Origin: Paraburkholderia sprentiae WSM5005
GTDB taxonomy: Bacteria; Pseudomonadota; Gammaproteobacteria; Burkholderiales; Burkholderiaceae
Direction of reading: 5' to 3'
NCBI RefSeq assembly: GCF_001865575.2
Contig: NZ_CP017561.2
Span: 3,294,001 to 3,358,000, forward strand
Length of the DNA stretch: 64,000 nt
Shown here: in pieces, positions 1-64,000 of the stretch
Layout of the letters: every line of letters starts with the position of its first letter
Numbering within the stretch: position 1 is the stretch's first letter
Notes under the pieces: model-generated
Told to the model about the DNA's origin: nothing
The model's database searches: none
The model's input: the letters and a program-made list of their open reading frames with translations, nothing else
Program-made: the position numbers and the translations under genes

Positions 1-322
1 CCTTCGGCAGGAAAATCATGCCGACGCCGTATTCGCCAGCCGGCGGCAGCGTCACGCCCTGCCTTGCCATCTCTTCGCGATAGAAGCCGTCCGGAATCTG
101 GATCAGGATGCCCGCGCCGTCGCCCATCAGCGGATCGGCGCCGACGGCGCCCCGGTGGTCGAGGTTCTCGAGGATCTTCAGGCCCTGCTGGATGATTTCG
201 TGACTTTTATGTCCCTTGATATGGGCGACGAAGCCGACGCCGCAGGCGTCATGCTCGTTCTGCGGGTCGTACAGACCTTGGGCGGCGGGAACCGGGTGAA
301 TCGGTTGCTGGTGGTCGTTCAT
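1..322 (-). CDS. gltB: Glutamate synthase large subunit, N-terminal part (cut by window edge)
   Basis: This is the first 107 codons of the large subunit of NADPH-glutamate synthase, which transfers the amide of glutamine to 2-oxoglutarate in ammonia assimilation. The protein begins MNDHQQPIHPVP and reaches NEHDACGVGF. The Cys of ACGVGF is the expected N-terminal nucleophile of the class II glutamine amidotransferase domain, exposed after removal of a short propeptide. HRGAVGADPLMGDGAG follows, also typical of the family. The rest of the gene lies to the left of the window. The only plausible start is the ATG whose complement is at 320-322. Product assignment is firm; completeness cannot be judged. 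Confidence 0.95.
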   Translation of the reverse strand, partial: MNDHQQPIHPVPAAQGLYDPQNEHDACGVGFVAHIKGHKSHEIIQQGLKILENLDHRGAVGADPLMGDGAGILIQIPDGFYREEMARQGVTLPPAGEYGVGMIFLPK

Positions 323-451
323 TGGGACACCGTCTGTGAGGGGGCCGGACAGGCCGTTAAACCATTGTTTTTTTGCCGCAGTGCGCTTCGCAACCACGAC
401 GGCGCCGTTCTGACAGCAGTACTGCGCCGGACGAAAAGCATCGGAAATCGG

Positions 452-481
452 AATATACGCGACGAATCAATGAAATAGCAA
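452..481 (-). promoter_or_regulatory. Possible sigma70-type promoter for gltB
   Basis: On the minus strand TTGCTA (476-481) and TATATT (452-457) are separated by 18 bases, about 130 bases upstream of the gltB start. The match is moderate, but the surrounding DNA is clearly more AT-rich than its neighbours. Inferred from sequence only. Confidence 0.35.
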
Positions 482-560
482 ATAAAACGTAGTGATCTGG
501 ACCCGATTATCAAATTGGTGCATTGCGGGTAATTTTTATTGGTGCCATATCAATTTATGG

Positions 561-590
561 ACAAAAGAAAACGGCATACGAAATGCCGCC
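561..590 (-). terminator. Rho-independent terminator after the transposase-like gene
   Basis: Read on the minus strand, a CGGCAT/ATGCCG stem (572-577 with 583-588) with a 5-base loop is followed directly by TTTTCTTTT. It lies about 85 bases past the stop of the gene at 675-1382 and separates that gene from gltB. Confidence 0.75.
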
Positions 591-674
591 TTCATGCAAC
601 CCTCGATGTAAAGCTTGCTTTTCCGAATCAACGCAACTCGGCCGACAATGCCAGCGTGCCGCCTCGCCGTCGGC

Positions 675-1382
675 TCACTGGGTATGCGGCGTCTCGCGAA
701 CCTTGCGAGGCCGGCCACGCGGCAGCGGCGACACACGCCGGTTCGCGGCGCGTGCCGCCCATTCGCGGTAGGTATCGCTGCCCAGCACCCAGCCTTTCAA
801 CGTGGCCTGCTGGAGCTGGCTTGCCTCGCGCTCGTCGAGCGGCTGCTCGCACAGTTCGCGATAAGCGCGCTGTCGCTCGAACGGCGTGTTGCCGAGCGAC
901 CAATAGAGAGGGTGATCCGTGATCAGGCTGTCGAGCGTAAGGCCGATGTGATGACGATAGCTCGACCAGCGGTAATCTTCGGCCGCGTTGACCAGTTGCA
1001 AGCGCACCGGACACATTTCGACGACCCGGCTCGCCAGCAGGAAGTAGCGCTCACCTTCGATCACCGTGGCGCGGTAACGGCCTTCCCACAAGGTGCCGCG
1101 ACGCGCATAGCGCCGGTTGAAGTGCGCGACGTAGCGCCGCCCGACAGCCTGCATCGCCTTGGGCAGGCTCGACTCCTCGGTGGGCGTGACGAGCAGTTGG
1201 ACGGCGCCCGGCATCAAGGCGTAAGCGTGGATGGAGAGGTGATGGTCCCGGGAAGCCGCCTTCAGACAGTCGATGAAAAGCTCGTAGTCCTGGTCGTCGA
1301 CGAAGGCGGGCTGCTGGTCGAGCCCGCGGAGGATGACGTGCTGCGGCTGGTCGGGGACATAAAGACGTGCAAGCCGTGCCAT
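675..1382 (-). CDS. Y1 (HUH-type) transposase-like protein with apparently lost catalytic residues
   Basis: A 235-residue protein of the IS200-like / REP-associated tyrosine transposase fold. Family landmarks are visible in order: HVILRG (15-20), an LMPGAVQLLV block (56-65), GTLWEGRY (96-103), CPVR (124-127) and YRWSSYRHH (137-145). In active relatives the second block reads MPNHVHLL, supplying the metal-binding HxH pair; here both His are replaced (A60, Q62). The catalytic Tyr normally lies in RYIxLNPVR; the aligned position is V120. The C-terminus carries RGRPRK, an AT-hook-like sequence. I chose the ATG giving MARLARLYVP because homology begins there; a longer frame upstream shows no family sequence. 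It probably binds DNA without transposing, which is inference. It has its own terminator, and I see no flanking terminal repeats. Confidence 0.8.
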   Translation of the reverse strand: MARLARLYVPDQPQHVILRGLDQQPAFVDDQDYELFIDCLKAASRDHHLSIHAYALMPGAVQLLVTPTEESSLPKAMQAVGRRYVAHFNRRYARRGTLWEGRYRATVIEGERYFLLASRVVEMCPVRLQLVNAAEDYRWSSYRHHIGLTLDSLITDHPLYWSLGNTPFERQRAYRELCEQPLDEREASQLQQATLKGWVLGSDTYREWAARAANRRVSPLPRGRPRKVRETPHTQ

Positions 1383-1515
1383 GCTGGAGTGTCCAATAGT
1401 CGCGTTGGTATATACCCGAAGGTCCGAAGAGCCGCATGGGCGCAGGGTTCGGCGCCATGCGGCCAAGCCAGAAACCACGCGGCGCTTAGGGAGAAAACTC
1501 TAACCGCCGCGTATG

Positions 1516-1564
1516 GTTTGTTTCAAACGTTGTGGTCATAATGAGCGGGCCTTTTTTGGAGGAG
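1516..1564 (+). promoter_or_regulatory. ompW upstream element: inverted repeat, -10-like box and strong RBS
   Basis: A perfect GTTTG-TTT-CAAAC inverted repeat (1516-1528) lies just before CATAAT (1537-1542), roughly where a -35 would be. A strong Shine-Dalgarno sequence GGAGGAG (about 1558-1564) precedes the ATG at 1570. The repeat could be an activator site; that is inference, and no regulator can be named. Confidence 0.4.
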
Positions 1565-1569
1565 CACAT

Positions 1570-2295
1570 ATGAAATTAAAACAGGCCGTAACGGGGATGG
1601 CGGTGCTAGCCTGCATGAACACGGCAGCGCACGCGCAATCGGCCGGCACCTTTTACTTCACGACGGGCTGGTTCCATCTGGCGCCCCAATCGAGCAGCGA
1701 CCCGCTGAGAGTGACCAGCATTGGCGGTAGCCCGACCAACATCACCGAATCCAACACCGGGGCCTCGCTGAGTTCGGCCGATACCATCGGTTTCACCGCC
1801 GGCTATTTCGTCACGGACCACATCGCAACCGAATTCGTCATTGGCGTCCCCCCTACTTTCGACCTGTACGGCACGGGAAGCTTCGAGCAGTTCGGCAAGC
1901 TCGGGCAGGCCAAACAGTGGAGCCCGACTCTGCTTTTCAAGTACTACTTCAACGCGCCGACCGCTTCGTTCCGACCGTATCTCGGTGTCGGTGTAAGCCG
2001 CGTCTGGTTCACCAGCGCAGAGATTTCCAACAGCGCATTCGAAGCCAATGTTCTGCATGGTCCGACCAGCGTGTCGACGGATAGTTCGTGGGAACCCGTG
2101 TTTAATGCGGGCTTCACGTACGCCTTCAATCAGCACTGGTTTGCCGGCGTGTCGATCTCGTACTTGCCGCTCAGCACGACCGCAAAGCTCAGTTCGGCGT
2201 CGACCACGCCGGTCGGCACGCTGACCGTGCAATCGCAAACCAAGATCAAGCTGAACCCGATCGTCACCTACGTCAACGTCGGTTACCGTTTCTAA
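1570..2295 (+). CDS. ompW: Outer membrane protein, OmpW family
   Basis: A 241-residue protein with a signal peptide (MKLKQAVTGMAVLA, cleavage probably after AHA near residue 24). The mature part has the alternating aromatic/hydrophobic pattern of a small eight-stranded beta barrel and ends in the aromatic-terminated strand VNVGYRF, which the outer-membrane assembly machinery recognises. Family landmarks include GYFVTDHIATEFVIG, SPTLLFKYYF and FRPYLGVGVSRVWF. OmpW proteins form narrow hydrophobic channels for small nonpolar molecules; the substrate here is unknown. The ATG at 1570 follows a strong RBS; the longer in-frame extension lacks a signal peptide. A terminator follows at 2351. Confidence 0.93.
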   Translation: MKLKQAVTGMAVLACMNTAAHAQSAGTFYFTTGWFHLAPQSSSDPLRVTSIGGSPTNITESNTGASLSSADTIGFTAGYFVTDHIATEFVIGVPPTFDLYGTGSFEQFGKLGQAKQWSPTLLFKYYFNAPTASFRPYLGVGVSRVWFTSAEISNSAFEANVLHGPTSVSTDSSWEPVFNAGFTYAFNQHWFAGVSISYLPLSTTAKLSSASTTPVGTLTVQSQTKIKLNPIVTYVNVGYRF

Positions 2296-2657
2296 CGCCT
2301 CGCGAGATCGGGTGGCTTGAATTAGGGTAGTCGAATTTTCGCCCTTGGGAAACGCCGTCATCGAGCCGATGACGGCGTTTTCATTTGGCGTCTCAATTGC
2401 ACGGGATGACAGGCTCACGCGCATGAGCGTTTGTAAATTTGACGCGGATTCGGCGCGCCGATCTGCAAAATCAGGCCATGAGATGAGTTCGCCTTTCTGA
2501 CGCGAGCCGCACGGGTGCAGCGTTCCGGGCGATGCAGCGCTTGGCATCGAAGTTGCGTTCAGATGGCGATTCCTACGCTGCAACGTGATACTGCGTCTGC
2601 GCATAGCGTGTCCGCGCGACGATGCGCGGGGCCTTTCAACTCATCGACGGAGCGACC
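2296..2657. other. Intergenic region between ompW and the DUF883 gene
   Basis: The stretch holds the ompW terminator (2351-2384) and the leader of the DUF883 gene. No convincing promoter, RNA gene or small ORF with a ribosome binding site is visible in the rest. Confidence 0.6.
2351..2384 (+). terminator. Rho-independent terminator of ompW
   Basis: A 13-bp stem of the form AACGCCGTCATCG / CGATGACGGCGTT with a 3-base loop is followed by TTC-ATTT on the plus strand, 55 bases past the ompW stop. Confidence 0.8.
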
Positions 2658-3038
2658 ATGACAGCACTTCCAAATACACGAGACGCCCTCGGCGAATCCT
2701 GGACCAGCGCGAGTCGCCGCGCCCGGCGCATTGCTCGCCATAGCCGCCATGCGGCCGAAGATATCGCGGTCGAGTTGCGCACCCTGCTGTCGGAACTCGA
2801 ATCGACCTTGTCCGACGGCACGCAGGCCGATGCCGTGGCCCTGCGCGGCAAGCTGCGCAAACAGCTGGACGCCGCGCGCGAGCGGCTGAACGACACGCGT
2901 GACGCAATGCGCGACCGCGCGGGCGTCGCAATGTCCGACGCCGATCACTACGTGCATGAAAATCCGTGGCAGACGATCGCGATCGTCGGCGGGCTTGCGC
3001 TAGTGGCGGGGGCGCTGCTCGCATCCCGCTCGCGTTGA
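2658..3038 (+). CDS. DUF883 (ElaB/YqjD-like) inner-membrane protein
   Basis: A 126-residue protein. The first ~90 residues are charged and helical (ELRTLLSELESTLSD, LRGKLRKQLDAARERLND). They end in the family signature HYVHENPWQTI, followed by one C-terminal membrane helix (IAIVGGLALVAGALLA) and a basic tail SRSR. This is the layout of ElaB/YqjD/YgaM proteins: C-tail-anchored inner-membrane proteins, some ribosome-associated and stationary-phase induced in E. coli. The specific role here is unknown. The start at 2658 has ACGGAG seven bases upstream; an in-frame ATG at 2622 is possible but has no RBS. Confidence 0.85.
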   Translation: MTALPNTRDALGESWTSASRRARRIARHSRHAAEDIAVELRTLLSELESTLSDGTQADAVALRGKLRKQLDAARERLNDTRDAMRDRAGVAMSDADHYVHENPWQTIAIVGGLALVAGALLASRSR

Positions 3039-3152
3039 CGCGGGCTTGCGCGGCTCGATGGTGCTGGCAAGGGTTCGACGGGCGCTTCAGGTTCCCGCAA
3101 GACCGGCCAGTACCCCTTTGCCGCGCCTTCGCACGCGCCTAGCCGCGAGCGA

Positions 3153-4409
3153 CTAGTTGTCGTCGATCACGAACAGCCGCCGATACTCCTTCAGCGCATA
3201 GCGATCGGTCATTCCCGCGATGTAATGTGCGATCAAACGCGGCTGGCGCGCCGCATCGGCGGACTGATAGTCCGGTGGCAGCAGCCGAGGGTCGTCGGTG
3301 AACGCGTCGAACAGGCCGACCACGACGCGGCGCGCCTTGTTGGCCATGCGCATCACGCGATAGTGCCGGTACATGTTCCGGAACAGAAAGCGCTTGAGCG
3401 CCGCCGCCTGCGCGGCGATTGCATCGCTGTGCGCGACGAGCGGTGGCGCCGCGCGCACGTCGTCGAGCGATGCGGGCGCGTAGCGCGCGAGATTGGCCCG
3501 CGTCGTCTCGATCAAATCGACGATCAGCGTGTTGATCACGCGCCGCACCGTCTCGTGAATCAGCCGACGCCCTTCGATCTGCGGGTAGTCGCCGCGCGCC
3601 GCCTCGCAGTGCGTCTGCCAGAGCTCCACTTCGGCGAGCTGCTCGAGCGACAGCAGCCCGGAGCGCAATCCGTCGTCGACGTCATGATTGTTGTATGCGA
3701 TTTCGTCGGCGACGTTGGCGATCTGCGCTTCGAGCGACGGTTGCCGTCCTTCGAGAAAGCGCTCGCCCAATGCGCCGAGCCGGCGCGCGTTGTCGCGCGA
3801 GCAATGCTTGAGAATGCCTTCGCGCGTCTCGAAGCACAGGTTCAGGCCATTGAACGCTCCGTAATGCTCTTCTAGTTCGTCGACGACCACGAGGCTCTGC
3901 AGATTGTGCTCGAAGCCGCCATGCTCGCGCATGCATTCGTTCAACGCATCCTGGCCGGCATGGCCGAACGGCGTATGGCCGAGATCGTGCGCCAGTGAAA
4001 TCGCTTCGACTAGATCTTCGTTGACGCGCAGATTGCGCGCGACCGAGCGCGCAATCTGCGCAACTTCGAGGCTATGGGTGAGCCGCGTGCGAAACAGGTC
4101 GCCCTCGTGATTGACGAATACCTGAGTCTTGTATTCGAGCCGCCGGAATGCGGTCGAGTGGACGATGCGGTCGCGGTCGCGCTGAAACTCGGTGCGCGCG
4201 CTCGGCGGCGGTTCCGCATAGCGACGCCCGCGTGACTGGCTCGAATGCGCGGCGTACGGCGCGAGATGCGCTTCGAGCGCCTGCTGGGTCGGCGCGGCGA
4301 CGGCGGGTGTGGCGACGGCGGCAGCGGTATCCGCGGCGATGGCGCCATTCCCGGCGGCTGCGCGCGCGCTCGGGTCATGCTGGGTATCGTCGCTGCGCCT
4401 GTCAGTCAC
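3153..4409 (-). CDS. dgt: Deoxyguanosinetriphosphate triphosphohydrolase-like HD protein
   Basis: A 418-residue HD-domain dNTP triphosphohydrolase, which cleaves dNTPs to deoxynucleoside plus triphosphate. The metal-binding residues are readable: H112 in [10 protein letters not shown], the HD pair 141-142 in [13 protein letters not shown], and the downstream [16 protein letters not shown] aspartates. Residues ~15-45 are a low-complexity Ala-rich extension before the conserved [19 protein letters not shown]. Translation starts at a GTG (complement 4407-4409) with GGAGAA about eight bases upstream. It lies 72 bases after aroB on the same strand, last in the pil-aro run. The exact nucleotide preference cannot be read from sequence. 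Confidence 0.92.
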
Positions 4410-4481
4410 CGGGTTCTCCGAAACATGGGCGGCGCCTCGTGACGCGAGTGCGTAAAGCGTAGCTGCAGGGCCGTGGTGGAT

Positions 4482-5558
4482 CTAGACGGCGGCGGCCAGC
4501 GTCGCATGCACGTCGGCGTCGGGCGCCTGGGTAATCAGTGTCTCGCCGAAACGCTTCAGCACAATGAACTTGATCGCGCCGGCTTCCGCTTTCTTGTCGA
4601 TCTGCATCAGCTCGACATAGCGATCCGCGCCTAGCGCGGGAGCACGAGTGGGCAAATGCGCGGCAACCACCACATCGACGAGCCGCTTGCGCGACGCTTC
4701 GTCCAGATGGCCGAGGCGCACGGATAGATCCGCCGCCATCACCATTCCGCAGCCGACCGCCTCCCCGTGCAGCCACTCGCCATAGCCGAGCCCGGCTTCG
4801 ATCGCGTGGCCGAACGTGTGGCCGAAGTTGAGGATTGCGCGTAGACCACCTTCGCGCTCGTCCTGCGCCACCACGGACGCCTTGATCTCGCACGAGCGCT
4901 TGACAGCCTCGGTCAACGCGTCCGGTTCGCAGCGGTTCAAAGCCTCGATATGGGCTTCGATCCAGGCGAAGAAACCGGCGTCGGCGATCGCCCCCGTCTT
5001 GATGACCTCAGCGATGCCCGCTGCGAGTTCGCGCTCGGGCAACGTACGCAACGCGCTGATGTCAGCAATCACCGCCTGCGGCTGGTAGAACGCGCCGATC
5101 ATGTTTTTGCCAAGCGGATGATTGATGCCGGTCTTGCCGCCGACCGACGAATCCACCTGCGACAGCAACGTGGTCGGCACCTGGATGAACGGCACACCGC
5201 GCATGTAGCAGGCGGCGGCAAATCCGGTCATGTCGCCGATCACGCCTCCGCCGAGCGCGATCAGCGTGGTCTTGCGATCGGCGCGCGAGCCGAGCAGCGC
5301 GTCGAAGATCAGGTTCAGCGTGTGCAGATTCTTGTGCGCTTCGCCGTCCGGCAAAACGACCGTGGAGACCTGCTTGTTCAGCGGCGCAAGCGCCGCGCGC
5401 AGCTTGTCGCCATAGAGGGGATCGACGGTGGTATTGGTGACGATCGTGACCGAGTTGCCGGCGATATGCGGCTCGAACAGCTCAGTCTGCCCGATCAGCT
5501 CGGCACCGATGTGGATGGGGTAGGCGCGCTCGCCCAGTTCGACGTTGACGGTAATCAT
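4482..5558 (-). CDS. aroB: 3-dehydroquinate synthase
   Basis: A 358-residue enzyme of the shikimate pathway, converting DAHP to 3-dehydroquinate. NAD-binding [15 protein letters not shown] and active-site [17 protein letters not shown] are present. The metal ligands are in AEVIKTG and [13 protein letters not shown], with a further His in WLHGEAV. The start giving MITVNVELG matches the family N-terminus. A second in-frame ATG three codons earlier (5565-5567) shares its A with the aroK stop codon, so the two genes are translationally coupled. It is followed 72 bases later by dgt. Confidence 0.96.
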
Positions 5559-5566
5559 ACGGTCCA

Positions 5567-6118
5567 TTATGACGCAGGATGTTTGGCGACGCCGGCCATC
5601 TCGAGCTGCATCAGAACCATGTTGACGAGCCCATTGACCGAGGGCCGACCGGTTTCGATCACGAAGTGCGCGCATTCGCGGTACAGCGGGTCGCGTACTT
5701 CATAGAGCGCTTCGAGACGCGCCTTGGGGTCTTCCGTTTGCAGCAGCGGGCGATTCTTGTCCCGCCGCGTGCGAAGCCACAGGTCATGCGGATTGGCGCG
5801 CAGATAGATCACCAGGCCGCGGCTTTTCAACGCTTCGCGGTTTTCCGGCCGCAGCACCGCACCGCCGCCAGTCGCGAGCACGATCTTGTCGCGCCCGGTC
5901 AGCTCGGAGATCACGTTCGCTTCCCGATCGCGAAAGCCCGCTTCGCCCTCCAGTTCGAAGATCACGGGAATGCGCGCGCCCGTGCGCGCCTCGATTTCAT
6001 GGTCGGAATCGAAGAACGGGCGCTCGAGACGGCGCGCAACCGCCCGACCCACAGTGGTTTTTCCTGCCCCCATGAGCCCTACGAAAAAAACATTGGCGTG
6101 TGCGTCCCGCGCTTGCAA
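5567..6118 (-). CDS. aroK: Shikimate kinase (TTG start)
   Basis: A 183-residue kinase phosphorylating shikimate at the 3-hydroxyl. The P-loop [11 protein letters not shown] lies near the N-terminus, followed by shikimate-binding [27 protein letters not shown] and the lid Arg in NRPLL. No ATG lies upstream of the P-loop in a sensible position. The start is a TTG (complement 6116-6118) giving [13 protein letters not shown], preceded by AGAGGA with 5-6 bases spacing. The gene follows pilQ after 112 bases and its stop overlaps the aroB start area. The pil-aroKB linkage is typical of many proteobacteria. Confidence 0.94.
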
Positions 6119-6230
6119 CGGTGTCCTCTGGCTAATCCGGTGTAGTTCGTGCCGCAGCTTACTGGCAAAGCGGCTGCCTTGTCGAGCCTGGGCGCCGCCG
6201 GCGAACGGCGGCGCGCCTGACCCATGTGCC

Positions 6231-7949
6231 CTAATTTTCCCGCACCACGCGCGGTGTGATGAAAACAGCCAGTTCGCTGCGCGTGTCGCGATGAGTCCGA
6301 TGGCGGAACAACGCGCCGAGAATCGGTATTTTGCCCAGGATGGGCACCCGCGCGACGTCGTCCCGGTCGTCGGTCTCGTAAATTCCGCCGATCGACACCG
6401 TACCACCATCCTCGACCTCGACGCGCGTTTGCACGTGCTTGGTGTTGATCGCGGGGCCGGCGTCGGTCTGTTCGCCGACGCTGTCCTTCGCGACGTCGAG
6501 ATCCAGCACCACGCGGCCATCCGGCATGATCTGCGGCTCGACCTCCAGTTTGAGGGTCGCGCGGCGAAACTGCACGCCCGATACGCCCTGCCCGACCTTC
6601 GCCTGATACGGCAGCTCGGTGCCCTGCTCGACGATCGCCTTCATCCGGTCTGCGGTGACGACTCTCGGACTCGACACGATTTTCCCATGCCCCTCGGACT
6701 CGAGCGCCGAGAGTTCGAGATTCAGCAGCCGTGTCGCGCGCGCCGCGAACAGCGTCAGGCCGGCGGTCGCGGCATCGAATCCGGAGATCGGACGGGCCGA
6801 CAGATCGTACACGGAGCCGTCCGTTCCTCCCGTCAGCCCCCTCGACGTACCGTCCGCGCTCGTGCCGGCGAGCGACAGCCGCACGCCGAGATTGCGTGAA
6901 AAACCCTGGTCGCCTTCGACGATCTGAGCCTCGATCAGCACCTGGCGGGTCGGACGATCGACGGACGCGATCAGCGCCGCGATCTGCTCGAGCCGCCCCG
7001 CGAGGTCGGTGACGAACAGCAGGTTGGTGCGCGGATCCGCAGTGACTGCGCCGCGTTTGGACAGCACGCGCTGGGTGCCGGAACCGGTCAACAGGCGGCG
7101 CACGTCCTCGGCGTGCGCGTAATGCAGCTCGAACGTGCGGCTCGCGAGCGGCTCGAGGTCCGCGGCGCGCGCGTGGGCTTCGAAGCGCTGACGTCCGCGC
7201 GCGGCCAGCTCGGCGGCGGGCGCGACCCAGATTACGTTGCCGTGGCGCTCCATCGACAGATTGTTGACGTCGAGCAGCGTGTCGAACGCGGTGCGCCACG
7301 GCACCTTGTCGAGACGTATCGACACGGCGCCACGCACTTTGTCGCTGGCGACGATGTTCAGGCCGGTGAATTCGGCGAAGGCTTTCAGTACCGCGCCGAG
7401 TTCCGCGCGCTGGAAGTTCAACGAGATCGGCTTGTTGCCCGCGGGAAGGCCCGAGTCCGCACTGGCCGATGAGTCGGCGAGGCGCAACGGCGGCGGCAGC
7501 GGGACCGGTGGGCCTTCGAGACTCGGCGTGCCGGCGCTGTCGTCGCGAGCCGGGGTGCCGGTTTGCTTTAGCGACGGCGGCGGTATCGGCCCGTTGGCGA
7601 CTTCGTCCGGGGAAGCGTCGGGCGCTATCGCTGAACGCGCGCTCGCCTGGACGGCGTCCGGATCCTGGGCCGCGTTTTGCGTAGAAACGTCGCCGAACGG
7701 ATTCACCGCCTGGCCGATGCCGCCGCTCGGCAGCGGCGCTATCTCTTGCGCGGTATTGGCCGGTGCGGCGCGGTCGTCGAGCGCCGCGTAAGTCGGCAAC
7801 GGCGGCAACAGCGGTGGCGTCGATGCCCGCGCGACACCGGCGCCCAGCGTCGCAGCGACGTAGAGTCCAAAACACAGCCCGAAGCCGACGCGGATCTCAC
7901 GTCCGGCACCCAACGTCGCCGCGCTCCGTCGTTCGAGCGGGCGCATCAT
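6231..7949 (-). CDS. pilQ: Type IV pilus secretin PilQ (short form)
   Basis: A 572-residue outer-membrane secretin, the pore through which the type IV pilus or DNA-uptake fibre passes. In order: an N-terminal hydrophobic signal (~20-42), a Pro-rich variable stretch (~43-155), an STN-type domain ([17 protein letters not shown]), an N1/secretin_N repeat ([15 protein letters not shown] ... LIASVDRP), and the secretin core with [17 protein letters not shown] and the signature [18 protein letters not shown] see no AMIN domains, which longer PilQ proteins carry at the N-terminus, so this is a compact form. Its ATG overlaps the stop of the upstream pilO/P fusion by four bases. Confidence 0.9.
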
Positions 7950-8878
7950 GACGCCTCCGTCAGCATCAGGATGCGGGACGCGCCGCCATTCGCGAGCGTA
8001 ATGCCGAGCGCGTCGAGCTGCGTGAGCCGCTCGACGCCCAGTTGCTGCCCGGCCGCGACCGTCGTTGTGCCATCCGGCGTTTCGAGTAACGCAAGCCCGC
8101 GGGTGCGATCGCGCAGGACGCCGACAAGGCGCAACTGCGAAGCATCGCCCGGCCCGCCGCTCGCGGAGATCGGCGGCTTCGCAAACGGATCGAAGAAAAC
8201 GACATCTTCGTCGTCATCGTTGGCGGCCTCGTCGAACTCACGGCTCGCGCCGGCGCTCGTCAGCGCTGTCTCGGGCGCCGGCCGCAGCGCGTCGTACACC
8301 TGCAACGTCGCGGCCACCGCGAGCCCTTTGCCGTCCTGCTTGACGGTCACGTCGCCGGGAACCATCAGCACCGGCAATTGCGCGAGCCCATGGAAGAAAG
8401 CCATCAGGTGAACGAAGTCCGTTCGCGCGGTGAGTTGCAGCGCGCGCATCCGCTCGACGCCCTCCCCGCTCGCCGTGCCCGGTTCCACCGCGAGCAACGC
8501 GACGCCGCTCTGCGTGGCGAGCTCGGAGACGATGCGGACGTCGTCGGCGGAATTCCACGACACAGCGGTCGACGCCGTGGCCGGCACCGCGTCCGCCGCG
8601 CGGCGCAGCGACGGCAGCTGCGCGAGCGCGCGCCGCGCATCCGCGAGACGCTGCGTGCTGAGCGCGAGCGCCGCGCGGCTCGCTTCCAGTCCGGCGAGAT
8701 CGTACGCGTTCCAGACGTACTCGCCGAGGCCGAACACGAGCGCGGCAATCGTCACCGCGACGAACCAGCGACGGCGCCGGCTCCAAGCCTCGAGCGGCAG
8801 ACGCGCCCGCTTGACCCAGCGCGATAAACCGGCGCACACGTGCGCCGCGCCGCCCGGCTCGAGAAAAGTCGTGCTCAT
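7946..8878 (-). CDS. Type IV pilus alignment protein: PilO-PilP fusion
   Basis: A 310-residue protein lying where other bacteria have separate pilO and pilP genes. Residues ~40-65 form one inner-membrane helix (WFVAVTIAALVFGLGEY). Then come a heptad-like helix (~70-105), a PilO-like periplasmic domain (~120-200, with TDFVHLMAFFHGLAQLPVL), an acidic linker (EAANDDDEDVVFFDPF), and a PilP-like beta domain (LRLVGVLRDRTRGLALLETP ... TTVAAGQQLGVERL). PilP is normally a free lipoprotein; here no lipobox is present and the domain is tethered through the PilO helix. The start chosen (MSTTFLEPGG) overlaps the pilN stop as ATGA; the far longer upstream frame lies inside pilN. Confidence 0.8.
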   Translation of the reverse strand: MSTTFLEPGGAAHVCAGLSRWVKRARLPLEAWSRRRRWFVAVTIAALVFGLGEYVWNAYDLAGLEASRAALALSTQRLADARRALAQLPSLRRAADAVPATASTAVSWNSADDVRIVSELATQSGVALLAVEPGTASGEGVERMRALQLTARTDFVHLMAFFHGLAQLPVLMVPGDVTVKQDGKGLAVAATLQVYDALRPAPETALTSAGASREFDEAANDDDEDVVFFDPFAKPPISASGGPGDASQLRLVGVLRDRTRGLALLETPDGTTTVAAGQQLGVERLTQLDALGITLANGGASRILMLTEAS

Positions 8879-9570
8879 CGTGTACCTCCCTGTCGTGCAG
8901 CCTTCAACGCGCGCGTCGCTTTGGGCGTCGGATCGCCCCAGCGCAGGCGCGCGTCGAACTCCACCGGCCCGCCGATCGCATGTTCCGTCGACGCGCCGCC
9001 CTTTCCCTGCGGCCGACGCAGTTCGCGCATTTCCGCGCCCCGCACGCCGTGTATCGCGCCGAGCCGCTTGAGCCACTCAGCCGACGCGAGATGGCCGCTC
9101 GAAGTCGCCAGCAATTCGGTCTCGTCGTCGCGCTGGCGCAACTGCCGCAATACGACGCGATCGTCGGGCTCGAAGCTCAGCGCTTCGAGCAGATCGCGCA
9201 GATGCGCGAGCGGCGTCGCGAGGTCCGCGGCGCGCGCCGCGGCTTTGTGCTGCTCCTGCGCGGCCCGCGACAGCTCCGCGTGCTCGGCGAGCGGCGTGGC
9301 AAGCCGCGCTAGCGCCTGCCCGGCGGCCGCGCGCTGCGCATCAAGCCGTGCTGCGGCGACGGTCTGCCAGCCCGCGACGAGCAACACGCCCGCGGCGCCG
9401 ACGCAAGCCGCCACAGCCCAGTCACGCATACAGCGGCGCCGAGCAACTCGCGCATTGCGTTGGCGGTATGGGAGCAGATTGAAGCCGCCGAGCCACGGCA
9501 CAGCGGCTCGCAGATCGGACCGCTCAGAACTCGCGGCCACGCCCGACGAAACCGACAGACCGCCCGTCAT
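8875..9570 (-). CDS. pilN: Type IV pilus assembly protein PilN
   Basis: A 231-residue bitopic inner-membrane protein. The signature GGFNLLPYRQR (~28-38), which docks into PilM, is followed by a membrane helix (WAVAACVGAAGVLLVAGW) and a periplasmic region: Ala/Leu-rich coiled coil (~75-120) and a ferredoxin-like C-terminal part (LRDLLEALSFEPDDRVVLRQL). The 27 residues before the signature are longer than in many PilN proteins. It overlaps its neighbours on both sides by four bases (ATGA), so translation of pilM-N-O/P-Q is coupled. Confidence 0.86.
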   Translation of the reverse strand: MTGGLSVSSGVAASSERSDLRAAVPWLGGFNLLPYRQRNARVARRRCMRDWAVAACVGAAGVLLVAGWQTVAAARLDAQRAAAGQALARLATPLAEHAELSRAAQEQHKAAARAADLATPLAHLRDLLEALSFEPDDRVVLRQLRQRDDETELLATSSGHLASAEWLKRLGAIHGVRGAEMRELRRPQGKGGASTEHAIGGPVEFDARLRWGDPTPKATRALKAARQGGTR

Positions 9571-10556
9571 TCCAGCACCCCGCGCAACGCGAGCCCAAAA
9601 GCGACCGCGCCAGCCGGCTCATGCAGCAACGCGTCGTCGAGCGTCCGCGCGTGGCTGGCGAGCAGCGCGCACTCGAACGGCAACACCGAGCAGCCAAGCA
9701 CATCGCCCATATCGGCGAGCGAAAAGCCCACGCCGTCGAGCAGGCCGATGTCGCCGCCGATCAGCGCGCAGTCGACCTCGCCGCCCTGCACGAGATCGCG
9801 CAACGCGTCGGCGAGATCGGTATGCTCGGGCGCCGGATAGCGCATCTCGCCGACGCTCGCGCCATCGACGACGCTCCAGCCGTACACACCGTCCGTACCG
9901 ACCCACACCGCCGCATACGGCTCGTTCGGGTCGAGCTCGCGGCTCGCTGCGTAGCGCAGTGCGCGTAATGCGGCGTGCGGCTCGCCATCGATCGCGGAGA
10001 GTGAAATGCCCGCGGTCGCCGCAGATTCGATTCGAGCTTCGAGATGCTGACGCGCGGTCGCGGCGATCTTCACCGAGCGCACCGGCGATCGCGTCTCGTC
10101 GACGTACCAGTCGACCGCCAGCGCATGACGCTCGAGCCCGGCGATGCGCTCCGCCTCTCCCATTACCGCGGGTGCGAGTCCGGCGAGCGCAACGCCGCCG
10201 TCCTCCTCGTCGCAGTCGCTTTGCGCGGCGAGCCGGGTGAGCGGCACTGTCGTCGTCAGCGTGGCCGACGCGGGCACGGCCATCGCGCAACGCAGCACGT
10301 GAGTCGCGCATACGCGCGGCAAATCGGCGAACGCATCGCGCAACGCGCGCCCGACGGCCTGCCGGTCGACGATCTCAGTGCCCGCCATCGCGCCGGCCGC
10401 GAGCGGCACCGTGCTCATGTATTCGAGATGTAGCGCGCCCCGTGCGCGTTGACTCAGTACCACCAGACGCACGTTTTGCGAACTCACATCGATGCCGGCG
10501 GCGAAACGCTGCCGGCCCGCCCGCACCGCCTGAAGCCACGATTTTTTATTGACCAT
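9567..10556 (-). CDS. pilM: Type IV pilus assembly ATPase-like protein PilM
   Basis: A 329-residue cytoplasmic actin-fold protein of the PilM/FtsA type, opening the pil cluster. AGIDVSSQNVRLVVLS (phosphate-1-like strand-turn), the MAVPASATLTTTVPL block, a second-domain start at ALIGGDIGLLDG and a C-terminal GAVAFGLALRG are visible. It binds the cytoplasmic tail of PilN. It is more divergent than Pseudomonas PilM, with an acidic insert SDCDEEDGG near residue 120. The start MVNKKSWLQ is chosen because GGGAGGAA lies just upstream; an ATG 11 codons earlier would put that SD inside the gene. Confidence 0.82.
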   Translation of the reverse strand: MVNKKSWLQAVRAGRQRFAAGIDVSSQNVRLVVLSQRARGALHLEYMSTVPLAAGAMAGTEIVDRQAVGRALRDAFADLPRVCATHVLRCAMAVPASATLTTTVPLTRLAAQSDCDEEDGGVALAGLAPAVMGEAERIAGLERHALAVDWYVDETRSPVRSVKIAATARQHLEARIESAATAGISLSAIDGEPHAALRALRYAASRELDPNEPYAAVWVGTDGVYGWSVVDGASVGEMRYPAPEHTDLADALRDLVQGGEVDCALIGGDIGLLDGVGFSLADMGDVLGCSVLPFECALLASHARTLDDALLHEPAGAVAFGLALRGVLE

Positions 10557-10793
10557 CACTTCCTCCCTCTGACTCACGCGACGAACCATTCGAACGCGAG
10601 TAACGAGGGATCATTGTCGGCAGACGCACGTCCTAACGACATTCGGCCGAAAGGCTAACGCGGATTCGAGCCGCCCCGAGCGACATCAAAGCGACTACAG
10701 TTGGGACTACAGCGAAGTCATTGCCGCGCGGCCCGGCGTGCGCTGATTGCACGTCATTCGTAAGCTTGTCGAAAGCAGAAAAATCTTGGCGGC

Positions 10794-10799
10794 TATAAT
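10794..10799 (+). promoter_or_regulatory. -10 box (TATAAT) upstream of mrcA
   Basis: A perfect TATAAT lies 27 bases before the mrcA ATG in the 269-bp divergent region shared with pilM. No -35 at normal spacing is convincing; TTGTCG occurs 22 bases upstream, which is too far. A transcript from here would have a leader of about 20 bases. Confidence 0.45.
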
Positions 10800-10825
10800 C
10801 GCGGGACTGTTTTTCCGGTATTCCT

Positions 10826-13222
10826 ATGCAAGCCACGTCTCCTACGTCCCCGCCCCCCGCGCCGAAAAAGCGCAAACGTCCGTTGTGGCTGAAGCTCATC
10901 CTCGGCCTGGTCGGGTTGATCGTGGCGGGCATCGTGTGCGTGGCGCTGCTGCTCGGCTACGCGCTCGTCGTCGCAACGCCGAACCTGCCGTCGCTCGATG
11001 CATTGACCGACTACCAGCCCAAGGTGCCGCTGCGAATCTATACGGCCGACCATGTGCTGATCGGCGAATTCGGCGAAGAGCGGCGCGACATCGTGCATAT
11101 CCAGGACGTGCCCGACAGCCTGAAGAAAGCGATCCTCGCGATCGAGGACGCGCGCTTCTACGAGCACGGTGGCGTCGATCTCACCGGCATCGCGCGGGCC
11201 GGCTTGGTCGCGCTGACTAACGGTCATGCGACGCAAGGCGCGAGCACGATCACGATGCAGGTCGCGCGCAACTTCTTCCTGTCCAGCGAGAAGACCTACA
11301 CGCGCAAGATCTACGAGATGCTGCTCGCGTACAAGATCGAATCGAAGCTGAGCAAGGATCAGATTCTCGAGGTGTACATGAATCAGATCTATCTCGGTCA
11401 GCGCGCGTACGGTTTCGCGAGCGCGGCGCGCGTGTACTTCGGCAAGGATCTGAAGGACCTGACGCTCGCCGAATCGGCGATGCTCGCCGGTCTGCCGAAG
11501 GCGCCATCCGCCTATAACCCGGTCGTCAATCCGAAACGCGCGAAGGTGCGTCAGGAGTACATCCTGCAGCGCATGTACGAGTTGCACTACATCACCCCGG
11601 AGCAGTACGACGAGGCAAGCCGGCAGCGACTCGTCGTGAAGGGCATGGGCAAGGAATACAGCGTGCACGCGGAATATGTCGCGGAAATGGTGCGGCAGAT
11701 GATGTACGCGCAGTATCGCGAAGAGGCGTACACGCGCGGCCTGAACGTCGTGACCACGATCGATTCGGCCGACCAGGACGTCGCCTATCATGCGGTTCGC
11801 AAAGGCTTGATGGACTACGAGCGCCGCCACGGCTATCGCGGCCCGGAGGCGTTCATCGATCTGCCGGCGGACGCCGACGGGCGCGAGCAGGCGATCGACG
11901 AAGCGCTGCTCGAACATCCCGACAACGGCGAAATCATTGCGGCCGTCGTCACGGCGGCGAGTCCGAAGCAGGTGCAGGCGGCGTTCATCGACGGCAATGT
12001 CGCGACGATCGAGGGCGACGGCCTGCGCTTCGCGCAGTTCGCGCTCGGCCCCCGCGCGCAACCGAATCAGCGCATCCGGCCCGGCGCCATCGTGCGGCTC
12101 GTGAAGAACGATGACGGCAACTGGTCGATCACGCAATTGCCGCAGGTGGAAGGCGCGTTCGTCTCAGTGGTGCCGCAGGACGGTGCGATCCGCTCGCTGG
12201 TCGGCGGCTTCGACTTCAACAAGAACAAGTTCAATCACGTGACGCAGGCCTGGCGTCAGCCGGGCTCGAGCTTCAAGCCGTTCATCTATTCGGCGTCGCT
12301 CGAAAAGGGCCTCGGGCCCGCCACGATCATCAACGACGCGCCGCTCTTTTTCAGCGCGGCGGAAACCGGCGGCCAGGCATGGGAGCCGAAAAACTACGGC
12401 GGCGGTTTCGACGGTCCGATGACGATGCGCACCGCGCTGCAGAAATCGAAGAACCTCGTGTCGATTCGCATCCTCAACCAGATCGGCCCGAAGTACGCGC
12501 AGCAATACATCACGCGCTTCGGCTTCGACGCGGAGCGCCACCCCGCCTATTTGCCGATGGCGCTTGGCGCGGGCCTCGTGACGCCGCTGCAGATGGCGGG
12601 CGCGTTCTCGGTATTCGCCAACGGCGGCTACCGGATCAATCCGTATCTGATCGCGGAGGTCACCGATCAGCGCGGCATCGTCGTCGCGCACGCGCAGCCG
12701 CTCGTGGCCGGGCAAAGCGCGCCGTTCGCGATCGAACCGCGCAACGCCTACGTGATGAACAGCCTGCTGCAAAGCGTCGCCCAGCGCGGCACCGGGGCGA
12801 AGAGCAACGTGCTCAAGCGAACCGATCTGGCAGGCAAGACCGGCACGACCAACGATTCCCGTGACGCGTGGTTCGCCGGCTATCAGCACACGCTCACCGC
12901 GATCGCGTGGATCGGCTACGACAATCCGCGCAGCCTCGGCGACAGGGAAACTGGCGGCGGCCTGGCGTTGCCTGTGTGGATCGAGTACATGGGACGCGCA
13001 CTGAAGGGTGTGCCCGAATACAAGATGCCACGCCCCGACGACGTAAGCGAAATCGGCTCGGAGCTTTATTTCGACGAATTCACGCCGGGCCACGGTTTCG
13101 TCGCGACGGTCGGCGTCAGTCAGGCGACGCTCGACGCCGAGGCGAGCGCCGCAGCCGCCGCGCCGGAGCAGGTGGGCGAGCAGGAAAAGCAGGACATCAT
13201 GAATCTGTTCCGCGGGCACTGA
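10826..13222 (+). CDS. mrcA: Penicillin-binding protein 1A (bifunctional peptidoglycan synthase)
   Basis: A 798-residue class A PBP. A Pro/Lys-rich cytoplasmic tail (1-22) is followed by a membrane helix (~23-50). The GT51 glycosyltransferase domain starts with EDARFYEHGGVDLTG (catalytic Glu ~107) and includes GASTITMQVARNF and KILEVYMNQIYLG-type motifs. An OB-like insert follows (~300-430), then the transpeptidase domain with SSFKPF (nucleophile Ser ~480), SKN and KTGTT (~669). It polymerises glycan strands and crosslinks peptides in the periplasm. It is transcribed alone, diverging from pilM. Its length suits the family. Confidence 0.96.
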   Translation: MQATSPTSPPPAPKKRKRPLWLKLILGLVGLIVAGIVCVALLLGYALVVATPNLPSLDALTDYQPKVPLRIYTADHVLIGEFGEERRDIVHIQDVPDSLKKAILAIEDARFYEHGGVDLTGIARAGLVALTNGHATQGASTITMQVARNFFLSSEKTYTRKIYEMLLAYKIESKLSKDQILEVYMNQIYLGQRAYGFASAARVYFGKDLKDLTLAESAMLAGLPKAPSAYNPVVNPKRAKVRQEYILQRMYELHYITPEQYDEASRQRLVVKGMGKEYSVHAEYVAEMVRQMMYAQYREEAYTRGLNVVTTIDSADQDVAYHAVRKGLMDYERRHGYRGPEAFIDLPADADGREQAIDEALLEHPDNGEIIAAVVTAASPKQVQAAFIDGNVATIEGDGLRFAQFALGPRAQPNQRIRPGAIVRLVKNDDGNWSITQLPQVEGAFVSVVPQDGAIRSLVGGFDFNKNKFNHVTQAWRQPGSSFKPFIYSASLEKGLGPATIINDAPLFFSAAETGGQAWEPKNYGGGFDGPMTMRTALQKSKNLVSIRILNQIGPKYAQQYITRFGFDAERHPAYLPMALGAGLVTPLQMAGAFSVFANGGYRINPYLIAEVTDQRGIVVAHAQPLVAGQSAPFAIEPRNAYVMNSLLQSVAQRGTGAKSNVLKRTDLAGKTGTTNDSRDAWFAGYQHTLTAIAWIGYDNPRSLGDRETGGGLALPVWIEYMGRALKGVPEYKMPRPDDVSEIGSELYFDEFTPGHGFVATVGVSQATLDAEASAAAAAPEQVGEQEKQDIMNLFRGH

Positions 13223-13243
13223 GGCCGCGTCGACGTCCCGCTA

Positions 13244-13277
13244 GAAAGAAAAAACCGCCGCGTTCGATACGCGGCGG
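13244..13277 (-). terminator. Bidirectional hairpin terminator between mrcA and cyaY
   Basis: The stem CCGCCGCG/CGCGGCGG with a 7-base loop has a run of T on its minus-strand side (TTTTTTCTTTC), so it mainly serves cyaY. On the plus strand only a weak T tract follows, so it may also help end mrcA. Confidence 0.75.
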
Positions 13278-13301
13278 TGCTGTTTCGACAGCGCTTCGCA
13301 C

Positions 13302-13622
13302 TTATTGCGCGGCGATCCGCACCGGCTCGCCAGCCTGCTGCGTCGCATACTCCGACAGCGCCGCAAAAAACTCCGAGCCGCTGCGCGTGTCGCGCCATTC
13401 GCCGTCGACGAAACGGAAGTGGAAACCACCGGCCTTCGCCGCGATCCAGATCTCGCTCATCGGCGGCTGAAGGTTGACGATGATCTTCGTGCGGTTCTCG
13501 AATTCGAGCGTCAGAACGTTGCCGCTGCGCTCGAGCTCGATGTCGGCGTCGGTGTCGTCGAGCGCGCTCTCGATGGCGGCCAGCACGGCTTCCGCACGGG
13601 TCAGGTAATCACTATCGGACAT
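13302..13622 (-). CDS. cyaY: Frataxin-like iron-sulfur regulator CyaY
   Basis: A 106-residue frataxin homologue that binds iron and modulates iron-sulfur cluster assembly on IscS. The acidic first helix ([16 protein letters not shown]), the beta-sheet strands VLTLEFEN and [24 protein letters not shown], and [14 protein letters not shown] are family landmarks. [11 protein letters not shown] is chosen as start; GGAGTTTAGC lies immediately before it. It diverges from lptM with only 35 bases between starts, so each promoter must lie in or next to the other gene. Confidence 0.94.
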
Positions 13623-13657
13623 GCTAAACTCCATCGATTATTTATTCAGGGACAGTC

Positions 13658-14002
13658 ATGCGAGTCGTAACTCGGATGCGCGCGGCAGCGCCCGGCCGCG
13701 CGATTGTAGCGGTAATAGCCATTCTCGCAGGTTGCGCGCTCACCGGCTGCGGCCAACGCGGCTCGCTGTATCTGCCGACCGTACCGCCGATGCCTGCGCC
13801 GCCGGCTCACCGCACGCAAACGCCGTCGACCGATCAAACGCAACCCGCTAGCGGCAGCGCGGCCGACATGGATTCGATCCCCGACACCTCGGGCACACCG
13901 CTCACGCTCGCTCCCGAAGACCAGCTCACCACGCCGCCCGCTTCGGCGGCATCGGCTCCCGCTGTGCCGCTGCCCGCCTCTGCCGCCCCTTCCGCTCAAT
14001 AA
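13658..14002 (+). CDS. lptM: LPS-assembly lipoprotein LptM (YifL-like)
   Basis: A 114-residue lipoprotein. A basic N-terminus and hydrophobic stretch lead to the lipobox ALTGCGQRGSLYLP. The Cys at the lipobox with the following GQRGxLYLP is the signature of LptM, the small lipoprotein that helps LptD oxidative maturation in the outer membrane. The remaining ~75 residues are Pro/Ala/Ser-rich and look disordered; E. coli LptM is shorter. It sits directly before lysA (9-base gap), the usual arrangement. AGGGA precedes the start. Confidence 0.88.
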   Translation: MRVVTRMRAAAPGRAIVAVIAILAGCALTGCGQRGSLYLPTVPPMPAPPAHRTQTPSTDQTQPASGSAADMDSIPDTSGTPLTLAPEDQLTTPPASAASAPAVPLPASAAPSAQ

Positions 14003-14011
14003 GACTTTCGC

Positions 14012-15274
14012 ATGACTCGATCAGCATTTGACTACGTCGACGGCGTATTGCACGTCGAAGGCGTGTCCGCCGTTTCCCTCGCCGAGCAGTTCGGCACGCC
14101 GCTGTACGTCTATTCGCGCGCCGCGCTGAGCGCTGCGTGGAACGCCTATGCCGGCGCCTGCGCCGGACGTCGCGCGAGCGTGCACGTGGCCGTCAAGGCC
14201 AACAGCAACCTCGCGGTGCTGAACGTGTTCGCGCGCCTCGGCGCGGGCTTCGACATCGTGTCGGGCGGCGAGCTCGCGCGCGTGCTCGCGGCCGGCGGTA
14301 AAGCCGAAAACACTGTGTTTTCGGGCGTCGGCAAGCAGGCGAACGAAATGCGCGAGGCGCTCGCGGCCGGTGTCAAATGCTTCAACGTGGAATCGATTCC
14401 CGAGCTCGACCGGCTCAATGCGGTGGCGGGCGAGATGGGCAAGAAGGCGCCGGTGTCGCTTCGTGTGAATCCCGACGTCGACGCGAAAACGCATCCGTAC
14501 ATTTCCACCGGCCTGAAGACGAACAAGTTCGGCGTCGCGTTCGAAGATGCGCGCGCCACCTACCAGGCGGCGGCAGCGATGGCGAATCTCGAGGTGGTCG
14601 GCGTCGACTGCCATATCGGCTCGCAGATCACCGAAGTCGCGCCCTATCTCGACGCGATCGACAAGATGCTGGAACTCGTCGAGCGGATCGAGCAGGACGG
14701 CGTGACGATTCGCCATATCGATGTCGGTGGCGGTCTCGGCATCAGCTACGACGACGAAACGCCGCCGGAAATCGGCGAGTTCGTGCGCATGGTGCTCGAT
14801 CGCATCGAAGCGCGCGGTCACGGTCACCGCGAAGTCTATTTCGAGCCGGGCCGCTCGCTGGTCGGCAATGCGGGCGTGCTGCTCACACGTCTCGAGTTCC
14901 TCAAGCCGGGTGAGGACAAGAATTTTGCGATCGTCGACGCGGCGATGAACGATCTCGCGCGCCCCGCGATGTACGACGCGTATCACGCAATCGAGCCGGT
15001 CGTGAAGCGCGCTGTGCCCGCGCACGTGTACGACGTGGTCGGCCCGGTCTGCGAAAGCGGCGACTGGCTCGGGCGCGAACGGCTGCTCGCGGTCGAACCC
15101 GGCGATCTGCTCGCGATCCGCTCGGCCGGCGCGTACGGCTTCGTGATGAGCTCGAACTACAACACGCGTGCGCGCGCCGCCGAGGTGATGGTGGATGGTA
15201 CACAGGCGCATGTGGTTCGCGCGCGCGAACAGGTCAAGCAGCTGTTTGCGGGTGAAACGATTCTGCCGGCGTAA
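14012..15274 (+). CDS. lysA: Diaminopimelate decarboxylase
   Basis: A 420-residue PLP-dependent enzyme of fold type III that makes lysine from meso-diaminopimelate. The PLP lysine is K62 in HVAVKANSN. HIGSQI, HIDVGGGLGISYDDE (phosphate binding), EPGRSLVGNAG and the active-site Cys in GPVCESGDWLGRER are readable. It is cotranscribed with lptM (9-base gap) and ends at a strong terminator at 15320. Length and motifs fit the family throughout. Confidence 0.97.
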   Translation: MTRSAFDYVDGVLHVEGVSAVSLAEQFGTPLYVYSRAALSAAWNAYAGACAGRRASVHVAVKANSNLAVLNVFARLGAGFDIVSGGELARVLAAGGKAENTVFSGVGKQANEMREALAAGVKCFNVESIPELDRLNAVAGEMGKKAPVSLRVNPDVDAKTHPYISTGLKTNKFGVAFEDARATYQAAAAMANLEVVGVDCHIGSQITEVAPYLDAIDKMLELVERIEQDGVTIRHIDVGGGLGISYDDETPPEIGEFVRMVLDRIEARGHGHREVYFEPGRSLVGNAGVLLTRLEFLKPGEDKNFAIVDAAMNDLARPAMYDAYHAIEPVVKRAVPAHVYDVVGPVCESGDWLGRERLLAVEPGDLLAIRSAGAYGFVMSSNYNTRARAAEVMVDGTQAHVVRAREQVKQLFAGETILPA

Positions 15275-15319
15275 ACGCCGGAACCGGTGGCAGAGCCATC
15301 GGTATAAAGCGCAGCAGCG

Positions 15320-15357
15320 AAAATGGCGATGCCAAAGTGGCATCGCCATTTTTCTTT
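15320..15357 (+). terminator. Terminator of lptM-lysA (bidirectional)
   Basis: A 14-bp stem AAATGGCGATGCCA / TGGCATCGCCATTT with a 3-base loop is followed by TTTCTTTG on the plus strand. The A-rich left flank makes it usable in the minus direction too, for the convergent msrPQ genes. Confidence 0.88.
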
Positions 15358-15391
15358 GATGCACGGTGCGCGACGCGAAGGCCTGTCGCCA

Positions 15392-16093
15392 TCACCGCCG
15401 GCGCGTTCTGATACTTCGCTCCCGTATCCATACCACCAGGCGCCACCCCAGCAACGCGATCATCACCGCGCCGTAAATCTTCGGCAGCAGCAAATCGTGC
15501 TTGCCCGCCTTCATCCACCAGAAATGCAGGATCGCCAGCGCGCCGATCGCATAGATCGCGCGATGCAGCGTCTGCCAGCGACGCCCGAGCCTGCGCACCA
15601 TCGCGCGCGGCGACGTAACGGCAAGCGCGATCAGCAGAACGAACGCGGCGAAGCCCACTGTGATGAACGGCCGCTTACCGATGTCCTTCAGAATCTCCGC
15701 GACATCGAACCACTTGTCGAACCACAGGTAGGTGGTGAAATGCAGCGCCGCATAGAAGAATGTGTAGAGCCCAAGCATGCGCCGAAAGCGCACGAACGCG
15801 GCGACGCCGCTCAGACGGCGCAGCGGCGTCACAGCCAAGGTGATGCACAGGAACACGAGCGTCCACAGGCCCGTCGAACGCGTGATGAATTCGATCGGAT
15901 TCGCGCCGAGCCGATCGGTCACGCCGAACAGCACGAGGCGCGCGAGCGGGTACAGCGCCGCGATGAACACCGCGACTTTCGCCGGTATGACCCAGCGCGC
16001 GCCGCCCGCGGGACGTGGCTTCGCCGTCGACATCTGCGCCGTGGGCCGCGCCACCGGCTGGTTGCGGGTCACAGTTTGCGTATCGGATGCCAT
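15392..16093 (-). CDS. msrQ: Haem-binding membrane subunit MsrQ
   Basis: A 233-residue integral membrane protein of the ferric-reductase-like YedZ family. It carries electrons from the quinone pool to MsrP for repair of oxidised methionine in periplasmic proteins. About six membrane helices follow a 35-residue polar N-terminus (VIPAKVAVFIAALYPLARLVLFG first). Candidate haem His residues are in FFYAALHFTTYLW and LHRAIYAIGALAILHFWW. It starts 10 bases after the msrP stop on the same strand, forming the expected msrPQ operon. Confidence 0.92.
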   Translation of the reverse strand: MASDTQTVTRNQPVARPTAQMSTAKPRPAGGARWVIPAKVAVFIAALYPLARLVLFGVTDRLGANPIEFITRSTGLWTLVFLCITLAVTPLRRLSGVAAFVRFRRMLGLYTFFYAALHFTTYLWFDKWFDVAEILKDIGKRPFITVGFAAFVLLIALAVTSPRAMVRRLGRRWQTLHRAIYAIGALAILHFWWMKAGKHDLLLPKIYGAVMIALLGWRLVVWIRERSIRTRRR

Positions 16094-16103
16094 CGCGCCC
16101 GCC

Positions 16104-17099
16104 TCAGAAGTTCTTCTTCAGGTCCATGCCCTGATAGAGCGACGCGACCTGATCGCCGTAACCGTTGAACATCAGTGTCTTGCGTTTCGGCGTGAAAAAA
16201 CCGTCTTCGCCGATCCGCCGTTCACTGGCCTGACTCCAGCGCGGATGATCGACATTAGGATTCACGTTGGAATAGAACCCATATTCGTTCGAAGCGTAGG
16301 TGTTCCAGCTCGTCGGCGGCTGCATCTCGACGAAGCGGATTTTCACCAGCGACTTCGCGCTCTTGAAGCCGTACTTCCACGGCACCACGACGCGCACCGG
16401 CGCGCCGTTCTGATTCGGCAGCACCTGGCCGTAGAGGCCCATCGTCAGCAGTGTCAGCGGATGCATCGCTTCGTCCATCCGCAGTCCTTCGGAGTAGGGC
16501 CACTCGAGTATCGGCGCCGACAGCCCGGGCATCTGCGAGGGATCGGCAAGCGTGATGAACTGCAGGTATTTCGCATTGCCGGTCGGCTCGACGCGTTTGA
16601 TCAGTTCCGACAGCGAGACGCCGATCCACGGAACGACGATCGACCAACCTTCGACGCAACGCAGCCGGTACACGCGTTCCTCGAGCGGTGCGAGCTTCAA
16701 CAAGTCGTCGATGTCGTAGACCTTCGGATTCTTGATCTCGCCCTCGACGCTCACCTTCCACGGATGCGGCCGCAACGTGCCCGCGTGCTGCGCGGGATCG
16801 GATTTGTCGGTGCCGAACTCGTAGAAATTGTTGTAGGTGGTGATGTCTTTGTACGGCGTGATCTTGTCGAGCGCGACGAACCGGGTGTTGGTCTTCGCCG
16901 CGAGCTTCTGCGCCTTTGGATCGGGCGACGAGTACGTCGCAACAGCCTCGCCGCTCACGCCGATCAGGCTGCCGAGCGCCATTGCGCCTGCTGCCTGCAG
17001 GATGCGTCGCCGGTTCTCGAACACGTGTCGTGGCGTGATTTCGCTGCGCGCGATGTCGTCGCCGCTCAGTTGAATGCTGCCGCTTCGTTTGATCCACAT
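16104..17099 (-). CDS. msrP: Periplasmic methionine sulfoxide reductase catalytic subunit MsrP
   Basis: A 331-residue molybdopterin oxidoreductase of the sulfite-oxidase fold. A twin-arginine signal is present ([19 protein letters not shown]), so it is exported folded with its cofactor. The molybdenum-ligating Cys is in [33 protein letters not shown] and the [18 protein letters not shown]-terminal region match MsrP. The start [10 protein letters not shown] is chosen because AAGGAG lies 8 bases upstream; longer frames lack a proper signal. It is the first gene of msrPQ. Confidence 0.95.
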
Positions 17100-17246
17100 C
17101 GTGCTGCTCCTTGCCGGCCCGCCGCGTCGCGCGCGTTGCGGGGCCATATTGATGATCGCCCGTTTGGGGGCGTCTGTCATCCACGGATACTTGCTCGGGT
17201 GCTTGAGTAGCGAACACCAGGGCGCAACGCATATTCCGTCCGCCAT

Positions 17247-17284
17247 AAAAAAACCGCCGGTGCCAAAGCACGCGGCGGTTCTTA
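17247..17284 (-). terminator. Terminator of the resB-ccsB operon
   Basis: On the minus strand the stem AACCGCC.../...GGCGGTT with an inner GTGC/GCAC helix is followed by seven T. It lies about 22 bases past the ccsB stop. Confidence 0.85.
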
Positions 17285-17305
17285 GTCGTTTCAGCGCGGC
17301 GGATC

Positions 17306-18517
17306 TTACAGCTTGCCGTAGCTATGCAAGCCCGACAGGAACATGTTCACGCCGAGGAACGCAAAAGTCGTGACCAGCAGGCCGGTCAGCGCCCACCATG
17401 CGGCGAGCGCGCCGCGCAGGCCCTTCATCAGACGCATGTGCAGCCAGGCCGCGTAGTTCAGCCACACGATCAGCGCCCACGTTTCCTTCGGGTCCCAGCT
17501 CCAGTAGCCGCCCCACGCTTGGGCGGCCCACAGCGCGCCGAGAATCGTCGCTATCGTGAAGAACGCGAAGCCGACCGCGATCGACTTGTACATCACGTCG
17601 TCGAGCACGTCGAGCGCCGGCAGACGATCGGCGAGCACGCCGCGTTCCTTCGCCAGATACGCGACGCCCACCATCGCGGACAGCGCGAAGCTGCCATAAC
17701 CGATGAAATTCGCCGGCACGTGGATCTTCATCCACCAGCTTTGCAGCGCCGGCACGAGCGGCTGGATCTGCTGCGCATCGCGCGCGACCGAGTACCACAT
17801 CAGGAAGCCGACGGCCGCGCTGATCACGAGCAGCACGAAGGCGCCGAGCGCGCGCGTGTTGTAGTGCTGCTCGTAGTACAGGTAGAACAGCGCGGTGATC
17901 AGGCTGAACAGCACGAACACTTCATATAGGTTCGAAATCGGAATATGGCCGACATCGGCGCCGATCAGGTACGACTCGTACCAGCGCACCATCATGCCCA
18001 CGAAGCCCATCAGCACCGCCGCCCACACCATCTTCGAGCCGATCGCGGCGCCGGTCGGCGAGCGCGATAGCAGCGCGATCCAGTAGAACACAGTCGCGAA
18101 TACGAACAGTGCGCTCATCCACAGGATGGCGGACTGGCTCGACAGGAAATACTTGAGAAAAAACGCGTTGTCGGCGCGGCTCAGATCGCCGTGGTAAATC
18201 TGGATCGCAAGCAGCGACAGTGCAGCAATGCCCACCATCAGAGGACGCACCGGCTTCCATCGCCAGCCGAGCACCACGAAAACCGGTACCGAGCACACTA
18301 GCACCAGTTTGTCGTAGTAGTTCATGAACGGGTAATAGCGCGACAGCGCGAACCCTGCGCCCCCGACGAGCGCGAGCGCGAACAGCCAGTCGACGATACC
18401 GAGCCGTTTCAGGAACGGCCGTTCGTCGTAATACGGGAGCTCGGGCGTGCTGCTCGCAAACGCTTTGTCGGCGCGTGAAGCAGAAGAAGAGGCGGAGGAA
18501 ACCTGAGTCAAGTCCAT
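17306..18517 (-). CDS. ccsB: Cytochrome c biogenesis protein CcsB/ResC (System II)
   Basis: A 403-residue polytopic membrane protein with about eight helices. The tryptophan-rich haem-handling motif [15 protein letters not shown] is near the C-terminus, with flanking His residues ([16 protein letters not shown]). Together with ResB it exports haem and attaches it to apocytochromes c in the periplasm. The start [10 protein letters not shown] is chosen; upstream sequence in the same frame overlaps resB and lacks family similarity. It begins four bases after the resB stop. Confidence 0.93.
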
Positions 18518-18521
18518 GATC

Positions 18522-20732
18522 TTACCGGGTCGAATCCTGTGAGCTTGCCGACCGTGCGGCGGCCTGAGCGGCCGGGCTGGCATCGGCCACTTCGATGAGT
18601 TTCGCGCCCAGTGCGGCGCTCACCGCGTCGCGCGTCTGGACGAACTCCTTCTCGAAGTCTAGCGTCTTGCGTGCGCTCGACATCGCCATCACGACGCTGG
18701 TGCCGTGATCCGAATCCTTCAGCCAGAACCACAGACGCCGTTCGCGAACGTAGAACATCGAAAAGATGCCCAATACGAGAAGCAGGCTGCCAAGATACAC
18801 GACTTTTTTGCCCGGCGCGCGCGTCAACTGAAATACCGAAGCTTGCACCTGCTTGAATGAGTCAAGCTGCAAATAGACCGGCGATCCATACAGAAAGCTG
18901 TCGGATATCGCATTGAGCGAACTCTGGACGAAGCGGCTCGTGTCCGCGTCGGCCGGCGCGGCGGGCTCGCCTTGCTGCTGGCGCGACAACTGCCATAAGT
19001 CCCACGTCACGCCTTCGAGCATACGCAGCAGCAGGCCCGCGGCCTTTTCCTGCTCACCCTTCGGCACCGATCGGTCGATAAACCCAGCGATCGCCTGGAA
19101 GCCGCCGAGCGTTTCGCCGTTCGGCATCTTCATGCTGCTGTCGGCCCCGGCAAAAAGGGTCAACACGCGTAACGCACTTTCCTGCAGATGCTGCTGCAAC
19201 TCCGCATTGGAACCCGGCACCGCGCGCTGCGCGAACCGATTCGCGGCGATGGCGCGTTGGTTCGGGTCCTCGAGCGTGGCGCGCAGGTTCATCCATTCCT
19301 TGAGCGTGCCGCCGCTGTCGGCGGGAATGCGCAGGTAGCGGAACGGGTCGTCGGGATTCACCCGCATGCCGGCGAGGAACATCTTCTCGCCGTTCACGTC
19401 GACCGGCAGCATGTAGTTGTTGTACTCGCGCGCCTGGCCGTCCTTGCCGCGAATCTTGTACTGCACCGACGGGCCGACGTTATGCAGATCGAGCGGCTTC
19501 GAGGTCTTCGCGCCGGAGCCGAGGCGCTCGTCGAACGCTTCCTTCAGCGAGTGTTGCGGGGCGACCCCGCGCGCATCGCTCTTGCCATTGCCGTTCGAGA
19601 CGTTTTCGACGTTGATCGCGCGGAAGTCGGTGAATTCGACGGTCTGGCCGTCGGCGAGCGGCGTGGCTGAGCTCAGGGGCGCGCTGCCGCCAATCGTGCC
19701 GCCAAACGGCGCGGGCTTCGCGCTCGGACCGGACATCGGGTAGGCGGTCATCTGCATCTGCGAGCCGCCGTCCTGGAAGCTCGATTGATAGATCGACACG
19801 CCGTCGTATTCGAACGGCTTGTTGACCTCGACGCGCGCCGGCACACGCGCGCCGGTCTTGTGATCGACCACGACGATGTCGCTCGCGAACAGCTTCGGCA
19901 TACCGGTCGAGTAGTAATCGACGATGAACTTGTTGAGTTCGATCGAAAACGGCAGATCCTGGATCAGCGAACCGCCGGGCTGATTCAGGATGGCGGTCGA
20001 CACGTGCTGCCCTTCGGGCACCCACGCATAGCCGCGGAACGTCGGGTTCGATTGCGACAAGCGATGCTCGGGTGGAATGTCGTTGATCACCGTGTTCGAG
20101 TTGATCGGCGACTTGTCGAACAGCCACATTTGCAGCTTGATCGGCAGATTGCTGTCGAGCAGGCCGCCGAGGCAGATCACGACGATCGCAATGTGCGCGG
20201 AGATGTAGCCGAGCTTCGTCAGCGCACCACGCTTCGCGGCGATCAGCGTCGCGCCGTCCGATTCGCGCGTGACGAACTTGTAGCCGAGCTTTGTCGACAG
20301 CCTCGCGAGCACCGCCGCGGTCTGCGCGCGCGTGCCATGCACCGCGAACTCGCCCTTGTGATGGAACGCGCGCAGGCTGCCTTCGCGAACCTTGTCCTTC
20401 CAGCTCTTCGCGTCGGCGAGCATCTTCGGCGCATTGCGGATCACGCACAGCGACACCGACACCATCAGAAAGCCGAGAATCAGCATGAACCACCACGAGC
20501 TGTACACCGTGTAGAGGCTCAACGCGCGGAAGATGTCCGCCCAGAACGGACCGAACTGGTTGACGTAGTTGGGATATGGATCGTCCTGCGTGAGGACGGT
20601 ACCGATGATGCTGGCGATCGACAGAATCACGAGCAGCGCAATGGCGAAACGCATCGAGCTCACGAGCTCGATGGTGCTGCGCATGACGCGATTGCCCGAC
20701 TTCGACTGCAGACCCGACGTGGTGACGCTCAT
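18522..20732 (-). CDS. resB: Cytochrome c biogenesis protein ResB/Ccs1 (System II)
   Basis: A 736-residue partner of CcsB. Three membrane helices lie in the first ~220 residues (FAIALLVILSIASIIGTVL; SSWWFMLILGFLMVSVSLCVI; ISAHIAIVVICLGGLLD). A large periplasmic domain follows (~220-650) and a fourth helix near the C-terminus (KVVYLGSLLLVLGIFSMFYVRERRLWFWL). GGAG precedes the ATG. It is followed directly by ccsB. This pair replaces the CcmA-H system and fits the presence of cytochrome c4 next door. Confidence 0.94.
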   Translation of the reverse strand: MSVTTSGLQSKSGNRVMRSTIELVSSMRFAIALLVILSIASIIGTVLTQDDPYPNYVNQFGPFWADIFRALSLYTVYSSWWFMLILGFLMVSVSLCVIRNAPKMLADAKSWKDKVREGSLRAFHHKGEFAVHGTRAQTAAVLARLSTKLGYKFVTRESDGATLIAAKRGALTKLGYISAHIAIVVICLGGLLDSNLPIKLQMWLFDKSPINSNTVINDIPPEHRLSQSNPTFRGYAWVPEGQHVSTAILNQPGGSLIQDLPFSIELNKFIVDYYSTGMPKLFASDIVVVDHKTGARVPARVEVNKPFEYDGVSIYQSSFQDGGSQMQMTAYPMSGPSAKPAPFGGTIGGSAPLSSATPLADGQTVEFTDFRAINVENVSNGNGKSDARGVAPQHSLKEAFDERLGSGAKTSKPLDLHNVGPSVQYKIRGKDGQAREYNNYMLPVDVNGEKMFLAGMRVNPDDPFRYLRIPADSGGTLKEWMNLRATLEDPNQRAIAANRFAQRAVPGSNAELQQHLQESALRVLTLFAGADSSMKMPNGETLGGFQAIAGFIDRSVPKGEQEKAAGLLLRMLEGVTWDLWQLSRQQQGEPAAPADADTSRFVQSSLNAISDSFLYGSPVYLQLDSFKQVQASVFQLTRAPGKKVVYLGSLLLVLGIFSMFYVRERRLWFWLKDSDHGTSVVMAMSSARKTLDFEKEFVQTRDAVSAALGAKLIEVADASPAAQAAARSASSQDSTR

Positions 20733-20752
20733 TCAAACTCCGACTGAACAGC

Positions 20753-20798
20753 AAAAAAGGGTGAAGGGCTGTCGTAGCTACGACACCCTCACCCTTTT
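20753..20798 (-). terminator. Terminator of the cytochrome c4 gene
   Basis: A long hairpin: an inner perfect TGTCGTAG/CTACGACA palindrome and an outer AAAGGGTG/CACCCTTT stem, with T runs on both sides. On the minus strand TTTTTT follows, so it ends the cytochrome c4 transcript before resB starts at 20732. Confidence 0.8.
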
Positions 20799-20850
20799 CT
20801 TGTTTTTCGCCGGCTTCGCTGAGCCGGTGGGATTCGCGCATCCGAACCGC

Positions 20851-21504
20851 TTAACGCAGGCCCGCGATGTAGTCGGCAACCGCCTTGATGTCGTTGTCCG
20901 ACAGACGCGATGCTATCGCATGCATCGCGTCGTTGTTATTACGAGCGCCCGGGCCTTGCGTAAACGCGGTCAACTGCGTCACCAGGTACTCGGACCACTG
21001 CCCCGACAGGCGTGGATACTGGATCGGAATGCCCTGCCCCGTGGGCCCGTGGCAGGCCGCGCAGGCCGGCACCCCGCGGTCGGCAATCCCGCCGCGATAG
21101 ATCTGCTGACCCAGCGCGACGGTGTTCTTGTTGTGCGCATAGCCTGGCTTGGGCGTCTGCGTCGAGAAGTAAGCCGCGACGTTGATCATGTCCTGGTCGG
21201 AAAGCGCGGCGGCCATGCCCGCCATGATCGGATTGTTGCGCGCGGCCTGTTTGGCGCCTGGCTGTGTCTTGAAATCTCTGAGCTGCTTGACGAGATACTC
21301 GGGATGCTGGCCCGCGAGCTTCGGGTATGCACCGCCTGCACTGTTGCCATCCGCGCCATGACACGACGCGCATACCTGTACCGCGATTGCCTGCCCCCGA
21401 TTGATGTCCGGCTTTGCCGGATCTGCTGCTCGTGCCTGAATTGCCAAACCTGAAAGACCTGCCGCTACCTGAAGCACCATCAGCGTCTTGCACAGTCGAT
21501 TCAT
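20851..21504 (-). CDS. Dihaem cytochrome c4
   Basis: A 217-residue periplasmic electron carrier with signal peptide (MNRLCKTLMVLQVAAGLSGLAIQARA) and two CxxCH haem sites: CASCH in the first domain and CAACH in the second. The two halves are homologous (YPKLAGQHPEYLVKQL versus YPRLSGQWSEYLVTQL), each with a distal Met candidate, as in cytochrome c4. It probably feeds electrons from the bc1 complex to terminal oxidases. The start chosen gives the signal peptide; the longer frame upstream does not. It sits beside the cytochrome c maturation genes resB-ccsB and has its own terminator. Confidence 0.93.
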   Translation of the reverse strand: MNRLCKTLMVLQVAAGLSGLAIQARAADPAKPDINRGQAIAVQVCASCHGADGNSAGGAYPKLAGQHPEYLVKQLRDFKTQPGAKQAARNNPIMAGMAAALSDQDMINVAAYFSTQTPKPGYAHNKNTVALGQQIYRGGIADRGVPACAACHGPTGQGIPIQYPRLSGQWSEYLVTQLTAFTQGPGARNNNDAMHAIASRLSDNDIKAVADYIAGLR

Positions 21505-21614
21505 TCGCACACCCTGTCTCGTCTTGTGGGATTTTAGAGGTTCTGCAAAGTACGACGACGGCGACCGAATGACCGCCAGGAGCCGCCAAGGCACGTGGGG
21601 GCGGCCTCCTAAGG

Positions 21615-21642
21615 TTTTCAGTAAACCATCGTATTGTACAAT
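21615..21642 (+). promoter_or_regulatory. Candidate promoter with symmetric -10 between cytochrome c4 and engB
   Basis: TTTTCA (21615-21620) and TACAAT (21637-21642), spacing 16, point towards engB. The -10 lies in the perfect palindrome ATTGTACAAT (21633-21642), so the minus strand also reads TACAAT towards the cytochrome gene. Sequence-based inference. Confidence 0.4.
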
Positions 21643-21726
21643 AACTCGCTAATCGCTTAGACGCCAGTCGGGCTTGACCCCTTTCCCGCTGCGGGCTTCC
21701 GCGGCGTATCCATCCTGGCTTCCACC

Positions 21727-22389
21727 ATGCCCTTCCTGCTCCACGAATCCCGCTTCTATACCACCGTCAATCATCTGCGTGATCTGCCGGCCACTGCGCA
21801 GCCCGAGATCGCTTTCGCGGGACGCTCCAACGCGGGCAAGTCGACCGCGATCAACGTGCTCTGCAATCAGAAGCGACTTGCGTTCGCGAGTAAGACGCCC
21901 GGCCGCACGCAGCACATCAATTATTTTTCAGTCGGCAAGGCAGATGAGCCGACAGCGTATCTGGTCGACCTGCCGGGCTACGGTTATGCGGAAGTGCCCG
22001 GAGCGGCGAAGGCGCACTGGGAAGCGCTGCTGTCCACGTATCTGCAATCGCGCTCGCAACTGCGCGGCATGATCCTGATGATGGATTCGCGCCGCCCGCT
22101 GACCGATCTCGATCGACGCATGATCGAGTGGTTCGCGCCGACCGGCAAGCCGATCCACACGCTGCTCACCAAATGCGACAAATTGACGCGCCAGGAAAGC
22201 ACGAACGCGTTGCGCACCGCGCAGAAGGGACTGGCCGAATATCGGGCCGCGGGCTATCGCGGCGAACTCACCGCGCAGCTCTTTTCGGCGCTCAAGCGAA
22301 CGGGGCTCGACGAGGCGCACGAACTGATCGAGAACTGGTTGATCCCGGAGGCAGCGGGCGAAGCAGGCGACGCACCGGCCGCCGGTTGA
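21727..22389 (+). CDS. engB: Ribosome-biogenesis GTPase EngB (YihA/YsxC)
   Basis: A 220-residue Era-type GTPase needed for large ribosomal subunit assembly. The G motifs are readable: G1 [10 protein letters not shown]2 region [13 protein letters not shown]3 DLPGYG and G4 TKCDKL. The C-terminus ends in an Ala/Gly-rich tail. No strong Shine-Dalgarno precedes the ATG. It diverges from cytochrome c4; hemB follows after a gap that holds a minus-strand RNA candidate. Confidence 0.96.
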
Positions 22390-22469
22390 CCGCATCGCCG
22401 CGCCGGAATCCCGCAGTGCGCATGGATGCCTGTAATAAGACCCGCATCAAGGCACGTTTGCGGCCGCCC

Positions 22470-22580
22470 CATAAAAAAACCCGCCGCTTGAACGGCGGGC
22501 CAAACAGCCTAATCGAAAAACGACAGGCACCCGCTCAGGGAGGAGAAGCGGGGAGGTCAGCGCTAGGCGCCTTGCTCGAT
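22470..22580 (-). ncRNA. Candidate small RNA with anti-Shine-Dalgarno loop
   Basis: The minus strand from ~22580 to 22470 looks like a stand-alone transcript: a -10-like TATCAT (22585-22590), then a hairpin with stem CCCGCT/AGCGGG whose loop is TCTCCTCCCTG, a T-rich single-stranded stretch (CGTTTTTCGATT), and a classic terminator with seven T. The loop holds CCTCC, complementary to ribosome binding sites. No minus-strand protein gene lies just upstream that this terminator could serve: the nearest, dsbD, is already cut off by the hairpin at 23703. No known family could be assigned. The 5' end is an estimate. Confidence 0.6.
22471..22499 (-). terminator. Rho-independent terminator of the candidate small RNA
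   Basis: Minus strand: CCCGCCG (22493-22499) pairs with CGGCGGG (22480-22486) over a 6-base loop, then seven T. On the plus strand there is no T tract after the stem, so it is directional and cannot be the engB terminator. Confidence 0.85.
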
Positions 22581-22581
22581 C

Positions 22582-23668
<1,087 letters not shown>

Positions 23669-23702
23669 GCCGGACGCGGTCTGGCGTGCGGCCGTCGAGA
23701 TA

Positions 23703-23742
23703 AAAAACGGAGGCGAACCTTGGGGTTTCTCCTCCGTTTTTC
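23703..23742. terminator. Bidirectional terminator between hemB and dsbD
   Basis: An ACGGAGG/CCTCCGT stem with a ~15-base loop, flanked by A6 on the left and T5 on the right, lies between the convergent genes and can stop transcription from both. Confidence 0.85.
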
Positions 23743-23792
23743 TATGCCGCCCGGTGGCACCGCGGCGGCCTTGAACTATCCGCGGCGTTCGA

Positions 23793-25682
23793 TTACACGC
23801 CGGACGCGCTCGCCCGATCCAGCGTACGCAGGAATTTATCGGCCGATTCGTAGCCGATCACTCGCAACACTTCCTTGCCGCTCTGATCGAAGAAAATAAT
23901 TCCAGGCGGCCCGAACAGTTTGAAGCGCTTGAGCAGCGCCTGGTCGTCGGTACTGTTTGCAGTGACGTCGGCGCGCAGCAGCTTCATCTGCTTGAGCTTC
24001 GCCTGAACGCGTGGGTCGCTGAACGTGAATTTTTCCATCTCCTTGCAGCTCACGCACCAGTCCGCGTAAAAATCGAGCATCGCAGGCTGAGCGGCCATTT
24101 TGACAACCTGGTCGAGCTCGTCCGCTGAACTTACCGGCGCGAACGCCAAATCGCTTTGGGACGCCGCGGCGGCCGCGCTGGAGCCATTTCCCGCGATGCT
24201 CGACTGGTTGCCGGCGCGAGCCGCGAGTACCGCCAAGGGTCGCAGCGGATCCGACGATCCCGCCGCCAGACCAACCAGAAGCGCAACCGCCCAGACCGTC
24301 ATCGCGACGCCGACCGCCCGCCCGAGCCGGTGCCATATCGAGCCACCCGTCACCGGCTTCGAAAACAGGCCGAGTGCAACCGCGGCGATGAGCAGCCAGA
24401 GGGCACTCAATAGCATCAACGCTGCCCTGCCGAGAACCGGCCATACGATCCACAGTGCCGCGGCGAGCAGAACAACGCCAAAGAACACCTTCACGCCGTC
24501 CATCCACTTGCCCGCGCGCGGCAGTAGCGTACCCGCGCCGAGGCCAATGATCAGCAGCGGCACCCCGAGCCCGATGCCCATCGAGAATAGCGCCGCGCCG
24601 CCGAGCACGGCATTGCCGGTGTGCGCGATGAACGCGAGCACCGCAAAAAGCGGCGCGGTCATGCACGCGCCGACCACCAGCGCCGACAGCGCGCCCATCA
24701 CGGCGACCGCGGTCAATTTGCCACCCGACCGTCCTGCTGACGCGCTCGACATGCGATCGCGCCAGCGCGGCGGCAGTTCCAGATCCACGCCGGCGATCAG
24801 CAGCAGCGCAAAAATCGTCAGAAGCCCGCCGAACGCGCCGAGCACCCAGGGGTTTTGCAGCCACGCGCCGAGGCTCTGCCCGACGAGTGCCGCTATGACA
24901 CCCAGGACCGTGTACACGAGCGCCATCCCGATGACATACGCGAGCGACAGCGCGAAACCCCGCCCACGCGTGACGCGCGCGCCCTCACCGATGATGATCG
25001 CAGACAGGATCGGAATCATCGGATAGGAGCACGGCAGCAGGCTCAGAATCGCACCCGCGACGAAATAAAGCCCAACGATCGCAAAGAAGCCGCCCCGCTG
25101 CAGCAGCGACTGCGCGTAGTCGGCGCTGGTCGCGCGTTCGTACCAGGGTTCGTGGTCGTTGGTGGCGGATTGTCGCGCGGTGGGGGCGGTTCGGGTTACT
25201 GCTGCGCCGCCAGCCGGCTGCAGCGCCTCGCCGCTGACGTGATACACGCGTTCCATCGGCGGATAGCAGATGCCGGCGTCGGCACAGCCCTGCGACGTCA
25301 CTGAAAGATCGAACGGTCCGGCAGCCTGCTTGACCGGAACACGAATCGTCAATTCGTTGCGATACGTCTCGACATTCTTATTGAATGTTTGATCGAACTT
25401 CACGTGACCGGCTGGCAGTTGAGGCTCGCCAAGCGTCGCCGTGCCGTTGCGGATCGCGAACGCGAAGCGCTCGCGGTACATGTAGTAGCCCTCTGCAATC
25501 CTATAGGTGACGACGACTTCGCCGGGTTGCTCCGTGGCGCTGAACCGAAATGCGACGGCCGGGTCGAGGAAGTCGTCCGCAGCGCGCGCGAGCGTTGCGA
25601 CTTGCGCAAGGAACATGCAGCCGAGCAAAAAGAATACGGTGCGCAGCGCAGCGCGCGCGTGCCGGTCAAGACCGTTAAACAT
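23793..25682 (-). CDS. dsbD: Thiol:disulfide interchange protein DsbD
   Basis: A 629-residue transmembrane reductant carrier that moves electrons from cytoplasmic thioredoxin to periplasmic thiol proteins. Signal peptide to about residue 34; N-terminal alpha domain with the Cys pair around CADAGICYPPMERVYHV; a core of eight helices with the redox Cys in LLPCSYPMIPIL and VVGACMTAPLFAVL; and a C-terminal thioredoxin-like gamma domain with DWCVSCKEMEKF. It can supply electrons for cytochrome c maturation, whose genes lie nearby. The start MFNGLDRHAR is chosen for its signal peptide; it overlaps the cutA end by eight bases. Confidence 0.95.
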   Translation of the reverse strand: MFNGLDRHARAALRTVFFLLGCMFLAQVATLARAADDFLDPAVAFRFSATEQPGEVVVTYRIAEGYYMYRERFAFAIRNGTATLGEPQLPAGHVKFDQTFNKNVETYRNELTIRVPVKQAAGPFDLSVTSQGCADAGICYPPMERVYHVSGEALQPAGGAAVTRTAPTARQSATNDHEPWYERATSADYAQSLLQRGGFFAIVGLYFVAGAILSLLPCSYPMIPILSAIIIGEGARVTRGRGFALSLAYVIGMALVYTVLGVIAALVGQSLGAWLQNPWVLGAFGGLLTIFALLLIAGVDLELPPRWRDRMSSASAGRSGGKLTAVAVMGALSALVVGACMTAPLFAVLAFIAHTGNAVLGGAALFSMGIGLGVPLLIIGLGAGTLLPRAGKWMDGVKVFFGVVLLAAALWIVWPVLGRAALMLLSALWLLIAAVALGLFSKPVTGGSIWHRLGRAVGVAMTVWAVALLVGLAAGSSDPLRPLAVLAARAGNQSSIAGNGSSAAAAASQSDLAFAPVSSADELDQVVKMAAQPAMLDFYADWCVSCKEMEKFTFSDPRVQAKLKQMKLLRADVTANSTDDQALLKRFKLFGPPGIIFFDQSGKEVLRVIGYESADKFLRTLDRASASGV

Positions 25683-26007
25683 GAAGAGGGCGTTGGGTTT
25701 CAGTAGTGATCCACTGGCCGTAGGCGGTAGAAGCCGTCGCTTGCCATGAGAGGATTTCCGGTGTGTCGTAGGGATGGTGAGCCTGAATGAATTGCTCCAG
25801 TTCGAGCGCACGAGCGGCGGTGGTCTTGAATAGGAGCTGGATCTCCTGCGCGGTTTCGATTGCGCCCTGCCAGTGATAGCTGGACTGCACGCTGCCGAGC
25901 TGCGTGACGCACGCGCAAAGGCGCGCGGCGAGCGCGTCAGCGGCGAGCTTTTGAGCGACGGCCGCATCCGACACGGTCGTCAGTACCAAGGTCACATTCA
26001 CACTCAC
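25675..26007 (-). CDS. cutA: Divalent-cation tolerance protein CutA (GTG start)
   Basis: A 110-residue trimeric ferredoxin-like protein. VTLVLTTVSDAAVAQKLA, LAARLCACVTQLGSVQSSYHWQG, EIQLLFKTT and HPYDTPEILSW are the family blocks. CutA is linked to metal tolerance in E. coli but its biochemical role is unsettled. The start is taken as the GTG at 26005-26007, preceded by CGGAGC at good spacing and giving VSVNVTLVLTT. A much longer ATG frame would add 40 residues unlike CutA. cutA-dsbD is a common pair and the coding regions overlap. Confidence 0.88.
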   Translation of the reverse strand: MSVNVTLVLTTVSDAAVAQKLAADALAARLCACVTQLGSVQSSYHWQGAIETAQEIQLLFKTTAARALELEQFIQAHHPYDTPEILSWQATASTAYGQWITTETQRPLHV

Positions 26008-26140
26008 ATCTAGCTCCGACGCGCGCGATTTCGGTCCCGATATCGTATCACCTGGCCCTGCCGGCTCGCAGAGCGCCGCGGTGCGAGTGCGGCATTGGGC
26101 CACAGCAACAGGCTTCGACGCCGACAAAAATCAGTCACCG

Positions 26141-26172
26141 AAAACAAAAAAGCCAGGCAATGCGCCTGGCTC
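26141..26172 (-). terminator. Terminator at the end of the alpha (rplQ) operon
   Basis: On the minus strand AGCCAGGC/GCCTGGCT with a 5-base loop is followed by TTTTTTGTTTT, 20 bases after the rplQ stop. It closes the long ribosomal gene run before cutA. Confidence 0.88.
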
Positions 26173-26192
26173 TTTGTCGAAGCTAAAGAAGC

Positions 26193-26585
26193 TTACTCGG
26201 CTTCTTGGACTTCCGTTTCTTCAACTTCCGGACGGTCGAGCAGTTCGACCAGTGCCATCGGCGCGTTGTCACCAACGCGGAAGCCGAACTTCAGCACGCG
26301 CAGGTAGCCGCCCGGACGGTTTGCGTAGCGCGGGCCGAGCACGTCGAATAGCTTCGTGACCGAGTCGCGATCGCGCAAGCGGTTGAACGCCAGACGCCGG
26401 TTTGCGAGCGACGGCTTCTTGCCGAGCGTGATCAGCGGCTCGACGACTTTGCGGAGTTCCTTCGCCTTCGGCAGCGTGGTCTTGATGACTTCGTGCTCGA
26501 TCAGCGAGTTGGACATGTTACGGAGCATTGCCAGACGGTGGCTGCTCGTGCGGTTCAGTTTCCGCAGACCATGACGGTGACGCAT
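26193..26585 (-). CDS. rplQ: 50S ribosomal protein L17
   Basis: A 130-residue large-subunit protein near the exit tunnel. [38 protein letters not shown] and [17 protein letters not shown] blocks match L17; the acidic tail ([11 protein letters not shown]) is typical of the genus. It is the last gene of the alpha operon, 190 bases after rpoA, with a hairpin in that gap and a strong terminator behind it. Confidence 0.97.
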
Positions 26586-26686
26586 GTTGATTCCTTCAGT
26601 TCAAAGTTTTTGTCCAGCTCTTCTATCGCACTCGTTTGCCGCATCGACGGCAGACAGTCAGCGCACGGGCCGGTAGTAAAAAAGAC

Positions 26687-26719
26687 AAGACGCGGATTTT
26701 AAAGGAGAATCCGCGTCTT
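26687..26719 (-). terminator. Internal hairpin between rpoA and rplQ
   Basis: A 12-bp perfect stem (26687-26698 with 26708-26719) with a 9-base loop, followed on the minus strand by GTCTTTTTT. It looks like an intrinsic terminator inside the alpha operon and may act as a partial attenuator. The loop region also reads TAAAAT, a -10-like box, on the minus strand. Confidence 0.6.
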
Positions 26720-26775
26720 TGCCAGCAAGGTACAGCAAACACAACCGGCGGGTTACACCCGAACGACTGCTCGGC

Positions 26776-27753
26776 TTACTTGTCGAGACCAGCCGGCGGC
26801 CAGTTTTCGAGCTTCATGCCGAGCGTCAGACCACGCGACGCCAGAACTTCCTTGATTTCATTCAACGACTTGCGGCCCAAATTCGGCGTCTTGAGCAGCT
26901 CGTTCTCAGTGCGTTGGATCAGGTCGCCGATGTAGTAGATGTTCTCGGCCTTCAGGCAGTTCGCGGAGCGAACCGTCAATTCGAGATCGTCAACCGGGCG
27001 CAGTAGGATCGGATCGATCTGCGGTGCGCGCGACGGTGCTTCCGCCGCAGCTTCGGTACCTTCCAGCGCCGCGAACACCGACAACTGATCGACCAGAATG
27101 CGCGCCGACTGACGGATCGCTTCTTCCGGCGAAATCACACCGTTGGTTTCGATATTCATCACGAGCTTGTCAAGGTCGGTGCGCTGCTCGACACGAGCGC
27201 TTTCGACCGCGTAACTCACGCGACGAACCGGCGAGAACGACGCATCCAGCACGATCCGACCGATGATCTTGGCCGACTCTTCACCGTAACGACGCACATT
27301 GCCCGGCACATAGCCACGGCCCTTTTCAACCTTGATCTGCACGTCGAGCTTGCCACCCTTCGACAGATGCGCAATCACGTGATCCGGGTTGATGACCTCA
27401 CAATCATGTGCGAGTTCGATATCGCCGGCGGTGACCACGCCTTCGCCTTCCTTGCGCAACGTAACTGTCACTTCGTCACGGTTATGCAACTTGAAGACGA
27501 CGCCCTTCAGGTTCAACAACAGGTTAACCACGTCCTCTTGCACACCATCGAGCGTCGAATACTCGTGCACGACGCCTGCAATCGTCACTTCGGTCGGCGC
27601 GTAGCCGATCATCGACGACAACAGCACGCGGCGAAGCGCGTTACCCAAGGTGTGGCCATAACCGCGTTCAAACGGTTCCATGACCACTTTCGCGTGGCTC
27701 TCGCCAAGCGATTCTACTGCGATGATCTTGGGCTTCAACAAACTGGTTTGCAT
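26776..27753 (-). CDS. rpoA: DNA-directed RNA polymerase subunit alpha
   Basis: A 325-residue subunit. The N-terminal domain (1-235) drives dimerisation and beta/beta' assembly ([32 protein letters not shown]). A flexible linker is followed by the C-terminal domain (~245-310) that contacts UP elements and activators ([35 protein letters not shown]). The length is typical for beta-proteobacteria. It sits between rpsD and rplQ as usual. Confidence 0.98.
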
Positions 27754-27878
27754 AGGTTTTCCTTTTCAATACCCTCGGCTCGTTACACCGATAAGGCTGA
27801 CCGGTAACAACCTGAAAATAAACAGCCGAGACGCCCCCCTTGCGCAGCGCAATCGGGGTGCCCCGGCCGTCAATCCGA

Positions 27879-28502
27879 TTACCGCGAATACAATTCGACG
27901 ATCAGGCTTTCGTTGATGTCGCCAGCGATCTCGCTGCGTTCCGGCTTCTGCTTGAAGGTACCTTCGAACTTCTTCGCGTCGACCGCGACCCAGCTCGGCA
28001 TGCCGCCTTGTTCAGCGAGCGACAGGGCTTCGACGATACGAGCCTGCTTACGCTTTTGTTCGCGTACGGCGACGACATCGCCGGCCTTCACTTGCATCGA
28101 CGGAATGTTCGACACGACGCCGTTCACCGTGATTGCCTTATGGCCGACGAGCTGACGTGCTTCAGCGCGCGTCGAGCCGAAGCCCATGCGATACACGACG
28201 TTGTCCAGACGCGACTCGAGCAGTTGCAGCAGGTTTTCACCCGTGTTGCCCTTCAGGCGATCTGCTTCAGCGAAGTAGCGACGGAACTGACGCTCGAGAA
28301 CGCCGTAGATACGCTTCACTTTTTGCTTTTCGCGCAGCTGCGTGCCATAGTCGGACGTACGTGCGCCCGAGGTACGGCCGTGCTGTCCGGGCTTGCTGTC
28401 AAGCTTGCACTTGTCTGCGAGCGAACGGCGTGCGCTTTTCAGGAAGAGGTCGGTGCCTTCACGGCGGGACAGTTTGGCCTTGGGGCCGATATAACGTGCC
28501 AC
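27879..28502 (-). CDS. rpsD: 30S ribosomal protein S4
   Basis: A 207-residue primary 16S-binding protein, with [19 protein letters not shown] at the N-terminus and the S4 RNA-binding domain ([26 protein letters not shown]). S4 generally represses the alpha operon by binding its leader; I could not identify a leader pseudoknot here with confidence. The gap to rpsK is 147 bases and that to rpoA is 125. Confidence 0.98.
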
Positions 28503-28649
28503 GTTGATTCCTTCTGTGATTTATCACGCGAATGCTTCCAGTCGCGCTAGTCCGGACCCTTTGGGTCGAACGGTGGGCTTAGTCAATTCAATAATGCGTG
28601 CAGCCTGCCGCCGCTCAAGCCGGCAACAGGCGCTCGCAAAACCCGCCTC

Positions 28650-29054
28650 TCAGATACGACGACGCTTAGGCGGACGGCAGCCGTTGTGCGGGACCGGCGT
28701 CACGTCGGAGATCGCGGTGATCTTGATGCCAAGACCATGCAGCGCGCGCACCGCCGATTCGCGGCCAGGACCGGGGCCCTTGATCCGCACTTCGAGGTTC
28801 TTTACGCCGTATTCCATCGCTACGCGGCCCGCCGATTCAGCTGCCACCTGAGCCGCAAACGGGGTCGACTTACGCGAGCCCTTAAAACCCTGACCGCCCG
28901 ACGTTGCCCAAGCAAGCGCGTTGCCTTGACGGTCGGTGATCGTGATGATGGTGTTGTTGAACGACGCGTGAACGTGAACCACGCCCTCGGCGACGTTCTT
29001 CTTGACCTTCTTGCGAACGCGTTGCGCCGCGGAGTTGTTCGAAGCCTTAGCCAT
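28650..29054 (-). CDS. rpsK: 30S ribosomal protein S11
   Basis: A 134-residue platform protein of the small subunit. [24 protein letters not shown] and the C-terminal [11 protein letters not shown] are diagnostic. It lies 28 bases after rpsM and 147 before rpsD in the alpha operon. Confidence 0.98.
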
Positions 29055-29082
29055 TACGTTTTCCTGTAACTGTCAGTTCCGC

Positions 29083-29448
29083 TTACTTCTTCAGCGATTG
29101 CGCTGCACGACGCGGACCCTTGCGCGTCCGGGCATTCGTACGCGTGCGCTGGCCGCGCAGGGGGAGACCCTTACGATGCCGCACGCCACGATAGCAGCCG
29201 AGATCCATCAGGCGCTTGATGTTCATCGTCGTTTCACGGCGCAAATCGCCTTCAACGATGAACTTGCCGACTTCATCACGCAGCTTTTCGAGGTCTGCGT
29301 CAGTCAGGTCTTTGACCTTCTTCGAAAATGCCACACCAGCAGCGACGCAAATGTCGCGCGAGCGCGTGCGACCGATACCGTAAATAGCCGTCAGGCCGAT
29401 TTCAGTATGCTGGTGATTCGGGATGTTAACCCCTGCGATACGAGCCAT
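29083..29448 (-). CDS. rpsM: 30S ribosomal protein S13
   Basis: A 121-residue head protein contacting the P-site tRNA and the L5 bridge. [26 protein letters not shown] and the C-terminal [17 protein letters not shown] are typical. It is the first gene of the alpha cluster, 41 bases after rpmJ; no separate promoter is evident in that gap. Confidence 0.98.
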
Positions 29449-29489
29449 TGTTTTTCCTCAAACAAAAAGCGCAAGCAAAAGCGCGGCGT

Positions 29490-29606
29490 TCAGCCTTGAC
29501 GCTGTTTGTGGCGCGGATCAGAGCTGCAAATCACGCGCACAACGCCTTTGCGCTTGATGATCTTGCAATTGCGGCAAATGCGCTTAACCGATGCCATCAC
29601 TTTCAT
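29490..29606 (-). CDS. rpmJ: 50S ribosomal protein L36 (zinc-ribbon form)
   Basis: A 38-residue protein too short for a usual ORF cut-off. The minus strand reads [19 protein letters not shown] and continues to RHKQRQG. C11, C14, C27 and H33 form the intact zinc site, so this is the zinc-binding variant rather than the C-minus paralogue made under zinc starvation. It lies between infA and rpsM, its standard position. Confidence 0.95.
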
Positions 29607-29626
29607 GATATTACCCTTTTTTCAAA

Positions 29627-29845
29627 TCACTTCGCCCGGAACACGATCCGCGCACGCGACAAATCGTAGGGCGTCAATTCAACCGTCACCTTGTCGCCCG
29701 GCAGAATCCGGATGTAGTGCATCCGCATTTTGCCGGATATGTGTCCCAACACGACATGGCCGTTTTCCAGCTTCACCCTGAAGGTAGCGTTAGGCAGGTT
29801 CTCGATTACTTCACCCTGCATCTGGATAACATCGTCTTTGGCCAT
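29627..29845 (-). CDS. infA: Translation initiation factor IF-1
   Basis: A 72-residue OB-fold factor that occupies the A site during initiation. [37 protein letters not shown] and [14 protein letters not shown] are the conserved blocks. The start MAKDD is chosen over an ATG four codons upstream because it matches the family. It begins 8 bases after the secY stop. Confidence 0.97.
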
Positions 29846-29853
29846 AAGTCCTT

Positions 29854-31200
29854 TCAACGCATCGGGACGCCGCCGCCTTTGAAATTAGCCTTCTTCAGCA
29901 GCGATTCATACTGTTGCGACATAACGTACGACTGCACCTGCGCCATGAAATCCATTGTGACGACAACAATGATCAGCAGCGACGTTCCACCAAAATAAAA
30001 CGGCACGTTCCAGCGCAGCACCAGAAACTCGGGCAGCAGGCAAACGAACACGATGTAGATCGCACCGGCCAGCGTCAAACGCGTGAGGATGCGGTCGATA
30101 TATCGCGCCGTCTGATCGCCCGGACGGATGCCGGGGACGAAAGCGCCGCTCTTTTTCAGGTTGTCGGCCGTTTCCCTGCTGTTGAACACCAGCGCGGTGT
30201 AGAAGAAGCAGAAGAAGACGATCGCCAACGCGTACAGCAACACGTACACGGGTTGACCGGGCTTCAGGGCTTCGGCCACGTTGTGCAACGTGTCTGCGAA
30301 CCAGCTGGTACGCGAGCCCGAACTGAACCAGTTCAGGATCGTTGCCGGGAAGAGAATGATCGACGATGCGAAGATCGGCGGAATCACACCCGACATGTTC
30401 AGCTTCAGCGGCAAATGCGAGGACTGTCCGCCGTAAATCTTGTTGCCCACCTGCCGCTTTGCGTAGTTCACAAGAATCTTGCGCTGGCCGCGTTCGATGA
30501 ACACCACCAGATACGTGACCGCAGCAATCAGCGCGACGACGATAATCGCCGAGATGATGCTCATAGAACCGGTTCGCACCAGTTCAAAGAGACCACCGAT
30601 TGCGTTCGGGAAACCCGCCGCAATACCGCCGAAAATGATGATCGAGATACCGTTGCCTAGCCCGCGCTCCGTGATCTGCTCACCCAGCCACATCAGGAAC
30701 ATCGTGCCCGTCACCAGCGTTACGACCGTCGTCAACCGGAACACCATCCCCGGATCTATCACGAGGCCCGGCTGATTTTCCAGTGCGACGGCAATACCGA
30801 ACGCCTGGAACGTCGCCAGCACAACCGTGAAGATCCGCGTGTACTGCGTGATCTTTCGCTGACCCGCCTGCCCTTCCTTTTTCAGCGCTTCCAGCTGCGG
30901 CGAGACGATCGCTAGCAACTGCATGATGATCGACGCCGAAATGTACGGCATGATCCCCAGCGCGAAAATGGTGAACCGCGAAAGTGCGCCACCCGAGAAC
31001 ATGTTGAACATGCCAAGGATGCCGCCCGACTGGCTTTGAAATAACTTCGCCAGTTGGTCCGGGTCGATGCCCGGCACCGGGATATGCGCGCCGATACGGT
31101 AGACGACCAGCGCCAGCAGCAGGAACACTGCTCGCCGACGCAGATCGCCGAACTTCGCCGCGCTGCGACCGGGTTTTGCGAGACTCGGACTGTTAGCCAA
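29854..31200 (-). CDS. secY: Protein translocase subunit SecY (TTG start)
   Basis: A 448-residue channel subunit of the Sec translocon with ten membrane helices. [29 protein letters not shown] (lateral gate), [14 protein letters not shown] and the C-terminal cytoplasmic loop [19 protein letters not shown] are typical. The start is taken as a TTG (complement 31198-31200) giving [17 protein letters not shown], with GGAGAAGG just upstream. The ATG six codons earlier would place this SD inside the coding sequence. The gene lies between rplO and infA. Confidence 0.96.
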
Positions 31201-31246
31201 GTACCTTCTCCGATGCAAATGCTAGTGACGGCAAATAACTTGCGCG

Positions 31247-31681
31247 TTACTCGGCAAAAGAGCCACCGACTGCTTCGATAGCAGCGCGCGCGCTCTTCGT
31301 CGCACCCAGACCCTTTACAACGACCTTGCGCTTCAGCTCGCCCGTTGCGATGATCTTGGCGCTACGGATCAGCTCGCCGACCAAGCCGGCTTGCTTGAGG
31401 GCCAGCAGATCGATTTCATCGACTGGCAGCTTCTCGAGATCCGAGAGACGCACTTCACCGACGAATTCCTTCGTCAGCGAGGTGAAGCCACGCTTCGGCA
31501 GCCGGCGTTGCAGCGGCATTTGCCCGCCTTCGAAGCCAACCTTGTGAAAGCCGCCCGAACGCGACTTCTGCCCCTTGTGACCACGGCCAGCGGTCTTGCC
31601 GAGGCCGGAGCCAATGCCGCGACCAACGCGACGCTTTGCGTGCTTCGCGCCTTCAGCCGGCTTCAGGTTATTCAATTCCAT
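31247..31681 (-). CDS. rplO: 50S ribosomal protein L15
   Basis: A 144-residue late-assembly large-subunit protein. [22 protein letters not shown], the Gly/Lys/Arg-rich [13 protein letters not shown], and [17 protein letters not shown] are diagnostic. The ATG giving MELNN is preferred over one two codons upstream. It is followed by secY after 46 bases. Confidence 0.97.
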
Positions 31682-31710
31682 TATCAACTCCTTGAGTCCG
31701 GGTCAGCCGC

Positions 31711-31893
31711 TTAGCTGATGACCTTAACGAGGTACGAAACCTTGTTGATCATGCCGCGCACAGCCGGCGTGTCCTGCAACTCGCTGACCGAGTTGAGTCG
31801 GCGCAGGCCCAGACCACGCACCGTTGCGCGGTGCGATTCACGGGTGCCGATCAGGCTCTTGACGAGCTGGACCTTGACAGTTTTATCAGACAT
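31711..31893 (-). CDS. rpmD: 50S ribosomal protein L30
   Basis: A 60-residue protein: [33 protein letters not shown] and [14 protein letters not shown]. The start MSDKT is preferred over an ATG three codons upstream on family length. It lies between rpsE and rplO in the standard spc order. Confidence 0.96.
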
Positions 31894-31904
31894 GGTGTCC
31901 ACCT

Positions 31905-32423
31905 TTAGCCCAGAATTTCTTCGACGGACTTGCCACGTTTCGCAGCGATGTCGCCCGGCGTGGACTGCTTGCGCAGGCCGTCAAGCGTCGCACGAACGAG
32001 GTTGTACGGGTTCGTCGAACCGTGGCTCTTGGCCACAACGTTCTGCACGCCCATCACGTCGAACACTGCCCGCATAGGGCCGCCAGCGATCACGCCGGTA
32101 CCGTCCTTCGCCGGAGCGAGCAGAACCGTCGACGCGCCGTGCTTACCGTGCACTTCGTGTTGCAGGGTACCGTTTTTCAGCGGCACCTTGAACATGTTGC
32201 GGCGAGCCTGTTCCATCGCCTTCTGGACAGCGACAGGCACCTCCTTCGCCTTGCCCTTGCCCATACCGACGCGGCCATCGCCGTCGCCAACCACGGTCAG
32301 TGCGGCGAAGCCGAGAATACGGCCCCCCTTCACGACCTTGGTCACGCGGTTGACCGAGATCATCTTTTCACGAAGGCCGTCGTCGCGTTCGTCAGCCTGA
32401 ACTTTAGCTTGCATCTTTGCCAT
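31905..32423 (-). CDS. rpsE: 30S ribosomal protein S5
   Basis: A 172-residue small-subunit protein involved in translational accuracy and mRNA unwinding. The N-terminal S5 domain reads [19 protein letters not shown] (double-stranded RNA binding fold). The loop [19 protein letters not shown] and C-terminal half [18 protein letters not shown] follow. The gap to rplR is 14 bases. Confidence 0.98.
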
Positions 32424-32437
32424 GACGAATTCTTCCC

Positions 32438-32803
32438 TTAGAACTTGAGTCCGGCTTCACGCGCCGCATCAGCCAACGCTTTCACGCGGCCGTGGTAACG
32501 GAAACCCGAACGGTCGAAGGCGACGGATTCGATGCCGGCAGCCTTAGCCTTTTCTGCAATGCGCTTGCCGATCAGGGTCGCAGCAGCAACGTTGCCGCCC
32601 TTGCCCGACTGATCGGCCAGTTGCGCACGCACTTCGGCTTCGAGCGTCGACGCGCTGGCAAGCACTTTAGTGCCGCACGGCGAGAACACTTGCGCATAGA
32701 TGTGCGTGTTCGTGCGATGCACGGCGAGACGCGCGACCTGCAGCTCAGCGATCTTAATACGCGTCTGACGAGCGCGGCGCAGGCGAGATTGAGTCTTATC
32801 CAT
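32438..32803 (-). CDS. rplR: 50S ribosomal protein L18
   Basis: A 121-residue 5S rRNA-binding protein. [36 protein letters not shown] and the C-terminal [20 protein letters not shown] are typical. It lies 12 bases after rplF and shares the central protuberance with L5, also encoded here. Confidence 0.98.
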
Positions 32804-32815
32804 GATTGCGCACCC

Positions 32816-33346
32816 TTACTTCTTCTTCGTTTCTTTGAGGATCACAACCTCATCGGCGTAACGCACGCCCTTGCCCTTGTAGGGCTCCGGCGGACGGTAG
32901 CCGCGTACTTCTGCAGCTACTTGACCGACTTGTTGCTTGTTGATCCCCTTGATCACGATTTCGGTTTGCGACGGGGTTTCTGCCTTGACGCCAGCCGGCA
33001 TCTGGTGCACCACGGGGTGCGAGAAACCCAACGACAGATTCAGCTTGTCGCCTTGCGCCTGTGCGCGATAACCAACGCCAACAAGCGTCAGCTTGCGCTC
33101 GAAACCCTTCGTCACGCCGTGCACCATGTTCGCAACCAGTGCGCGCATCGTGCCCGACATCGCATTCGCTTCGCGGCTTTCATCGACCGGCTCGAAATTC
33201 AGCGTGCCGTTGTCGTTCACCACCTTCACCAGGCTGTTGGCAGCCTGTGAAATCGTACCCAGCGGACCCTTGACAGTAATGCTGTCGGCACTTAGGGCCA
33301 CTTCCGCGCCTTGCAGCACGATCGGGCTCTTACCTACTCGAGACAT
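32816..33346 (-). CDS. rplF: 50S ribosomal protein L6
   Basis: A 176-residue protein of two similar domains, near the factor-binding site. [50 protein letters not shown] and the C-terminal [19 protein letters not shown] are diagnostic. It starts 18 bases after rpsH. Confidence 0.98.
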
Positions 33347-33364
33347 GTTTCTCTCCTTTCGGCC

Positions 33365-33760
33365 TTATGCGACGTAGCAGATGACTTCGCCGCCAACGCC
33401 CGTTGCACGTGCCTTGCGGTCGGTCATCACGCCCTTCGGCGTCGACACGATCGCCACGCCAAGGCCATTCATGACCACCGGGATGTCGTTACGGCCGCGG
33501 TACACACGCAGGCCAGGTTTCGAGACGCGTTCGATGCGCTCAATGACCGGACGGCCAGCGTAATACTTCAACACGATGTTCAATTCCGATTTCGCACCTT
33601 CGGACTTGACTGCGAAATCGTCGATATAACCTTCGTCCTTCAGGACCTGCGCAATCGCAATCTTGACTTTCGACGAGGGCATTGTCACCGAAACTTTCTC
33701 GACCATCTGCGCGTTGCGGATGCGAGTCAGCATATCGGCGATAGGATCACTCATGCTCAT
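33365..33760 (-). CDS. rpsH: 30S ribosomal protein S8
   Basis: A 131-residue primary 16S rRNA binder: [19 protein letters not shown] at the N-terminus, and [19 protein letters not shown] and [20 protein letters not shown] at the C-terminus. S8 represses the spc operon in E. coli by binding near rplE; no such site could be confirmed by eye. Confidence 0.98.
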
Positions 33761-33774
33761 TTATGTTTCTCCTA

Positions 33775-34080
33775 TTACCAGCTCGCCTTGGTCAGGCCAG
33801 GAATCTCGCCGCGGAACGCGATTTCACGAATCTTGTTACGCGCCAGCCCGAATTTACGGAACGTGCCGCGCGGACGGCCGGTAATTGCGCAACGATTGCG
33901 CTTACGGCTCGGGTTAGAGTTGCGCGGCAGTTGCTGCAGTTCCAGACGTGCTGCGTAATGCTCTTCTTCCGACTTGCTCGTGTCGCCAATGATTGCCTTA
34001 AGTGCAGCACGCTTGGGAGCGTACTTGGCGGCGAGGCGAGCACGCTTCTTTTCACGCTCGATCAGTGCCAGTTTAGCCAC
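33775..34080 (-). CDS. rpsN: 30S ribosomal protein S14 (zinc-free form)
   Basis: A 101-residue S14 of the long type without the four-Cys zinc ribbon. [41 protein letters not shown] and the C-terminal [18 protein letters not shown] are typical. It sits 7 bases after rplE and 14 before rpsH. Confidence 0.98.
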
Positions 34081-34087
34081 GGTAACC

Positions 34088-34627
34088 TCAGTTTCTGAAC
34101 GGGAACTTGAAGCCGGCGAGCAGAGCCTTTGCTTCGTCGTCAGTCTTCGCAGTCGTCGTGATGCTGATATTCAGCCCACGCAGTGCGTCGATCTTGTCGT
34201 AGTCGATTTCGGGGAAAATGATCTGCTCTTTCACACCGATGTTGTAGTTGCCGCGACCGTCGAACGCCTTGCCCGAGACGCCACGAAAGTCGCGCACGCG
34301 GGGGAGCGCAACCGTCACGAAACGGTCAAGGAATTCGTACATTGCCTGGCCACGCAGCGTGACCATTGCACCGATCGGATAGCCCTGACGGATTTTGAAG
34401 CCAGCGATTGCCTTGCGCGCCTTGGTGATCACTGGCTTCTGACCTGCAATCTTCGTCAGATCGCCAACGGCGTTTTCAATGACTTTCTTGTCAGCGACGG
34501 CTTCGCCAAGGCCCATGTTCAGGGTGATCTTGGTGATGCGCGGCACTTCCATCACGGACTGGTAACCGAACTTCTCGATGAGGCCGGGTACAACCTTCTC
34601 TTTGTAAAACTCTTGCAAACGAGCCAT
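34088..34627 (-). CDS. rplE: 50S ribosomal protein L5
   Basis: A 179-residue 5S rRNA-binding protein of the central protuberance. [59 protein letters not shown] and the C-terminal [20 protein letters not shown] are diagnostic. It follows rplX after 16 bases. Confidence 0.98.
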
Positions 34628-34643
34628 TTTTTACTCCGCAGCG

Positions 34644-34952
34644 TCAGGCGCTCAGCACGGCACCGGTCGTCTTCAGGAAACGGACCTTCTTGTCTCCTTC
34701 GACCTTGATGCCTACACGCGATGGCTTGCCATTCGCGTCGACCAATGCGACGTTCGAAATTTGCAGCGGCATCGTCTTGGCTTCCACGCCGCCAGTCGCA
34801 CCCTTCATCGGGTTCGGCTTGACGTGCTTCTTGACGAGATTGATGCCCTCGACGGTCACGGTCTCGCCGTGAACGGCCAGAACAACGCCACGCTTGCCCT
34901 TGTCTTTGCCGGTGATGACGACAACTTCGTCACCCTTGCGAATCTTGTTCAT
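34644..34952 (-). CDS. rplX: 50S ribosomal protein L24
   Basis: A 102-residue assembly-initiator protein with an N-terminal KOW motif ([19 protein letters not shown]) and downstream [19 protein letters not shown]. It follows rplN after 9 bases in the spc operon. Confidence 0.98.
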
Positions 34953-34961
34953 CGCGACTCC

Positions 34962-35330
34962 TTACAGCACTTCAGGCGCCAGCGAAACGATCTTCATGAA
35001 TCGTTCGCTACGCAACTCGCGCGTGACAGGCCCAAAAATACGGGTACCAATCGGTTCGAGCTTGGTGTTGAGCAACACAGCTGCGTTGCCGTCGAACTTG
35101 ATCAGCGAGCCGTCCTGACGGCGCACGCCCTTGGCGGTGCGAACCACCACGGCGTTGTAGATTTCGCCTTTCTTCACGCGCCCGCGCGGCGTAGCCTCTT
35201 TGACAGTCACCTTGATGATGTCGCCAATGCTGGCATAACGACGCTTCGAGCCGCCGAGCACTTTGATGCACATGACTTCGCGTGCACCCGTGTTGTCGGC
35301 CACTTCAAGCCGAGTTTCGGTCTGGATCAT
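34962..35330 (-). CDS. rplN: 50S ribosomal protein L14
   Basis: A 122-residue protein of the subunit interface: [42 protein letters not shown] and [24 protein letters not shown] in pieces. It is the first gene of the spc group and is preceded by a 290-base gap that holds a strong promoter in a hairpin (35542-35576), giving a leader of about 210 bases. Confidence 0.98.
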
Positions 35331-35541
35331 GGTTTATCTTTCCCAACTTAATCCGGTCACACCACCATGGCGCTTCCCGGTCAGTCTTGGTCCCGTCAGC
35401 CGATCGGCTGCTTGGGTTAGAACAGCAGCGACGGCAAACGAAACCCGCCATCGCAATCCGGTGAATCCTTCGGTACGGACTGGCGCCCGAACCGCTTCCC
35501 CCACCAACTTCGCCCGCGACGGGGCTCCCATAAAGAGGGAA

Positions 35542-35576
35542 GACCGAGATTATATCAAATAATCTCGGTCTTGCAA
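35542..35576 (-). promoter_or_regulatory. spc operon promoter embedded in an inverted repeat
   Basis: On the minus strand TTGCAA (35571-35576) and a perfect TATAAT (35549-35554) are 16 bases apart. The -10 lies inside a 12-bp perfect inverted repeat (arms 35542-35553 and 35559-35570, 5-base loop). A transcript coming from rpsQ would form this hairpin, followed by TTCCCTCTTT, a weak terminator tail. The same DNA can therefore end the S10 operon and start the spc operon. Confidence 0.6.
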
Positions 35577-35620
35577 GCGAAACTTACCGCGATTTCAACT
35601 ACTTCTACCGCCGTACGACG

Positions 35621-35893
35621 TTAGATGACGCGAGCAGCCTCGACTAGGCGAGCCACCACCCAAGCCTTCGTCTTCGAAATCGGACGAGTCTCCTGGATTT
35701 CAACGAGATCGCCTTCGTTGTATGTATTCGCGTCATCATGCGCGTGGTACTTCTTCGAACGCACGACGTACTTGCCGTAGATCGGATGCTTCACGCGGTG
35801 CTCGACCAGCACGGTAACCGTCTTGTCCATCTTGTTGCTGACGACCTTGCCGACCAGCGTCCGCTTGAGCGAGGTTTTTACGCTATCGTTCAT
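35621..35893 (-). CDS. rpsQ: 30S ribosomal protein S17
   Basis: A 90-residue OB-fold primary binder of 16S r[34 protein letters not shown] in pieces and [18 protein letters not shown] are typical. Its ATG overlaps the rpmC stop by four bases. It is the last S10-operon gene, followed by the hairpin/promoter at 35542. Confidence 0.97.
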
Positions 35894-36084
35894 TTCTGGT
35901 TCGCCTTCTCAGTCAGGACGGTCCGCACACGTGCGATGTCCCGACGGACTTTCTTCAGTTGGCTCGTGTTCGTGAGCTGCTGGGTCGCGAGTTGCATGCG
36001 CAGGCCGAATTGCGCCTTCAACAGGTCCGACAGCTCCTTGTTGAGCGCGGCCTGATCTTTCTGGTGAAGTTCGGAAGCCTTCAT
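35890..36084 (-). CDS. rpmC: 50S ribosomal protein L29
   Basis: A 64-residue two-helix protein at the exit tunnel, near the docking site of SRP and trigger factor. [22 protein letters not shown] and [15 protein letters not shown] are typical. The second of two adjacent ATGs is taken as start. It overlaps rpsQ by four bases and follows rplP after 10. Confidence 0.96.
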
Positions 36085-36094
36085 CATTTGCTCC

Positions 36095-36511
36095 TTAGGC
36101 GCCGAGCTGACGCACGATAAACGTCGTCTTCAGCGGCAGCTTCGCTGCAGCCAGACGGAACGCTTCGCGCGCCAGGTCTTCGGTTACGCCGTCCATTTCG
36201 TACAGCATCTTGCCCGGTTGAATCTCAGCAACGTAGTACTCCGGGTTACCCTTACCGTTACCCATACGCACTTCAGCTGGCTTGGTCGAGATCGGCTTGT
36301 CCGGGAAGATCCGGATCCAGATGCGGCCACCGCGCTTAATGTGACGCGTCATCGCGCGACGCGCCGCCTCAATCTGGCGCGCGGTCAGACGGCCGCGACC
36401 GACAGCCTTCAGGCCAAACTCACCGAACGACACCGCGTTGCCGCGGGTAGCTACGCCGGTGTTACGACCTTTCTGCTCTTTGCGATACTTTCTGCGTTTC
36501 GGTTGCAGCAT
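36095..36511 (-). CDS. rplP: 50S ribosomal protein L16
   Basis: A 138-residue protein at the A-site/5S region. [45 protein letters not shown] in pieces, and the loop [20 protein letters not shown] are diagnostic. It starts 2 bases after rpsC. Confidence 0.98.
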
Positions 36512-36513
36512 CG

Positions 36514-37308
36514 TTATTCTCCAGTCTTCCCGTCGCCGGCACGGCGAGGAGCGCCACGGCGTGCACCTGCCGGGCCACCACCTTCACCATCACGACGCGG
36601 ACGGCGATCGCCACCCGGACGCGCGTTGCGGCGCGGACGCTTTTCTTCGGTGACTTCTTCAACCACCGGTGCGTCGTTGCGGCCCAGCGTATCGCCCTTG
36701 TAGACCCACACCTTCACGCCGATGATGCCGTACGTCGTCTTTGCTTCCGACGTTGCGTAGTCGATATCTGCACGCAGCGTATGAAGCGGCACGCGACCTT
36801 CGCGATACCATTCCGTACGAGCAATTTCGATACCGTTCAGACGGCCGGCGCTCATGATCTTGATGCCTTGAGCACCCAGACGCATCGCGTTCTGCATCGC
36901 GCGTTTCATCGCGCGGCGGAACATGATCCGGCGCTCGAGCTGTTGCGTGATCGAGTCAGCAATCAGTTGTGCGTCGGTTTCCGGCTTGCGGATTTCTTCG
37001 ATGTTGACGTGAACCGGAACGCCCATGCGCTTCTGCAGCTCGGACTTCAGCAGTTCGATGTCTTCACCCTTCTTGCCGATGACGACACCCGGACGCGAGC
37101 TGAAAATCGTAATACGTGCGTTCTTGGCCGGACGCTCGATCACAACGCGGCCGACGGACGCGTTCTTCAGCTTTTTCTTCAGATATTCACGAACACCGAT
37201 GTCTTCCTGCAACATCGCCGCAAAATTATTATTGTTCGCGTACCAACGCGAAGCCCAATTGCGGCTGACGGCCAAACGGAAGCCAGTCGGATGAATTTTC
37301 TGTCCCAT
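36514..37308 (-). CDS. rpsC: 30S ribosomal protein S3
   Basis: A 264-residue protein at the mRNA entry site. [21 protein letters not shown], a KH domain ([17 protein letters not shown]) and [26 protein letters not shown] in pieces are conserved. The tail after ~residue 215 is a basic, Arg/Gly-rich, probably disordered extension ([20 protein letters not shown]), longer than in E. coli and usual for this family of bacteria. Confidence 0.98.
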
Positions 37309-37319
37309 CGTATGACCCC

Positions 37320-37649
37320 TTAATTCCCGACCGTCACAGTGATGTGACAGGATTGCTTCTCGATGCGGTTACCGCGGCCTTTAGCGCGTGCAGTAAAACG
37401 CTTCAGCGACGCTCCCTTGTCGACGTAGATGCTCTTGATCTTGAGCTCGTCGATATCGGCGCCTTCGTTGTGCTCCGCATTCGCGATAGCCGACAGCACG
37501 ACCTTTTTCACGATTCCCGCAGCCTTCTTCGGCGAGAACGTCAGGACGTTCAGCGCCTTGTCGACCGGCAAACCGCGGATCTGGTCAGCCACAAGGCGCG
37601 TTTTCTGCGCCGAGATGCGGGCACCGCGATGAATTGCTTTCACTTCCAT
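37320..37649 (-). CDS. rplV: 50S ribosomal protein L22
   Basis: A 109-residue protein with the extended loop that lines the exit tunnel (site of macrolide-resistance changes; the sequence looks wild type). [26 protein letters not shown] in pieces and [22 protein letters not shown] are typical. It lies between rpsS and rpsC. Confidence 0.98.
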
Positions 37650-37661
37650 CTTGATTGCCCC

Positions 37662-37937
37662 TTATTTCCTGGCCTTCTTGTCGGCCGCGTGACCCTTGAA
37701 TGTGCGGGTCAGTGCGAACTCGCCAAGCTTGTGGCCGACCATGTTTTCCGTGACATACACCGGAACGTGTTGACGGCCGTTGTGAACGGCGATCGTCAGA
37801 CCGATGAAGTCCGGCAGGATCGTCGAGCGACGCGACCAAGTCTTGATTGGTTTCTTGTCACGCGATGCTGCAGCCGCCTCAACCTTCTTCAGCAAATGGG
37901 CGTCGCAGAACGGACCTTTCTTAATAGAACGTGCCAT
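37662..37937 (-). CDS. rpsS: 30S ribosomal protein S19
   Basis: A 91-residue head protein: [42 protein letters not shown] in pieces, and [22 protein letters not shown]. It starts 10 bases after rplB. Confidence 0.98.
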
Positions 37938-37947
37938 TGCCTACTCC

Positions 37948-38775
37948 TTAACGCTTGTGACGGCGCTGGACGATCATGCTCGTCGTGCGCTTGTTGCTGC
38001 GGGTGCGATAGCCCTTCGTCGGCGTGCCCCACGGGCTCACCGGGTCGCGGCCAGCCGCAGTCTTGCCTTCGCCACCGCCGTGCGGGTGGTCGACCGGGTT
38101 CATTGCGACGCCACGCACGGTCGGACGGATACCGCGCCAGCGGTTCGCGCCAGCCTTACCGATTTGACGGAGGCTGTGCTCTTCGTTGCCCACTTCACCG
38201 ATCGTCGCGCGGCATTCAACGTGCACGCGCCGGATCTCACCCGAACGTAGACGGACCTGCGCATACACGCCTTCGCGAGCCAGCAACATCGCCGACGTAC
38301 CAGCCGAACGCGCCATTTGCGCGCCTTTGCCTGGCAGCATTTCGATGCAGTGAATCGTCGTACCGACCGGAATGTTGCGGATCGGCAGCGTGTTGCCTGC
38401 ACGGATCGGCGCCTCAGAACCCGACATCAGTTGCTGACCGACGGTGACACCCTTCGGAGCGATGATGTAGCGGCGTTCGCCGTCTGCGTACAGGACCAGC
38501 GCGATGTTCGCGCTCCGGTTCGGGTCGTACTCGAGACGCTCGACCTTTGCCGGAATCCCATCCTTCGTGCGACGGAAGTCGACGACACGATAGTGATGCT
38601 TGTGACCACCACCCTTGTGGCGCGTGGTGATGTGGCCGTTGTTGTTACGGCCGGCGGTCGACGACTGTGTGTCGAGCAGTGCCGCGAATGGCTTGCCCTT
38701 GTGCAGTTCCTTGTTGACCACCTTGACCATCGCGCGGCGACCCGGCGAAGTCGGCTTAACTTTCACGATTGCCAT
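37948..38775 (-). CDS. rplB: 50S ribosomal protein L2
   Basis: A 275-residue protein close to the peptidyl-transferase centre. [19 protein letters not shown], the central RNA-binding folds ([35 protein letters not shown]) and the critical loop [22 protein letters not shown], with the conserved His in HPHGGG, are intact. It starts two bases after the rplW stop. Confidence 0.98.
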
Positions 38776-38777
38776 GA

Positions 38778-39092
38778 TTACTTGGCCTCCGCTTCAAAGT
38801 TGATTTCCTGGCCGGGCTTCAAGCAGACGTATGCCTTCTTCACGTCCTTGCGCTTGCCCATGAAGCGACCAAAGCGCTTGGCTTTGCCCTTCGCGACCAG
38901 CACGTTGACGGACTCGACTTCCACCTTGAACAGCAGCTCGACTGCAGCTTTCACTTCCTGCTTCGTGGCATCCGGCGCGACCTCGAACACAACCTGCTCG
39001 TTCTTGTCGGCAACCAGCGTCGCCTTTTCGGAGACCACCGGCGCGAGCAGGACCTGCATCAAACGATGATCGTTCTTGCGAATCTCGCTCAT
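38778..39092 (-). CDS. rplW: 50S ribosomal protein L23
   Basis: A 104-residue tunnel-exit protein that binds trigger factor and [26 protein letters not shown] and [22 protein letters not shown] are typical. The start overlaps the rplD stop by four bases. Confidence 0.97.
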
Positions 39093-39709
39093 GACAGCAA
39101 CTCCTCGATCTGGGCGACCGCAGCCTTCGTGATCAGGATCTTCTTGAAGTAGATCAGCGACAGCGGGTCGGCGTAACGCGGCTCGACAACCGCCACGTGG
39201 GCGAGGTTGCGCGACGCGAGGTACAGGTTTTCGTCAACCGTGTCGGTAATCACCAGCACGGAGTCGAGGCCCATCGCCTTGAATTTTTCGGCCAGAAGCC
39301 TAGTCTTCGGCGCTTCGAGCGTTAGTTCGTCGACCACCGAGATGCGGCCTTCGCGGGCCAGCTGCGAGAAGATCGAGCAGAGGCCTGCGCGATGCATCTT
39401 CTTGTTGACCTTGTGCGAAAAGTTTTCTTCCGGCGAATTCGGGAAGATGCGGCCACCGCCGCGCCACAGCGGGCTCGAGGACATACCGGCACGAGCGCGG
39501 CCGGTACCCTTCTGGCGCCACGGCTTCTTGGTCGTGTGCTTGACCTGCTCACGATCCTTTTGCGCCCGGTTGCCGCTACGTGCATTCGCCTGGTACGCAA
39601 CCACCACCTGGTGAATCAGGGCTTCGTTGTAATCGCGGCCGAACACGACGTCCGACGCGCTAACGCCTGCACCTTCCTGACCATTGGCATTCAGGAGCTT
39701 AAGTTCCAT
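39089..39709 (-). CDS. rplD: 50S ribosomal protein L4
   Basis: A 206-residue protein whose extended loop lines the exit tunnel ([25 protein letters not shown]). In E. coli L4 also represses the S10 operon. The N-terminus [24 protein letters not shown] and the Rossmann-like C-terminal half ([22 protein letters not shown]) are conserved. It shares one base with the rplC stop and four with rplW. Confidence 0.98.
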
Positions 39710-40368
39710 TATTTCGCTCCTTTCACGGCACGCGTCTTCACGGCCGGCGTGACGAATACCTTGCCACCCTTCGCACCCGGCACGGCGCCCTTGATCAGCA
39801 GCAGCTTGCGATCAGCGTCGATACGGGCGATTTCGAGGTTTTGCACCGTTACCTTCTCGTCGCCCATGTGACCGGTCATGCGCTTACCCGGAAAAACACG
39901 ACCCGGATCCTGCGCCATACCAATTGAGCCCGGCACATTGTGCGAACGCGAGTTGCCGTGCGATGCGCGGCCAGACGCGAAGTTGTAACGCTTGATGGTA
40001 CCGGCGTAGCCCTTACCGATCGAAACACCTTGCACGTCAACCTTCTGGCCCACTTCGAACAGCTCGGGACCAACCACGGCGCCGCTCGACAGCTCGGCAG
40101 CCTTAGCGGCATCGATTTGGAATTCTTTGAGGATTTCACCGGCCTGAACACCGGCTTTGGCGAGATGACCTGCCAACGGCTTCGTCACGCGCGATGCGCG
40201 GCGCGTGCCGAAGGTAACCTGCACGGCCGTATAGCCGTCGGTTTCAACAGTCTTGATCTGCGTCACACGGTTGTCGGACACGTCCAGCACGGTGACGGGA
40301 ATCGAATCCCCTTCAGCCGTGAAGATACGGGTCATGCCAACCTTGCGACCTACGAGTCCAAGGCTCAT
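39709..40368 (-). CDS. rplC: 50S ribosomal protein L3
   Basis: A 219-residue protein that helps start large-subunit assembly. [46 protein letters not shown] in pieces (the loop methylated by PrmB in E. coli) and [19 protein letters not shown] are diagnostic. The start MSLGL is preferred over an ATG four codons upstream. It has its own candidate promoter in the 200-base gap behind rpsJ. Confidence 0.98.
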
Positions 40369-40477
40369 CGTTTTCTCCATTCCCGACTGCGATTGGTCGG
40401 GGCTAATTTACAAAATGCCGGCGCCGTTTCGGGCATGAATTCATGCTGCAGCACGCCGACTTTTTTGCGCGAATGCG

Positions 40478-40519
40478 CGAAAAGCCTACTATTGTAGCGA
40501 GGCTTTTCGTTTTCCGCAA
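40478..40519 (-). promoter_or_regulatory. rplC promoter embedded in an inverted repeat
   Basis: On the minus strand TTGCGG (40514-40519) and TACAAT (40491-40496) are 17 bases apart. The -10 is in the loop of a hairpin with 10-bp arms CGAAAAGCCT / AGGCTTTTCG (40478-40487 and 40500-40509). The hairpin lies between rpsJ and rplC, so rpsJ may be separated from the rest of the S10 genes. Confidence 0.55.
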
Positions 40520-40568
40520 GCAATCAAAGACTTAGCGCTGTCCGAGTTGCCAGACAGGCCTAGAACCC

Positions 40569-40880
40569 TTACTGCAGCTTAATTTCAACGTCCACGCCAG
40601 CCGGCAGGTCGAGCTTCATCAGCGCGTCCACGGTCTTGTCCGTCGGGTCAACGATGTCCATCAGACGCTGGTGCGTGCGGATTTCAAGCTGATCGCGCGA
40701 CGTCTTATTGACGTGCGGCGAACGTAGGATGTCGAAGCGTTGAATGCGGGTCGGCAGGGGCACCGGACCACGAACGATTGCGCCTGTCCGCTTCGCCGTG
40801 TCGACGATTTCAGCCGCCGATTGGTCGATCAAGCGATAGTCGAAAGCCTTCAGGCGAATGCGGATTTTCTGATTTTGCAT
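40569..40880 (-). CDS. rpsJ: 30S ribosomal protein S10
   Basis: A 103-residue protein that also forms the NusB-S10 antitermination complex on rRNA transcripts. [40 protein letters not shown] in part, and [20 protein letters not shown] are conserved. The start MQNQK is preferred over an ATG 12 codons earlier on family length. It lies 120 bases after tuf and 200 before rplC. Confidence 0.98.
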
Positions 40881-41000
40881 GACGAATTCCTTGAAAAGAG
40901 CGAGGCGGTATTGCACCGCCGATTAAAAAAGAACGTAGGCACGAGCGCTTGCGGAGAGCGAGTGCCCGTGCCCGAGCACTGCATACTGCTATCTTCGATC

Positions 41001-42191
41001 TTACTCGATGATCTTGGCGACGACACCCGCGCCGACCGTACGGCCACCTTCGCGAATTGCGAAACGCAGGCCTTCCTCCATCGCGATCGGGTTGATCAGC
41101 TTCACCGTGATCGACACGTTGTCGCCCGGCATCACCATTTCCTTGTCCTTCGGCAGTTCGATCGAGCCCGTCACGTCCGTCGTACGGAAGTAGAACTGCG
41201 GACGGTAGTTGTTGAAGAACGGCGTATGACGGCCGCCTTCGTCCTTGCTCAGCACATACACTTCAGCCGTGAAGTGCGTGTGCGGGTTGATCGAACCCGG
41301 CTTGGCCAGAACCTGACCACGCTCCACGTCTTCACGCTTCGTGCCGCGCAGCAGGATACCCACGTTGTCGCCTGCCTGACCCTGGTCGAGCAGCTTGCGG
41401 AACATTTCCACGCCCGTGCAGGTCGTCTTCACCGTCGGCTTGATACCGACGATTTCGATTTCTTCGCCAACCTTGACCACGCCACGCTCAACGCGGCCCG
41501 TCACCACCGTGCCACGACCCGAGATCGAAAACACGTCTTCCACCGGCATCAGGAACGAACCGTCAATCGCACGCTCCGGCGTGGGGATGTACGTGTCCAG
41601 TGCATCGGCCAGGCTCATGATCGCCACCTCGCCCAGCTCGCCCTTGTCGCCTTCCAGCGCCAGCTTGGCCGAACCCTTGATGATCGGCGTGTCGTCGCCC
41701 GGGAAGTCATACTTCGACAGAAGCTCGCGAACCTCCATCTCGACCAGCTCCAGCAGCTCAGCGTCGTCCACCATGTCGCACTTGTTCAGGAACACGATGA
41801 TGTACGGAACGCCAACCTGACGCGCCAGCAGGATGTGCTCACGCGTTTGCGGCATCGGGCCGTCAGCAGCCGAGCACACCAGAATTGCGCCGTCCATCTG
41901 TGCCGCGCCCGTGATCATGTTCTTCACATAGTCAGCGTGACCCGGGCAGTCGACGTGTGCGTAGTGGCGGTTAGCCGTCTCGTACTCGACGTGCGCGGTG
42001 TTGATGGTAATGCCGCGCGCCTTTTCTTCCGGCGCTGCGTCGATCTGGTCGTACGCCTTCGCTTCGCCGCCGAACTTCTGCGTCAGAACCGTCGTGATCG
42101 CTGCCGTCAGCGTGGTCTTGCCGTGGTCAACGTGACCGATCGTGCCCACGTTCACGTGCGGCTTGGTCCGTTCGAATTTACCTTTAGCCAT
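41001..42191 (-). CDS. tuf: Elongation factor Tu, copy in the str operon
   Basis: A 396-residue GTPase that delivers aminoacyl-tRNA to the ribosome. P-loop [22 protein letters not shown] (G3), [12 protein letters not shown] (G4), effector His in CPGHADY, and domains 2 and 3 with FRTTDVTG and [11 protein letters not shown] are intact. The protein is identical to that of the second copy (60192-61382). The two genes differ at five synonymous sites in codons 2-7 and, by eye, at one more (41751). Confidence 0.98.
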
Positions 42192-42239
42192 GTTTCTCTT
42201 CTTTCAGAAAGTTAATCGTTGAATGACTTCGCCGCGCGA

Positions 42240-44342
42240 TTACTTCGACTTGGCGTTGATGATCGCTTCCGACACGTTACGCGGAGCTTCAGCGTAGTGC
42301 TTGAACTCCATCGTGTACGTTGCACGACCTTGCGTCAGCGAACGCAGCGACGTCGAGTAGCCGAACATTTCGGACAGCGGCACTTCGGCGCGAACGATCT
42401 TGCCGCCGCCAACCATGTCTTCCATGCCTTGGACAATACCGCGACGGCCCGACAGGTCGCCCATCACGTTGCCCATGTAGTCTTCCGGCGTTTCGACTTC
42501 CACCGCCATCATCGGTTCGAGGATGACCGGACTCGCCTTGCGCATTGCTTCCTTGAACGCCATCGAACCGGCCATGCGGAATGCATTTTCGTTCGAGTCG
42601 ACGTCGTGGTACGAACCGAATGTCAGGTGAACCTTCACGTCAACCACCGGGAAGCCCGCCAGCACGCCAGCCTTCAGCGTTTCCTGGATACCCTTGTCGA
42701 CTGCCGGGATGTATTCACGCGGAATCACGCCGCCCTTGATCTCGTCGAGGAACTCGTAACCCTTGCCTTGTTCGTTCGGCTCGAGCGTGATGACTGCGTG
42801 GCCGTACTGACCGCGACCGCCCGACTGCTTGACGAACTTGCCATCAACGTCAGCCGCCGTGCTGCGGATCGTTTCGCGGTAAGCCACCTGCGGCTTGCCG
42901 ACGGTCGCTTCCACGCCGAATTCACGCTTCATCCGGTCGACCAGAATTTCGAGGTGCAGTTCGCCCATACCTGAAATGATCGTTTGGCCCGATTCTTCGT
43001 CCGTCTGCACGCGGAACGACGGATCTTCCTGAGCCAGACGGTTCAGTGCCAGACCCATCTTTTCCTGGTCAGCCTTGGTCTTCGGCTCGACAGCCTGCGA
43101 AATCACCGGCTCCGGGAAAATCATGCGTTCGAGCACGATCGGGTTCTGCGGATCGCACAACGTGTCGCCCGTGGTTGCTTCCTTCAGGCCGACCGCAGCA
43201 GCGATGTCGCCCGCGCGCACTTCCTTGATTTCTTCGCGCTGGTTCGCGTGCATCTGCAGAATACGGCCCAGACGTTCCTTCTTGTCCTTGGTCGCGTTCA
43301 GCACCGTGTCGCCCGAATTGACGACGCCCGAGTACACACGGAAGAAGATCAACTGACCGACGAACGGGTCGGTCATGATCTTGAATGCCAGTGCCGAGAA
43401 CTTTTCGTCGTCGGCGGCGCGGCGCTCAGCCTTTTGACCATTTTCCAGCTCGCCGGTAACCGGCGGGATGTCGATCGGCGACGGCAGGAAATCGAGCACG
43501 GCGTCCAGCATGCGCTGCACACCCTTGTTCTTGAACGCAGTGCCGCACAGCATCGGCTGGATTTCGCAAGCGATCGTACGGTCGCGCAGGCCCTTGATGA
43601 TTTCCTCTTCAGTCAGTTCGCCCGACTCGAGGTACTTGTTCATCATTTCTTCGTTCGCTTCAGCCGCGGCCTCGATCATCTTTTCACGCCATTCATTGCA
43701 CGTGTCGACGAGCTCTGCCGGGATGTCTTCGTACGAGAACTTGGTGCCTTGAGACGCGTCGTCCCAAATGATCGCCTTCATCTTCATCAGATCGACGACG
43801 CCCGTGAAGTTCTCTTCGGCGCCGATTGGCACGACGACCGGAACCGGGTTCGCCTTCAGACGCAGCTTGAGCTGGTCATAGACCTTGAAGAAGTTCGCGC
43901 CGGTACGGTCCATCTTATTGATGAACGCGAGACGGGGAACCTTGTACTTGTTAGCCTGACGCCACACGGTTTCCGACTGGGGCTGCACGCCGCCCACAGC
44001 GCAGTACACCATGCACGCGCCGTCGAGCACGCGCATCGAGCGCTCGACTTCGATCGTGAAGTCGACGTGACCCGGGGTGTCGATGATATTGATGCGGTGT
44101 TCGGCGCGGTCGCCCGCCATGCCCTTCCAGAATGCCGTGGTAGCAGCGGAAGTAATCGTGATGCCGCGCTCCTGTTCCTGCTCCATCCAGTCCATGGTGG
44201 CAGCGCCGTCGTGAACTTCACCAATCTTGTGGTTCACGCCCGTGTAGAACAGAATGCGCTCGGTCGTCGTCGTTTTGCCGGCGTCGATGTGAGCGCTAAT
44301 ACCGATGTTACGGTAGCGCTCGATAGGAGTCTTGCGAGCCAC
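42240..44342 (-). CDS. fusA: Elongation factor G
   Basis: A 700-residue translocase GTPase acting in elongation and ribosome recycling. P-loop [16 protein letters not shown], switch [20 protein letters not shown], and [13 protein letters not shown]. Domains III-V follow, with [19 protein letters not shown] (IV) and [12 protein letters not shown] (V). The length is normal. It lies 48 bases before tuf and 130 after rpsG, in the classical str order. Confidence 0.98.
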
Positions 44343-44390
44343 TTTGATCCTCTATTGGGATGACGCGATGCGAGAGATACCCATCGCGCT

Positions 44391-44432
44391 GTAACACAAA
44401 CGGGCGAGGCGCCTTGGAAGCGCACCCGCCCG
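44391..44432 (-). terminator. Hairpin between rpsG and fusA
   Basis: An outer CGGGCG/CGCCCG stem (44401-44406 with 44427-44432) and an imperfect GC-rich inner stem are followed on the minus strand by TTTGTGTT. It resembles a weak intrinsic terminator and could tune fusA-tuf relative to rpsL-rpsG. Confidence 0.45.
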
Positions 44433-44472
44433 GAATTTCTTTCCGTTTTCCGCTAAACCTGGGTCGGAAAGC

Positions 44473-44943
44473 TTAGAAACGGAAGTGCGAGAACGCCTTG
44501 TTGGCTTCTGCCATCCGGTGAACTTCGTCGCGCTTCTTCATCGCGCCACCACGGCCTTCAGCCGCTTCGGAGAGTTCACCTGCCAGACGCAGGGCCATCG
44601 ACTTCTCGCTGCGCTTTTTCGCGGCTTCACGCAGCCAACGCATCGCCAATGCCATACGACGCGACGGGCGCACTTCGACCGGAACCTGATAGTTCGCACC
44701 ACCAACGCGGCGGCTCTTCACTTCGACCACCGGCTTGACGTTGTTGAGCGCCACGGTGAACACTTCCAGCGGGTCCTTGCCACCCTTGGTCTGGATCTGT
44801 TCGAAAGCGCCGTACACGATACGCTCTGCGACCGACTTCTTGCCAGAGAGCATCAGCACGTTCATGAACTTTGCTACATCAACATTACCGAATTTCGGAT
44901 CCGGCAACACTTCCCGCTTGGGGACTTCGCGACGACGCGGCAT
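44473..44943 (-). CDS. rpsG: 30S ribosomal protein S7
   Basis: A 156-residue protein that organises the head of the small subunit and, in E. coli, represses the str operon through the rpsL-rpsG spacer. [39 protein letters not shown] helices and [20 protein letters not shown] are conserved. The start MPRRR is preferred over an ATG ten codons upstream. The 179-base rpsL-rpsG spacer has room for an S7 site, but I could not define one. Confidence 0.98.
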
Positions 44944-45122
44944 GTTTCTTCCTTTAGCTTTCAGTTGGAGCAATTACAGCCCCGCGGTCACCAACTAACC
45001 CGATTCATCTGCAAGACTAACCAGCCTGGTCGGGTGACCACTTACTCGATAGCACCGGCAATTCCGGCACCATCGCTATTACCGCCTTTGCAGGCGACCT
45101 AAAACTACAATCGACCGGTTTA

Positions 45123-45503
45123 TTACTTGCCAGCCTTGGCACGCTTCGCACCGTACTTCGAGCGAGCCTGCTTGCGATCCTTGACGCCCTGGGTATCCAG
45201 CGAGCCGCGAACCATGTGGTAACGCACACCCGGCAAGTCCTTCACACGCCCGCCGCGAATCAGCACGACCGAGTGTTCCTGCAGGTTGTGGCCTTCACCA
45301 CCAATGTACGAAATGACTTCGAAGCCGTTCGTCAGACGAACCTTGGCGACCTTACGGAGCGCCGAGTTTGGCTTCTTCGGCGTCGTCGTGTACACACGTG
45401 TGCACACGCCACGACGCTGGGGGCAGTCCTGCAAAGCCGGGCTCTTGCTCTTCGTCGTTTCCGACGTGCGGCCTTTGCGAACCAGTTGATTGATGGTTGG
45501 CAT
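45123..45503 (-). CDS. rpsL: 30S ribosomal protein S12
   Basis: A 126-residue decoding-centre protein. [49 protein letters not shown] and [17 protein letters not shown] are typical. The lysines at the positions changed in streptomycin-resistant strains (K43 and K88 in E. coli numbering) are present, so the sequence is wild type at those sites. It is the first gene of the str operon, with a promoter about 140 bases upstream. Confidence 0.98.
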
Positions 45504-45641
45504 TGTTTATTCCTGAAATTGAACAAAAATCGACGCATCTGTTTCCGGGCAAAGCGGAAACGCCTGCGCATCGAACTCCGACTGGCCCGCTCACGCGCGA
45601 ACTGACGCCGCGCGCACGCATTCCAAGAACCGGAACCTAGC

Positions 45642-45671
45642 ATAATATTCCGAAAATACTAAGCGAGTCAA
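45642..45671 (-). promoter_or_regulatory. str operon promoter (rpsL)
   Basis: On the minus strand TTGACT (45666-45671) and TATTAT (45642-45647) are 18 bases apart in the AT-rich gap between recQ and rpsL. Both boxes match the sigma70 consensus in five of six positions. The expected leader is about 130 bases. Confidence 0.65.
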
Positions 45672-45723
45672 CAGCTTGCGATGTTTCGTACCCCTGTCAA
45701 TCCGCCGAGACAGCCAGAAGAGG

Positions 45724-47571
45724 TCAGTCTGCCGCTACGACGTGCAGCAATTCGTAGCCGAATCGGTCGAGCTTACGCGCACCGATCCCCGGGACACCGC
45801 GCAGAGCATCGATCGAAGCGGGGCCGAGACGGGCGATTTCCGCGAGCGTCGCGTCATGGAAAATCACGTATGCCGGTACACCGTCGCTCTTCGCGGTTTC
45901 TGTGCGCCACATGCGTAGGCGCTCCCAGCGCGCGCGCTCGCGAGGTCCCATGCCGATCGTCGGATCGGCGCGCTCGCTCGTGCGCCCCGACGATTGACGG
46001 GTGCGAGTCGGCTTTACGTAGCGGCGCATCGTCACCTTCTGCTCGCCCCTAAGCACCGGCTTGCTCGCCTCGGTTAGCACCAGCGAACCGAAGCCTTCGT
46101 GGTCAACCGTCAGATACCCGAACGCGACAAGCTGGCGGAACGCCGCGCGCCATTCAGGTTCGCCGAGTGCCGCGCCGATACCGAACGTGGTCAGCTTGTC
46201 GTGGCCGCGTTGCAGAATTTTCTCACTGCGGTTGCCGCGCAAAATATCGATTAGATGCCCGGCGCCGAAGTGGAAGCCACTGGCCCGCTGCGCGCGAAAC
46301 ACGCACGACAGCGCCATCTGAGCCTCGCGCGTCGCGTCCCAGGTCGGCGGCGGCTCGATACAGTTATCGCAGTTGCCGCACGGCTGGCTCGTTTCGCCGA
46401 AGTACGCTAGCAGGCGCACGCGCCGGCAGGTCGCCGTTTCGCACAAACCGAGCAGCGCGTCAAGTTTGCCGGTCTGCACGCGCTTGTGCGCGTCGTCGGC
46501 TTCGGATTCGTCGATCATCTTGCGCTGCTGCACGACATCGCCGAGCCCGTAGGCCATCCACGCGTTCGACGGCAATCCATCGCGGCCCGCTCGGCCGGTC
46601 TCCTGGTAATAGCCTTCGACGCTCTTCGGCAAATCCAGATGCGCGACGAACCGCACGTCGGGTTTGTCGATGCCCATGCCGAACGCAATCGTCGCGCACA
46701 TCACGACGCCTTCCTCGCGCTGAAACATCTCCTGATGCTTCTGGCGCACCTCGAATTCCATGCCGGCGTGGTATGGCAGCGCACGCACGCCCTTTTCCTT
46801 CAGCCATTCCGCAGTTTCCTCGACCTTGCGGCGCGACAGGCAATAGACGACGCCCGCGTCGGTCGTGCCGTCGGCTCTCGTATGCTCGGCGCGAATGAAA
46901 TCGAGCAGCTGCGTGCGCGCATTGTCCTTTTCGGCGATGCGATAGCGGATGTTCGGCCGATCGAAACTCGACACGAACACGCGCGCATCCTCAAGTGCCA
47001 GACGATGAATGATTTCGTCGCGCGTGATTGCGTCGGCGGTGGCCGTCAGCGCGATGCGCGGCACATTCGGAAAGCGCTCATGCAGCACCGACAGCTGGAT
47101 ATATTCGGGCCGGAAATCGTGCCCCCATTGCGACACGCAATGCGCTTCGTCGATAGCGAAAAGACCGATGCGCGAGCGCTCGAGCAGTTCCTGGAAGCGC
47201 GGCGTCATCAGCCGCTCCGGCGCGACGTACAGCAGGTCGAGGTCGCCGTCGCGCAGCGCCCGTTCGATGGCCATCGCTTCCGCGCTCGACAGCGTCGAGT
47301 TCAGGTACGCGGCTCGCACGCCGACTTCGGTCAGCGCGGCCACCTGATCTTGCATCAGCGCGATCAGCGGCGACACCACGATACCCGTGCCGAAGCCGCG
47401 TTCGCGCCGCACCAGCGAAGGAATCTGATAGCACAGCGATTTCCCGCCGCCCGTCGGCATCAGCACGAGGCAATCGCCGCCGTCGGCGACGTGCTCGACA
47501 ATTTCGCCCTGCTGTCCTCTGAACGCAGGATAACCAAAGACTTCGTTGAGGATTTCGAGCGGACGGGACAT
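45724..47571 (-). CDS. recQ: ATP-dependent DNA helicase RecQ
   Basis: A 615-residue 3'-5' helicase of recombination and replication-fork repair. Walker A is in [15 protein letters not shown], motif II in [17 protein letters not shown], and motif VI in [15 protein letters not shown]. The RQC zinc site has [12 protein letters not shown] and CGNCDNC, and the C-terminal HRDC domain is around [19 protein letters not shown]. The start [14 protein letters not shown] matches the family; the longer frame upstream overlaps the rpoC terminator side without homology. It is placed between rpoC and rpsL, on the same strand. Confidence 0.96.
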
Positions 47572-47725
47572 GGATGTGAGAGAGGGACGGCGAAGGGAAC
47601 AGCACCCAGGCGGTGACACGAATTTTACCAACGCATTCGTGCAGCGCCCGCGCTTGGCGACAACCTTGGCGATCCGGCCTAGGGCCGCGCCGGCGCAAGG
47701 CACCGATTCGCGCGCAAAAAAGGCA

Positions 47726-47763
47726 TAAAAAAAAGCCGCCCAGTCGAAAACTGAGCGGCTTTC
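47726..47763 (-). terminator. Terminator of the rpoBC operon
   Basis: On the minus strand an AAGCCGC/GCGGCTT stem with an inner CAGT/ACTG helix is followed by eight T. It lies about 40 bases past the rpoC stop. Confidence 0.92.
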
Positions 47764-47800
47764 GTGGCTCGTCAGGCAAGGCGGCTTGCGCCGCCTGCAC

Positions 47801-50800
47801 TTACTCGCCCGAGTGCTGCTGTTCGGCAGCTGGGGTTTCCGGCGTACCGAATTCGAACGACTCTTCCGCTGCGATCTGATCGAAGCGCTCGCGGTCGGCC
47901 AGCTCCTTGCTCTTGCGCGCCTTGTGGAACGCGAGACCCGTACCGGCCGGAATCAGCCGGCCGACGATCACGTTTTCCTTCAGGCCACGCAGGTCGTCGC
48001 GCTTGCCCATGATCGCCGCTTCGGTCAGCACGCGGGTCGTTTCCTGGAACGACGCCGCGGAGATGAACGAATCGGTCGACAGCGACGCCTTCGTGATACC
48101 GAGCAGCACGTTTTCGTACGTTGCCGGACGCTTGTCTTCCGCGATCATACGGTCGTTTTCGTCGAGCATGTCCGACCGCTCGACCTGTTCGCCCGGGATG
48201 AAACGGGTATCGCCGTTGTCCGAAATCTGCACGCGGCGCAACATCTGACGCACGATCACTTCGATGTGCTTGTCGTTGATCTTCACGCCTTGCAGACGGT
48301 ACACGTCCTGCACTTCGTCCACGATGTAACGCGACAGCGCCTCGACCCCCTGCAGACGCAGGATGTCGTGCGGATCCGCCGGTCCGTCGACGATCATTTC
48401 GCCCTTGTTGACGACCTGACCATCGTGCACCAGAACCTGCTTTTCCTTCGCGATCAGGAACTCGTGCTGGTTGCCCTCGAGGTCCGTGATAACGAGACGC
48501 TGCTTGCCCTTCGTGTCTTTACCGAACGACGTGGTTCCCGTGACTTCCGCCAGGATACCCGCGTCCTTCGGCGAACGCGCTTCGAACAGTTCCGCCACAC
48601 GCGGCAGACCACCGGTAATGTCACGCGTCTTCTGCGATTCGGTCGGAATACGGGCGAGCACTTCACCGACCTGCACCTGCTGACCGTCCTTCACGGTGAT
48701 CAGCGCGCCGACCTGGAAGCCGATCTGGACCGAGTGCTCGGTGTTCGGGATCTTCACTTCCTCGCCGTTCGCATCGAGCAGCTTGACCTGCGGGCGCACC
48801 GTCTTCGAGGCCTGCGAACCGCGACGCTTCACGTCGATCACGACGAGCGTGGACAGCCCCGTCACGTCATCGATCTGCTTCGCGACGGTCACCCCTTCTT
48901 CGACGTTCTCGAACTTCACCGTACCACCGTACTCGGTGATGATCGGACGCGTCATCGGATCCCACGTGGCCAGTTGCGTACCGGCCTTGATCTGCACACC
49001 GTCGAGCTTCAGCAGCGTGGCGCCGTACGGCACTTTGTGGCGTTCGCGCTCGCGGCCGTGATCGTCGGTGATCATCGCTTCGCCCGAGCGCGAGATGACG
49101 ATCTGCTCGCCCTTCGCATTCGTGACGTAACGCATCGTCGACGTGAAACGCACCGTACCGTTCGACTTCGCTTCGATCGACGAAGCGACCGCCGCACGCG
49201 ACGCCGCGCCACCGATGTGGAACGTACGCATCGTGAGCTGCGTGCCCGGTTCACCGATCGACTGCGCCGCGATCACGCCGACCGCTTCGCCGACGTTCAC
49301 CATCGAACCGCGGCCGAGGTCGCGACCGTAGCAGGCTGCGCAAAGACCATAGCGAGTTTCGCAGGTGAGCGGCGTGCGCACGCGCACTTCGTCGATGCCG
49401 AGGCGTTCGATGTCTTCGACCGCGTCTTCGTCGAGCAGCGTGCCCGCTTCGAACAGCGTTTCCTGCGATTCCGGATTGACGATGTCAGCCACGGCCACAC
49501 GACCCAGAATACGGTCACGCAGCGCTTCGACCACTTCACCGCCTTCCACGAGCGCCTTCATCGCCACGCCGTTCGACGTACCGCAATCTTCTTCGACGAC
49601 GACCAGATCCTGCGTCACGTCGACGAGACGACGCGTCAGGTAACCCGAGTTCGCGGTCTTCAGTGCCGTGTCAGCCAGACCCTTACGTGCGCCGTGGGTC
49701 GAGATGAAGTACTGCAACACGTTCAGACCTTCACGGAAGTTCGCCGTAATCGGCGTCTCGATGATCGAGCCGTCCGGCTTCGCCATCAGGCCGCGCATAC
49801 CGGCCAGCTGACGAATTTGAACCGCGGAACCACGAGCGCCCGAGTCCGCCATCATGTAGATGGAGTTGAACGACTCTTGACGCGTCTGGTTGCCATCGCG
49901 GTCCGTGACCGGTTCCGTCGACAGCTGCTCCATCATCGCCTTGCCGACCGCTTCCGACGTCGCCGACCAGATGTCGACCACGTTGTTGTAGCGTTCTTGC
50001 GCGGTGACGAGACCCGACATGTACTGACGGTCGTATTCCTTCACCTTCTTCGCGGCATCACCAACGATGGTTTCTTTCTGCGGCGGCACGAGCATGTCGT
50101 CGACGCAGATCGAAATACCGGCGCGCGTTGCGAGACGGAAGCCCGACTGCATCAGCTGGTCGGCGAAAATCACCGTCTCGCGCAGACCGCACTTGCGGAA
50201 AGCGGTGTTGATCAGACGCGAGATTTCCTTCTTCTTCAGCGGCTTGTTCAACACCGAGAACGGCAGGCCCGGCGGCAGAATTTCCGACAGGATCGAGCGA
50301 CCAACCGTGGTTGCATAGAGCGTGATCTTCGGCACGAACGCCGGCGCACCTTCCGACTTGTCTTCGTTGTGGACCATTTCAGTGATCCGCACGTTGACGC
50401 GCGAGGCCAGCTCGACTTCCTTGTTCTCGTACGCTCGCAGCACTTCCGACACGCCCGTGAACGTCAAACCTTCGCCCTTGCCGTTCACCGCTTCACGAGT
50501 CGCGTAGTACAGACCCAGCACGATATCCTGCGACGGCACGATCGACGGATCGCCGTTTGCCGGGAACAGCACGTTGTTCGACGCGAGCATCAGCGTGCGT
50601 GCTTCCATCTGTGCTTCGAGCGACAGCGGCACGTGAACGGCCATCTGGTCACCGTCGAAGTCGGCGTTGAACGCCGCGCAAACGAGCGGGTGCAGCTGGA
50701 TTGCCTTACCTTCGATCAGCACCGGCTCGAAAGCCTGGATGCCAAGACGGTGCAGCGTCGGTGCACGGTTCAGCATCACCGGATGTTCGCGGATCACCTC

Positions 50801-52039
50801 TTCGAGGATGTCCCACACGACCGGCGTCTGGTTCTCGACCTCTTTCTTCGCAGCCTTGATGGTGGTGGCGACACCCATCACTTCGAGCTTGTTGAAGATG
50901 AACGGCTTGAACAGTTCGAGCGCCATCAGCTTCGGCAGACCGCACTGGTGCAGCTTCAGCGTTGGGCCGACCACGATCACCGAACGGCCCGAGTAGTCGA
51001 CACGCTTACCGAGCAGGTTTTGACGGAAGCGGCCGCCCTTACCCTTGATCATGTCAGCGAGCGACTTCAGCGGACGCTTGTTCGCGCCGGTCATCGCCTT
51101 GCCGCGACGGCCGTTGTCGAGGAGCGAGTCGACGGCTTCCTGCAGCATCCGCTTTTCGTTGCGGACGATGATTTCAGGTGCCTTCAGCTCGAGCAAACGC
51201 TTCAACCGGTTGTTACGGTTGATCACCCGGCGATACAGGTCGTTCAGGTCCGACGTTGCGAAACGGCCGCCGTCGAGCGGCACGAGCGGACGCAGTTCCG
51301 GCGGCAGCACCGGCAGTACTTCGAGGACCATCCAGTCCGGCTTGATGCCCGAACGCTGGAACGCCTCGAGCACCTTCAGACGCTTCGCGTACTTCTTGAT
51401 CTTCGCTTCCGAGCCGGTGTTCTTAAGTTCCGTGCGCAGCAGCTCGACCTGTTCGTCGATGTTGATCGCGCGCAGCAGTTCGCGAATACCTTCCGCGCCC
51501 ATCTCGGCACGGAATTCGTCGCCGTATTCCTCGACCTTGTTGTAGTAATCCTCTTCGGTCATGATCTGCCGCGCTTTGAGCGGGGTCATGCCCGGATCGA
51601 TCACCACGTATGCTTCGAAGTACAGCACGCGCTCGATGTCGCGCAGCGTCATGTCGAGCACCATGCCCAGACGCGACGGCAGCGACTTCAGGAACCAGAT
51701 GTGAGCGACCGGCGAGGCCAGCTCAATGTGGCCCATCCGCTCACGACGCACCTTCGCGAGCGTCACTTCGACGCCGCACTTCTCACAGATCACACCGCGG
51801 TGCTTCAGGCGCTTGTACTTGCCGCAAAGGCATTCGTAGTCCTTGATCGGACCGAAAATCTTCGCGCAGAACAGACCATCGCGCTCCGGCTTGAACGTGC
51901 GGTAGTTGATGGTCTCCGGCTTCTTGACTTCACCGAACGACCACGAACGGATCTTGTCCGGCGAGGCCAGACCGATCTTGATCGCGTCGAAAACTTCAGG
52001 TTGTTGGACTTGCTTGAATAGATCGAGCAAAGCTTTCAT
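47801..52039 (-). CDS. rpoC: DNA-directed RNA polymerase subunit beta'
   Basis: A 1412-residue subunit carrying the catalytic Mg-binding loop [12 protein letters not shown]. The N-terminal zinc site is in [20 protein letters not shown] in pieces and the second zinc cluster in CGTSNGVAM ... [13 protein letters not shown]. The bridge helix/trigger loop region ([21 protein letters not shown]) is intact. Full length for beta-proteobacteria. It starts 21 bases after rpoB. A plus-strand open frame covering nearly the whole gene is a codon-bias shadow. Confidence 0.98.
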
Positions 52040-52060
52040 CGCTTCTCTCCAGTAGTCCGA

Positions 52061-56167
<4,107 letters not shown>

Positions 56168-56536
56168 ACGATCTCCGAATCACGGCGGGCATAGTTGTCG
56201 AGGCAGGATACCTTGATGAGACAACCCGAGTGTTCACCGACTGAGACCCGATGGCCGTCCGATGGCTTGAACGAGCCTAGAAGCTTGGTGGTTGGCCGCT
56301 ACCAACCGCTGGCTGACGGCAGCGGATGCCTGTGTTGCCCGCTACCCGACCAAACTTGCCTTCTGCAGTCGCTTCAGAAGACAAAGAGAAACGCCGGTCA
56401 ACGTTACCGAAGGCGTTTTTCTTTGGCTTCTGCGAATCACATTCCTGCCGGCACACATCGGCAAAAACGCGTCCTCCACAAAGCACAAAAAGGCCGGCGG
56501 TGAAAAACCGCCAGCCTTCGCACAGCGCGTTGAAGC
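56168..56536. other. rplL-rpoB intergenic region
   Basis: A stretch of 369 bases without a gene. It carries the hairpin at 56484-56518 next to rplL and a second inverted repeat GGTTGG/CCAACC near 56293-56310 that could be an RNase cleavage site. The small open frames here lack ribosome binding sites and are not supported. Confidence 0.6.
56484..56518 (-). terminator. Attenuator-like terminator between rplL and rpoB
   Basis: A 12-base arm on each side (56490-56501 and 56507-56518) with one internal mismatch, a 5-base loop, then TTTGTGCTTTG on the minus strand. It starts about 18 bases after the rplL stop. In E. coli a partial terminator at this place lowers rpoBC relative to rplJL; the same role is inferred. 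Confidence 0.7.
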
Positions 56537-56914
56537 TTACTTGATTTCAACCTTCGCGCCGGCTTCTTCAAGCTTTTTCTTGGCTTCTTCTGCAGCAGCC
56601 TTGGGCACCGCTTCCTTAACGGGCTTCGGTGCGCCGTCAACCAGATCCTTCGCTTCCTTCAGGCCGAGACCCGTCAGTTCGCGAACAGCCTTAATGACGG
56701 AAACCTTGTTTGCACCGGTTTCAGCCAAGACGACCGTGAATTCGGTCTGCTCTTCAGCAGCAGCAGCGCCGCCGGCTGCACCTGCCGGGCCAGCCACTGC
56801 AACAGCAGCAGCCGACACGCCAAACTTTTCTTCGAACGCCTTGACCAGCTCGTTCAGTTCCAGAACCGACATCGAGCCTACGGCTTCGAGGATGTCTTCT
56901 TTTGCGATTGCCAT
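56537..56914 (-). CDS. rplL: 50S ribosomal protein L7/L12
   Basis: A 125-residue stalk protein, present in several copies per ribosome, that recruits translational GTPases. N-terminal dimerisation helices ([26 protein letters not shown] in pieces), an Ala/Gly hinge ([16 protein letters not shown]) and the C-terminal factor-binding domain ([27 protein letters not shown] in pieces) are all visible. It lies 63 bases after rplJ. Confidence 0.98.
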
Positions 56915-56977
56915 TTGAAATACTCCTAAATTGAATTCGGATACAGCCAGCGATCAATCACGCTCGACTGAAGTGCA

Positions 56978-57481
56978 TTACGCAGCAGCTTCTTCGCCTT
57001 GTTTCTTCTCTGCCAGCGCGGCCAGAGCGCGCGCGAAGCCAGAAACAGGTGCCTGCATAACGTACAACAGCTTGGAGAGCAGTTCTTCGCGGCTCGGGAT
57101 GTTTGCCAGCGCTTGCACGCCAGCCTTGTCCATCACCTTGCCTTCGTAGGAACCAGCCTTGATGACCAACTTGTCATTGCTCTTGCTGAAGTCATTGACG
57201 ACCTTAGCAGCAGCAATCGCATCTTCCGAGATGCCGTAGATCAGGGGGCCAGTCATCTGCTCTGCCAGCGGAGCAAACGGGGTACCCTCGACGGCGCGAC
57301 GCGCCAACGTGTTCTTCAACACGCGAAGGTAAACCTGTTGCTCACGCGCTTTCGCGCGCAGCTTGGTCAGATCGCCAACCGCAATTCCACGATACTCAGC
57401 CAGAACCAAGGTCTGAGCTTTCGCGACTTGCGCGGAAACCTCTGCGACGACGGCCTGCTTGCTTTCTTTATTGAGTGGCAC
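56978..57481 (-). CDS. rplJ: 50S ribosomal protein L10 (GTG start)
   Basis: A 167-residue base of the L7/L12 stalk: [66 protein letters not shown], and the C-terminal helix that binds L12 dimers. The start is a GTG (complement 57479-57481) with CTGGAGG just upstream; the ATG 36 codons earlier would put non-homologous sequence in front. A 304-base leader precedes it, the place where L10-L12 normally binds to repress translation. Confidence 0.96.
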
Positions 57482-57785
57482 GGTTAACCTCCAGATTCGA
57501 TACACGCAGCGTGCGCCTTGTGTACCGCGTTCAATAACGGCGTCCGACCAGTCAGGAGTATTTCGACCGCCCGAAGTCCGTGTGACCACAGACGTCCAAC
57601 GGCTTCATAACTACAAAACCTTTTCGGGTTCGCCATCTGCGTTGGCTTTGCATTAAGGACCCGCCTACTTGCTGCGTGTCCACCAACGGTCTTTGACAAC
57701 CGGTCGCGCGATGCCAACTGCCATCTCGCAACCGCCCAAAGCCCTTGAAAGCCGCCCGGACTCGCACCGGAGCGGCAAAACTCAT
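57482..57785 (-). promoter_or_regulatory. rplJL leader region (probable L10 autoregulatory leader)
   Basis: This gap of 304 bases between rplA and rplJ holds no gene. Just after the rplA stop the minus strand forms a hairpin with arms around GCCG-CCGG / CCGG-CGGC (57751-57776). The remainder is long enough for the structured leader that binds L10 in other proteobacteria. The L10 site itself could not be identified by eye and no strong promoter is visible. Confidence 0.45.
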
Positions 57786-58484
57786 TTACTGTGCGGCGAT
57801 CGACGTCTGCTCGACACGAACGCCAACGCCCATCGTGCTCGACAGAGCGACCTTGCGCAGATACACGCCCTTGCTGGTTGCTGGCTTCGCCTTCTGCAGT
57901 GCTTCGATCAGCGCGTTCAGGTTATTACGCAGCGCTGCAGGTTCGAACGAAGCACGCCCGATGGTTGCGTGGATGATACCGGCCTTGTCTACACGGAATT
58001 GCACTTGGCCAGCTTTGGCATTCTTAACCGCAGTTGCGACGTCCGGCGTGACCGTGCCGACCTTCGGGTTCGGCATCAGACCGCGCGGGCCGAGAATCTG
58101 ACCGAGCGTACCGACGATACGCATCGTGTCCGGCGAAGCGATCACGATGTCGAAGTTCAGATTGCCAGCCTTGACCTGTTCAGCCAAGTCTTCCATACCG
58201 ATCACTTCGGCGCCAGCGGCACGAGCCTGCTCAGCCTTTTCGCCCTGTGCGAACACAGCGACGCGGACCGACTTACCGGTACCAGCCGGCAGCACGACAG
58301 AGCCGCGAACCACTTGATCCGACTTCTTTGCGTCGATACCGAGTTGCACGGCGACGTCGATCGATTCGTCGAATTTCGCGCTTGCGCATTCCTTCACGAG
58401 CGCCAGAGCGTCTTCGATCGGGTACAGCTTCTGACGGTCAACCTTCGCTGCAAATGCTTGCAGACGCTTCGAAAGCTTAGCCAT
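57786..58484 (-). CDS. rplA: 50S ribosomal protein L1
   Basis: A 232-residue two-domain protein of the mobile L1 stalk, which handles deacylated tRNA; it is also the translational repressor of rplKA in E. coli. [46 protein letters not shown] in pieces and [20 protein letters not shown] sequence are conserved. It begins one base after the rplK stop. Confidence 0.98.
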
Positions 58485-58916
58485 TTACACGCCCTCCACG
58501 GTGATGCCCATCGAGCGGGCGCTACCAGCGATCGTACGAACCGCTGCGTCCAGATCAGCGGCCGTCAGATCGGGCATCTTGGTCTTGGCGATATCTTCAG
58601 CTTGAGCGCGGGTGATCTTACCAACCTTGTCGGTATGTGGCTTGCTCGAGCCCTTGTCCAGCTTCGCTGCCTTCTTGATCAGAACCGTAGCCGGCGGCGT
58701 CTTTAAAACGAACGTGAAGCTCTTGTCCGCGAATGCCGTGATCACAACAGGAATCGGAAGACCCGGTTCCATTGCCTGAGTCTGCGCGTTGAATGCCTTG
58801 CAGAACTCCATGATGTTCAGGCCGCGCTGGCCCAATGCCGGACCAACCGGTGGCGACGGGTTGGCTTTACCTGCAGGAATCTGCAGTTTGATAAAGCCGA
58901 TAATTTTCTTTGCCAT
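58485..58916 (-). CDS. rplK: 50S ribosomal protein L11
   Basis: A 143-residue protein at the factor-binding centre, needed for RelA activation. The N-terminal domain reads [20 protein letters not shown] and [19 protein letters not shown]; the C-terminal RNA-binding domain reads [21 protein letters not shown] in pieces. The start MAKKI is chosen; an ATG 24 codons upstream gives a non-family extension. It follows nusG after a 160-base gap with a hairpin. Confidence 0.98.
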
Positions 58917-59039
58917 TTCGAGAACCTCTTTTGGAACGTCAGCTTGCGCGCGGACGCTCAGTGAGTAGTAGCGCGCATTCGCCGACAAAACTGGCTAGTT
59001 ACGCTCCTCAACGGCCATTCGCGGACCGTAAGCGCGAAA

Positions 59040-59067
59040 TACGGAACCATCTGGCGGTGGTTCCGTA
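59040..59067 (-). other. Hairpin after nusG
   Basis: A perfect 10-bp stem (59040-59049 with 59058-59067) and 8-base loop, starting 9 bases past the nusG stop, followed on the minus strand by ATTTCGCGC. The T tract is poor, so this is more likely an RNA-processing or stabilising hairpin or a weak attenuator than a full terminator. Confidence 0.5.
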
Positions 59068-59076
59068 AAATCTGGA

Positions 59077-59634
59077 TTACAACTTTTCGACTTGGCCGAA
59101 TTCCAACTCGACCGGCGTTGCCCGTCCGAAGATCGTAACGGAAACACGGACTCGCGATTTCTCGTAGTTCACTTCTTCGACGCTGCCGTTGAAATCTGTG
59201 AACGGGCCTTCTTTGACCCGCACCATCTCGCCTACTTCAAACAGGGTCTTCGGACGCGGCTTCTCCACGCCTTCCTGCATCTGCGACATGATCTTTTCAA
59301 CTTCCCGAGGGGAAATCGGACTCGGCCGATTACGCGCCCCGCCGACAAACCCGGTCACCTTCGCCGTGTTCTTTACGAGGTGCCACGTTTCGTCGGTCAT
59401 TTCCATTTCGACCAAGACGTAGCCCGGAAAAAAACGGCGTTCCGTCACTGATTTGTGACCGCCCTTCACCTCAACAACTTCTTCTGTCGGAACAAGGATC
59501 TGGCCAAACTGATCTTGCATGCCAGCGCGCTCGATCCGCTCCTGAAGCGCTCGCTGCACACTCTTCTCCATACCGGAATAGGCGTGCACTACGTACCAAC
59601 GTTTGCCGCTCGGGGATGCCGGAGTATTACTCAT
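59077..59634 (-). CDS. nusG: Transcription termination/antitermination factor NusG
   Basis: A 185-residue elongation factor. The N-terminal NGN domain binds the polymerase clamp ([41 protein letters not shown] in pieces). The KOW domain ([21 protein letters not shown]) contacts Rho or S10. The start [13 protein letters not shown] is preferred to an ATG 18 codons earlier that lies inside secE. It begins just after the secE stop. Confidence 0.97.
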
Positions 59635-59635
59635 A

Positions 59636-60016
59636 TCATTTCCAACCCAGAATCGCCGAGAAAATCGCCCACTCGATGGATTTATCACAAATCCAGAGAA
59701 AGACTGCCATGACGACTACGAAGCCGAACACTACGAGTGTTGTTTGGGTTGCCTCTTTGCGAGTCGGCCAAACAACCTTACGGACTTCTTTGTACGAGTC
59801 TTTGGCGAAAGCGATGAAGCCCTTGCCAGGCGCCGAGAGAAGACCGACTGCGACACCCGCGATCGAGCCGAGAACCAAGGCGGCTCCGCGGATGTACCAC
59901 TCCTGGCCATTCAGCCAGAAGAATCCCACGAACCCGGCCAAGACCAGCAATACACCGGCGCTCAACATCAACTTGTCGCCGGACGTATTTACAGTTTCGA
60001 CGGAAGGATTCGCCAT
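59636..60016 (-). CDS. secE: Preprotein translocase subunit SecE
   Basis: A 126-residue clamp subunit of the Sec channel with three membrane helices ([52 protein letters not shown]). The essential amphipathic region and hinge [20 protein letters not shown] lie before the third helix. It is the three-helix form as in E. coli. It lies between tRNA-Trp and nusG. Confidence 0.97.
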
Positions 60017-60051
60017 AACACCTTAACGAAGCGCCAGAACGGCGCGATAGT

Positions 60052-60127
60052 TGGCAGGGGCAGAGGGAATCGAACCCCCAACCTTCGGTTTTGGAGACCG
60101 ACGCTCTGCCAGTTGAGCTATACCCCT
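60052..60127 (-). tRNA. tRNA-Trp (anticodon CCA)
   Basis: A 76-base cloverleaf on the minus strand, beginning AGGGGTATAGCTC and ending CTGCCCCTGCCA with the CCA end encoded. The anticodon loop reads CTCCAAA, and the T arm GGTTCGATTCC is present. It lies between tuf and secE and probably shares their transcript, as in other proteobacteria. Confidence 0.96.
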
Positions 60128-60191
60128 AAACCATTTGGGGTTGACGACACCGCCAACCCCGCTACAACCGATTACCGAGAACTATCTGGCG

Positions 60192-61382
60192 TTACTCGAT
60201 GATCTTGGCGACGACACCCGCGCCGACCGTACGGCCACCTTCGCGAATTGCGAAACGCAGGCCTTCCTCCATCGCGATCGGGTTGATCAGCTTCACCGTG
60301 ATCGACACGTTGTCGCCCGGCATCACCATTTCCTTGTCCTTCGGCAGTTCGATCGAGCCCGTCACGTCCGTCGTACGGAAGTAGAACTGCGGACGGTAGT
60401 TGTTGAAGAACGGCGTATGACGGCCGCCTTCGTCCTTGCTCAGCACATACACTTCAGCCGTGAAGTGCGTGTGCGGGTTGATCGAACCCGGCTTGGCCAG
60501 AACCTGACCACGCTCCACGTCTTCACGCTTCGTGCCGCGCAGCAGGATACCCACGTTGTCGCCTGCCTGACCCTGGTCGAGCAGCTTGCGGAACATTTCC
60601 ACGCCCGTGCAGGTCGTCTTCACCGTCGGCTTGATACCGACGATTTCGATTTCTTCGCCAACCTTGACCACGCCACGCTCAACGCGGCCCGTCACCACCG
60701 TGCCACGACCCGAGATCGAAAACACGTCTTCCACCGGCATCAGGAACGAACCGTCAATCGCACGCTCCGGCGTGGGGATGTACGTGTCCAGTGCATCGGC
60801 CAGGCTCATGATCGCCACCTCGCCCAGCTCGCCCTTGTCGCCTTCCAGCGCCAGCTTGGCCGAACCCTTGATGATCGGCGTGTCGTCGCCCGGGAAGTCA
60901 TACTTCGACAGAAGCTCGCGAACCTCCATCTCGACCAGCTCGAGCAGCTCAGCGTCGTCCACCATGTCGCACTTGTTCAGGAACACGATGATGTACGGAA
61001 CGCCAACCTGACGCGCCAGCAGGATGTGCTCACGCGTTTGCGGCATCGGGCCGTCAGCAGCCGAGCACACCAGAATTGCGCCGTCCATCTGTGCCGCGCC
61101 CGTGATCATGTTCTTCACATAGTCAGCGTGACCCGGGCAGTCGACGTGTGCGTAGTGGCGGTTAGCCGTCTCGTACTCGACGTGCGCGGTGTTGATGGTA
61201 ATGCCGCGCGCCTTTTCTTCCGGCGCTGCGTCGATCTGGTCGTACGCCTTCGCTTCGCCGCCGAACTTCTGCGTCAGAACCGTCGTGATCGCTGCCGTCA
61301 GCGTGGTCTTGCCGTGGTCAACGTGACCGATCGTGCCCACGTTCACGTGCGGCTTGGTCCGCTCAAACTTACCCTTGGCCAT
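60192..61382 (-). CDS. tuf: Elongation factor Tu, copy upstream of secE
   Basis: The second 396-residue EF-Tu gene; its protein is identical to the str-operon copy. DNA identity starts exactly at the stop codon and ends within the first seven codons, where five synonymous differences cluster; one more synonymous difference lies at 60942 (Leu CTC versus CTG). Flanking DNA is unrelated. It follows tRNA-Thr after 62 bases and precedes tRNA-Trp, the classic tRNA-tufB arrangement. Confidence 0.98.
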
Positions 61383-61444
61383 TTTCGACTCCTAAGAGGA
61401 TTTTCCGTACGTTGCGCCGGGCGCAAACAATCACCGAGTACTTC

Positions 61445-61519
<75 letters not shown>

Positions 61520-61535
61520 GTTACTTCTGTGTTGC

Positions 61536-61609
61536 TGGAGCGGGTGAAGGGAATCGAACCCTCGTCGTAAGCTTGGAAGGCTTCTGCTCTACCATTGAGC
61601 TACACCCGC
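61536..61609 (-). tRNA. tRNA-Gly (anticodon TCC)
   Basis: A 74-base cloverleaf on the minus strand, beginning GCGGGTGTAGCTC, with anticodon loop CTTCCAA, T arm GGGTTCGATTCCC and an encoded CCA end. It lies 16 bases before tRNA-Thr. Confidence 0.95.
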
Positions 61610-61649
61610 AAGGATCATGGATTCCCAACAACTACTACAACTTGCATTC

Positions 61650-61735
61650 TGGTGGAGGAGGTTGGATTCGAACCAACGTAGGCGTAAGCCAACAGATTTA
61701 CAGTCTGCCCCCTTTAGCCACTCGGGCACCCCTCC
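61650..61735 (-). tRNA. tRNA-Tyr (anticodon GTA)
   Basis: An 86-base class II tRNA with a long variable arm on the minus strand, beginning GGAGGGGTGCCCG, anticodon loop CTGTAAA, T arm GGTTCGAATCC and an encoded CCA end. It is the first gene of the tRNA-tuf transcript; the promoter lies 15-43 bases upstream. Confidence 0.95.
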
Positions 61736-61749
61736 GCAGAGAACTGACG

Positions 61750-61778
61750 ATTATGGGGGAACAACATCCCTTTGTCAA
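61750..61778 (-). promoter_or_regulatory. Promoter of tRNA-Tyr-Gly-Thr-tuf
   Basis: On the minus strand a perfect TTGACA (61773-61778) and CATAAT (61750-61755) are exactly 17 bases apart. The start would fall near 61744, a few bases before tRNA-Tyr. This is the best consensus promoter in the window. Confidence 0.8.
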
Positions 61779-61847
61779 GACCACCTTAACCGTTCCGAAG
61801 ATTACGTTCTCACTTATATAGCGGATTACCGCCAGCTATCTGTAAAC

Positions 61848-61877
61848 GCAAAAACCCCACCGCGGGGGTGGGGTTTC
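61848..61877 (-). terminator. rRNA operon terminator
   Basis: A hairpin with arms AAACCCCAC / GTGGGGTTT, followed on the minus strand by TTTTTGCGTTT. It lies about 15 bases past the 5S rRNA and separates the rrn operon from the tRNA-tuf operon. Confidence 0.88.
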
Positions 61878-61891
61878 TGAGGTGCTGGGGA

Positions 61892-62006
61892 GCCTGACGA
61901 TTACCTACTTTCACACGGGCAATCCGCACTATCATCGGCGTGGAGTCGTTTCACGGTCCTGTTCGGGATGGGAAGGGGTGGGACCGACTCGCTATGGTCA
62001 TCAGGC
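61892..62006 (-). rRNA. 5S ribosomal RNA
   Basis: The minus strand begins GCCTGATGACC and ends AATCGTCAGGC, and these ends pair as helix I. The internal CCCATCCCGAACAGGACCGTG block is the conserved 5S core (loops B/C, given here in part). About 115 bases. Exact ends may differ by one or two bases. Confidence 0.93.
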
Positions 62007-62219
62007 ATGACGGGTTGCTGCGTCGCGGGGCTGGAGCCAGCCGGGCGCGCCACAGCCAATCGGGAAGAAGCGTAAGGGATTCGTGTGGGGGGTTGTGGTG
62101 TTTCTGGCACAACACCGGTCTCAACCGTGTGGGGTCTGCATAAGACCCTGCGCCTTGCGCAGGGTGGGGCATCCATGAGCGCTCAAGCGCTAACGGCTGC
62201 CGGCACACACCGGTTATAG
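62007..62219 (-). other. 23S-5S internal transcribed spacer
   Basis: About 213 bases with no tRNA. It holds a perfect 9-bp hairpin ACCCTGCGC/GCGCAGGGT with a 3-base loop (62145-62165) and an AGCGCT repeat nearby. These are probably processing structures of the precursor rRNA. Confidence 0.7.

Positions 62220-64000
<1,781 letters not shown>

Follow-up and report, generated by a model that had tools for sequence, protein, structure and literature searches.

The minus strand of the gap between engB and hemB in the window (the whole 64,000-nucleotide stretch of Paraburkholderia sprentiae WSM5005 DNA that was analysed) holds the gene of a small regulatory RNA that is already catalogued, as Rfam family RF02837 (anti-hemB). 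The sRNA itself is not new. Our analysis adds the near-invariance of its anti-Shine-Dalgarno hairpin (SL2), the sigma-E-type promoters of its relatives, its extent across the class and a probable link to ErsA, an envelope-stress sRNA of Pseudomonas. We consider it likely that the window RNA is an Hfq-dependent, trans-acting sRNA that masks ribosome binding sites, and that it is the family's form of an old sRNA beside engB of which ErsA is the probable Pseudomonas form.

The sRNA gene and its published counterparts

A scan against all Rfam families places RF02837 at 22554-22471 (-) with 79.4 bits against a cut-off of 49.5 (E = 5e-17); the whole model is matched, and the genome holds this one copy over the cut-off. 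The original prediction had proposed an sRNA in this gap and suggested an Rfam search; the search returns a known family, which had gone unrecognised at that stage, as had the sigma-E-type promoters of the relatives. Our own covariance models R1 and R2, described below, match at 22579-22472 (-). The RNA stands beside hemB and is convergent with engB, which is the placement of RF02837 (Table 1).

Table 1. The sRNA gene, its elements and its neighbours, in window positions
Feature	Position	Strand	Basis or remark
engB	21727..22389	+	ORF; convergent neighbour of the sRNA; anchor gene of the family
sRNA gene (RF02837 anti-hemB)	22473..22578	-	transcript of ~106 nt; ends inferred here
SL4, intrinsic terminator with seven T	22473..22501	-	terminator scan and fold; stem 22501-22478, T run 22479-22473
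SL3, hairpin GCCTGTCG/CGATTAGGC	22507..22528	-	fold
SL2, hairpin CCCGCT/AGCGGG with anti-Shine-Dalgarno loop TCTCCTCCCTG	22530..22552	-	sequence and fold; CCCGCT 22552-22547, loop TCTCCTCCCTG 22546-22536, AGCGGG 22535-22530
SL1, 5' hairpin GGCGC/GCGCU	22559..22571	-	fold; outside (upstream of) the Rfam model
-10-like box TATCAT	22585..22590	-	sequence; inside the block TGGTATAT(C/G)ATA
hemB	22634..23668	+	ORF; divergent neighbour of the sRNA; alternative start ATG 22670

The segment 22560-22471 folds at -38.2 kcal/mol, compared with -25.0 (sd 2.9) in 200 shuffles, none of which was as stable (z = -4.5; 0/200). SL4 was listed with 10 pairs by a terminator scan that returned 6 sites in 2.4 kb where 2.1 were expected. 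When the start is placed 7 nt after TATCAT, the RNA has 106 nt, in agreement with the length of the B. cenocepacia counterpart given below. RNA polymerase would start near 22578 from the TATCAT promoter and stop at SL4, which would give an independent transcript. By itself, however, the TATCAT box argues only weakly for a promoter, since a consensus promoter scan found no sigma-70 site at the window sRNA.

The minus-strand layout described in the original prediction, with a -10-like box, the CCCGCT/AGCGGG hairpin and its loop, and a terminator with seven T, is found in the sequence. It had been called complete, and to that extent it has to be extended by the 5' hairpin SL1, which had been missed. 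What had been described as a U-rich single-stranded segment is mostly the third hairpin, SL3, which covaries in relatives. Coding within the RNA appears unlikely because the minus-strand ORF at 22641-22447 starts upstream of the inferred RNA start and because the lengths of close relatives differ by single bases. Near the right end of the window, positions 60055-64000 (-) carry 23S (partial) and 5S rRNA genes and four tRNA genes.

The candidate has a measured counterpart in Burkholderia cenocepacia J2315, namely ncS04, for which PMC5688073 gives a length of 105 nt, a start by dRNA-Seq, a 3' end by RACE and, in its Table 1, the alternative name anti-hemB. Table 2 of the same paper lists no significant change of ncS04 in any of seven conditions, and a paper states that ncS04 binds Hfq. 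The name anti-hemB also appears in a table on B. pseudomallei (PMC3521395). A review (PMC6321483) mentions Bc7, an sRNA copurified with Hfq, and gives RybB as its homolog and hemB as a target predicted for it; Bc7 is probably the 'Burkholderia RNA 7' of Rfam, which is RF02837, and hence the same RNA as ncS04. The window RNA resembles the B. cenocepacia RNA in sequence, structure, length and, to judge by the name, in adjoining hemB. No difference of weight separates the two members of one family, and the Rfam model omits the 5' hairpin.

SL2 is nearly invariant in the order

RF02837 exceeds its cut-off in 245 of the 399 genomes sampled from the order and reaches E <= 0.001 in 299 of them (129 of 158 genera); in a set of 120 genomes of the window's family it exceeds the cut-off in 91. 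For comparison of loci we took the window copy, the 29 best other RF02837 matches and 40 picked for family diversity; since all of these 70 order loci are high-scoring, the fractions that follow describe this set and are not estimates for all genomes. Of the 69 loci from other genomes, 60 were seen to have engB, which is convergent with the sRNA in 54 of them and shares its strand in the other 6; hemB was found in 58, always on the opposite strand, and 3 have neither. In the six loci with engB and the sRNA on the same strand (L033, L048, L049, L051, L059, L064) hemB was not seen, as if the segment had been inverted; the three copies with neither engB nor hemB nearby are L062, L065 and L078. 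One genome of the order (G234) has six RF02837 matches.

A MAFFT alignment was made of 60 of the 70 loci. The other ten (L014, L017, L023, L028, L062, L065, L070, L078, L079, L085) were left out by eye before counting, as near-duplicates, for broken or N-bearing ends, for want of engB or as suspected extra copies. Across the 60 sequences, standard pairs fill 93.3% of the cells in the four-helix structure. Double-change cells number 97, where shuffles give 24.3 (sd 5.5), and the score for covariation reaches 0.261, as against at most 0.070 when the partners are slid. All 12 covarying pairs lie in SL1, SL3 and SL4, where double changes occur in 4/4, 4/5 and 4/5 pairs, respectively. It had been suggested that covariation be sought in both stems, SL2 and the terminator; the terminator covaries, and SL2 is nearly invariant, with four of its seven pairs never varying and 99.3% of its cells paired. 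Because SL2 hardly varies, these counts tell us little about whether it pairs, and the feature that is held is its sequence: CTCCCTGAGC, from the SL2 region, occurs in 69 of the 70 loci. The terminator hairpin has CCCCTT in 51 of the 64 order loci outside the window's family; this motif is absent in the window copy.

Copies in the wider class

R1, the covariance model built from the 60 aligned sequences, was run on a class sample of 369 genomes and at E <= 0.01 had matches in 151, of which 148 lie outside the order; the nine genomes matched at E <= 0.001 in a phylum sample of 249 all lie inside the class. From these matches we assembled 67 'gamma loci', by which we mean loci of the GTDB class Gammaproteobacteria outside the order Burkholderiales: 27 of 30 R1 loci (the window, L086 and L089 belong to the order and were set aside) and 40 picked from the upper part of the R1 match list. 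When 20 gamma loci were scanned with Rfam, 10 proved to contain RF02837 over its cut-off and none RF01719, the family of ErsA.

In the gamma loci, the engB gene was found in 46/67, convergent downstream of the sRNA in 45, and polA in 40/67, co-directional upstream in 39; hemB was seen in none of the 67 within flanks of ~1.5 kb. CTCCCT occurs in 64 of the 67 and the longer CTCCCTGAGC in 38. The original prediction had proposed conservation in relatives as a test, and by this test the anti-Shine-Dalgarno loop and its stem are kept far beyond the family. That this hairpin is nearly unchanged over two large lineages raises the question of which target set holds its sequence so constant. Several gamma loci have tandem copies of the sRNA, four in a row in L290 and others in L253, L265, L271, L098, L115 and L280.

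Relatives have a sigma-E-type promoter and the window's family a TATSAT box

In other families of the order the sRNA is preceded by GGAACTT-N-TCTTA/TCTGA/TCATA, which we take to be a promoter of the sigma-E (RpoE) class. An expression for this promoter matched 51 of the order loci (promoter counts of the order use all 70) and 81 of 7000 random windows from the same loci, and 48 of the 51 matches sit 42-52 nt before the Rfam start. It matched 39 of the 67 gamma loci and 77 of 6700 random windows, the background rate being 1.1-1.2% in order and gamma sets. Three order loci without a GGAACTT promoter match (L053, L054, L083) have in common a block TGTCTTGGACATA upstream, perhaps the site of another regulator.

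The window's family is different. Its six loci among the 70 comprise four without a match, the window (L001) included, and two that match only at odd places, -58 and -64. A further 48 loci of the family include one extra copy that scores under the cut-off (L245). In these 48, the sigma-E-type expression was found in two, both at an odd place, TATSAT in 42 and a block TGGTATATSATA in 36. A housekeeping-like promoter thus stands in the window copy in the place of the sigma-E-type one, which it would appear to have replaced. The unchanged levels of ncS04 in seven conditions fit a constitutive promoter.

These promoters also bear on whether the locus makes an sRNA of its own. The conserved segment could instead be no more than hairpins and a terminator that close a longer transcript, or it could be a sponge that binds a protein, and in neither case a base-pairing sRNA; the SL2 stem is as constant as the loop, as would be expected of a protein site, and the consensus scan found no promoter-like site. 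We regard this as very improbable, since 48 of the 70 loci have a promoter 42-52 nt ahead of the Rfam start, the independent start of ncS04 is mapped according to PMC5688073, Hfq binding is stated for ncS04, and the inferred window transcript has no GGA motif for proteins of the CsrA type.

Probable relation to ErsA of Pseudomonas

The gene order and promoter type of the relatives recall ErsA of P. aeruginosa, which is described as lying in 'the polA-engB intergenic region' under sigma-22 control (PMC8575079) and as 132 nt long (PMC5819304), and which, according to a review, represses algC together with Hfq by pairing to its ribosome binding site (PMC6321483). A search with EngB as query gave 80 named loci, mostly of Pseudomonas, P. 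aeruginosa itself not being among them. The promoter expression was found in 63 of the 80; the stretch considered ran from engB to polA, or 700 nt past engB in loci where no polA had been located. Rfam named the RNA there RF01719 (Pseudomon-1/ErsA) in all nine loci submitted.

R1 responds weakly to the ErsA loci (E 0.005 to 0.75). R2, a model from 78 gamma-locus matches with those of Pseudomonas excluded, scores 23.2-31.0 bits (E 3e-5 to 2e-3) on 55 Pseudomonas-type loci; the 66 R2 rows also held E. coli, members of further gamma groups and one additional match in L176, which were set aside. In a control on one genome, the window's own (7.84 Mb), the best off-target match of R2 has 24.2 bits and is a copy of RF02278, and the next has 22.5; 45 of the 55 ErsA-type loci score above 24.2 bits and 10 do not, and all 55 score above 22.5. 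The promoter expression lies 27-71 nt upstream of the R2 match in 55/55. Three loci from gammaproteobacterial MAGs (L182, L196, L197) look intermediate, L196 being itself in the training set of R2.

ErsA is like the window RNA in being convergent with engB, like most relatives of the window RNA in its C-rich terminator loop and its promoter of the sigma-E class, and like the B. cenocepacia counterpart in its association with Hfq, with pairing to a ribosome binding site reported for ErsA on algC. In contrast, neither the sigma-E-type promoter nor the C-rich terminator loop nor an adjoining polA is present at the window copy, and Pseudomonas ErsA lacks the CTCCCTGAGCGGG anti-Shine-Dalgarno hairpin (SL2). 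RF01719 has no match at the gathering score anywhere in the window, and over 22380-22720 it has none even when E values up to 1 are allowed; neither RF02837 nor RF01719 is assigned to a clan in Rfam. Taken together, the R2 scores, the gene order and the promoter type support, without proving, a common ancestry of RF02837 and ErsA, given that Pseudomonas has no SL2 sequence and that the control is one genome; the window RNA is probably homologous to ErsA.

It is also conceivable that ErsA is unrelated even where the homology within RF02837 is real. Different sRNAs could have settled repeatedly in a permissive gap beside engB, and the promoter could be common to both because sigma-E sRNAs are frequent. 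The missing anti-Shine-Dalgarno hairpin of ErsA and the weak response of R1 would agree with this, as would E. coli Spot 42, which occupies the same gap with another sequence. Against it stand the R2 matches, since a model from other gamma copies finds ErsA, the promoter type upstream in every one of the 55 places and the loci that look intermediate (with the reservation on L196 given above), and we find repeated settlement rather doubtful.

We lean towards common descent in a fuller form, in which RF02837 and RF01719 are the same gene. An anti-Shine-Dalgarno sRNA under sigma-E control would have arisen beside engB before Beta- and Gammaproteobacteria split and would belong to the core of the envelope-stress response throughout the class, with its pairing region remodelled in Pseudomonas and its link to sigma-E cut in Burkholderiaceae, the window included; Spot 42 may descend from it too, in the same place and altered even further. 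In the reading that we favour overall, the window gene is its family's form of the old engB-side sRNA, many other families of the order and class having the sigma-E-type promoter and ErsA being probably the Pseudomonas form. If ErsA is the counterpart, a sigma-E sRNA with a testable mechanism would be predicted for a great many beta- and gammaproteobacteria, and in the window's family the housekeeping-like copy would be an instance of promoter rewiring. Among the titles and abstract openings listed from the open-licence literature, none links anti-hemB to sigma-E or ErsA, and the link may be in print elsewhere.

Spot 42 and other sRNA families

The original prediction had pointed to an old sRNA site beside engB with Spot 42 (RF00021) as its example, while remarking that the sequence was not visibly Spot 42. 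The idea of an old site is well supported for ErsA, by the polA-engB gap, the promoter type and the R2 scores. For Spot 42 it holds in position: Spot 42 is likewise an sRNA convergent with engB (yihA) and of similar size (~110 nt), and the E. coli order polA-spf-yihA is that of the gamma loci. In sequence, R1 fails to find E. coli spf even with E values up to 1 allowed, the R2 match on the spf gene is no better than E = 0.33, and RF00021 has no match in the window, as the remark had implied, nor in any of the 369 class-sample genomes. We therefore rejected Spot 42 as a sequence relative, and the link is positional only.

Two further families were compared. RF02278, the Betaproteobacteria toxic sRNA (the double-hairpin RNAs ncS03, ncS05, ncS27 and ncS62), is like the window RNA in its terminator hairpin and in a CU-rich loop that is complementary to ribosome binding sites, as described for such RNAs in PMC5688073. 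The window locus, however, reaches only 17.1 bits against a cut-off of 50, and RF02278 has its own copies elsewhere in the genome, four over the cut-off (C1:3627509-3627571, C1:3390299-3390359, C1:3030163-3030223 and C5:61233-61291). Since the first of these is the best off-target match of R2, the two CU-loop families may be related. The suhB/mmgR family (RF00519) has an anti-Shine-Dalgarno loop and, like the window RNA, a CCUCCC stretch in its consensus, but it scores 16.8 bits against a cut-off of 41 and aligns to other parts of the RNA.

Mode of action and targets

How could so constant a hairpin act? SL2 would present UCUCCUCCCUG, which could pair with the purine-rich ribosome binding sites of target mRNAs and so block the initiation of translation. 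In our analysis, masking of ribosome binding sites in trans is the most likely mode of the window RNA, because the CCUCCC loop is exposed and Hfq binding is stated for the B. cenocepacia counterpart, as pairing to a ribosome binding site with Hfq is for ErsA.

The name anti-hemB suggests another mode, that of a cis regulator of hemB acting through overlap of the divergent transcripts or through pairing of the loop with the hemB leader. The neighbourhood would favour it (58 of the 69 order loci have hemB next to the sRNA and on the other strand), as would the review PMC6321483, which gives hemB as a predicted target of Bc7. Moreover, the loop pairs with GGGAGCGGAG, which precedes the alternative start TTG 22634, at an energy of -12.3 kcal/mol; among 2000 random windows, 1.3% do as well. 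No pairing was found, however, in the 40 nt before ATG 22670, and SL2 is kept in the six same-strand loci of the order and in the 67 gamma loci, in neither of which hemB was seen. Since copies without hemB nearby keep the loop, hemB alone cannot explain its conservation, and we consider control of hemB in cis improbable as the function of the RNA. The name is misleading in that copies without hemB nearby keep the same RNA. Under masking in trans, hemB could still be one target of the window RNA, through the modelled pairing with GGGAGCGGAG.

A single conserved target was sought by perfect complement to the loop and rejected. The 11-base complement before an ATG has one match in the window's own genome, and a search of 40 genomes for the 12-base complement before an ATG gave matches in 4, the own genome being among the 40 but not among the 4; one of these matches is the opposite strand of the sRNA gene itself. 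No shared target was seen among these matches, which were compared as sites and not as named genes. The sole site in the own genome, CAGGGAGGAGA before an ATG (L246), precedes an ORF of 102 aa at 1503-1195 (-).
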